Shown one piece after another: positions 1-40,303 of a stretch of 40,303 nt of DNA. The position numbers were made by a program, and so were the translations under genes. The notes under the pieces are model-generated. The model did not search any database. It worked only from the letters and a program-made list of their open reading frames with translations, and was not told the DNA's origin. Origin of the DNA: Planctomycetota bacterium (GTDB lineage Bacteria; Planctomycetota; Phycisphaerae; Phycisphaerales; Phycisphaeraceae). The DNA lies in NCBI GenBank assembly GCA_024279865.1, contig JAJRRC010000044.1, positions 1 through 40,303 on the forward strand. Reading direction: 5' to 3'. Positions within the stretch are counted from its first letter, which is position 1. Every line of letters starts with the position of its first letter.

Positions 1-225
1 CTCCGCTACGGTCTCGGCTGCGCCTCGCCCTCCGCTACGCCCGCCCCAACCCGCAGCGTGACACATGACATTTCTATTGTCATAATAACCGTGACACTTC
101 TATTGAGCGTTCACAGGCTTTTGGGGATGATTTGTATTGATTTGCAGGTTTGTTACAATGTGTGGCTTGCCATTGGTAGAGGTCCAAGGACCCGATGGCC
201 TGACGATGACATAAAGGATATTGTA
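1..225. other. Upstream region of rpmA with a tandem motif
   Basis: No gene is visible. The 10-mer CTCCGCTACG occurs twice (1-10 and 31-40). The motif TGACAYTTCTATTG occurs twice in the same direction (66-79 and 92-105), as at some insertion-sequence ends. A weak -10 candidate TACAAT (154-159) lies before rpmA but has no convincing -35. An upstream rplU gene, usual beside rpmA, is not in the window. Confidence 0.4.
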
Positions 226-471
226 ATGGCTCATAAAAAGGGACAGGGATCAACCAAGAACGGTCGTGATTCCAACGCTCAATTCCGTGGTGTGAAGCTC
301 TATGGCGGACAAGAAGCCCGTGCGGGTAATATCATTATCCGTCAATGTGGCACTCGCTTTAAGCCTGGCTTTAATGTCGGTATGGGCAAGGATTACACCT
401 TGTTTGCATTGACCGACGGCGTGGTCACTTTTCAGGGCCGCAAGGTTCACATTCAGACCGCTTCGAACTAA
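226..471 (+). CDS. rpmA: Large-subunit ribosomal protein L27
   Basis: Encodes bL27 of the large ribosomal subunit, whose basic N-terminal tail reaches toward the peptidyl-transferase centre. The 81-residue product starts [16 protein letters not shown] and continues with [15 protein letters not shown] and GTRFKPG, the hallmark blocks of the family, and its length is normal. The ATG at 226 is chosen because L27 homology begins there and AAAGGA (213-218) lies 7 bases upstream. A strong hairpin terminator follows at 561. rpmA is often next to rplU and obg; here obg is near the other end of the window, so the usual cluster is split. Confidence 0.97.
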
Positions 472-560
472 GACCCATTGGGTCTGGCTGTCAGGTTGTG
501 GTGCGACATGCCTTTGGGCGTGTTAAACGCAGCACCCTTACGCCATCTAATCAGCAATTA

Positions 561-597
561 AGAATACGGATGTCTTTGGGCATCCGTATTCTTTTTG
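561..597 (+). terminator. Rho-independent terminator after rpmA
   Basis: A 12-bp perfect stem (AGAATACGGATG / CATCCGTATTCT) with an 8-base loop runs straight into a T tract. It lies about 90 bases after the L27 stop codon on the same strand. Confidence 0.9.
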
Positions 598-745
598 CGT
601 GCATCGAACCGCAACCAATCACGCGAAGGATTCTAAAAACGCAGGATTTTCACCATGAAGTGGTTGTGTTTCCATCAAGTGTTTTTTCTCTTTTGAGGGT
701 GTTTTGTTGTAGCGAGTACACAGCTATCCTTCAATGGAAGGCTAA

Positions 746-780
746 TAGAGTACCCGTAAGCGATTGCTGCGCACGCTCTA
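746..780. repeat. Short TAGAGC-ended inverted element
   Basis: A 35-base segment starts TAGAG and ends GCTCTA. The right end, read on the minus strand, is TAGAGCGTGCG, and its TAG is the stop codon of the isomerase gene. It looks like a minimal member of the TAGAGC family seen in longer form at 4252, 6989, 19468 and 24174. Confidence 0.5.
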
Positions 781-1797
781 GGCTAGTTGGGTATTGGCGG
801 TCTGTGGGAAGGTAACTTCCAGCCAAGCCGTGTCTGCTTCGAGTTTGACCGAGGCTTCGGACATGGCTGCTGGGATGAGCAGGGTTTGTCCCTTGGCAAA
901 AGAGGTGGTGGGTCCATTGGGCTGAACGATTTGTCCACCACCTTGAAGGACCATCCAGACGGCTGGCTGATCGTAGGGGATTTCCTGTTCGTAGCCTTCA
1001 CTCATTCGGATGCGTTCGATGATGAAGTGTTCGCATTGCACGAGTCGGCTGACGGTGGTAAAAATCCCGGCCACGTGGGAACGCTTTTCATATTCTTCAT
1101 TGCTGACTGCGCCAAAATCAATGCACGCCATGGCCTGTTCGATGTGCAGTTCCCGGTCGGTGCGTCCCCAATCGTAGACGCGGAAAGTGGTATCGCTGGG
1201 CGTTTGGACTTCGGCCGCCAAGACACCTGCTCCCAGTGCGTGGCAGGTTCCGCTGGGGAGATAGTGGCAATCGCCTGCTCGCACGGGAATTCGATTCATC
1301 AGGTCCACGACGGTGCCTGCTTCAATGGCCTGACGGAATTGGTTGGTTGTGATGCCGGGCTTGACCCCTTTGTAAATGCAGCCCTCTGGCTCAGCAGCCA
1401 CGATGTACCAGGCTTCACTTTTAAGATGAGCTTCAGGATGTGACTGGGCATAGGCTTCACTGGGATGGACTTGGACGGATAAATTTTCCCGGGCATCGAG
1501 AAATTTCACCAGCAAGGGGAACTGGCCTTCAGGAGTCAAAGGCAAGCGGCCGAGCAATTTTTCGCCGAATTGGGCAATCACTTCGCTGAGTGTTTTGCCT
1601 GCTAAGGAGCCTTGAGCGATGACGGATCGGGCATCTCCACCGCCACCGCCACTGGCACTGGTGTTGCCTAGGTCTGCCAATTCCCATGATTCACCGATGG
1701 TTTGGCCTGGCAATTCGCGGCCGAGGATTTGGAGGGTTTGCCCGCCCCAGACTTTTTCTTTGTAAATCGGTTCAAAGGTCAATGGGTAAAGCGGCAT
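778..1797 (-). CDS. manA: Class I mannose-6-phosphate isomerase
   Basis: Predicted zinc-dependent isomerase interconverting mannose-6-phosphate and fructose-6-phosphate in the cytoplasm, feeding sugar-nucleotide synthesis. The 339-residue product begins MPLYPLTFEPIYKEKVWGG, typical of the short bacterial class I type. Metal-site blocks are visible: VQVHPSEAY near residue 109 and LPSGTCHALGAG near 181, followed by a conserved Asp/Arg segment (VYDWGRTDRE). The start is set by AGGAG 7 bases upstream of this ATG; another ATG lies one codon earlier. A glycine run (SGGGGGD) near residue 50 is unusual. The gene is divergent from ispG, and its TAG stop lies in a short TAGAGC repeat. It could supply mannose for the glycosyltransferases at 30-33 kb, but that is inference. 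Confidence 0.9.
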   Translation of the reverse strand: MPLYPLTFEPIYKEKVWGGQTLQILGRELPGQTIGESWELADLGNTSASGGGGGDARSVIAQGSLAGKTLSEVIAQFGEKLLGRLPLTPEGQFPLLVKFLDARENLSVQVHPSEAYAQSHPEAHLKSEAWYIVAAEPEGCIYKGVKPGITTNQFRQAIEAGTVVDLMNRIPVRAGDCHYLPSGTCHALGAGVLAAEVQTPSDTTFRVYDWGRTDRELHIEQAMACIDFGAVSNEEYEKRSHVAGIFTTVSRLVQCEHFIIERIRMSEGYEQEIPYDQPAVWMVLQGGGQIVQPNGPTTSFAKGQTLLIPAAMSEASVKLEADTAWLEVTFPQTANTQLA

Positions 1798-1841
1798 CAT
1801 CAATCTCCTAGTATGAATCAAAGCAAAACCAAAACCCTCAA

Positions 1842-1872
1842 TTGTATCAAAGCCACGGCAAGCCGTTATAAT
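1842..1872 (+). promoter_or_regulatory. Promoter of ispG, probably giving a leaderless mRNA
   Basis: A perfect -10 TATAAT (1867-1872) has TTGTAT (1842-1847) upstream with a 19-base spacer, slightly long. Transcription from this box would begin about 1879-1880, exactly at the second candidate ATG of ispG. The first ATG at 1871 overlaps the -10 and could not lie on that transcript. Confidence 0.55.
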
Positions 1873-1879
1873 GCCCCTC

Positions 1880-3144
1880 ATGCAGAAAAGACGTTTAACA
1901 AGACAAGTCACCATCGGTGATGATCGCGTGGGCTATGTCAAACTCGGCGGCGACGCGCCCGTTGTCGTTCAGACCATGACCTCAGGCTATACCTACGACA
2001 TTGATGCCTGTGTGACGGAAATTCACAGGCTTGCTGCCGCCGGTGCTGAATTGGTGCGGGTGGCGGTCCCTGAACGCAAGGATACCGAGGCACTGAAAGA
2101 AATCCTTCCGCAGGTGAATGTGCCGATTGTGGCTGATGTGCATTTTCACTTTAAGCGTGCCCTTGAAGCCATCGAAGCCGGTGTTCATAAAATCCGCCTC
2201 AACCCAGGTAATATTCAAGATCAAAAACAGGTTGCTCAAGTCATTGATGCCTGCAAAGAACGCCGTATTCCCATCCGCATCGGCGTGAACGAAGGTTCCA
2301 TCGTCGAACGCAAAGACAAACAAAAACGTCTCAAAGAGCTCGGCGGCGTGTTCGGTGATAACCGCCAAGGCCACTTCCTGGCCATCATGATCGCCAAGCT
2401 CGAAGAATACCTTGATATTTTCTATGAACGCGATTTTTACGACGTGGTCATCAGTGCCAAAGCACCGATCCCGCTTTGGTCATTGATGCGTATACGCAGA
2501 TCAGCCAGCGTTTTGACCATCCACTGCATCTGGGAGTGACCCATGCAGGGCCGCGTGAAACCGCCATGATCCGGTCTGTGGTTCCGCTGGGGACGTTGAT
2601 CGCCAATGGCATTGGCGATACGGTTCGTATTAGTTATGCGTCTGATTCGGTTTACGAAGTGGAAGACGCGTTTGAAATGCTTTATTGCCTTGGTGCTCGT
2701 GAGCGTCAAGGGGTGGATTTGATTGCTTGCCCGACATGTGGTCGCATTCAGGTTGATTTGTTTACACTGGTGCAGGAAGTTCGCAGCAAGCTCAAAACGG
2801 AGATTGAATTGCCGATCAAAGTGGCTGTGATGGGCTGTATTGTGAACGGCCCAGGTGAAGCAGAGGGCGCGGATGTCGCTATTTTTGCAGGGGATCGTCG
2901 GGGCATTATTTATGTCCAAGGCGAAAAGGTCGACAATGTGCCTGAAGAAGAGATTCTCGAAGCATTGTTAAAGTACTGCAAAGATTTGGAAGCCAAGGTT
3001 CAGCGAGGCGAGGCCAAGCTAGGCGAAAAAACCGTGGCGATTGCGCCGCCGGACCCCATTGGTGAGTTAGGCAGTGGCATTGATATTATTGCTTTGGGCC
3101 AAGTGGAAAAAGTCACGCCTTTGACCATCTGCGGGCAGAAGTAA
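1880..3144 (+). CDS. ispG: 4-hydroxy-3-methylbut-2-enyl diphosphate synthase, one-base frameshift
   Basis: IspG (GcpE) is the iron-sulfur enzyme that reduces MEcPP to HMBPP in the MEP isoprenoid pathway. The N-terminal TIM-barrel part (RRLTRQVTIG, VQTMTSGYT, VRVAVPERKD, VADVHFHF, KIRLNPGN, RIGVNEGS) reads in one frame to about 2463. The rest (DPALVIDAYTQ, PLHLGVTHAG, CPTCGR, MGCIVNGPGEAE) reads in another. The three cluster cysteines are present in CPTC and MGC. Adding one base after 2463 (GCC for GC) restores a continuous protein of about 421 residues. ATG 1880 is preferred to 1871 because it coincides with the predicted transcription start. Expected essential, so a sequence error is more likely than a dead gene. 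Confidence 0.9.
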
Positions 3145-3160
3145 GACCCATTTCGCTAAC

Positions 3161-3247
3161 AACTCGTGTCCATGGTTATTTGCGGGAACTGTACTGACAA
3201 GGCTTTATGAAATTCTTAACGCATTATGAAAATACGCAATGCGTATA
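3161..3247 (+). repeat. Palindrome-rich 105-bp repeat, copy A (partial)
   Basis: This matches the copy at 35550-35655 over most of its length; shared blocks include ATGGTTATT, AAGGCTTTATGAAA and the terminal ATGC/TATAA palindrome. It lies between ispG and tRNA-His and lacks the ATACCAATCCC left end. Confidence 0.6.
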
Positions 3248-3254
3248 AGTCTAT

Positions 3255-3283
3255 TTGACACCCGTGTCTGATGAACGTAACTT
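3255..3283 (+). promoter_or_regulatory. Candidate promoter for tRNA-His
   Basis: A perfect -35 TTGACA (3255-3260) is followed after 17 bases by TAACTT (3278-3283), a weak -10. Initiation would fall about 15 bases before the tRNA. Confidence 0.45.
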
Positions 3284-3304
3284 AACCCGCTCTTGAAACG
3301 TGAT

Positions 3305-3380
3305 GGTGGCCGTAGCTCAGTTGGTTAGAGCACCTGGTTGTGATCCAGGGGGTCGGGGGTTCGAGTCCCCTCGGCCACCC
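3305..3380 (+). tRNA. tRNA-His (anticodon GTG)
   Basis: A cloverleaf is readable. The acceptor arm GTGGCCG pairs with CGGCCAC, and an extra G at -1 faces the 3' discriminator C, the identity element of tRNA-His. The D arm is GCTCAGTTGGTTAGAGC. The anticodon stem CCTGG/CCAGG closes the loop TTGTGAT with anticodon GTG. The T arm is GGGGGTTCGAGTCCCC. The 3' CCA is not encoded. The MlaE-type gene begins 47 bases downstream and may be co-transcribed. Confidence 0.97.
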
Positions 3381-3426
3381 TTCACGCTTTTTTTTTACGC
3401 AACATATTTTACATCTGGTGGCAGCA

Positions 3427-4254
3427 ATGATCTTCAGAGGTCTGGCATTTTGGGGCAGTTCCCTTTTGGGCCCGATTGCTGGCTTGGGGCGCTTTACGCA
3501 ATTTAGTGCAAGGACCGGCTGGTGGGTGGTTTGTGGTGCAAAGCGGTGGGGTCGTTTAAATCTACTGATGCCCCAGCTTTATTCAATTGGAACCCGAAGT
3601 ATTCCGGTGATCATGCTCTTGGGGATTTTCATAGGCATGGTTTTGGCGGTCGAAACCTTTGACCAGTTTGATGCTTTTGGCATTGCGGACAGCCTCGGTG
3701 CGATTATTAATATTTCCGTGGTGAAGCAGATTGGGCCCGTCTTCGCGGCCGTCATGCTCGCCGGTCGCGTCGGTGGGGCGGTCAGTGCAGAACTGGGAAC
3801 CATGCACGTCACCGAACAGCTCGATGCTCTACGCGTGATGGGGGCAGACCCCATTCCCTATCTGGTGGTTCCACGGGTGGTCGCTTGTGTGGTGATGATC
3901 CCCATTCTCACGATTTTCAGTGACCTGATGGGGATTTTCGGGGGCTATCTGATTACTGTTCAAAGCTTCGGCGTCAATGCCGAGGCCTACTGGCAGCGAT
4001 CCGCGGAATTTGTCAGTGGCTATGATCTATTTACCGGGATCATTAAGAGTCTTTTTTTCGGTTTGGCCATCGGCCTGATCAGTTGCTACAAGGGATTTAA
4101 CTGCAAAGGTGGGGCTGCAGGCGTGGGACGGGCTGCGACGGATGCCTTTGTGAGCAGCTTTATCGCTATCATCATCGCCAACTTTTTCCTGGCGAAGTTC
4201 CTCGGCGACTTATACCCCATTATCTTCGGCCATCAATTCATCTCGCCGTTTTAG
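3427..4254 (+). CDS. mlaE: MlaE-family ABC transporter permease
   Basis: Inner-membrane permease of an MCE/Mla-type lipid ABC transporter, a family that moves phospholipids between the membranes of diderm bacteria. The 275-residue product has several hydrophobic segments. The family core is visible: IGTRSIPVIMLLGIFIGMV, the stretch around VFAAVMLAGRVGGAVSAELGTM, and the later LISCYKGFNCKGGAAGVGRA. The ATG at 3427 is chosen because an earlier in-frame start would lie inside the tRNA. The ATP-binding and MCE partners are not adjacent, so the rest of the transporter must be elsewhere. Its TAG stop is the first three bases of a 124-bp TAGAGC-type element. Confidence 0.9.
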   Translation: MIFRGLAFWGSSLLGPIAGLGRFTQFSARTGWWVVCGAKRWGRLNLLMPQLYSIGTRSIPVIMLLGIFIGMVLAVETFDQFDAFGIADSLGAIINISVVKQIGPVFAAVMLAGRVGGAVSAELGTMHVTEQLDALRVMGADPIPYLVVPRVVACVVMIPILTIFSDLMGIFGGYLITVQSFGVNAEAYWQRSAEFVSGYDLFTGIIKSLFFGLAIGLISCYKGFNCKGGAAGVGRAATDAFVSSFIAIIIANFFLAKFLGDLYPIIFGHQFISPF

Positions 4255-4375
4255 AGCATTTTTCATCAATGCTTGCCGTCTTTGGTTGGATGATTCATTT
4301 GAAAAACAGCCGCACGCATACTGCGCCCCGGGGGCGCGTCTGGTCAGCAACAGGATCATGATGCAAAACACGCTA
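4252..4375. repeat. TAGAGC-type inverted-repeat element between convergent genes (124 bp)
   Basis: The left end TAGAGCATTTTTCATCA and the right end, read inward on the other strand, TAGCGTGTTTTGCATCA are imperfect inverted repeats. The interior carries AAAAACAGCCGCACGC and a GC-rich hairpin (GCGCCCCGGGGGCGC). The first three bases are the stop codon of mlaE, and the last three, read on the minus strand, are the stop codon of the MBL-fold gene. The element fills the whole space between the two genes and probably acts as a two-way terminator. Confidence 0.75.
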
Positions 4376-5056
4376 AAACGGGCGTTTGGTGCGATTGATG
4401 AGAGTGTTATCGTGGCCTGGGATGATCACATCTGCGATTTCGACGATTTCCATGAGGCTTTCTTTGGCCTGCTCGATATCGTACGCGCCACGCAGGACGC
4501 GTCCTTGATCCAGATGTTCTTCCGTTGCAATGGCATCCGAAGCAATCAACACCGTGCTGTGAGGTAACGCCAGCAAGAGACCCGTGGTTCCGGGGGTGAA
4601 TCCATTGACAGGGAACAGGTCTACGCCTTGAGCCAATTGATCCGGGGCAGGTTTGCACCGTTGTAACAACGCAATGTCTTCTTTGATGGTATCAAGCACC
4701 TGGGCGTCTAGTTCTTCATCAGAGGCTTGTTGAAATTGCGAGACAAGGTGCTGCCCAACGGTTTCCCGTTCAGCTTGGCTGATAAACCATGAGGCCTTGG
4801 GGAAGGCTTCGAGGCCCCGACGATGCGAGGGGCGAAAGTTCGTCAAGAAAACATCGGTAATGGCTGAGATTTTCAAACCCGCTCGTTCTGCCAAGCGTGC
4901 TTCGAGAATCGATCCGGGCAAACCTGGGTCGACCAAAATAACCTGTTTGCCACTACGGATGAGCGTGCAAGTGCTATGGGCAGACCGACTGGCGGGTGCT
5001 TCATTCCATAATTCGTGGCGACTGAGAGCGCCGATGCTGATAATGCGATAATCCAT
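4373..5056 (-). CDS. Metallo-beta-lactamase-fold protein with degenerate metal site
   Basis: A 227-residue protein with the MBL-fold layout: an early VDPGLPG strand-turn, a metal-motif region, a later SDA and a C-terminal PGHD. The usual HxHxDH is replaced by N73-x-R75-x-S77-H78 in the segment LTNFRPSHRRG, so three of the four ligands are gone. The later Asp (IASDAI) and His (IIPGHD) remain. It may bind one metal, bind none, or have a non-hydrolytic role; the substrate is unknown. It lies downstream of coaD on the same strand, with a diverged repeat in the 117-base gap. Its TAG stop is the end of the TAGAGC-type element. Confidence 0.8.
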   Translation of the reverse strand: MDYRIISIGALSRHELWNEAPASRSAHSTCTLIRSGKQVILVDPGLPGSILEARLAERAGLKISAITDVFLTNFRPSHRRGLEAFPKASWFISQAERETVGQHLVSQFQQASDEELDAQVLDTIKEDIALLQRCKPAPDQLAQGVDLFPVNGFTPGTTGLLLALPHSTVLIASDAIATEEHLDQGRVLRGAYDIEQAKESLMEIVEIADVIIPGHDNTLINRTKRPF

Positions 5057-5062
5057 GATTTG

Positions 5063-5147
5063 ATACCAATGCCGAAAAAAACGGATGCGAAGGGTGATTC
5101 GCGAAAATTAGAAGGACAAGACGTTGCCAAATTCTCAACGTATACAT
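5063..5147 (+). repeat. Palindrome-rich 105-bp repeat, copy B (diverged)
   Basis: It begins ATACCAATGCC and keeps the order of the other copies: TGCGAAGGGTGATTCGC, then a variable middle, then TCTCAACGTATACAT. It sits just upstream of the MBL-fold gene, between it and coaD. Identity is clearly lower than between copies C and D. Confidence 0.45.
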
Positions 5148-5173
5148 GGTAAGAGGGATGTGAGGTGGCGGGG

Positions 5174-5695
5174 TTAAAACTGATCAACTATTTTTTGAAT
5201 GGCATCTGTTTTTGCTTTCATTTTTTTCAAGACCAATGGCGGAATAAGTTGGTGTAGACGGTCAATCTTGCCGCCGGCAGCAATCTGTTTGATCAAGGTG
5301 GAACTGGTAAAGCCATACGCTTCACCGGTCATGATAAAAACGGTTTCAATCTGGCCGATCGCGCGGTTGGTCAAGGCCAATTGAAATTCATGGTGCAGGT
5401 CCGACACATTACGCAGGCCACGCAAAATAACCGTCGCCCCAATTTTCTGGGCAAAATCAACCGTGAGGCCGTTGTAGGCTTGAACCTTGATGTTGGGACA
5501 TTCTTGGGCCAGCAGCTCGCGGATCATTTCCACGCGTTCAGAGTCAGAAAAAATCGTATTTTTATGAGGATTTTGACCCACCGCCACGATCATTTGGTCA
5601 AAGAGAGCTTCTCCCCGCTTGATCACGTCGAGGTGACCATTGGTGAGGGGGTCAAATGTGCCTGGGAACAGTGCAATTTTTGGTGATTGTGACAT
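5174..5695 (-). CDS. coaD: Phosphopantetheine adenylyltransferase
   Basis: CoaD joins 4'-phosphopantetheine and ATP to give dephospho-CoA in the fourth step of coenzyme A synthesis, in the cytoplasm. The 173-residue product starts MSQSPKIALFPGTFDPLTNGH, containing the nucleotidyltransferase TxGH-type motif (TNGH). Later come VGQNPHK, VILRGLRNVSD, the substrate-binding block FQLALTNR and the FTSSTLIKQI block. The start at 5695 is the only in-frame ATG giving the normal length; upstream ATGs add about 50 unrelated residues. No strong Shine-Dalgarno is seen. coaX (38156-38932) is a second CoA-pathway gene in the window. Confidence 0.95.
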   Translation of the reverse strand: MSQSPKIALFPGTFDPLTNGHLDVIKRGEALFDQMIVAVGQNPHKNTIFSDSERVEMIRELLAQECPNIKVQAYNGLTVDFAQKIGATVILRGLRNVSDLHHEFQLALTNRAIGQIETVFIMTGEAYGFTSSTLIKQIAAGGKIDRLHQLIPPLVLKKMKAKTDAIQKIVDQF

Positions 5696-5998
5696 GGTCG
5701 ACAGTATATACAACTCGCTTGGCATCGTCAGCAGAGCGTGGCCTTTATTTTTAAATTTGCTTTCACCTAGGCCAGCCTTCAAAAGGAACCACTTGAGGGT
5801 TTTTTCCTCCAATAGGGGGGTTTGCAAAGCCATAATACGGACCAGCCCGTACAACCGTTACAGGTGGCCCTGTATTTGGGCGTTTTGACCAAAATTTGTA
5901 TTTTTTGGTGGTTTTATTTTGTATGGTTAGAGCAGTAGCACCAAATAGTGTGTGCCAACAGAATAAAAAATAGCAGTCCAAGCGAAAGGCGTCGCAAA

Positions 5999-6592
5999 AT
6001 GAGAATCAAACCACTAAGAGTTATCGCATTGGCAGTTATGCCAGCGGTCGTCACCATGGCTGGCATTAATTTTGGAGCCACGGAAAACGGCAGCTCGCGT
6101 CCCTCTTGGGGCAGAACCACCGGATCAAGCTGGGGTATGACCGGATTTTTGGTGAAGTCAGGCAACGCCCTTGCAACCCCGCACTTTACCGACAATGTTG
6201 CTGATGGGTCACTGTCTTTTGATGCCATGAATGGCTTTGGAGCCAACAACCCCACGCATTTAGGCTATCAAGTCAGCGGCCCAGGTGGAACGCGTTTGAT
6301 CTTTGATCGCCTCGCATTCCAAACCGTAGCACATGTCCTCGGCGGCGATATCGATGACCAAATCGGCGATGCTCCTAATCTCTTTGATCGCTTTAGCGAA
6401 TTGCGTCCAACCATCGCAGGTTTTGCTTTTGCAGATGGTGCGTCACAACCCACCACCACCTCATTCACAGGCATTATCCCACCACCCACACCAACTCCCA
6501 ACCCCACACCCGAACCAACCAGTGCGGCTCTGATGGGTATGGCTGCATGGCTCATCGGCCTGCGTCGTCCTTCGCGTCAACGTCAAGCCTAA
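5999..6592 (+). CDS. Short PEP-CTERM exported protein
   Basis: A 197-residue protein with an N-terminal signal-like segment (MRIKPLRVIALAVMPAVV) and a C-terminal PEP-CTERM sorting signal: a Pro/Thr-rich linker (PPPTPTPNPTPEPTS), a hydrophobic stretch (AALMGMAAWLIGL) and an Arg cluster (RRPSRQR). Such proteins are exported and processed by an exosortase, often together with polysaccharide. The central ~130 residues are not recognised. ATG 5999 is chosen because the signal peptide starts there and AAAGG lies upstream; an upstream ATG at 5948 would add charged residues before the signal. A hairpin at 6709 probably ends the transcript. Confidence 0.8.
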   Translation: MRIKPLRVIALAVMPAVVTMAGINFGATENGSSRPSWGRTTGSSWGMTGFLVKSGNALATPHFTDNVADGSLSFDAMNGFGANNPTHLGYQVSGPGGTRLIFDRLAFQTVAHVLGGDIDDQIGDAPNLFDRFSELRPTIAGFAFADGASQPTTTSFTGIIPPPTPTPNPTPEPTSAALMGMAAWLIGLRRPSRQRQA

Positions 6593-6708
6593 GCCTGAAT
6601 GAATAATCATAAGTTTCTGCCCTTGATCGGGTCTCGTACACCGGAAATGCCTCCCCGGGCGAGATCCGTTCTTATTATAGATGACAATCCAGACATTTTT
6701 CGCAATAG

Positions 6709-6741
6709 ACAACCCCTCTGTCTGATAGGCAGAGGGGTTGT
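6709..6741 (+). terminator. Hairpin downstream of the PEP-CTERM gene
   Basis: A perfect 12-bp stem (ACAACCCCTCTG / CAGAGGGGTTGT) with a 9-base loop, followed by GGTTTATATT. The T run is short, so this may be a weak or bidirectional terminator. Confidence 0.6.
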
Positions 6742-6988
6742 GGTTTATATTCGCCTCATCACACGTCACAGTCCGCTTCTCAGATCTAGGAGCGGCTGCT
6801 CTGTCCATTGAGGAGGCCTCCACCTCCCTTGCCCCATAACGAGGGGTTTAGAGCATGATAAATTCAAACGTCACATCTAAAAACCCCCAAGTCTTCAGGT
6901 TCTGCATTGCCACCGCCACAAGCCAACAGCACCCCCGGGGGATCGCGTTTGTCAAAATAAACACAGAAAACGCGACAGGTGGTTTTTA

Positions 6989-7114
6989 TAGAGCATTTTG
7001 CATAAATACTTGCCGCCTTTGATTGGATTGTTTGTTTGAAAAACAGCCGCACGCTAACAGCGTGCGCGTCTGGGGCGCGGCAGGAAATAATGCAAAAGGC
7101 TCGAGCACGCTCTA
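6989..7114. repeat. TAGAGC-type element (126 bp)
   Basis: The left end is TAGAGCATTTTGCATAAATA; the right part contains AATAATGCAAAAGGCTCGAGC and ends GCTCTA. The interior has GTTTGAAAAACAGCCGCACG followed by a GCACGC-TAACA-GCGTGC hairpin. Its size equals the copy at 24174, but here it is not trapped between two stop codons. Confidence 0.65.
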
Positions 7115-7150
7115 GGTGGCTCTAAACGCATGGCTTATTTGTTTGCAGCA

Positions 7151-7195
7151 ATCACAACGCCGAGCCCTGAACCCCCAGAGGGGTGAAGGGCCGGA
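7151..7195 (+). ncRNA. Recurrent G-A hairpin, copy 1
   Basis: ATCACAACGCCGAGCCCTGA and what follows can fold as CCG, bulged A, GCCCU/AGGGC, GAA/UGA internal loop (G-A and A-G facing each other, then A-U), CCCC/GGGG and a CAGA loop. The same fold occurs at 19638 and, with an A-U pair replacing G-C, at 38054. It lies just downstream of a TAGAGC-type element, as does copy 2. Whether it is transcribed is unknown. Confidence 0.45.
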
Positions 7196-7235
7196 TTCCC
7201 CTTTGAGAGAATGTCACGCATTTACGCTTGCAGTG

Positions 7236-7330
7236 AAAGCATTTTGCATAAAGGCTCACGGCTTTTGACTAGGGTGGGTCGTTTGAAAAGCAGCCGCACG
7301 CTAACAGCGTACGCAGGGACGCGTCTAGGA
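7236..7330. repeat. Partial TAGAGC-type element
   Basis: AAAGCATTTTGCATAAAGGC at the left, then GTTTGAAAAGCAGCCGCACG, the GCTAACAGCGTACG hairpin and GCGTCTAGG match the interior of the 6989-7114 copy. The right inverted end is not recognisable. Confidence 0.5.
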
Positions 7331-7617
7331 AAGGGGAGCAGGGGGGACTAGAGTCCCAGAGGCCGTCTTGTCGCTATTTGTGTGGCAGGGGGAGGCCAAC
7401 CACAAATCCATCGTGCGTGCTCCATCAACCGTGGGCTTGGCCTTCTCAAGATCAAGCAGAAGGGAGCCTATTGCCTTTAATACCCCGCTATTGCCGTTGT
7501 GACCCCTCACCAATACTGGGCAGCTCCACAGGCCTCCAGCAGGCCGCTTGGGCTCCTTTGAGGCTTTTCCTCCATTAGAGAAGGACATGAGCGTTATAAG
7601 GAACTTGATTTTGCCAA

Positions 7618-7719
7618 GATCGCATCACACGCTCTAAAAGGCTCAATGTATTTCCAGAAGAAAATATTGAGGCCCAGAGCGTCACAAAACCACCTAATCT
7701 AGAGCGTGTAACGATCATG
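7618..7719. repeat. Pair of outward-facing TAGAGCGTGT ends
   Basis: GATCGCATCACACGCTCTAA (7618-7637) and TAGAGCGTGTAACGATCATG (7700-7719) are imperfect inverted copies of one sequence. GCATCACACGCTCT also occurs in the short element at 27171-27212. They may be the remains of two neighbouring elements. Confidence 0.4.
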
Positions 7720-7993
7720 TGTAGCGGTTTGGCAACTGGGAAAACGGCAAAAACTTGGTTGCTAAGGCGGTCATTGATCCTCAAGCCGCAACACTTGAGT
7801 GTGAGGTGCCCTAGCGTTTTCAGTATGTTGGCAAAGCCGAATTCTAAGGCCTTCCGAAGAGTCGGATTCTTGATAAACGCGACAGATGAAATCATAGCGT
7901 TGTGGGCAAACAGCCCAAGAGCTCAAGGAAGAGTTTTTTCAGGGAGGAAGAATCTTGCATTTTTTTTTGCCGGGGGTTACCTGGGAGGGCAGG

Positions 7994-8638
7994 TTACCAG
8001 CCCATCGCTTTGAGCCACGCATGGGCGATGACCAGATGTCCGCTTGGGTTTGGATGGACCGGTTCAGCACAGAATTGGTCAGCTTCATATCGCTCAAGAA
8101 GCGTTTGGTAGACCCGGTGTGTTTTGACATGACGGGTCTGATATTTTTTCGCCAAAGTATTGATCGCTTTCAAATATTGAGGCAAATGCTTGAGCACTTG
8201 GCTACGAAAGGAATCCTCATGGCGATCCGTTGAGATATAAAACGGGTCCACGAGGATGACCTTGGCCTTGGTTTCCTTTTGAATCCGCGTGAGCAGGCGG
8301 TCGTACAGCAGAGCAAAATCATCAGGCCCAGTCGATTGACCCTCAAATGCTCTTAGCCAGCGATGAATATCGTTGATCCCAATTTTAATTGAGATCCAAT
8401 GAGGCTGATGATTGATGCAATCTTCCGTCCAACGGTCGGTCAATTCAACGGTTGTATTGCCTCCGATGCCCGTGTTGATCACCTTGATTTGGTGTGCAGG
8501 ATATTTTGCGACCATCAAATCACGAATTTGTCGGACATAACCACAGCCCAAAGGGGCTTCTGCGGCACGCCGGCCAGTATCCGTAATAGAATCTCCAATG
8601 AACAACAACGTTTGGCTGGGCTTGATTACAAAGGGCAT
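7994..8638 (-). CDS. SGNH/GDSL-type hydrolase
   Basis: A 214-residue cytoplasmic-looking esterase or lipase-like protein of the SGNH superfamily. Block I is GDSITD (residues 15-20, nucleophile Ser17). Block II Gly and Asn lie in NTGIGGNTT (55-63). Block III is GIND (87-90). Block V is EPVHPNPSGH (192-201), where His195 is the catalytic base but the usual Asp three residues before it is Glu192. No signal peptide is visible. AGGAAG lies 6 bases before the ATG. Substrates of this family range from acyl esters to acetylated sugars, and nothing here decides between them. It stands alone, upstream of and divergent from the 23S promoter. Confidence 0.88.
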   Translation of the reverse strand: MPFVIKPSQTLLFIGDSITDTGRRAAEAPLGCGYVRQIRDLMVAKYPAHQIKVINTGIGGNTTVELTDRWTEDCINHQPHWISIKIGINDIHRWLRAFEGQSTGPDDFALLYDRLLTRIQKETKAKVILVDPFYISTDRHEDSFRSQVLKHLPQYLKAINTLAKKYQTRHVKTHRVYQTLLERYEADQFCAEPVHPNPSGHLVIAHAWLKAMGW

Positions 8639-8963
8639 AAGGGCTTCCTGGAAAATAAAATTACAAAAGATGCATTTTAGTTTTTTGAGGTATGTTTAGC
8701 AAGGTAAAAACACTGAAATAAAGCCAAAAACCAACTTTTTACAACATCCCAGATTGCCTTGCCAGACCCTCAAAATGCCGATTTGAGGCCCTTGTGGGAG
8801 GAAAAACGTGTCAAGTGAGTTGACAGGGGGTTTGAAGAATGTAAACTTGCCTTTTCCCCCTTAAACGGGCGAGTGACACAACGGTGTGACCTTGATTGAG
8901 TCATCCAAAGTCAGCCGCTTAGACGAGTCGAAAAACTTTTTCGAAACAGGGAAATGACACGGG

Positions 8964-8991
8964 TTGACAAGCGAAACGACATCAGTATGAT
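8964..8991 (+). promoter_or_regulatory. rRNA promoter for 23S-5S
   Basis: A perfect -35 TTGACA (8964-8969) is followed after 16 bases by TATGAT (8986-8991), a near-consensus -10. It is the best sigma-70-like promoter in the window and lies about 345 bases before the 23S 5' end, with no 16S gene between. Confidence 0.75.
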
Positions 8992-9103
8992 GTGCAACCC
9001 ACCGCGAGTTAACAAACCCTCAAAACGAGGATTTGATAACCCGCGATGGACGGGCGACAAAATGATTGGCGACTTGAGTTTGCAGTCCCAGCCACAGCGT
9101 TGA

Positions 9104-9118
9104 CGATCTTTGAAAAGT
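9104..9118 (+). promoter_or_regulatory. boxA-like antitermination site
   Basis: GATCTTTGAAAAGTG resembles the boxA sequence found in many rRNA leaders (TGTTCTTTGAAAACT type), where Nus factors bind and suppress early termination. Its position between promoter and 23S fits. Confidence 0.45.
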
Positions 9119-9336
9119 GGATATGTATTGGAAAGAATAGCGATACTCTTACTCTAAAGAGTATCGCGCCGAGATTCAAGAGAACCTGAGGAGCTTGCTC
9201 AGTGGTTTAAAGCTAAAAATTCAAATAAGCTTTAAATTGTTGGGTTGTCACAGTAAAACACGCTCATGTGCAACTGTGACAGATGGCACGATTAAGTATT
9301 GATTTAACGTAAGTTGAATCGGTCCGAGGTCGGAGC

Positions 9337-12186
<2,850 letters not shown>

Positions 12187-12306
12187 GTTCCGACCACGGA
12201 TCGATTCATTAAGCTCCAATATCTGGTTTTTTTGAATCTCACACTTTCCATTACATAAACACTGATTTTAATCAGGCGTTGATTCGGTAAAACGAATCAA
12301 CACCTT

Positions 12307-12415
12307 TGCCGGTGACCATAGTGACGGGGTCCCACCTGATCCCATTCCGAACTCAGTAGTTAAGCCCGTTACGCCGATGATACTGCCACTGCGGGAAAGT
12401 AGGTCATCGCCGGCT
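12307..12415 (+). rRNA. rrf: 5S ribosomal RNA
   Basis: About 109 bases, with terminal helix GCCGGTGA / TCATCGCCGGC and the conserved core CCCATTCCGAACTCAGTAGT, then TTAAGCCCGTTACGCCGATG and the loop-E side CTGCGGGAAAGTAGG. It starts about 120 bases after 23S and shares its transcript. Confidence 0.95.
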
Positions 12416-12418
12416 TTT

Positions 12419-12458
12419 ATGAGCCAAGTAAGCCTAAAGCTTACTTGGCTCATTTTTT
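12419..12458 (+). terminator. Terminator of the 23S-5S operon
   Basis: A 13-bp perfect stem (GAGCCAAGTAAGC / GCTTACTTGGCTC) with a CTAAA loop runs into ATTTTTT. A textbook intrinsic terminator directly after 5S. Confidence 0.95.
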
Positions 12459-12637
12459 GCGCACTTTTTTCATTTTGAACGCTTTTTGTCAAAACAACTC
12501 ATTCAAAGAACCTCACCGCCACATTCTTCCAAGAAACCCGAACGCATTCTGCGTGGGGCTTGGTGGTTTGCTCCCCGAATTTTGAACCAGCGCTATGAGA
12601 GTTTTGATTAGACTATCGAGTTGAAAGGAATTCTCAG

Positions 12638-12942
12638 ATGAAACGCAAACGGCACAGTTCACAACAGGTGATTCGAAAGTTAGGTGAAGCGAAAGCTGCT
12701 CTGGCATCAGGCCAGCCCTTGGCGGCGGTCTGCCAAATGCTTGGCGTCAGCGAGCAGACTTATTACCGCCCCCGGAATTGGAAAAAACAGTACGGCAACA
12801 TGGATGCTGATGAAGCCAAACGGCTTGCCTCGCTTGAAGATGAGAACAGACTTCCGGGGGTCGGCTCAAGAAGTGGGTTGCAGATTTATCGTTGGACAAA
12901 GCGATCCTCACCGAGGCGTTGGATATTGCAAAAAACTTCTAA
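12638..12942 (+). pseudogene. IS3-type orfA, interrupted by two micro-insertions
   Basis: Starts MKRKRHSSQQVIRKLGEAKA with the IS3-type HTH (VCQMLGVSEQTYYR). A normal relative reads YYRWKKQYG; here nine bases (CCCCGGAAT, 12770-12778) split R and W without changing frame. Further on, ENR-RLKKWVADLSLDKAIL is split by eleven bases (CTTCCGGGGGT, 12851-12861), shifting frame by one. Removing both restores an orfA ending DIAKNF at TAA 12940. Both inserts are forms of the same G-rich unit seen elsewhere in this window. Confidence 0.85.
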
Positions 12943-13411
12943 GCCCGACGCAGCGACAGGAGATCGTCCCGCAGGTCCAGCATCGGATGGACTGTTCGCA
13001 ACGTCGGGCGTGCAAGACAACGGGAATGACTCGCAGCACGCAACGATAGACCTCTGTGCGCATGGATCGAGATCGAGCTTTAGTGAAAGCGATTTACGCA
13101 GTGGTCCGTCAACATCCCCGCTACGGCTACCGAATGGTAGCGGCGGAATTGCGGACTGATGGCTGGCAGGTCAATGCCAAACGCGTGTACCGTTTATGGC
13201 GACGTGAAGGATTGAAAGTGACACGAAAAACGCATAAAAACAAGTCTAAAGGCGGCTCAAAGAATAGTTGCCTCAATCGCCCGTCGATGCACAAGGATGA
13301 TGTATGGGCGATCGACTTTATTCCCGACAGTACGGCCTCGGGCAGCCCGCTGAAGATGCTTGTGGTCGAAGATGAATTCACCCGAGAGTGCCTGGCTCTG
13401 GAAGTTGGTGG
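12943..13411 (+). pseudogene. IS3-type orfB (DDE transposase), truncated
   Basis: Readable as LSPTQRQEIV, RRACKTTGMTRSTQR, a TAG stop at 13047-13049, then MDRDRALVKAIY, HPRYGYRMVAAELR, NAKRVYRLWRREGLKV and the start of the DDE core. Two catalytic aspartates are visible (VWAIDF and VVEDEFTRECLALEV). Transposase similarity stops at about 13411 and the third catalytic residue is absent. The following sequence to 13490 is open but unrelated. Not expected to be active. Confidence 0.85.
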
Positions 13412-13640
13412 CAGTCGTTTTGGCGTGCAAATCATTGAATGGAAATCAGTTACATCAAAAAAAACCGTTAACCGGACAGCAGTGACATGAGACCAAAATG
13501 TATTTTGCGTTCTTAAGGCCGATGGTGTCAGAGCATCGCGGCGGCGTGATGGTGTCATGGGGCAACAGTGCGTGAGACTCTTACAAGTGATGGATGCCAA
13601 GTTTTTCCCAGTTGCCTCTGAGAACCACACCTGCCATAGT

Positions 13641-14795
13641 ATGTCAATGCCGATCTCACTTCCCAATGATGTGGTTGAGTTGCTTCAGTCCATGGTGCGA
13701 ATCAATTCGGTGAGTGGCCATTGCGATCAAGCAGAATCCGAAATGGTCACTCACAATGAAGCCATCGCCCAAGCCATGGGTTTTGTAACGCGACGGCTAC
13801 CGGTGAAAGATAAGGCAGACAACTTATTGATTACGGATCACGTGGATACAGCATTGCCTTGGCTGATGTTTGAGAGTCATACCGATACCGTCGCAGTCGA
13901 CAACATGTCGATTGATCCTTTTGCTGCTGAGATTCGCGATGGAAAAATAGGGGGGCGTGGAGCTTGTGACACCAAAGGAACCGGGGCTGCGATGCTTTGG
14001 GCGATGCATCAATATGCTCATCAAACCCAGCGACCCAACAACATTGCCTTGCTCATGACTGTCGGTGAAGAGTCAGGCATGACAGGCGTGCGGTCCTTTA
14101 TTCAAAATGATATTGCGTCATTGGGGTTTGAGCCGTCTGGGATTATTGTGGGGGAACCGACGTTGTGTCGCCCGGTCATTGCCCACAACGGCAGCCTTCG
14201 ATGGAAGATTTCCACCCATGGCGTGGCAGCTCATTCTTCCACGCCGTTCCTCGGCCGTTCAGCGATCAGCATGATGGCCAAGGTCATCGATGCACTGGAA
14301 TCACAGTATATTCCGAGCCTCACCGCTTCGGACGCGTTGACGGGGGACGCTCAATGCAGCATCAATTTGATCCAAGGCGGCACACAGCTCAACATCATTG
14401 CAGATCATTGTGAAATTCAATTGGATCGAAGGCTTGTGCCTGGCGAATCGGAGCAGACGGTTTTGCCTGAATCTCAGAAAATACTCGATCAACTGCAAGG
14501 CATTGATTATGAGCAAGAGTTTTTTTTCAGTTGCCCGCCGTTGGGATCCCAATCCGCAGCGGGTTTGTTGCCACGGGTCCAGCAAGTTTTAGAAGCTCAT
14601 GGTCTAGACCCCGAGCCTCAAGGCGCGGCCTATGCAACCAACGGCGGAGATATGGCCGGGACAGGCATCCCTGTCTTAGTCTTGGGGCCTGGTGATATTG
14701 CCCAGGCACACACCAAAGATGAATGGCTTTGCATCTCACAATTGGAATTGGGTGTGAGTGTCTATCAAAGTCTCATGCAATCACCGACTGATTAA
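13641..14795 (+). CDS. M20-family metallopeptidase/deacylase
   Basis: A 384-residue zinc amidohydrolase of the ArgE/DapE/carboxypeptidase group, cutting amide bonds of N-acyl amino acids or small peptides in the cytoplasm. Metal and catalytic residues are visible: His in ESHTDT (about 77), bridging Asp in GACDTKG (about 108), the Glu pair in GEESG (about 143), a ligand in VGEPT (about 171) and the C-terminal His in QAHTKDE (about 355). A dimerisation lid domain lies between. The ATG at 13641 starts just before the conserved helix; an open frame extends 84 bases upstream but has no similarity. The substrate cannot be fixed from sequence. It stands alone downstream of the IS remnant. Confidence 0.88.
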   Translation: MSMPISLPNDVVELLQSMVRINSVSGHCDQAESEMVTHNEAIAQAMGFVTRRLPVKDKADNLLITDHVDTALPWLMFESHTDTVAVDNMSIDPFAAEIRDGKIGGRGACDTKGTGAAMLWAMHQYAHQTQRPNNIALLMTVGEESGMTGVRSFIQNDIASLGFEPSGIIVGEPTLCRPVIAHNGSLRWKISTHGVAAHSSTPFLGRSAISMMAKVIDALESQYIPSLTASDALTGDAQCSINLIQGGTQLNIIADHCEIQLDRRLVPGESEQTVLPESQKILDQLQGIDYEQEFFFSCPPLGSQSAAGLLPRVQQVLEAHGLDPEPQGAAYATNGGDMAGTGIPVLVLGPGDIAQAHTKDEWLCISQLELGVSVYQSLMQSPTD

Positions 14796-15387
14796 CGCAT
14801 GGCACGCTCTGGCCTCCAATCGACCGTGGTTCAACCTCAAGCATGTGGATAACCTGTCTCTATCGCTGACGGTTTTGGGCTCTATCCTGTCACGCGTTTT
14901 TATTTTTTAAAAGACAAAAAGTTATTCATTTTTCTAAGAGTTGTTAAAATCGGTAGTTAGTAAAATATAAAAAAAAGTAACAATATTTGCCTATTCAGCT
15001 ATTGAATCCACAAGATGTTGTGGTTATATTGGTACGTTCACGGAGAAGTGCTTCATCAAACCCAAGTTTAAAACATGGGAAAAGGCATGATGCAGGATTC
15101 GGGAGACAAAAGGGTTCCGGGGGGTTCCGGGGGGTTCCGGGGGGGGCTGGGGGAAACTCGGGGGTATTCGGGGGAACCGGGGGGGAATTACAGGAGGCTT
15201 GGGGGGCTTTGGGATTTCGAGCGTGGTTGTGACCACTGAGCGCGGTTTTTGTGCTTAGCGCGATTGGTTTGCACGCTTTGAAGTGTTGAAATCTGAGAGG
15301 TGGAGTATTTTTTATCAGGCGAAGGTCCATGGTGGGTGGTTTGAATCAAAACTGCTTGGGCCGCGAAGGGACAGGGGTACATTGATT
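14796..15387. other. Intergenic region with a DnaA-box match, an AT-rich stretch and a G-rich tract
   Basis: No gene. A lone GCACGCTCTGG (14804-14814) resembles one end of the TAGAGC family. A perfect DnaA-box match TGTGGATAA (14844-14852) is followed by an AT-rich stretch (14895-14995). The G-rich tract at 15111-15210 follows. The dCTP deaminase fragment begins at 15388. Confidence 0.4.
15111..15210 (+). repeat. G-rich tract with repeated GGTTCCGGGG
   Basis: Three near-tandem GGGTTCCGGG units (about 15113-15143) lead into a run of G-blocks separated by short spacers, including GGGGGAAACTCGGGGG and GGGGGAACCGGGGGGG. More than four runs of at least four G occur close together, so the plus strand could form G-quadruplexes. 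The opening GACAAAAGGGTTCCGG recalls REP-type termini used by REP-associated transposases; that is an impression only. Confidence 0.6.
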
Positions 15388-15555
15388 ATGCCAGTGTTAT
15401 GTGATTCACAAATACGTGAGCTGATTCGGATTGAGCCGTTCGCGGACAAAAAGAAGCGTCCGGGTCAGATTTCTTATGGCAGATCGAGTGGTGGGTATGA
15501 CTTTCGGGTTGGCCCTCTTTTCAAGATTTTTACAAATGTGATGCCTTCTAGCTGA
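15388..15555 (+). pseudogene. dcd: N-terminal fragment of dCTP deaminase
   Basis: [20 protein letters not shown] and the following [25 protein letters not shown] match the first ~50 residues of the dCTP deaminase/dUTPase-like family in its planctomycete form (VLCDSQIRE, SYGxSSxGYDxRVG, FKVFTNV). The frame ends at TAG 15553 after 55 residues; a full enzyme has about 180 or more. Neither other frame continues the domain, so this is a true truncation rather than a frameshift. The catalytic part is missing. Its place next to ribonucleotide reductase suggests an old nucleotide-metabolism pair, with an active dcd probably elsewhere. Confidence 0.75.
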
Positions 15556-15663
15556 TCGTGTTTGTGCGGTGAGCCTACGAGTTCACCTTTTCGGAAGGAA
15601 ACTTCCGGGGACCGTCTTTTTTTTATTTTTTATTTTCATTATATTTTTGAGGCAGAGTGATCA
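15556..15663 (+). promoter_or_regulatory. Leader of the ribonucleotide reductase gene
   Basis: Two foldbacks precede a long T/A-rich stretch: GGTGA/TCACC (15569-15588) and CGGAAG-GAAA-CTTCCG (15592-15607). The T run begins 11 bases after the second stem, too far for a standard terminator. The second stem ends in ACTTCCGGGG, the recurrent G-rich unit. No cobalamin riboswitch signature was recognised, although the enzyme uses that cofactor. Confidence 0.4.
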
Positions 15664-18600
15664 ATGAGGATCCCACGTAAATTCACCACGGAAGGCGTCG
15701 ACGTTTTTTCCACGGTCCAATGGACCCAGCGGGCCAGTAAGATTAGTAATCTTGATGGGTCGGTTGTGTTTGAAATGACCGATGCTCAGGTCCCCGCGGA
15801 CTGGTCCCAGTTAGCCACGGACATCATGGTCAGCAAGTACTTCCGCAAGGCCGGTGTTCCCCAGTACGATACAGACGGCAAGTTGCTCAAAGATGAGCAG
15901 GGAACTGTGGTTACCGGTCCAGAACGTTCGGTGAAACAAGTGGTGAATCGTCTGGCTGGTTGCTGGCGATACTGGGGTGAAACCCATGGCTATTTTGAAT
16001 CCACCCGTGATGCCCAAGCATTCTACGACGAACTGTCTTACATGATGCTCAACCAGATGTGCGCTCCAAACAGCCCACAGTGGTTTAACACAGGTCTGAA
16101 TTGGGCGTACGACCTGTCTGGCCCTGCTCAGGGACATTGGTTTACCGATCCTAAAAATGGGGAAACCAAACAATCCAGCGATGCTTATTCTCATCCTCAG
16201 CCTCATGCTTGCTTCATCCAATCCGTCGAAGACGATCTGGTCAATGAAGGCGGGATCATGAACCTTTGGACCCGTGAAGCACGCTTATTCAAATACGGCT
16301 CAGGCACTGGCTCGAACTTCTCCAACGTACGTGGCGCAGATGAAGCGCTCTCAGGCGGTGGCAAAAGCTCTGGCCTGATGAGTTTCCTGAAAATCGGTGA
16401 CCGAGCAGCAGGGGCCATCAAGTCCGGCGGCACAACTAGACGGGCCGCCAAAATGGTCTGCTTGAATCTGGATCATCCCGATATCGAAAACTTTGTAAAC
16501 TGGAAAGTTCGCGAAGAAATCAAAGTCGCAGCTCTTGTCGAAGGCTTTAAAGCCATCAAGGATCGCAAAACCAGCGAAACCGATGTGCAAACCATCGGCG
16601 AAACCGCTCGCGAACTGGGCTTGACCCTCGACTATGATTTCAACGGCGAAGCCTATCAAACCGTCAGTGGCCAAAACTCCAACAACTCCATTCGCATTCC
16701 CAATGAGTTCTTTGAAGCGGTGGATGAAGATGGCGATTGGGAATTGACCGGCCGAGTTGATGCCTCCTTTAAACGATCCGTCCCCGCTCGCAAACTCTGG
16801 GACCAAATCGGCTACGCTGCTTGGCGATGTGCGGACCCAGGCGTGCAGTTTGATACCACCATTAACGAGTGGCATACTTGCCCAGCTTCGGGACGCATCA
16901 ACGCGTCAAACCCTTGCTCTGAATATATGTTCTTGGATGACACCGCATGCAACTTGGCGTCCTTGAACTTGCTTAAATTTTATGATGCCAAGACGGGGCA
17001 ATTTGATCTCGAACGTTTTGAGCATGGCATCAACTTGTGGACCATCGTGCTGGAAATCAGTGTGCTGATGGCCTCGTTCCCCAGCAAGGAAATTGCACGT
17101 TTGAGCTATGATTTCCGAACGTTGGGTCTAGGCTATGCGAATATTGGTGCGATGTTGATGCAAGCGGGCATTGCGTATGACTCGCAAGAGGGCCGCGCTT
17201 TGTGCAGCTCGTTGACTGCGATTCTCACCGGCCGCAGTTATGCGACCAGTGCTCAATTGGCGGCAGAGCTTGGCCCGTTTCCCGGCTACTACAAGAACAA
17301 AGAACACATGTTGCGGGTCATCCGCAACCACCGACGGGCAGTCTATGGCGTGAGCCGAGATTCAGACCTTGCCCAAGGCCATGAGTTAGGCGATTATGAA
17401 GGACTCCGCATCAAGCCCATGCCTGTGGATGATTCGTACTTGGATCAAACCAATGGCGACTATCGCACACTCGCCAATGCGTCAGATATATTGCATCATG
17501 CACGCGTGGCTTGGGATGACGCGTTGCGATTGGGTGAACAGCATGGCTATCGTAATGCTCAAACCACCGTCATTGCTCCCACCGGAACCATCGGTCTATT
17601 GATGGATTGTGATACCACGGGTGTGGAGCCGGACTTCTCACTGGTGAAATTCAAAAAACTCGCAGGCGGCGGTTATTTCAAAATTGCCAACCAATCCATT
17701 CGCCCCGCACTGGCGGCTTTGGGTTATGCCGAGGCTGAAATCAAAGATATTTTGACTTATGTCATGGGAACATTGAACCTTAACGTTCCCTTTGAAGACG
17801 ATACTTTTGTGAATTGGCTCAAGGGTAAGGGACTCAATGAAGGCGATCTTCAGAAGGTCAATGACGTGGTGGCCTCGGTGTTTGATCTTGCGGGTGCTTT
17901 GACGCCTTGGACATTGGGCGAAGAAACCATTGAGCGTTTGGGTTTGACTGAACAGGCTCAGAAGCCCGGTTTTAATTTGCTCAAAATATGGGGACTCAAG
18001 GCTCCACAAATCGAAAAGCTCACCGAAGAAATCTGTGGCATGCAGACCATCGAAAAGGCCCCTCATCTCAAAGAAGAGCATTTGCCCGTGTTTGACTGTG
18101 CCAATACTTGTGGCCCCAAAGGCGAACGCTTTATCGAAGCCCAGGGACATATCCGCATGATGGGTGCTGCTCAGCCGTTTATCTCTGGTGCCATCAGCAA
18201 AACCATCAACCTGCCCAACACCGCCACCATCGAAGACATTGCCAAGTCCTATCGCCTAAGCTGGGACCTCGGCCTCAAGGCCAACGCTCTGTACCGCGAT
18301 GGTTGTAAACTCAGTCAGCCTCTCAATAGCAAAGTCGACGCAGACGAAGAAGTCGATGACGCAGACAATATCCAGGCAGGTCAAGATGCGGTGGCCTCGG
18401 ATGTCGCCAAGCTCGCCAGTGATGTTTCCAAACCAGAAGTGGAAATCAAGACCATTGAAAAAGTTGTCGAACGCATCATCGAACGCCCCATGCGGAAGCG
18501 ATTGCCTGATACCCGTCGTTCTCTGACCCATAAATTCAGCGTGGCAGGCCACGAAGGCTATATCACCGTGGGCTTGTACGAAGAAGGCGATCCCGGTGAA

Positions 18601-19212
18601 TTGTTTATCACCATGGCCAAAGAAGGTTCCACCATCGGCGGCCTGATGGATAGCCTCGGCACCGCCATCAGTATTGCACTTCAATACGGCGTGCCAACTG
18701 AATCCCTCGTCTCTAAATTCACCCATCAACGCTTCGAACCAGCAGGTATGACGCACAACCGCGATATCCCATTTGCCAAAAGCTTGGTGGACTACATCTT
18801 CCGATGGATGGGCATGGAATTTGTCCCAGGCTATCGTGCGGCCAATGCACCGCAACGGCCATCAGATTCAAAAAAAACGGCCCCCGCAAAAGCCAAAAGC
18901 CCCGCCAGTGAAACTACGCCAAGTAACGGGAATGGGAACGGCAAGACCAAATCTGCTCCCGCAGAAGTTGTGATTGCCAAGTCAGATCGTCTTCAAACGA
19001 TTTTGGGACGTGATCCGATCTCTCAGGCATCGGACGCTTCAGAAGCCCCGGCAAACCGAATGGAAACCGGCGGCACAGAGATGGCCATGACCGCAGCGAT
19101 GACTCAGATGCAGGCCGACGCACCAGCGTGCGATGTTTGTGGAACGATTACAGTCCGCAGTGGTACTTGTTACAAGTGCATGAACTGTGGTGCCTCCATG
19201 GGGTGTAGTTAA
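15664..19212 (+). CDS. nrdJ: Adenosylcobalamin-dependent (class II) ribonucleotide reductase
   Basis: Reduces ribonucleotides to deoxyribonucleotides using a cobalamin-generated thiyl radical, so it works with or without oxygen. The 1,182-residue length fits the large class II type. Visible blocks: [12 protein letters not shown] (about 137), [11 protein letters not shown] with a redox Cys (about 181), [13 protein letters not shown] (about 213), [20 protein letters not shown] with the thiyl Cys (about 418), [14 protein letters not shown] (about 628) and [13 protein letters not shown]. The C-terminal third holds a TSCPD-like domain ([19 protein letters not shown]), a low-complexity Ser/Ala/Pro linker and a Cys cluster (CDVCG...[14 protein letters not shown]) that binds zinc or re-reduces the active site. 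An acidic insert ([12 protein letters not shown]) precedes the TSCPD part. Start set by GAGG 11 bases upstream. Confidence 0.96.
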   Translation: [1182 protein letters not shown]

Positions 19213-19377
19213 CGAGCCCTTGATCGCCGCGTGAGTTCAACCCCGCTCACGTGGCCCGTGGAGAAGTGAAGCGATATGGAGGTCTTTGCATAGGCGTTAC
19301 GGAGAATGCCAAAATATCGTCAGGCAACGGTTCCATCACGGACCTTGCCTGGCAGACAATCCGCTTCCTTCTCCCTC

Positions 19378-19414
19378 CACCCCTTCAGGTCCCACCACCT
19401 GGAGGGGTTTTTTA
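19378..19414 (+). terminator. Terminator after ribonucleotide reductase
   Basis: Stem CCCCTTCAGGT / ACCTGGAGGGG (central mismatches) with a short loop, followed by TTTTTT. It lies about 170 bases after the stop codon on the same strand. Confidence 0.8.
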
Positions 19415-19467
19415 TAAAGCTATCAGTAAGAAAAACTAAAGACAGAGAATTTTTGCCAATGTTGTTT

Positions 19468-19600
19468 TAGAGCATCTTGCGTAAATAATCTTCACGGGTC
19501 ATTGTTGTTGATCGTGTAAAAACAGCCACAAGCATACTTGCGCCCGGGGGCGAGTCCGATCTCCGAATACAAGTGGGGTTTATTTACGCAGATTGCTTTA
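19468..19600. repeat. TAGAGC-type element (133 bp)
   Basis: The left end TAGAGCATCTTGCGTAAATA and the right end TTTACGCAGATTGCTTTA are inverted copies. The right half shares GAATACAAGTGG and ATTTACGCA with the copy at 24174-24299. The interior keeps AAAAACAGCCACAAGC and a GC-rich CGCCCGGGGGCG core. It lies between tandem genes rather than convergent ones. Confidence 0.65.
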
Positions 19601-19637
19601 ATCATGCCTCTGGTTCGCACATGATGAACGTGCGATC

Positions 19638-19682
19638 ATCACAACGCCGAGCCCTGAACCCTCTGGGGTGAAGGGCCGGATT
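19638..19682 (+). ncRNA. Recurrent G-A hairpin, copy 2
   Basis: ATCACAACGCCGAGCCCTGA and following bases match copy 1 at 7151 almost exactly through the stem: CCG, bulged A, GCCCU/AGGGC, GAA/UGA, then CCC/GGG around a TCTG loop. A TTTTT run follows, so here it could act as a terminator. Like copy 1 it lies 40-50 bases downstream of a TAGAGC-type element. Confidence 0.45.
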
Positions 19683-19729
19683 TTTCTCCAGCACGAGGGA
19701 GGATGACGCGGTGTTTTAGAGGACCCTGC

Positions 19730-19758
19730 TTGTACTTCGTCGGATTCTGTCGTATCGT
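19730..19758 (+). promoter_or_regulatory. Candidate promoter of the topoisomerase operon
   Basis: TTGTAC (19730-19735) and TATCGT (19753-19758) are spaced by 17 bases and lie about 45 bases before the start codon. Both boxes are only moderate matches. Confidence 0.35.
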
Positions 19759-19801
19759 TCTAGGGAATCATAGAATTTTGTAGCCAGGGAGGGCTTCGGC
19801 G

Positions 19802-22269
19802 TTGGCAAAACGGCGAACATCATCAACAAGTAGTAATCAGGATTCCCTATTCACGGATATGCCCGCGTCATCTGAGAATGGTTCCGGCGATATTTTTGAA
19901 GGTAATGGTGGGGGCATGATCGGGGGAACTTCCGGGGGGGCCGGCGGGATTGCCTTGCATGAAGTGGCGCAGACGCGGTACTTGAATTATGCGTTAAGCG
20001 TGATTACCAGCCGCGCGTTGCCTGACGTTCGTGACGGGTTAAAGCCTGTTCAGCGTCGCATTCTCTATACCATGTGGCAGCAGCGGATCACCGCTGATGC
20101 CAAGCATCGCAAGTGCGCCAAGGTTGTGGGTGACGTGATGGGTAATTACCATCCGCATGGCGATTCCTCGATTTACGATGCCTTGGTTCGCATGGCTCAG
20201 CCGTTTGCGATGCGTGTGCCGTTGGTCGATGGGTCGGGCAACTTTGGGTCACTTGATGGCGACAATGCTGCTGCGATGCGGTACACCGAGTGTCGGACTA
20301 CGCCGATTAGTTCAGCCATGCTTGAAGAGTTGACCCAGGGGACGGTTCATTTTGCTCCCAGTTACGACGGGACCAAATCCGAGCCAGTCGTGTTGCCCAC
20401 ACGCGTGCCGAACCTTTTAATCAATGGTGCGACGGGCATTGCCGTGGGCATGGCCACGAACATTCCGCCCCACAATCCCAAAGAAGTTTGCAACGCGTTG
20501 GTCAAGCTGCTGGACAACCCAGAGCTGAAGACTTATCAGTTGCTCGCCAAGGACGCGATCACGGGTCCGGATTTTCCCACCGGCGGCCAGATTCTCAACA
20601 CCCGTGAAGAATTACAAGAAATCTACAAGTCAGGCTCCGGCCCGATCAAGCTTCGCGCTCGATGGGAAAGGGTGAAGTCAAACGTTCCAGTAAGTTCCTG
20701 TACATCACGGAAATTCCTTATAGCTTAAACAAATCGGTCCTCGTGGAGCGGATTGCTCAAATTGTCATTGACCGCAAGTTGCCGTTGTTATTGGATATTC
20801 GAGACGTTTCGACGGAAGACGTGCGGATTGCGTTGGAGTTAAAGAAGGATGCCGACGAGCAGAAGGTGCTTGCATATTTGTTTAAGCACACGCCGTTACA
20901 GACGAATTTTAACGTGAATCTGACATGTTTGATTCCCACGGAAAATCCACAAGTCGGTCGGCCCGAGAAGTGTGATTTACGTGAAATCCTCCAGAATTTT
21001 TTAAACTTTCGGTTAGACGTCGTCACACGACGGCTCGAATACGAACACAATCAGCTTAACAAACGCATCCACATGCTCGAAGGCTTTGCGTTGGTCTTTG
21101 ATGCCTTAGACGAGATCATCCGTATCATCCGTCGCAGTGACGGCAAAGCCGATGCCGCATCTAAGATCATGGCCAAGTTCTCCAAGCTTGACGCTGAGCA
21201 GACCGATGCCATCTTAGAACTCAAACTTTACCGTTTGGCAAAGTTGGAAATCAACATTGTTCTAGCAGAGCTCAAAGAAAAACGCGCTCGGGTCAAGGCC
21301 ATTGAAAAACTGTTGGCTGAATCCAATGCCCAGGGACGTTGGCTGATTGTTCGCAATGAACTGTTGGAAATCCGGGACACTTACGGGAAAAAAGACAAAC
21401 GTCGTACCATGATCCAGGCAGTGGACGATGAGCCTGAATATGCTGAAGAAGATTTTATCATTGCAGAGGATTGTTACTTCCTCGTGACCCGTGACGGCTG
21501 GGTCAAGCGGCAAAAGAATCTCATTGATGTGAAAAAAGCCCGCTTACGCGAGGGAGATTCTGTCCTCGCAGTTGGCGTGGGTAGCACGCGGTCGACGGCG
21601 GTCTTCTTCTCGAGCTTTGGAGTGGCATATACTTGCCGCATTTTGGATCTACCAGCGACGACGGGGCATGGCGAGCCGGTGCAAAAATTGTTCCGTCTTA
21701 AAGATGGCGAAATCATCGTGGCTGCTCTGAGTTTAGACCCCCGGGTGATTGGTGATATCAAAGAAAACCCCAAAGATACTGAACACGCACCGCCTGTGCA
21801 TGGCGTGGCGGTGAGTCATGACGGCTTTGGGATTCGTTTTGGTCTTGAGCCGTTTGTGGAGCCCAGTACCCGCGCGGGCCGTAAGTTTGCCCGTCCCAAG
21901 AAGGGGGTTACCATCGTGGGTGTTGATTCCATTACAGGCGATGAAACCATCATTGCCGTCTCACGCCAACGGCGGACACTGCTCTGCGAAGTGGCAGAAC
22001 TGAACTATGTCAGCGGTCCCGCCAAGGGGGTCATGCTCATCAAACTCGGCAAAGATGATGACCTGCTAGGCTACATTGTAGCTGTGGATAGTCGTGATAC
22101 GTTGACGGTGAAAACATCCATGGGCGGCGAACAGCGAATCAATACCGCCAAGTATGAACTCACGTCTCGCGGCGGAAAAGGACGCGAAATTATTAAACGG
22201 GGTGCCTTGACACGCATTATCCCCAATGAATTGCCTGTGATTACCGAATTGGAAAAACTCGACGGATGA
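19802..22269 (+). CDS. gyrA: Type IIA topoisomerase subunit A (GyrA/ParC), one-base frameshift
   Basis: Breakage-rejoining subunit of DNA gyrase or topoisomerase IV. The N-terminal part reads to about 20660: ALSVITSRALPDVRDGLKPV, HPHGDSSIYDALVRMAQ (quinolone-determining region with Ser and Asp at the positions of E. coli 83 and 87) and MRYTECRTT with the catalytic Tyr (about 163). The remainder (KGEVKRSSKFLYITEIPYS onward, coiled coil, beta-pinwheel) is in another frame. One extra A in the run GGGAAAGGG at 20653-20661 gives RWEKGEVKRSS and joins both, about 822 residues. A gyrA box-like SRGGKG is near the C-terminus, so gyrase is slightly favoured over ParC. A Gly-rich N-terminal linker contains the G-rich unit. 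TTG start, with AGGGAGG about 9 bases upstream. Confidence 0.9.
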
Positions 22270-24176
22270 CCACGACCCACACTTACACAGCCAAAGATAT
22301 CACCGTCCTAGAAGGACTGGACCCCGTTCGCAAACGGCCGGGCATGTACATCGGTGGTGTGGGGTCAGCGGGGTTGCATCATCTGGTTTGGGAAATTCTC
22401 GATAACTCCGTCGATGAAGCCATGAACGGCTACGCGACCGAGGTTTGCGTGACCCTGCATCGTGATGGAACCAGTATCACTGTCAGTGACAATGGGCGGG
22501 GCATTCCCATTGACAAACATCCCAAACTTAAAAAATCCGCGTTGGAAGTAATCCTCACCACCCTCCATGCAGGCGGTAAGTTTGAAGGCCAAAACTATAA
22601 AACCTCCGGCGGCTTGCACGGCGTGGGCGCAAGTGTCGTCAATGCACTCTCCAAAAAACTCGTCGCACAAGTTAAAAAAGATGGACACCTATACGAACAA
22701 ACATTCAAACTAGGTAAACCCGTCGCACCCTTGAAAAAAATAGGGGTAGCTCGCGGCACCGGAACCACCGTCTACTTCCATCCGGACCCGACCATCTTCC
22801 CCAAAACAGAATTTAATCCCGATACCATCCGCGACCGCCTCGAAGTAGTCAGCTATATCCACAAAGGTGTGCGGGTCATCTGGGAAGACCTCTCCAATCG
22901 AACCAAAGAAGTCTTCGAACACAAAGAAGGTATCGGGAATTATCTTCAGAAAATACTCGCTCAACGGGCCGCCAAAACCGTTCATGATCAACCCTTTTTC
23001 TTGGAAAAAGAAAATGGCGCTCGTGTTCAATTGATCCTCCAATGGACCGAATCCACCGACGAACACATTCGTAGCTACGTCAACGGCATCCCCACCAGCT
23101 CAGGCGGGACCCACGAAAACGGCATGCGAGGCGGCGTGATGAAAGCGCTGCGGAACTTTATCAATATCCACAAACTCACGCCCCGAGGTGTGACCCTCAC
23201 CGCTGAAGACCTCCGCGAAGGACTCACCGGCATCCTCAGCATCTTTATCCCAGACCCCCAGTTCCAAGGACAAACCAAAGACCGTCTAAACAACCCCGAA
23301 CTACAAGCCCAGGTCGAAGCCATTATCAGGCCAGCCCTAGAACATTGGCTCAACGCCAACCGCAGCATGGCAGAGATGATCGTCTTGCGTATTGTGCTTT
23401 CAGCCAAGGCTCGTGAAGCATCGCGGGCCGCGTCAGCCTCGGTCACACGAAAAAGTGCGACCTCCCGCTTGAACCTTCCGGGCAAACTAACCGACTGTGC
23501 CAGTAACAAAAAAGAAGAAACCGAATTGTTCATCGTCGAAGGTGACTCGGCCGGCGGCTCCGCCAAACAAGGGCGTGATCGCAACCGTCAGGCAATTCTT
23601 CCCTTACGCGGCAAGGTGTTGAATACGGAACAGGCATCTCTCAAAAAAGTGCTTGAAAACAAGGAAATTGCAGACCTGACCACTGCCCTGGGCTGTGGGA
23701 TCGGTGCCAATTGCAATGTGGAATCCTTACGGTATGGCAAGGTTATTTTGCTCATGGATGCAGATTATGATGGGCATCATATTTCGATTTTGCTGTTGAC
23801 GTTTTTCTATCGACACATGCGGCCGTTGATCCAGGCGGGCAAGGTTTTTCTCGCGCAGCCACCGTTGTATCGAATCGATATCGCCAAGCAGACCTATTGG
23901 GCTCACGACGACAAAGATCGCAAGTACATTCTTGAAAAGCATGGCAAAGGCCGTTCCAAAGTAGACATCAGTCGCTTCAAAGGCCTCGGTGAAATGATGC
24001 CCAAGGTTCTTTGGCAAACCACGCTCGATCCCAAAACCCGATCTTTGTTAAGGGTCGATATCGAGGATGGCCTCAAGACCGAGCAGGTCATCAGCAGCCT
24101 CATGGGCAAAGATCCCCATGAGCGATTCAAGTTCATCATGGAACGAGCTGAAGACGCTCAAGAACTCGACGTTTAG
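22266..24176 (+). CDS. gyrB: Type IIA topoisomerase subunit B (GyrB/ParE)
   Basis: ATPase subunit partnering the upstream subunit A. The 636-residue product has the GHKL ATP site (EILDNSVDEAMNGYA, about 45; GGLHGVGASVVNAL, about 118), the transducer, then the TOPRIM parts EGDSAGGSAKQGRD (about 427) and MDADYDGHH (about 496), and a C-terminal FKGLGEMMPKVLWQTT block. The length is that of GyrB of the compact type, without the E. coli insert. The ATG overlaps the subunit A stop as ATGA, implying translational coupling. Its TAG stop forms the left end of a 126-bp TAGAGC-type element shared with the convergent regulator gene. Confidence 0.95.
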   Translation: MTTTHTYTAKDITVLEGLDPVRKRPGMYIGGVGSAGLHHLVWEILDNSVDEAMNGYATEVCVTLHRDGTSITVSDNGRGIPIDKHPKLKKSALEVILTTLHAGGKFEGQNYKTSGGLHGVGASVVNALSKKLVAQVKKDGHLYEQTFKLGKPVAPLKKIGVARGTGTTVYFHPDPTIFPKTEFNPDTIRDRLEVVSYIHKGVRVIWEDLSNRTKEVFEHKEGIGNYLQKILAQRAAKTVHDQPFFLEKENGARVQLILQWTESTDEHIRSYVNGIPTSSGGTHENGMRGGVMKALRNFINIHKLTPRGVTLTAEDLREGLTGILSIFIPDPQFQGQTKDRLNNPELQAQVEAIIRPALEHWLNANRSMAEMIVLRIVLSAKAREASRAASASVTRKSATSRLNLPGKLTDCASNKKEETELFIVEGDSAGGSAKQGRDRNRQAILPLRGKVLNTEQASLKKVLENKEIADLTTALGCGIGANCNVESLRYGKVILLMDADYDGHHISILLLTFFYRHMRPLIQAGKVFLAQPPLYRIDIAKQTYWAHDDKDRKYILEKHGKGRSKVDISRFKGLGEMMPKVLWQTTLDPKTRSLLRVDIEDGLKTEQVISSLMGKDPHERFKFIMERAEDAQELDV

Positions 24177-24299
24177 AGCAATTTGCATCAATCAACAACG
24201 ATCATGCTTAAGCTGATCGTTTGAAAAACAGCCGCACGCTTACAGCGTGCGTGTTCGATCCTCGAATACAAGTGGAGATCATTTACGCAAATTGCTCTA
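24174..24299. repeat. TAGAGC-type inverted-repeat element between convergent genes (126 bp)
   Basis: The left end TAGAGCAATTTGCATCAAT and the right end, read on the minus strand, TAGAGCAATTTGCGTAAAT are near-perfect inverted repeats (13 identical bases, then 4 of 6). The interior has GTTTGAAAAACAGCCGCACG and a GCACGC-TTACA-GCGTGC hairpin. The first TAG is the gyrB stop; the last three bases, read on the minus strand, are the stop of the AraC-type gene. The element spans precisely from stop to stop. Confidence 0.85.
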
Positions 24300-25148
24300 G
24301 TTCGTGCTTTGGGTGTGTCGCAATTGTTCTCGCAGTTGCGTGGGGGATTGTCCTTGGTTTTTTTGAATTTGCCGAATGAATGTATGCACGGTTCCAAAAC
24401 CGCATTGGCGGGCAATTTCTCGCAGAGGCAACTGTGTTTCACGCAAGAGTGCGATGGCCCGATGAATTTTTTGTTCATTGAGATAGCGGGCAGGGCTGAC
24501 ACCCACGCGGTCGGTAAATTGTCGTGTGAGATGCTCACGGCTACACCCAAATTCTGACGCCAATGACTTGAGAGACCATGCCTGGGTCGGTTCACGGAGA
24601 ATCAGATCAATGGCCTGACTGACCGGAGACTCGGTTTTGGCCCACCGTTGTTGTAGATGCGCCACGACCTGCATGACAAAACGATGGGTTAGCGAGGCCA
24701 TTTCCAGAGGGTCGTAGGTCTTGCTTGGATCAGCTAGTTCCGAGAGCTGGCGCATGGTTTTTAGAACCGGTGAAGAGGCAGATTTCAGTGATAAAATTGA
24801 GCCGAAGTGCGTTCGTGCGTGTTGCCAGTGTTCTTTCAGTCCTGCGCCACGCATATTGATCCAGCAACACTCACAAGGATCGGGGTCATGGTCAAAACAG
24901 CCATAGGAACTATCTTCGTTGTACGCACACAAAAAAGCTTGTCCCGGGTCAATTTGATATTGGCGTTTTCCCTGAATGAACCAGCTTCGTCCACGAAGGT
25001 TGTATTGGAGAAAAACCAAGTCTCCCGGCAAACGGTGGTGATTGTCAAAGCGGTACGCTCCCCCACGAGTGATGATTTCTCGCCCCGAAGGCCAAGCATG
25101 CCACAGGACCGGCGGCAGTTCTTGATGAAGGATTGGCAGATTAGTCAT
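24297..25148 (-). CDS. AraC-family transcriptional regulator
   Basis: A 283-residue regulator with an N-terminal cupin-like sugar-sensing half (GGAYRFDNHHRLPGDLVFLQ, GQAFLCAYNED) and a C-terminal pair of helix-turn-helix motifs (WSLKSLASEFGCSREHLTRQF, then LPLREIARQCGFGTVHTFIR). It is divergent from the GH4 glycosidase, so it probably senses a sugar released from the enzyme's substrate and controls that gene. Direct repeats in the shared upstream region are candidate sites. An unusual feature is a CECC cysteine group near residue 93. No Shine-Dalgarno precedes the ATG. The TAG stop lies in the TAGAGC-type element shared with gyrB. Confidence 0.9.
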   Translation of the reverse strand: MTNLPILHQELPPVLWHAWPSGREIITRGGAYRFDNHHRLPGDLVFLQYNLRGRSWFIQGKRQYQIDPGQAFLCAYNEDSSYGCFDHDPDPCECCWINMRGAGLKEHWQHARTHFGSILSLKSASSPVLKTMRQLSELADPSKTYDPLEMASLTHRFVMQVVAHLQQRWAKTESPVSQAIDLILREPTQAWSLKSLASEFGCSREHLTRQFTDRVGVSPARYLNEQKIHRAIALLRETQLPLREIARQCGFGTVHTFIRQIQKNQGQSPTQLREQLRHTQSTN

Positions 25149-25235
25149 ATCACAAAATATACATTCTATGTCACATTATAAAACTTGTTTTTACTTAAAA
25201 ATAGTTGAAAATAAAAACACATTATCACATTATAA
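25149..25235. promoter_or_regulatory. Candidate regulator sites (TCACATTATAA direct repeats)
   Basis: TCACATTATAA occurs exactly twice in the same direction (25171-25181 and 25225-25235), 54 bases or about five helical turns apart. A related TCACAAAATAT lies at 25150. All are in the AT-rich space between the AraC-type gene and the glycosidase. Half-sites on one helix face suit an AraC-type looping regulator. Confidence 0.5.
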
Positions 25236-25264
25236 GCAAATTTAAGATAAAAGGAGTTTTGTTT

Positions 25265-26767
25265 ATGACTATTGAAACTATTTCAGAACAGAAGATAGGC
25301 CACCGCGTTCACATGAAAGATGCCGTCAACCAGAAGGGACTTGAAGGCGAGTTTGGTCGTTCTATCAAGATAACTTTTTTGGGTGCGGGGTCGGTTTTTA
25401 CCTCACGGCTTCTTAATGATGTCTTGCGGATTCCCTCAGCAGACAAGGGGGAGATTGCGCTGGTTGATATTGATGAAAACCGGCTGCGTGCCATGCGGCA
25501 GGTGATTGAAAAGCTCATTGGTGTTCGCAAGGCTTCTGGCTGGACCGTCACTGCTCATACAGATCGACGCGAGGCTCTTTTGGGGAGTCACTACATTGTT
25601 AATTGTATTGAAGTTTCCGGAGCGCCTTGTGTGGGCTGGGACAATGATATTCCGTTGAAATATGGCATTGATCAGTGTATTGGTGACACGATTGGTCCCG
25701 GCGGGTTGTTTAAAGCTTTGCGGACGGTTCCTGTTTGGCTGGATGTTTTGCGTGATGCGTGGGCGTTGTGTCCTGACGCGATGGTTTTGAATTACACCAA
25801 CCCGATGAGCATGATGTGTTTGGCTGCCGGTCGTTCAGTGCCTCAAATGCAGGTGGTGGGTTTGTGTCATTCTGTTCAGGGGACCAGTGATTTGTTGGCG
25901 GGTTATGCGGGCGTTCCCATTGGCGAGATGGCGTGGGAGTGTGCGGGAATCAATCATCTCGCGTGGTTCACCAAGTTAGAGTACAAGGGGAAGGATTTAT
26001 ACGAATCAGTTTTGAATGAGAAGTTTGCAATAGAAGTTACAGAGGGTTATGGCGAGTCTGATCGCGGCGAAGCTGTTTGGGATGATAGGGATACACGCGA
26101 TGAATCCGTGGAGTTGCCGTATAAGATGAAGGATTTGGTTCGCAAGGATATGTGTTTGCATTTTGGTGCGTTTATCACCGAGAGCAGCGGTCATCTTTCG
26201 GAGTATCTGCCTTATTACCGCAAATCCGAGGCCGGCCGTCAGCTGTTGCGTCTGGGGTATGATGGCGGGTCGCGTTTTTATGCGAGCAATTGGCCTAGTT
26301 GGCGTACTTTTGCAGATGAAGAACGTATGGCCATGGTCAAGGGTGAAAAAGCAATTGGGGAGGGTCGGTCTTGGGAATATGCATCTTGGATCATTGAAGC
26401 TCGTGAAAAGGATGTCCCTTATCGGATTCATGGCAACGTGATGAATCAGGATGCCTCAGGGGCTGGCCAGTTGATTACGAATTTGCCTGCCGATGGCTGT
26501 GTCGAAGTTGCCTGTATGGTTGACCGCAATGGGATTCATCCAACACGCTACGGTAAATTGCCTGCTCAAATGGCTGGTCTTTGCGCTTCGAATATGGCCA
26601 TGTTTGATCTGGCTGCGACTGCCTGTATTGAAAAGAGCAAAGAGGCTGCCATCCACGCCTTGATGCTTGACCCCTTGACGGCAGCTGTCTGCACGCCTGC
26701 CCAGATTAAAAAGATGACCTTGGAAATGTTCGATGCCGAGGCGGAGTTTCTTCCTGGCTATCGTTAA
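25265..26767 (+). CDS. Glycoside hydrolase family 4 enzyme
   Basis: GH4 enzymes cleave glycosides by an NAD- and Mn-dependent redox-elimination mechanism in the cytoplasm. The 500-residue product has the Rossmann start KITFLGAGSVFTSRLLNDVL (about residue 35), VDIDENRL, NYTNPMSMM (about 175), CHSVQG with the metal-binding Cys and His (about 200) and AGINHLAWFTKL (about 226). The CHSV motif is typical of alpha-galactosidase (MelA) and alpha-galacturonidase members rather than alpha-glucosidases; which of the two cannot be told here. ATG 25265 is chosen for AAGGAG 9 bases upstream and loss of similarity before it. Probably controlled by the divergent AraC-type gene. Its stop overlaps that of the convergent lipoprotein gene. 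Confidence 0.92.
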   Translation: MTIETISEQKIGHRVHMKDAVNQKGLEGEFGRSIKITFLGAGSVFTSRLLNDVLRIPSADKGEIALVDIDENRLRAMRQVIEKLIGVRKASGWTVTAHTDRREALLGSHYIVNCIEVSGAPCVGWDNDIPLKYGIDQCIGDTIGPGGLFKALRTVPVWLDVLRDAWALCPDAMVLNYTNPMSMMCLAAGRSVPQMQVVGLCHSVQGTSDLLAGYAGVPIGEMAWECAGINHLAWFTKLEYKGKDLYESVLNEKFAIEVTEGYGESDRGEAVWDDRDTRDESVELPYKMKDLVRKDMCLHFGAFITESSGHLSEYLPYYRKSEAGRQLLRLGYDGGSRFYASNWPSWRTFADEERMAMVKGEKAIGEGRSWEYASWIIEAREKDVPYRIHGNVMNQDASGAGQLITNLPADGCVEVACMVDRNGIHPTRYGKLPAQMAGLCASNMAMFDLAATACIEKSKEAAIHALMLDPLTAAVCTPAQIKKMTLEMFDAEAEFLPGYR

Positions 26768-27150
26768 TTGAGTTGTTCTTTTAACTCATTGGCTCGCTTG
26801 ACGACTTCTTCGTCATTGACCTGGGGTGCTGTTTCTAGATCAAAGTGCCACTCTTGGCGTACGTGGGCTTTGGTGAATATTTCAGCCAACAGATCTGGGC
26901 CTGGCGCTTCCCACCAGGGAGCTTTGGCTTTTTGCTTGGTCCAGAGATTTTTGTAGCCATCGAGGGCCATTCGCACGTCATAGGTTCCGTAGAAAGTAAA
27001 CGGAACCGTCAGTGGCGTGCGTCCCACTTCTTCATCGTTGAGATGAACCAACGCACCGGGAGGGGTGGAGGTAATTTTAATGGTTCTTTGGACACAACCG
27101 CCCGCTAGCAGGGCCATTGTCAGAATACTTAAACGCATGGTGGTGTTCAT
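26764..27150 (-). CDS. PEGA-domain lipoprotein
   Basis: A 128-residue lipoprotein. The signal peptide MNTTMRLSILTMALLAGGC ends in a lipobox with Cys19. Next comes a PEGA domain (IKITSTPPGALVHLNDEEVG, RTPLTVPFTFYGTYDVRMAL), a small surface-type domain seen in anchored proteins, then a tail rich in charged residues (NDEEVVKRANELKEQL). It presumably sits at a membrane facing the periplasm; the exact role is unknown. The gene is convergent with the glycosidase, and the stop codons overlap in TTAA (26764-26767). A short TAGAGC element lies directly upstream of its start. Confidence 0.85.
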   Translation of the reverse strand: MNTTMRLSILTMALLAGGCVQRTIKITSTPPGALVHLNDEEVGRTPLTVPFTFYGTYDVRMALDGYKNLWTKQKAKAPWWEAPGPDLLAEIFTKAHVRQEWHFDLETAPQVNDEEVVKRANELKEQLN

Positions 27151-27170
27151 GGATGTCTACCGGTGGGGGC

Positions 27171-27212
27171 TAGAGCGTCTGACAAGACAAAAAAGTGCAT
27201 CACACGCTCTGA
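27171..27212. repeat. Short TAGAGC-type element (42 bp)
   Basis: TAGAGCGTCTGA at the left and TCACACGCTCTGA at the right form an inverted pair with a short interior. GCATCACACGCTCT matches 7622-7635. It lies between the lipoprotein gene and moaC, just before a TTTTTTTT run. Confidence 0.5.
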
Positions 27213-27313
27213 TTTTTTTTCACGAAAAAAGTTGTTTGAACGTTTCAAGCAAGTGGCTGCATCGACAGGCAACCTGAAAAACTTCATCGTGATTGGTATA
27301 GAATACCAGAACC

Positions 27314-27775
27314 ATGACACAAAAGCTGACACATCTTGATGAACAGGGACAAGCCCAAATGGTCGACGTGGGAGCGAAGCCTCCGATGCACCGTCGGGCG
27401 ATTGCTCAGGGAGACTTTGTCGCGGCGGAGCAGACGTTGGATCGCTTGCTGGCAGGAGACTTGCCCAAGGGCGAAGCGCTGGCGGTTGCGCGGATTGCGG
27501 GGATTACTGCTGCCAAGCGGACCGATGGGTTGATCCCATTGTGTCATAGTTTGCCGTTGGATCATGTGGGGGTGAGTTTTGAGCGGACATGCGAGCAGAC
27601 GCTGCGTGTGACGGGGACAGCTTCACTCACTGCCCGCACGGGCGTGGAGATGGAAGCATTGATGGCTGTGAGCGTGGCCTGCTTAACTTTGTACGACATG
27701 ACCAAGGCGATTGACAAAAAACTAAAAATTCAAAATATACATTTGGTCAAAAAGACCAAAGAGCCGGTGACTTAA
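27314..27775 (+). CDS. moaC: Cyclic pyranopterin monophosphate synthase
   Basis: MoaC converts the cyclic pyranopterin triphosphate intermediate made by MoaA to cPMP, in molybdenum cofactor synthesis. The 153-residue product has normal length and the family blocks THLDEQGQAQMVDVG at the start, LIPLCHSLPLDHV (about 78) and TGVEMEALMAVSVACLTLYD (about 113), followed by MTKAID with the catalytic Lys. Other moa genes are not in the window. The methyltransferase gene follows 72 bases downstream on the same strand. Confidence 0.96.
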   Translation: MTQKLTHLDEQGQAQMVDVGAKPPMHRRAIAQGDFVAAEQTLDRLLAGDLPKGEALAVARIAGITAAKRTDGLIPLCHSLPLDHVGVSFERTCEQTLRVTGTASLTARTGVEMEALMAVSVACLTLYDMTKAIDKKLKIQNIHLVKKTKEPVT

Positions 27776-27847
27776 AATAGTTGGCGGGATTCAGGTGGGG
27801 TTTGTGTGGATCACTGGTGTATCCAAAGTCATGAAGGGCCAAAACGG

Positions 27848-28633
27848 ATGGGTACTTCGGTCGAAGATTTTTACGATGCCTTTAGCGCACGGTATTTTCG
27901 TGACTATGTGCAAGGCAATCTTCGCGTTCAACGGCAGATGGCGTTTTTCGCAGAGGGTGTGCCAACCGATGCTCAGAAAATTTTGATTGTGGGTTGCGGG
28001 TCTGGTGAAAGTGCGGTTCATCTGGTGACCCACGTGGCACGCAGCTCGCAGGTCTTGGCGGTGGATCTCTCGAGCGAGAGTATTTTGATGGCCGAGCGTT
28101 TGTGCCCCCATTCACAGGTGACGTATCGCCAGGCAGATATTTTGCGTGACGAGGTGGGGGTGGGTTTTAATGCGGTTTTGCTGCCGGACCTTTTTGAGCA
28201 TATTCCAACGGATCAGCGGGGGAACTTTGGCGAGCGTTTGGCGGCCATGCTTTCGCCCAAGGGTTGTGTCTTGATGACTTGCCCTGCCCCTAGTACGCGT
28301 CGGACACGCCGGCGGGCTGCGGGTGAACTGCAAGTGATCGATGAAGATATTCACGTCGAAGACCTCTTGATGTTGGCATCTGATCTGGATGCAAGGCTGA
28401 GTTTTTATCGCCTGCTATCGATTTGGCATCCGAATGATTATTTTCATGCCATGCTTGAACGGGAGTCTGACGCAGAGGCTGATTTGACGGCACAAATGAA
28501 GTTGCCGATCAAGGGTTGGCGTGCGTATGGCTTGTTAGAGCGGTGGGGGCGGCGGTTGCGGTCGAAGTTGAGATTGGATCGTTTGGCGAAATGGCAACGT
28601 AAGCGACAGGTCCAAAAAATACAGCGACCTTGA
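27848..28633 (+). CDS. Class I SAM-dependent methyltransferase
   Basis: A 261-residue protein. Motif I (ILIVGCGSGESAVHLV) binds S-adenosylmethionine, the acidic loop VLAVDLSSESI follows, and a later strand reads AVLLPDLFEHIP with the His-Ile-Pro seen in many small-molecule methyltransferases. The C-terminus is strongly basic (RWGRRLRSKLRLDRLAKWQR), suggesting membrane or nucleic-acid contact. ATG 27848 is chosen because GAAGGG lies about 9 bases upstream; an in-frame ATG at 27806 is possible. The neighbouring glycosyltransferase cluster suggests sugar or lipid modification, but the substrate is unknown. Confidence 0.85.
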   Translation: MGTSVEDFYDAFSARYFRDYVQGNLRVQRQMAFFAEGVPTDAQKILIVGCGSGESAVHLVTHVARSSQVLAVDLSSESILMAERLCPHSQVTYRQADILRDEVGVGFNAVLLPDLFEHIPTDQRGNFGERLAAMLSPKGCVLMTCPAPSTRRTRRRAAGELQVIDEDIHVEDLLMLASDLDARLSFYRLLSIWHPNDYFHAMLERESDAEADLTAQMKLPIKGWRAYGLLERWGRRLRSKLRLDRLAKWQRKRQVQKIQRP

Positions 28634-28658
28634 GGCTGTTCATTTACACATTGACTCA

Positions 28659-28722
28659 TACCAATCCTACAAAAAAACTCGTGCGAATAACCAGATGCAC
28701 CTGTACGAGCGGGATTGGTATT
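28659..28722. repeat. 64-bp foldback bounded by ATACCAATCC
   Basis: It starts ATACCAATCC and ends GGATTGGTAT, an exact inverted pair, with a further partial match of ACTCGTGCGAA to the start of the 105-bp repeat. It abuts copy C and may be a deletion derivative of the same unit. Confidence 0.55.
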
Positions 28723-28828
28723 AGATGCATCGCATCTATGATGTACGTGTTGAGACTTTTATAAAGCCTTATCAATTCAGTCTCGGCGAATCACCATTCG
28801 CACGAGTTTTAAATGGAATTGGGATTAG
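28711..28828 (-). repeat. Palindrome-rich 105-bp repeat, copy C
   Basis: Read on the minus strand it runs ATTCCATTTAAAACTCGTGC, then GCGAATGGTGATTCGC, GAGACTGAATTGATAAGGCT, AGTCTCAACACGTACATC and AGATGCGATGCATCT. Copy D at 35550 matches most positions. Three internal palindromes are visible: GCGAAT/ATTCGC, GAGACT/AGTCTC and AGATGC/GCATCT. The FkbM-type gene ends (TAA) at its boundary. Confidence 0.65.
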
Positions 28829-29625
28829 ATCAGGTCGCGCCGAATGGCGACGAATTCAAAGCATCGCCGGGCATACGGTTTTTCCATGCCGATGCTGTGG
28901 GTGGGGTCGATGAGTTTGCAGAAGTCCCAGTCCCGTGAGCCATGCAGTTCGCCGACGAGGGCTTGTGCATTGCGATAGATGGCTGGCGGAGTGCCTTCTA
29001 AAATAGGTAGTTCAGAGCCTTCGGTATCGAGTTTAAAAACATCGACATGGTCAATGCCCAGGTCGTCCATCACATCGCCCACGGTGCGAACGGGTAGTTG
29101 CTTCGCACGTTCAGGATCACAACCTAGGTTGCAGAAGGTTCCACCTCCAAAGCTTTTGGGGTCGGCGGACATGTTGTAAGTAAACGAGCCAACTTCTTTG
29201 GACAAACCAAAGGGCAGGACTTGAATTCGATCCCCAAAAGCAGCGACGTTTTCTTGGAGCAGTTCAAGGTTCTCAGGTAATGGCTCAAAGCAGTAAACCG
29301 TGGCATTGGGATAGGTCATCGCAAAGTAAGCAGCAGTGACACCAATGTTCGCACCACAATCAAAGACAATGCTTGGCTCAACGGTGGCGGGCAATTGGTA
29401 CATGCACTGGTCATAGAAGACCATTCGCACGAGGTCTGCGTCGGTGGTGTTTTCACGCACGAGCAGGTGGGCTGTTTGGCCTCGGTAGTGAACTTTGGCT
29501 TCGATGAGCTTGTGGCCGGTGGTTTTGGTCATGCGGTCCAGTGGCTGAAGCTTCATGCCTCGCAATTTACGGGCGATTTTGGCCAAGACAGGTTCACTTG
29601 GGACGGTAATGGTGAGTTGACTCAT
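28825..29625 (-). CDS. FkbM-family methyltransferase
   Basis: A 266-residue SAM-dependent methyltransferase of the FkbM type, usually O-methylating sugars or polyketides. Visible: IVFDCGANIGVTAAYFA (SAM site, about residue 88), VYCFEPLPENLELLQENVAA, and the FkbM signature VDVFKLDTEGSELPILEG (about 197). An N-terminal segment of about 60 residues is basic. It is the last gene of the minus-strand cluster with three glycosyltransferases, so methylation of a surface glycan is a fair guess. It starts 15 bases after the GT2 stop at 29641. The TAA stop is at the edge of repeat copy C. Confidence 0.9.
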   Translation of the reverse strand: MSQLTITVPSEPVLAKIARKLRGMKLQPLDRMTKTTGHKLIEAKVHYRGQTAHLLVRENTTDADLVRMVFYDQCMYQLPATVEPSIVFDCGANIGVTAAYFAMTYPNATVYCFEPLPENLELLQENVAAFGDRIQVLPFGLSKEVGSFTYNMSADPKSFGGGTFCNLGCDPERAKQLPVRTVGDVMDDLGIDHVDVFKLDTEGSELPILEGTPPAIYRNAQALVGELHGSRDWDFCKLIDPTHSIGMEKPYARRCFEFVAIRRDLI

Positions 29626-29640
29626 GGTGATAAAAATTCC

Positions 29641-30426
29641 TTAGGCCGCCTGTTTGGCTGCGTATTCGTGTCGAGCGAGATCGAAAATATGTTGACGTTG
29701 TTCACAGTTATCTCGTAGTGATTGACATTGGTCCCACGAGAGATACTTGGCGTATTGCTGGGCGACATGAATATATTGCTCACCCGCACGAAGCGTTTCC
29801 TGGACATCGTTGTGATCATATTGACGGCAAGTGGCCAGCGTCGCTGAAAGTACCACTGGCATTTGCTCATCGAGCAACAGGCGACACCAAAGATCATACG
29901 CATAAGCGTATTCAAGATCCGCATCAAACCCGCCTAATAGGTCAATCAATTCACGTTTCCAAAAAACACCCGCAGAGGGAATGATCCCTGCGTCGTGCAT
30001 GAGATAGCTTGCTAGAGAGGGGGGTAAGCTCGGATGAACGTTGCCTCGCATTTGATCGTATTCATCGAGACGCAGATTATCACCCATGAACCAGTTGGCT
30101 TGAGGGTGTTGTGTCGTGGCCTGATGGATGGTTTCAAGGGCGGTGGGCATGAGCATGTCACCGCTTTGGAGCACGGTGACAAAATCCCCATTTGCATGGG
30201 AAACGGCACGGTTGATGGCGGTTCCGAGCGTGGCACCCGGTGCGTTAATCACCGCATGCACATCGTCACGATAAAGGTCAATCATATCCCGGGCTTGCTT
30301 GTGGCTACCACGGTCTACAATGATCAGTTCAACCTCGATTGCGGTTTGATCCAGGACACTGCATAGAGTCCGTTCAATAAAAACATCATCATTCAAAGTT
30401 GGGACAATGACGGTGATTGGGTTCAT
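29641..30426 (-). CDS. Family 2 glycosyltransferase
   Basis: A 261-residue GT-A fold enzyme. MNPITVIVPTLNDDVFIERT opens the nucleotide-sugar domain, VELIIVDRGS follows, and GDFVTVLQSGDML stands where DxD is expected (SGD, so the metal motif is partly changed). A later block LEYAYAYDLWCRLLL is the acceptor side. ATG 30426 is chosen because GGAAGGG lies about 8 bases upstream. It probably adds a sugar to a surface glycan together with its neighbours. The 173-base gap to the next upstream gene is AT-rich and could hold a separate promoter. Confidence 0.88.
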   Translation of the reverse strand: MNPITVIVPTLNDDVFIERTLCSVLDQTAIEVELIIVDRGSHKQARDMIDLYRDDVHAVINAPGATLGTAINRAVSHANGDFVTVLQSGDMLMPTALETIHQATTQHPQANWFMGDNLRLDEYDQMRGNVHPSLPPSLASYLMHDAGIIPSAGVFWKRELIDLLGGFDADLEYAYAYDLWCRLLLDEQMPVVLSATLATCRQYDHNDVQETLRAGEQYIHVAQQYAKYLSWDQCQSLRDNCEQRQHIFDLARHEYAAKQAA

Positions 30427-30599
30427 GAGTTTTCCCTTCCTGGCGTCTGGGGTATGGTCTTTCGGGTCTCTCAATGGTTGAATCGGCGATTACCCGAGGC
30501 GAATGAAGGAAGATTGGTAAAAAAAAAGAAATTTTTTTTCAAAATGTGCAGTGGTGCAGGCTGGGTTATTTAGAGGTGAACGATCAAAGACGTTATCGG

Positions 30600-31823
30600 T
30601 CACGCAGCTACCTGCTTGACTGAAGGGGTCGGCTCTGCGGGCATGAGGCCCAGCACCGTCAGGTAATCAGCAATCACATCAGACCAAGGACGCTTGGCCA
30701 GCTCGGTGCGGCCGCGTTTGCCCATGTCCTGACGCTGACGGGGATGCTGAATCATCCAATCCAGCTTGGCGGACAGATTCTTCACATCGGTGGGGTGCAT
30801 GAGCAGGCCTGTCACGCCCGGCCGAATCATTTCACTCATGGAGGTGAAGCTGGTTTTCCAATTTCCAAACCGACCGATCACGGGCAAACCCGCTGCCATG
30901 GCTTCAAGGATCACCATGCCATACCCTTCATAAACCGAAGGCAAGGTGAAGGTGTCCATTGCCGCATAGGCTTCATGGAGTTGTTCGCCTTTAAGAGAAC
31001 CGGTAAAGATCATGCGATTGGTTAATCCCAGTGTTTGTGCTGTGTCTCGAATGCGTTGTTCATCAGAACCTGTGCCGACGATGAGAATACGGTCTTGGAG
31101 ACGAAGCAGCCCGGGCTTGGCACAAGCTTGTAACAGGTGGGGAATATCTTTGCATGGATCGAGGCGGCCGACGAAACCAATGACAAAGGCATCAGGTGCA
31201 ATGTCGAGTTTTTTGCGTGCGTCTTCTTTGTCAGGCAGTTGCTGGATCAGCGACTGGTCCGCTCCCCGTGGGACGACATGAACATTCAGGCGAGCGCCAT
31301 AGCCCAGAGTGAACTGGCGGCCAAGAGATTCGCTAGCCACGATGACCCGGCCGGCACGCCGATAGACAAATCGCTCCATTTGTCGCAAATACCAGTCGAT
31401 TTTCATGCTTTGGACTTGGTGGTCCGCTTTCCAGACTTGGTGCATGGCATGACAGCAGCAGGGCGGATTAAACACAGTCTGTTTGCCGTAGCCAAGCAAA
31501 ATAGCCGCCATCGCAGCCGAAGGCTCAATCGCCCAAATCCAACCCTTGGGTGGATGAGCTTTGAGTTGTTTCATCCACCATCGAACCCGTGGAACTGCTG
31601 GCCAACGCCAGAGCTTGCCCATGTCCGTCGGCTCATCACGATGAATGACCAAGTTGGGCAACGGCTGCTCGGTGGGCTTGATCTGTAAACGATTTTCCGT
31701 CAAGACCGTCACACGGGTGTGAACGCATGCGTTGGAAGCCAATCGCCAGAGGTGTTCTTCAACCCCGCCATGACGTTCAGGCCAAAACCGCATATACAAG
31801 ATGGTTAAATCGTTGGAGGTCAT
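30600..31823 (-). CDS. Family 4 glycosyltransferase
   Basis: A 407-residue GT-B enzyme. The N-terminal acceptor domain starts LTILYMRFWPERHGGVEEHL with the typical GGV loop. The C-terminal donor domain has FVIGFVGRLDPCKDIPHLLQ (about 213), RMIFTGSLKGEQL, LPSVYEGYGMVILEAMAAGL with the EGYG/E signature (about 298) and PVIG. It retains stereochemistry and uses a nucleotide sugar at the cytoplasmic membrane face. Its ATG overlaps the stop of the upstream GT2 as ATGA, so the two are translationally coupled. Confidence 0.93.
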   Translation of the reverse strand: MTSNDLTILYMRFWPERHGGVEEHLWRLASNACVHTRVTVLTENRLQIKPTEQPLPNLVIHRDEPTDMGKLWRWPAVPRVRWWMKQLKAHPPKGWIWAIEPSAAMAAILLGYGKQTVFNPPCCCHAMHQVWKADHQVQSMKIDWYLRQMERFVYRRAGRVIVASESLGRQFTLGYGARLNVHVVPRGADQSLIQQLPDKEDARKKLDIAPDAFVIGFVGRLDPCKDIPHLLQACAKPGLLRLQDRILIVGTGSDEQRIRDTAQTLGLTNRMIFTGSLKGEQLHEAYAAMDTFTLPSVYEGYGMVILEAMAAGLPVIGRFGNWKTSFTSMSEMIRPGVTGLLMHPTDVKNLSAKLDWMIQHPRQRQDMGKRGRTELAKRPWSDVIADYLTVLGLMPAEPTPSVKQVAA

Positions 31824-32713
31824 GCCGCTTCTTTGTTAGAGTTGGACGTTGTACTAAATCGCAAAGCTTCTCGGATTTCCTGGCTGGCGAGCCACCAGGG
31901 ACGCTTGGCAACCTTGGGCCAAAGCTTGCGGCCCGACTGTTCCATCGAGTCCATAATCGCGTAGCGACGCTGACGGTAGCCGAGATTTCGCATCAACTTC
32001 ATCTTGTCACCCATCGGCAGACGGTCGAGATAACGCTTGGCAATTTCAATGCGTTCAAGGCCAAAGCGGATCGGCTGGGTGCCGCCTTTGCTCTGATCGT
32101 GCATGCGGAATTGTGCCAAAGGTGCGTCTGTGAGCGTGGGGGTCTGCCCATGAGACAGCAGACGGCAATTAAATTCATAATCAAAACTGTAATGTAGATC
32201 CGTGGCAAAATAACCAAAATCACAAAACAAATCGGCTGCCCAGAAGCTCGAAGGCTGAGGCAACATGCCACTAATCCGCATCAGATAAGCCAAAAAGGAA
32301 ATCGGCCGACGATGTTCAAAAGCACCAATGTCCTGATCGTCAAAGTTAATCTGACGGCAAGTGCCCACCACCCATGAAGCAGGATTCGCACCACCCATAA
32401 GCTTTGAAACATGATCCAACGTTCCCATCGGATACATATCATCACTATTGAGGTAGGCAATAATATCGCCCGTGGCGCGGGTGAGACCCTTGTTGATGGC
32501 CTCGGTTTGGCCGTTGTCTTTTTCACTGACCCAGCCGGTAAGCTCCGATTCATACTTGCGGATGATATCGACACTGTTGTCGGTCGATCCGCCGTCAATG
32601 ACAAAGTACTCCAAATTGGGATAGTTCTGGTTCAAAACGCTTTGAATCGTTCGTTCCAGGAAGTGCCCTTGGTTGAAGCTGGGCGTAATAATGGTAATTC
32701 TTGGCTTAGACAT
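31820..32713 (-). CDS. Family 2 glycosyltransferase
   Basis: A 297-residue GT-A enzyme, first gene of the minus-strand glycan cluster. Visible: RITIITPSFNQGHFLERTIQ, LEYFVIDGGSTDNSVDII, GQTEAINKGL, AYLNSDDMY (DxD-type metal motif, about residue 93) and YSFDYEFNCRLL. This is the form common in bacterial surface-glycan loci. The C-terminal 60 residues are basic and contain a Trp-rich stretch (KRPWWLASQ), perhaps for membrane contact. It is coupled by ATGA to the GT4 gene downstream. Confidence 0.93.
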   Translation of the reverse strand: MSKPRITIITPSFNQGHFLERTIQSVLNQNYPNLEYFVIDGGSTDNSVDIIRKYESELTGWVSEKDNGQTEAINKGLTRATGDIIAYLNSDDMYPMGTLDHVSKLMGGANPASWVVGTCRQINFDDQDIGAFEHRRPISFLAYLMRISGMLPQPSSFWAADLFCDFGYFATDLHYSFDYEFNCRLLSHGQTPTLTDAPLAQFRMHDQSKGGTQPIRFGLERIEIAKRYLDRLPMGDKMKLMRNLGYRQRRYAIMDSMEQSGRKLWPKVAKRPWWLASQEIREALRFSTTSNSNKEAA

Positions 32714-32813
32714 TGTTACCCGGTATCGGCCAGTTGCTTGAGAGGATTAACCTCACAGCCGTTACAAGTGTCATAAACCTTAAAATTATTCTTGATGTTT
32801 TGTGTTCGGTTTT

Positions 32814-33071
32814 ATGCGTTGGGCCCATGGTCTTAACGTGGAATGTACACAATTACAGAAATGGGCGGTGGCTGGCATTGGCCTTGGAGGGTGTGCGATT
32901 TCTTTCATTACACCGAAAGAAAAAAGCCCTTATAAGTATGCCGCTGCCACTGCGATTATGCTGACTGGTGCATGGATGGGGATCAAGGGCTGGAAAGTAT
33001 TGATTCGGTCAAATTCGCCCAAATCACTTCCCCTTCGCCAACTCAACAAGCAGATCCAGCCCACGGTTTAG
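32814..33071 (+). CDS. Possible small membrane protein
   Basis: An 85-residue frame with two hydrophobic stretches (WAVAGIGLGGCAISFIT and AAATAIMLTGAWMGI) separated by a charged turn (PKEKSPYK). No family is recognised and no Shine-Dalgarno is seen. Its last 48 bases overlap the convergent aminotransferase gene. It could be real or chance; it is listed because the 310-base gap holds nothing else. Confidence 0.3.
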   Translation: MRWAHGLNVECTQLQKWAVAGIGLGGCAISFITPKEKSPYKYAAATAIMLTGAWMGIKGWKVLIRSNSPKSLPLRQLNKQIQPTV

Positions 33072-34238
33072 CATGTCTGAATCGCAGGCGTAGCTGATGC
33101 GGAAGTGGGTGTCTTGGTTGCTAAAGACATTGCCTGGGATGAGGAGCATGCCTTTGTCGACGGCACGTTCGACGAACTGACCGCCGGTGAGGCCTAGATG
33201 TTCGGGGACTTTGGGGAAGGCATAGAACGCGCCGCCTGGGGTGGTGAGTTCGTAGTGGCCTGACAGTCGCTTCACGACGTGGTCACGTTTGAGCTGGTAA
33301 GCATCAATGTGCTGCTGCATGTCCACGTCCAGAGCGGTGATGCCTGCTTCCTGGACCATTGAGGGGGCGCAGACAAAGGAGTATTGCTGGAGCTTGGTCA
33401 TTTGCTCGATGATGGGGCGGGGGCCCACGGCATAGCCTAGTCGCCAACCTGTCATGCCATAGGTTTTGCTGTAGCCTCGCAGGAGAATGATGTTTTGCGA
33501 ATGGTCTGCGGGCGAAGGGCAGCGTTTTTTTGCATTTTGGCCGGGAGAACTACCGGAAGAACTACCGGGGGCGGGGGAACTTCCGGGGGGGCGGCTTATT
33601 TTTTCGTAGCAAAACTCGTCATAAATTTCATCTGACAGAATTAAGAAGTTGTGCTGCTGGGCCAACTGGACCATTTCACGACAGGTTTCGTCTGAAGCGA
33701 CCACGCCCGTGGGGTTCGAGGGGGAATTGAATAATAGTAATTTGGTACGGGGGGTAATGTGTGGCGTGAGTCGTTTAGCAGTGAGCTGAAAATCTGGATA
33801 GGTATCGACATAGACAGGGGTCGCTCCGGCGAGGGTCACCAAGTGCTTGTACATGACGAAGTATGGGTCGGGAATGAGCACTTCATCGCCTGGTCCCACG
33901 CAGGTCATGAGTGTGAGCAGTAGGCCGCCTGAGACACCACTGGTGACTAGGGATGCGGATTGGTTTTGCAGGTCCCAGTGGGGTAGTTCTTCGTTGAGAT
34001 GTTGGTGGATGCGTTCCCGTAGAGCTGCTTGTCCTTGGGTGACGGTATAGCGGTTGTGTCCTGCGTTGATGGCATTGATGGCGGTTTGTTTGATCTCTTG
34101 AGGGACATCAAAGTCTGGTTGTCCGATGGAGAGGTTGATGGGGTTGACTAGTTTGGCTCCGAGGTCAAAGACTCGCCTGATGCCTGAAGCGTCCATGGCA
34201 TGAAGGCGGTCGGTGATAAATCGTTGCGGATCAAACAT
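33024..34238 (-). CDS. Class I/II PLP-dependent aminotransferase with a Pro/Ser insert
   Basis: A 404-residue fold-type I aminotransferase of the aspartate aminotransferase-like group, cytoplasmic. Visible: INLSIGQPDFDVP (about 35), LFNSPSNPTGV (about 168), ILSDEIYDEF with the PLP-contacting Asp and Tyr, GYSKTYGMTGWRLGY with the Schiff-base Lys, and FRISYACD with the substrate-carboxylate Arg near the end. Between EKISRP and ILLRG there is an extra low-complexity stretch (PPGSSPAPGSSSGSSPGQ) coded by tandem copies of the G-rich unit. The ATG at 34238 has AAGG 8 bases upstream. The amino-acid substrate cannot be told from sequence. Confidence 0.92.
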   Translation of the reverse strand: MFDPQRFITDRLHAMDASGIRRVFDLGAKLVNPINLSIGQPDFDVPQEIKQTAINAINAGHNRYTVTQGQAALRERIHQHLNEELPHWDLQNQSASLVTSGVSGGLLLTLMTCVGPGDEVLIPDPYFVMYKHLVTLAGATPVYVDTYPDFQLTAKRLTPHITPRTKLLLFNSPSNPTGVVASDETCREMVQLAQQHNFLILSDEIYDEFCYEKISRPPGSSPAPGSSSGSSPGQNAKKRCPSPADHSQNIILLRGYSKTYGMTGWRLGYAVGPRPIIEQMTKLQQYSFVCAPSMVQEAGITALDVDMQQHIDAYQLKRDHVVKRLSGHYELTTPGGAFYAFPKVPEHLGLTGGQFVERAVDKGMLLIPGNVFSNQDTHFRISYACDSDMLNRGLDLLVELAKGK

Positions 34239-34395
34239 GGTCAAAACCTTTTTTGCGGGGATGTGTATTTAAATTTCTTTTCGGCGCATAGCATAAACTT
34301 GCGATTATTGCGGTGTCAATCATGACGGGTCAATAGTCGCAAGCCTATTTCCTTGTATACCCAACGGGTATGAGAATGTCCGCGATGAAAGTTCT

Positions 34396-34503
34396 GAAAG
34401 CTATCAGTTGTCAGTAAGAAACAGAGCAGAAAAGGATGGGGACTTCAGATAAAGCTGACAACCCGTATCCGATTATCTTCTCTTACCTGATAGCTGATAA
34501 TCT
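34396..34503. repeat. Element with inverted AAGCTATCAGTTGTCAG-type ends, copy 1
   Basis: The left end AAGCTATCAGTTGTCAGTAA and the right end, read on the minus strand, TTATCAGCTATCAGGTAAGA form an imperfect inverted pair about 108 bases apart. The following CAGAGCAGAAAAG is shared with the second copy at 37988. It lies between the aminotransferase and the small basic protein. Confidence 0.55.
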
Positions 34504-34590
34504 GCCACGTCCAAAGGAAAACCGGGGGCGGGAACGCTCGACTGCGACTGGTCTATTATCCAGAGGATGGCGAAGATCGCAAACGGGTGT

Positions 34591-34806
34591 TTACGACTCT
34601 TCAGTTTCTTCGGTTTTCTTTTTCTTGGTTTTGCCGCCGGTGACGACTTTGCGGTTGCCGACTTTGGGCAGGCCGATGGGATTGCTCTCGCTCATGTCAA
34701 ATCCGCCTTCGGAGATGAGACGTGCGACGCGTTCGGTGCGTGTTAGAACGTTGCGATGCTTTGAAATACCACCGCCACCAATTTTAAGACTGCTATCAAT
34801 GCTCAT
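34591..34806 (-). CDS. Small basic protein of the planctomycete/verrucomicrobial family
   Basis: A 71-residue protein. It starts MSIDSSLKIGGGG, then KHRNVLTRTERVARLISEGG and GLPKVGNRKVVTGG, and ends KTKKKKTEETEES. The SLK...RNVL.R.ER...GLPKV pattern is that of a small basic protein conserved in planctomycetes, verrucomicrobia and chlamydiae and thought to be ribosome-associated; I know the family by pattern, not by search. ATG 34806 is the start where similarity begins; an ATG five codons earlier is possible. The anchored SPOR-like protein gene ends 30 bases upstream, so the two are likely one operon. Confidence 0.8.
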   Translation of the reverse strand: MSIDSSLKIGGGGISKHRNVLTRTERVARLISEGGFDMSESNPIGLPKVGNRKVVTGGKTKKKKTEETEES

Positions 34807-34836
34807 GATCAGGTTTCCCATCTTCTCAACAGAGGT

Positions 34837-35526
34837 CTATTCCTCTGTTGGGCCATCGTATCGTTCTGGGTACATATCACCCAGATCGCCCGCTCCTTGG
34901 CGTTTGTTTTTCCAAAGTCGTCCGAGCCTGCGTAAAAGCTGCTCATATTCCTGGACGTGGTCGGTTTTGCGTTCACCGCCACGGTAGCCCTTCAGAGCCA
35001 CCACCTTGAATCGGGTATTATGGACTGAAATGGCAGTTGCTTCAACTCCGTACTCCGCTAAAAAAGCCACAAGCTCTTGCGCTTCAGCACGGGGATAGTG
35101 GACAAGTACAAAATAATTGAACCCGGGTTGACGTGTTGTTGGTTTATAAGTTTCTTTTGTTACAGTGTTTGCGTTTGTTGTGGTGTTTGGATTGATGCCA
35201 CCAGAAAGCTCTCCCGACGGCGGTTGGCGTAGCGTGGCAGCACGACGAATCAATGCGTCTTCTTGTTGCTGGGCGGCTTGGATTTTATTTTGGCGTGCCC
35301 GATCACCCCGCGTGTAGCCCGCTGCATAGGCCAGTCCCATCAGTCCCAGAAAAGCCACACCCAACGCCCACGCATAGCCTTGGGGAATCCGAAAAATCAT
35401 CGGGCCACGTTGAGATTCAAACGGCAAGGACGAGGAGCTTGCAGAGGATTCAGAATCAGAGGGTGTTTCTTGGACAGACTTACGCCCCATGACTTCATAA
35501 GGTGCTAATTGGTCTTTTCGACTCAT
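34837..35526 (-). CDS. Membrane-anchored protein with SPOR-like C-terminal domain
   Basis: A 229-residue protein with a cytoplasmic Ser-rich N-terminus (MSRKDQLAPYEVMGRKS), one membrane segment at about residues 51-71 (YAWALGVAFLGLMGLAYAAG), a Gln/Arg-rich helix and an Asn/Thr-rich linker. The periplasmic C-terminal domain (FNYFVLVHYPRAEAQELVAF, then GVEATAISVHNTRFKVVAL) resembles a SPOR repeat in strand-helix-strand order. True SPOR domains bind denuded peptidoglycan at division sites; whether this one does is unknown. ATG 35526 has GGGGGAA about 8 bases upstream. It is followed by the small basic protein gene. Confidence 0.7.
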   Translation of the reverse strand: MSRKDQLAPYEVMGRKSVQETPSDSESSASSSSLPFESQRGPMIFRIPQGYAWALGVAFLGLMGLAYAAGYTRGDRARQNKIQAAQQQEDALIRRAATLRQPPSGELSGGINPNTTTNANTVTKETYKPTTRQPGFNYFVLVHYPRAEAQELVAFLAEYGVEATAISVHNTRFKVVALKGYRGGERKTDHVQEYEQLLRRLGRLWKNKRQGAGDLGDMYPERYDGPTEE

Positions 35527-35549
35527 GATCTGTATTCCCCCATCCAATA

Positions 35550-35655
35550 ATACCAATCCCATTTAAAATTCGTGCGAATGGTTATTCGCGGAGACTGAAT
35601 TGGGAAGGCTTTATGAAAATCTCAACGCGTACATCATACTATGCGATGCATATAA
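35550..35655 (+). repeat. Palindrome-rich 105-bp repeat, copy D
   Basis: It starts ATACCAATCCCATTTAAAAT, then GCGAATGGTTATTCGC (palindrome), GAGACTGAATTGGGAAGGCT, ATCTCAACGCGTACATCAT and ATGCGATGCAT. Copy C differs at scattered positions, several of them in loops of the palindromes. It lies just upstream of the SPOR-like gene. Confidence 0.65.
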
Positions 35656-35743
35656 CAGGCCAAACAACAACACCCGTCAGCACCCTTTTTCTTTGTCGAT
35701 TGGCAGCTTCTCTTGTGAATTGGGTTTGCCATTACCCAGAAAT

Positions 35744-36400
35744 TTACCAGAGTTTGGTCCGCAGTGCTTTGAGAACGACGCTTCGCTGGTCAAAATCCAA
35801 AAATTTAGGCAATTCTTCAATGTGCTTGGTGGCATCAGAGTTGGAGATCACCTTCCGAGGCATAGAAGAGGCTTGCACGGCCTTGGCTGTTTTTGCAGTG
35901 ACAGGCTTGGCGGGCTTGGCTTGCGAGGTTGTTGCCTTGGCGGGTTGTTGGCGTTGAGCTTTGGGCTTTGGAATCGCCACGTCTGCCTGGACCATGGGCT
36001 TGGGTGATTGGCGAGCTTGTTGTGCATGACGCATGAGTTGGCCGATGCGTGAGACGGGGTACAAAACCGCGATTTCCGAATAAGGAATCGTGGCCATGGG
36101 AATGGCTTTGCCATAGCCTTCAGGCATGGCATGGTCTGTCTCGCCATCATTTTTGAAATACTGTTGAACGATATGTTCTAGAAATTCATTGAAGTCGGTA
36201 ATGACTTGGTTTTGGCCAGACTTTTGTAATGAGACAATGCGGATGTTCAAAAGCGTGACCACTTCGTCGAGTGCCTGATTCAGGGAGGTATTGAAATACC
36301 CCGCACAGCCATAGCCCGAACGCAGCAAACACGCGATAGGCATATATTCGACCGGTTCCTGATCTGCGCCGAGTACTTTGAGAAAATCACGCCGATTCAT
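35744..36400 (-). CDS. Unknown protein with Ala/Lys/Pro-rich linker
   Basis: A 218-residue protein not recognised. The N-terminal ~120 residues look globular (MNRRDFLKVLGADQEPVEYM, LDEVVTLLNIRIVSL, FNEFLEHIVQQYF). A low-complexity stretch rich in Ala, Lys, Pro and Gln follows (PKAQRQQPAKATTSQAKPAK). A short C-terminal helix pair ends FDQRSVVLKALRTKLW. No signal peptide or membrane segment is visible. Lys-rich linkers of this type can be nucleic-acid contacting; that is only a suggestion. ATG 36400 has GGAG 8-9 bases upstream. It lies 86 bases downstream of the MnmE-like gene on the same strand. Confidence 0.65.
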   Translation of the reverse strand: MNRRDFLKVLGADQEPVEYMPIACLLRSGYGCAGYFNTSLNQALDEVVTLLNIRIVSLQKSGQNQVITDFNEFLEHIVQQYFKNDGETDHAMPEGYGKAIPMATIPYSEIAVLYPVSRIGQLMRHAQQARQSPKPMVQADVAIPKPKAQRQQPAKATTSQAKPAKPVTAKTAKAVQASSMPRKVISNSDATKHIEELPKFLDFDQRSVVLKALRTKLW

Positions 36401-36486
36401 AAAGGTCGCTCCCAAGGGGCCGGTGATATGCGCCTGTGTTGAAGAACATCAGCGTAGCTCTATTTTCCAGTGTCCCAGAGTGGAGG

Positions 36487-37488
36487 TCAACCCTTTTGTG
36501 TGTATTTTTGGAAGGCCCGCTCATTTTTTTGCTGCACCAAATCATATAACCGGTCGCTAAACGCCCAGGGTTCACCCTCAAAAGGCTGGTCTAAACCCAA
36601 TTGCTTAAGCACCGCTTTGACCAGCGGCTCAATGCCAATATCTTGCTGAGCGCTAATGGAAAGAACCCCCGGCTCATCGGTCGTTTGGCAATCCATCTTG
36701 TTGTAAACCCGCAGGTGAGGCTCACGCCCCAGCTCTTTGGCGGTGAGCCAATCGGTTTGTGGATCTCGCATCACAATCAAAACGTTCGCCCGCTCGATGG
36801 TGGTTGCTGCCATGGCAATGGCCTGCTGCTCAATGGGGTCCTTGCTGTGACGAATGCCAGGCGTATCGAGCCAGTGGACCGCCACGTCGTCGAGTTCTGC
36901 CAAGCCCCCAACCCAGTCCCGCGTCGTGCCAGGCAAGTCTGCGACAAGGCTCGCCGCATAGCCCAGCATGCGGTTGGTGAGCGTGCTTTTTCCGACATTC
37001 GCCGGCCCCGCAATCACAACCGTGGGAGGGGTGATCAGTTGATTCCAGACCTCACGACGCTGAAGAATTGCCGGGGCAGAATCAAGATGCAACGTGTCCC
37101 AGTATTGTCCTTGCGCCAAAAGAGCATCAATCGCTCGCGGGCTCGGAGCCACAGCCAAAGCTGCCAGCATGTCCGCTTCTAATTCAGACGCGGCTTCAGG
37201 GTATCGAGTTTGATTGTGGATCGTGCGAGAGGCTTGACCATCGAGTTGCTTGCATAAATCATGTAAAACCCGTGGCCCGCCATGAGGCATCAATTGGGCC
37301 CAGTCATCACGCAACCGCACCGCAAGGCCTTGGTCAATCCCCTTAAAATCCACAAGAAACAAACGCCCCAAAGGCCAGTCCCTTCGACCCGTGAGCCGAG
37401 CAAGATGGGATTGAATGTCGTGGCCTTGCCATTGAATCAATCCCACCGCGCCGGGGGTCGGGGCTGTCATGAGAGTCACCAGGGTCAT
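36487..37488 (-). CDS. MnmE-like GTPase lacking the C-terminal CIGK motif
   Basis: A 333-residue GTPase related to MnmE (TrmE), the tRNA U34-modifying protein. The N-terminal part resembles the MnmE N-domain in short form (TAPTPGAVGLIQWQGHD, PHGGPRVLHDLCKQL). The G domain is complete: G1 GPANVGKS (about 162), G2 PGTTRDWVGG, G3 DTPGIR, G4 NKMD and G5 SISA. The protein is about 120 residues shorter than MnmE and ends without the FCIGK-type tail that carries the catalytic Cys, so it is unlikely to perform the MnmE reaction. It may be a paralogue with another role. Its ATG overlaps the stop of the upstream membrane protein as ATGA; ATG 37470 is an alternative start. Confidence 0.82.
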   Translation of the reverse strand: MTLVTLMTAPTPGAVGLIQWQGHDIQSHLARLTGRRDWPLGRLFLVDFKGIDQGLAVRLRDDWAQLMPHGGPRVLHDLCKQLDGQASRTIHNQTRYPEAASELEADMLAALAVAPSPRAIDALLAQGQYWDTLHLDSAPAILQRREVWNQLITPPTVVIAGPANVGKSTLTNRMLGYAASLVADLPGTTRDWVGGLAELDDVAVHWLDTPGIRHSKDPIEQQAIAMAATTIERANVLIVMRDPQTDWLTAKELGREPHLRVYNKMDCQTTDEPGVLSISAQQDIGIEPLVKAVLKQLGLDQPFEGEPWAFSDRLYDLVQQKNERAFQKYTQKG

Positions 37489-37949
37489 GACAAGTGAAGC
37501 TCCTGATCCTGCATCGCGCGGCCGTTGGGGAAATTCAAAATCTGTACCGCCATCGCAAGCACAGGCACCCACACCGGCCAACCAAATGTTTCATGCATCA
37601 TCACCACCACCCAGCCAAACAAACTCGCCACTTCACACAAGGCCAACAAAATCAGATTCCCTTGAAAATAGCCCACAGGCGTGACTGCTTTGTCGACCCA
37701 GTGGCGTTTGTACATCTGGTTGCGAGCAAACAATCCACCCCCCACGCAGATCACCAACGTGACCCAACTGGCAATGAATAAATTCCAAATGTTCGCCAAA
37801 GGGATTGCTGTCTGAGAGGTAGACTCCTGGCTCGCTAGGACCACAAACATCAAAGAAACCTGCCCCATCAGCATCGCAATCCATATTAGCCGCGTAATAA
37901 ATTTCGCGCCATCAGGACTCTCCAACGGCTTGATTTGAGGTGCTGCCAT
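37485..37949 (-). CDS. Small four-helix membrane protein
   Basis: A 154-residue protein with four predicted membrane segments: LIWIAMLMGQVSLMFVVLA, NLFIASWVTLVICVGGGLFA, GNLILLALCEVASLFGWVVV and WPVWVPVLAMAVQIL. The N-terminus is short and polar, the loop between segments 2 and 3 is basic (RNQMYKRHWVDK). No family is recognised. Coupling by ATGA to the MnmE-like GTPase gene downstream suggests that the two act together at the membrane. Confidence 0.75.
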   Translation of the reverse strand: MAAPQIKPLESPDGAKFITRLIWIAMLMGQVSLMFVVLASQESTSQTAIPLANIWNLFIASWVTLVICVGGGLFARNQMYKRHWVDKAVTPVGYFQGNLILLALCEVASLFGWVVVMMHETFGWPVWVPVLAMAVQILNFPNGRAMQDQELHLS

Positions 37950-37987
37950 TTGTTCCAGCTTTCAGTTTTTTAAACGATCAGTTTTTT

Positions 37988-38151
37988 AAGCTATCAGCTG
38001 TCAGCAAGAAAGTTAAGATAGCAGAAAAGAAAGAGTTTACTTGCAGTTCCAGCAAAGCCGAACCCTGAAGTCTGCTGAAGGGTCGGATATCACTTTTAAT
38101 CAAGGGGAGAAGCGATTCTTCTTCTTCTTCTTATCTGACAGCTGACAACTT
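37988..38151. repeat. Element with inverted AAGCTATCAGCTGTCAG-type ends, copy 2
   Basis: The left end AAGCTATCAGCTGTCAGCAA and the right end, read on the minus strand, AAGTTGTCAGCTGTCAGATA form an inverted pair 164 bases apart. The interior includes the third G-A hairpin (38054-38088) and a CTTCTTCTTCTT run. It fills nearly the whole gap between coaX and the membrane protein gene. Confidence 0.6.
38054..38088 (+). ncRNA. Recurrent G-A hairpin, copy 3
   Basis: AAAGCCGAACCCTGAAG and following bases fold as CCG, bulged A, ACCCU/AGGGU, GAA/UGA, then a short loop. Relative to copies 1 and 2 the first base pair of the inner stem changes from G-C to A-U on both sides, while the bulged A and the G-A/A-G loop stay fixed. 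It lies inside a CAGCTGTCAG-type element. Confidence 0.4.
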
Positions 38152-38155
38152 CTTA

Positions 38156-38932
38156 TCAATCATCTGATTCGAGATGTTTTTTCAGCGTCAGTCCCATGCC
38201 CACCAACGTCAGGTCTGGCACAATGCGTTCGACAAGGTCATATTCATCAAATAAAACCTGGGCATTGCCTCCGGTCGCAACGACCGCTGGGTACACGCCC
38301 ACTTGCTCAGCGTATTGTTCGGTCAGTTCTCGCACCATGCCTCGCAGGCCATGAAACACCGCAGAACGCATCGCTTGGACCGTGTTATGACCAATTGCTT
38401 CCGTCGGCGGTTCAAAGTCAATTGCCGGCAATTGATCCGTGTGCTGCTGAAGACTGTCAAGCATCATCTGAGCGCCAGGCCCAATCGCTCCCCCATGAAA
38501 CGTGCCTTGGCCATCGACATAATCCACCGTGATGGCGGTTCCCGCATCGACCACGACGCAGGCCTGTTTCAGGGTGTCAAAGGCAGCCGCTGCATTGAGC
38601 AAGCGGTCTTCGCCGACAATGGTTTCAGGGTCCAGTTGACGGCCGATGGGAATATCCAAATCCTCTTCTAATAGCAAAGGTTCAGTCACGCCCAGCGTTT
38701 CACGGACAATGGCAAGAACCTGTTTTTTTGCCTTGGCGTTGACCGATGCAACCATGATCTGAGCATTGGTATTGCTCTTGATCGTGTTGTAGGCCTTGGC
38801 GAGCAACGCGGTGAGTTCATGCCCCGGTGCATGGTGAGCGATTACGTCCGATGCCGTCAGTTCACCATGTTCAAAGAGACCCACTTGGGTTCGGGTATTG
38901 CCAACGCTGATGGCTAAAAGATTAAAGCTCAT
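38156..38932 (-). CDS. coaX: Type III pantothenate kinase
   Basis: CoaX phosphorylates pantothenate, the first step of CoA synthesis, and needs a monovalent cation. The 258-residue product has the acetate/sugar-kinase-fold blocks: LAISVGNTRTQVG (phosphate 1), IVGEDRLLNAAAAFD, VVDAGTAITVDYV (phosphate 2), HGGAIGPGAQMM and VVATGGNA. In the first block the usual Asp before xGNT is Ser9, a position normally considered important; the second Asp-Gly-Thr block is intact. ATG 38932 has AAGGA 6-7 bases upstream. The gene lies 96 bases after obg on the same strand, so it may be co-transcribed with it. Confidence 0.9.
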   Translation of the reverse strand: MSFNLLAISVGNTRTQVGLFEHGELTASDVIAHHAPGHELTALLAKAYNTIKSNTNAQIMVASVNAKAKKQVLAIVRETLGVTEPLLLEEDLDIPIGRQLDPETIVGEDRLLNAAAAFDTLKQACVVVDAGTAITVDYVDGQGTFHGGAIGPGAQMMLDSLQQHTDQLPAIDFEPPTEAIGHNTVQAMRSAVFHGLRGMVRELTEQYAEQVGVYPAVVATGGNAQVLFDEYDLVERIVPDLTLVGMGLTLKKHLESDD

Positions 38933-39028
38933 GCTAATTCCTTCTGTTTTTTGATATCGTTTTCGTTGAGGCTCAATAAGCTCCAACGTGACCTTGTGGG
39001 GATGGTATGTGTCTGTACACAAGGCAAA

Positions 39029-40054
39029 TTATTCGGCTGTATTTAATTTATTGATCTGATCCCAGCAGGTATTGAGTAGGGGGTCCATCCCTTGACGCGT
39101 CGCAGAACTAAGAGCCAACACCCGCCCGCCTGAGGCTTTCTCCAGTTTGGCAATCAGCTCTTTTTGGTCATCCGGATCTGGCAGCAAATCCAATTTCGAA
39201 AGGACCACGACTTGCGGCTTGTTCGCTAATTCTTCTGAGTAGCCCGCCAATTCTTCACAAATAACTTTGTAATTCACAATCGGATCGCTCTCGTCCGTTG
39301 GCTCAACTTCCACCAGATGAACCAACATCCGCGTTCGCTCAATATGACGCAAAAACTCATGCCCAAGCCCTTGCCCTTTACTCGCGCCTTGGATCAAGCC
39401 CGGAATGTCCGCAAGAACAAGCTGGCGAAGACGATGCACATCCCCAGGTAAAAAAGCGATCCCCAAGTTCGGCTCAAGCGTGGTAAAAGGATAGTCCGCG
39501 ATCTTCGGCCTCGCCCGTGACAAAACCGACAACAACGTCGATTTTCCCGCATTGGGCTTGCCAATCAAACCCACATCCGCAATCAACTTCAGCTCCAACC
39601 GCAGTGTGATTTCCACCGCAGGCTCGCCAGGCGTACACGTTCTAGGTGTCTGATTAATCGGACTCTTAAAATGTTCATTGCCAAATCCGCCACGCCCACC
39701 TTTGGCGATGATGACCTCTTTGCCATCTTCATCTAGGTCGCAGAGCAGTTCCCCGCTGCTATGGTTATAAATCAGTGTGCCCGGGGCAACGCGGATAATG
39801 CAATCTTCCCCATTGGCGCCATGAGCCTGTTTGGGCTCACCTGGGCGTCCTTTTTTGGCGGTCCAGTGATGTTTACCCGTCAATTGATGGAGGGTATCGA
39901 CGTTCAGGTCCGCCCGGAACACGACATCGCCGCCGTTGCCGCCATCGCCGCCACTAGGGCCGCCCTTGGCCACATGTTTCTCACGACGGAATGCAACACA
40001 TCCACTTCCGCCCTTGCCGCTGGACACAGTAATAATAGCTTCATCTACAAACAT
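39029..40054 (-). CDS. obg: Obg/CgtA GTPase
   Basis: Ribosome-associated GTPase needed for large-subunit maturation and stress control. The 341-residue product has the Gly-rich Obg domain (DEAIITVSSGKGGSGCVAFR, GGPSGGDGGNGGDV, AKGGRGGFGNEHF) followed by the G domain: G1 GKPNAGKS (about 165), switch I PFTTLEPNLG, G3 ADIPGLIQGASKGQGLGHEF, G4 SKLD and G5 SSA. The variable C-terminal domain of some Obg proteins is missing, which is common. ATG 40054 is chosen because the Obg domain begins there; upstream in-frame codons encode no similarity. No clear Shine-Dalgarno. A G-rich GGGGGTCCGGGGGAC stretch (minus strand, near 40083-40097) lies just upstream. Confidence 0.95.
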   Translation of the reverse strand: MFVDEAIITVSSGKGGSGCVAFRREKHVAKGGPSGGDGGNGGDVVFRADLNVDTLHQLTGKHHWTAKKGRPGEPKQAHGANGEDCIIRVAPGTLIYNHSSGELLCDLDEDGKEVIIAKGGRGGFGNEHFKSPINQTPRTCTPGEPAVEITLRLELKLIADVGLIGKPNAGKSTLLSVLSRARPKIADYPFTTLEPNLGIAFLPGDVHRLRQLVLADIPGLIQGASKGQGLGHEFLRHIERTRMLVHLVEVEPTDESDPIVNYKVICEELAGYSEELANKPQVVVLSKLDLLPDPDDQKELIAKLEKASGGRVLALSSATRQGMDPLLNTCWDQINKLNTAE

Positions 40055-40146
40055 CGGGACATGATAGCGAATTATCCCCCACAAGTCCCCCGGACCCCCA
40101 GGGCTAGCAGGGCAAAGGGTGTGACAATATTTGCGGGCATTTTTTT

Positions 40147-40303
40147 TCATGCTGCCCACCGATTGATTGACTTCCGCTTTTGAGCTTGCCAATAAGCGGC
40201 CCATTCACCATTAACCTCCAAGGCCTCCAACGCCATCACCGCATCAATGTGACATGCATCCCAACGCCGTCCGCGACCCTTGATCCGACGGGTCAAAATA
40301 CCC
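40147..40303 (-). CDS. C-terminal end of a transposase-like protein (runs off the window)
   Basis: The minus strand is open from the window edge to TGA at 40147: LTRRIKGRGRRWDACHIDAV, MALEALEVNGEWAAYW, then a basic tail ending INRWAA. The pattern GRxxRW...hDAhMALxAL...GxWxxYW recalls the C-terminus of ISKra4/UPF0236-type transposases, but only 51 residues are visible. It ends about 90 bases before the obg start on the same strand. It could instead be part of another protein. Confidence 0.4.
   Translation of the reverse strand, partial: GILTRRIKGRGRRWDACHIDAVMALEALEVNGEWAAYWQAQKRKSINRWAA

Follow-up and report, generated by a model that had tools for sequence, protein, structure and literature searches.

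Two short G-rich inserts in an IS3-type remnant as possible records of the birth of a dispersed repeat unit in a Planctomycetota genome

How did two short G-rich sequences come to interrupt a single transposase gene? The question is raised by the window analysed here, a stretch of 40,303 nucleotides from a Planctomycetota bacterium. To our knowledge, the birth of short repeats at new sites is an open question, and slippage models presuppose a seed that already exists. The window contains a 23S rRNA gene (9337-12188) and a 5S rRNA gene (12308-12415), and an IS3-type remnant begins within about 150-220 bases behind the latter, with the following features.

12638-13159, plus strand: orfA of the IS3-type remnant, an open frame that continues beyond insert 2 with the frame shifted (Pfam HTH_Tnp_1, E 1.2e-10).
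12770-12778, minus strand: insert 1, CCCCGGAAT, which is a ATTCCGGGG unit on the minus strand; net +9 bases, missing in 21 of 22 aligned orfA.
12851-12861, plus strand: insert 2, CTTCCGGGGGT; net +11 bases, breaking the frame; the site is empty in the own-genome copy L012 and in 18 of 22 aligned orfA.
13056-13490, plus strand: start of orfB, an open frame (Pfam HTH_21, E 1.2e-14).

The orfA carries the helix-turn-helix transposase domain that is a feature of the IS3 family (HTH_Tnp_1, E 1.2e-10). The Pfam search of the frame 13056-13490 found HTH_21 only and not the complete DDE integrase domain of an IS3 orfB, and the element was therefore taken as a remnant; the IS-like sequence ends near 13440 as judged by eye. 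Insert 1 has a single exact placement, given the CGCTGG of most relatives, and for insert 2 the net length is certain while the edges are ambiguous by 1-3 bases. The initial annotation had described nine extra bases at 12770-12778 and eleven at 12851-12861 as opposite-strand forms of one unit, and both statements were confirmed, as both inserts are TTCCGGGG units, insert 1 on the minus and insert 2 on the plus strand. Its picture of a clean insertion of 9-11 bp was refined: the inserts share TTCCGGGG as a common core and vary between 8 and 11 bases, and tandem arrays exist beside single units.

Besides the window copy, seven other DNA matches to the same IS were found in the genome of this bacterium (G000). 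One of them, L011 (G000:C89; 85% identical to the window IS), is without exactly the 9 bases of insert 1 and likewise lacks a unit where insert 2 would be, and another, L012 (G000:C20; 83% identical), has net 11 bases fewer at insert 2. An alignment of 22 orfA was composed of the window copy and copies from the own genome, from genomes of the family and from one genome of another family of the same order; L012, which covers the second place only, and L388, a 23rd row consisting of an orfB piece, were left out of it. Insert 1 was present in the window copy alone (1 of 22), and a unit at the place of insert 2 was present in four of the 22, namely the window copy and three copies of G022, a genome of another genus, the remaining 18 being empty. 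Thus, the relatives lacking the inserts, for which the initial annotation had recommended a search, occur in the own genome as well as among the 22 orfA. Where inserts 1 and 2 and the G022 insertions sit, the empty copies have neither a run of four G or C nor a unit, and, as read from these alignments, the empty relatives show insertion at seedless places.

All three G022 copies that cover the insert-2 place carry net +8 bases there, compared with +11 in the window. The initial annotation had foreseen a relative with the same extra bases as the contrary observation, and such relatives were found in part, as the G022 copies have a unit at the same codon, although they are not intact and differ in length and edges. 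They are 58-66% identical to the window IS, and the copies closer to the window IS as well as those closer to the G022 IS are empty at this place. Because the length and edges differ, the identity is low and the closer copies are empty, an independent second insertion at a preferred site is a better explanation than common descent. In addition, a 10-base insertion, CTTCCGGGGG, was found in orfB in 2 of 10 rows, both from G022 (2 of 2 G022 copies), and net +8 bases in orfB in the IS copy of G064 (1 of 14 rows). An IS copy of the single-contig genome G066 has +9 bases near its end (1 of 12 rows), which looks like a duplication of the native CCCCGGAA and would then reflect local growth and not birth. 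Other matches to TTCCGGGG or CCCCGGAA in the IS stretches are codons of native PGSPW or PAPEAW motifs or were not compared. Clean unit insertions were thus seen in IS copies of three genera, the window's included. Neither constant ends nor a target-site duplication, by which a transposon would be known, could be recognised in these events, which are only five in number, have net lengths of 9, 11, 8, 10 and 8 bases and differ in their edges.

The three G022 IS copies L373, L374 and L375 are 96-99% alike, lie at separate places and all have the frame-breaking unit in orfA. IS copies with broken genes seem to have multiplied in G022, and perhaps moved in trans. Elsewhere G022 has no excess of the unit (5 copies of TTCCGGGG vs 11.3 expected in 400 kb of 4.6 Mb), and the whole genome gave no double-unit hits. 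For this reason the G022 IS probably arrived already carrying its unit insertions, which would make IS elements carriers of the unit.

The abundance of the unit was measured in the window and beyond. The window has 10 copies of TTCCGGGG vs 1.87 expected, a number reached in 0 of 100 shuffles; one copy (12099-12107) falls within the 23S rRNA gene, and therefore not every copy of the unit is an insert. In a first 412-kb sample of the genome, TTCCGGGG together with its complement was the most over-represented frequent 8-mer (188 vs 12.5 expected). In 61 pieces with 1,202,037 bases (35% of the genome), it was observed 479 times vs 31.8 expected under an order-3 Markov model, and three rearrangements of its letters were observed 55, 84 and 59 times vs 53, 69 and 82 expected. 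Similarly, ATTCCGGGG has 93 copies genome-wide vs 12 for the reversed control. Twenty of the 61 pieces were picked around ATTCCGGGG sites and part of 40 others were likewise chosen to contain them, all 20 contigs of the related genome G001 were picked for their arrays, and the 20 pieces of the related genome G015 came in part from earlier hits for other genes and for the rest by contig number; since pieces were partly picked around units, the densities are not unbiased.

The units of the own-genome sample form 292 arrays, of which 181 have a single unit, 66 two, 26 three, 11 four and 8 more. The spacing of units ranges from 9 to 30 and is mostly 9-14, with 12 prevailing in genes and a mixture between genes. 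Two examples lie in the window downstream of the IS remnant.

15112-15144, plus strand: array of three units with period 10, given by a tandem repeat finder; units at 15115, 15125 and 15135, with further G-rich runs to about 15210.
15603-15610, plus strand: single unit upstream of the ribonucleotide reductase gene (15664-19212).

Within an array, the final G-run exceeds the inner ones in length (mean 6.58 vs 5.34 in this genome, 5.6 vs 5.04 in G015 and 5.71 vs 5.19 in G001). Neighbouring spacers within arrays were identical in 36 of 76 cases in this genome vs 2.6% of pairs drawn from different arrays, and in 13 of 24 and 9 of 36 cases in G001 and G015, respectively. As spacers are common within and not between arrays, the arrays seem to grow by local tandem duplication, and we consider array growth by local duplication well supported.

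When 66 own-genome pieces were compared with each other, CCGGGG, CCCCGG or five consecutive G or C were present at 16 of 81 indel places, some of the 16 being the same place counted on both strands. The CCCCCGG insert of the F1 family was placed where a CCCG already stood; it is weak evidence for a birth and was assigned to local growth. Indels of the hairpin families F2, F3 and F4 were considered as unit insertions and rejected, and they are uncounted, as the alignments show changes on both hairpin arms. This genome has many copies of a dispersed hairpin repeat (AGAATCCGACTCTTCGG..., for example at L272 7406, L274 12377 and L264 16315), the stem length of which varies by changes on both arms. 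A hairpin motif was found within 200 bases upstream of 15 of the 292 arrays (5.1% vs 1.4% in a random control) and a unit within 60 bases after 4 of 100 hairpin-like motifs, so that a composite element of hairpin and array is at most a minor class. A further repeat of a different kind lies at L248 12480-14123 (G000:C1, near 72.5 kb), where 26 copies of GTGTAATCGATCCCG are spaced by 65-66 bases with varying sequence between them, resembling a CRISPR array.

The distribution of the unit was followed in other genomes. Double units were found in 37 of 51 genomes of the family with 0 to 390 hits each, compared with 5 hits in all for the reversed control; G000 and G015 are the two unit-richest of the 51, the single-contig G066 has 40 double-unit hits and G046 has 96 array hits. 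In a class-wide draw of 160 genomes, hits occurred in 6 of 8 members of the family, 7 of 17 of the order's other families and, with a single hit each, 2 of the remaining 135 genomes of the class. A scan of a named collection for triple arrays gave at least 103 stretches, and among the matches listed (80 contigs of at least 103) 56 are named as Phycisphaera, Phycisphaerae, Phycisphaerales or Phycisphaeraceae, 9 as other Planctomycetota and 15 as other phyla, the last including Streptomyces, Bordetella and Lyngbya. The unit marks one order of Planctomycetota, which is probably the Phycisphaerales, going by the names of the relatives. A comparison of orthologues of G001 and G043 for calling insertions was given up because the two are too diverged and fragmented.

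The effect of the units on protein genes was examined with genes called by our own open-frame scorer instead of a published caller (907 genes, making up 80% of the sample). Within called genes lie 289 of the 479 units; the 190 between them (40%) fall in 20% of the sample, where six control motifs had 9-33% of their copies. The spacing of units was a multiple of three in 122 of 128 intervals in genes vs 24 of 58 between genes (one gene-edge interval left out), in 29 of 29 vs 23 of 52 in G015, and in 7 of 8 vs 16 of 40 in G001, so that the bias recurs in two further genera. The linkers encoded by the units include PPE, PPGS, TSGG and LPGA. The units in genes also have a frame preference (FRG frame 11 of 107, PRN/PRK frame 6 of 131), but this is weak evidence, since the control motifs are frame-biased as well, and the spacing was relied on instead. 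Thus, the arrays in genes are translated and filtered, and almost only frame-keeping ones are found. Two cases in the window are given below.

19930-19940, plus strand: unit near the start of a gyrA-like gene, read in frame as GGTSGGAGG.
33541-33591, plus strand: array with period 12, lying opposite to an aminotransferase gene encoded on the minus strand (33024-34244) and read as SRPPGSSPAPGSSSGSSPGQ.

The gyrA-like gene does not run in a single frame but in two (19802-20728 and 20662-22269), and the break at 20600-20760, which is without a unit, is an assembly error or a real frameshift. The aminotransferase has about 21 residues more than its best solved relatives around its array. Compared with solved structures, GltD has 11 additional residues, to which the unit supplies PPEV, and a cysteine-desulfurase-like protein has extra residues at or around its unit. 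A DnaK-type protein (L034 5022-7001) contains 48 extra residues between two conserved stretches of a highly conserved domain, which are in part a unit array and in part the dispersed hairpin repeat. The unit in MiaB was rejected as a clean insertion, as that loop varies across the whole family and the unit there shows the use of a permissive loop. The initial annotation had suggested that some process spreads very short G-rich units, and had proposed to look for the unit as an indel in other genes; the unit was found as an indel in other IS copies and as in-frame segments of conserved proteins, and these, together with the empty relatives, support such a process.

The arrays are polar with respect to gene ends and to each other. 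Of 58 intergenic arrays whose G-run end faces a stop codon in this genome, 18 have that end no more than 2 bases from the codon; for starts the number is 2 of 59, and the opposite array end comes this close in 0 of 62 and 0 of 62 cases, respectively. The corresponding numbers for the G-run end are 3 of 35 for stops vs 0 of 37 for starts in G015 (other side 1 of 65) and 3 of 20 vs 0 of 23 in G001 (other side 0 of 44). At the stop-adjacent arrays, the C-rich strand is the coding strand. Neighbouring arrays less than 100 bases apart in this genome were divergent in 24 cases, convergent in none and oriented the same way in 27, and when all pairs were counted and not neighbours alone, 28 were divergent vs 0 convergent. 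Inserts 1 and 2, which are 74 bases apart, obey this divergent rule. Elsewhere, the divergent, convergent and same-way neighbours numbered 4, 3 and 8 in G015 and 1, 5 and 2 in G001. The arms of 28 divergent neighbouring pairs less than 200 bases apart were only marginally more alike than shuffled arms (permutation p 0.053). Degenerate relics were in excess on the 5' side of arrays in this genome (70 vs 29 between genes and 88 vs 26 in genes), which was not replicated in G015 (29 vs 22 and 25 vs 22) or between genes in G001 (23 vs 23; in genes 9 vs 1). Furthermore, CGG and TGG are 4.8 and 1.9 times commoner directly after the G-run of the unit than after other G-runs in this genome, and 2.3 and 2.2 times commoner in G015.

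To account for the two inserts, we propose, with about an even chance of being right, that they are two separate births, by template switch, of a short G-rich unit with the core TTCCGGGG, which is at work in this bacterium and in the order to which it belongs, and that such births are followed by tandem growth. A nascent DNA strand would briefly switch its template onto a unit elsewhere, or fold back on GGAA/TTCC, would copy about one unit and would then return. The newborn unit could thereafter grow by slipped-strand tandem duplication, and the dead IS would have acted as neutral DNA recording two births. Copying CCCCCGGAA back from a TTCC primer predicts divergent pairs, as observed with 24 divergent and 0 convergent neighbours; as the full explanation, fold-back copying was rejected, because the divergent excess is absent in G015 and G001 and the similarity of the arms is marginal (p 0.053). 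No donor for insert 1 or 2 was identified, and no birth was seen in real time. Known agents of spread or instability were also considered. The reverse transcriptase family PF00078 was not found in G000 and G015 (about 94-96% completeness, one family model), which speaks against retroposon-like spread driven by reverse transcriptase as the general cause. Y1 transposase was not found in G046 despite its 96 array hits, and a REP-type Y1 transposase was rejected as the driver, as its count does not follow the number of units. Loss of MutS was rejected as well, MutS being present in G000 and G015.

That the same IS codon is struck in two genera would not be expected from plain random template switching, and this coincidence together with the CGG/TGG excess after the unit argues for some target preference. 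A dedicated micro-mobile element, with an enzyme of the host or of an IS placing TTCCGGGG-like units at favoured sites in front of NCGG or TGG, would explain the shared codon of the window IS and the G022 copies, the enriched flanks in this genome and G015, and the presence of the same unit across many genera. We nevertheless consider it unlikely, given that the insert length varies from 8 to 11 and neither a constant edge nor a target duplication could be recognised in so few events, that a search of the two unit-richest genomes gave no PF00078 and the Y1 transposase count does not follow the unit count, and that the CGG excess may partly stem from expanded CGGGGG runs. Improbable, too, is an ordinary microsatellite, whose units would arise solely by slippage from G-runs already at the site; the local look of array growth, the F1 insert at an existing CCCG and the resemblance of the G066 insert to a CCCCGGAA duplication agree with it, but the empty sites corresponding to inserts 1 and 2 and to the G022 insertions lack a unit as well as any four-base G or C run, which already strains this reading.

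Selection for a function, whether C-rich tails after stop codons for Rho loading, hairpins or G-quadruplexes, could spread or keep the units and would suit the G-run ends adjoining stop codons (18 of 58 vs 2 of 59 at starts and 0 of 124 on the other side, weaker in G015 and G001). We hold it to be rather improbable, as single units account for 181 of the 292 arrays and arrays of four are not in excess, called genes contain 289 of the 479 units and a dead IS two, and the number of hits varies between 0 and 390 among genomes of the same family. That the extra bases were ancestral in the window IS and lost in relatives is suggested only by the units of the G022 copies at the place of insert 2, and is very improbable, as precise loss would be needed in several lineages with 18 of 22 copies and L012 empty, the lengths and edges of the G022 and window units differ, and insert 1 is unique to the window copy. 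An assembly or sequencing artefact might be suspected from the 122-contig assembly and from units within 60 bases of the end in 4 of 20 G001 contigs (L172, L176, L180 and L184), and is barely credible in view of frame-keeping in genes, the 40 double-unit hits of the single-contig G066 and the recurrence of the unit in many separate genomes and named assemblies. The G001 contigs with a unit near the end raise the point that arrays may themselves fragment assemblies.

Template-switch birth followed by tandem growth therefore remains our preferred reading. We offer as a doubtful though conceivable extension that a unit of 8-11 bases, shorter than the mobile elements discussed here, spreads itself throughout the lineage with a target preference (the same codon in two genera; NCGG/TGG flanks), is carried by IS elements between genera, forms arrays and remodels the proteome through in-frame linkers. 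The IS copies of three genera record clean seedless insertions of one unit and other genomes of the order have none, and the rate, the target and the genetic requirement of the process are therefore testable. In addition, conserved proteins, a DnaK-type chaperone among them, receive linkers from the units, and in this way selfish or mutational DNA would give rise directly to new protein segments.

Among known systems, the small dispersed repeats of cyanobacteria, reportedly 21-27 bp long and the subject of Elhai's 'Very small mobile repeated elements' of 2008, resemble the unit in being very short dispersed units described as mobile, going by that title. At that size they would be two to three times longer. 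The G-rich heptamer repeats of Xanthomonas and Nostoc, the latter of which we take to be the STRR sequences, are closer in composition. The heptamers are given as GGGAATC and GGGGA(C/T)T in the available portion of PMC4692102 and, as far as described there, share with our unit short G-rich units in small genome-wide arrays that are commoner between genes and involve gene ends, and an array length that varies between relatives. The genome-wide spread with an intergenic excess is found here as well (190 of 479 units, 40%, in 20% of the sample). The differences from that portion of PMC4692102 are that the heptamers have a seven-base unit with a constant period, whereas here TTCCGGGG is joined to a variable spacer with a spacing of 9-30; that they prefer four units, while here 181 arrays are single and 11 quadruple; and that they lie downstream of genes with the G-rich strand coding, while here the C-rich strand is the sense strand after stops. 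Furthermore, they are described there as generally without association to insertion sequences, and, unlike them, our unit has many arrays inside genes and occurs as single insertions in IS copies.

The TAACTGA direct repeats of Beggiatoaceae, in the part of PMC4679880 available, likewise consist of one short unit in arrays with a patchy distribution and no evident spreading mechanism. They differ in their fixed 7-base unit and in lying, for the most part, directly before start codons in the genome that was described first, and that part of the paper describes no insertion event, unlike those of the unit here. Quasi-palindrome template-switch mutations would give divergent pairs, but the ones in the portion of PMC3820800 at hand are local and occur at an existing imperfect inverted repeat in yeast, whereas here a unit spreads genome-wide. 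A word search of the main text of the Phycisphaerae genome paper PMC11266412 gave none of the words repeat, insertion, low-complexity and G-rich, and searches among openly licensed papers, for the unit in connection with the phylum or class and for repeats in the phylum, brought up no description of the repeat, though it may be in print elsewhere. Rickettsia palindromic elements, according to the available portion of PMC10969869, insert in frame into unrelated protein genes, as the unit does here, but they measure about 150 bp compared with 8-12 bp here (8-11 in the IS copies). The closest known kinds are the G-rich short repeats of Xanthomonas and Nostoc and the Rickettsia palindromic elements, from each of which the unit departs in a defining feature.
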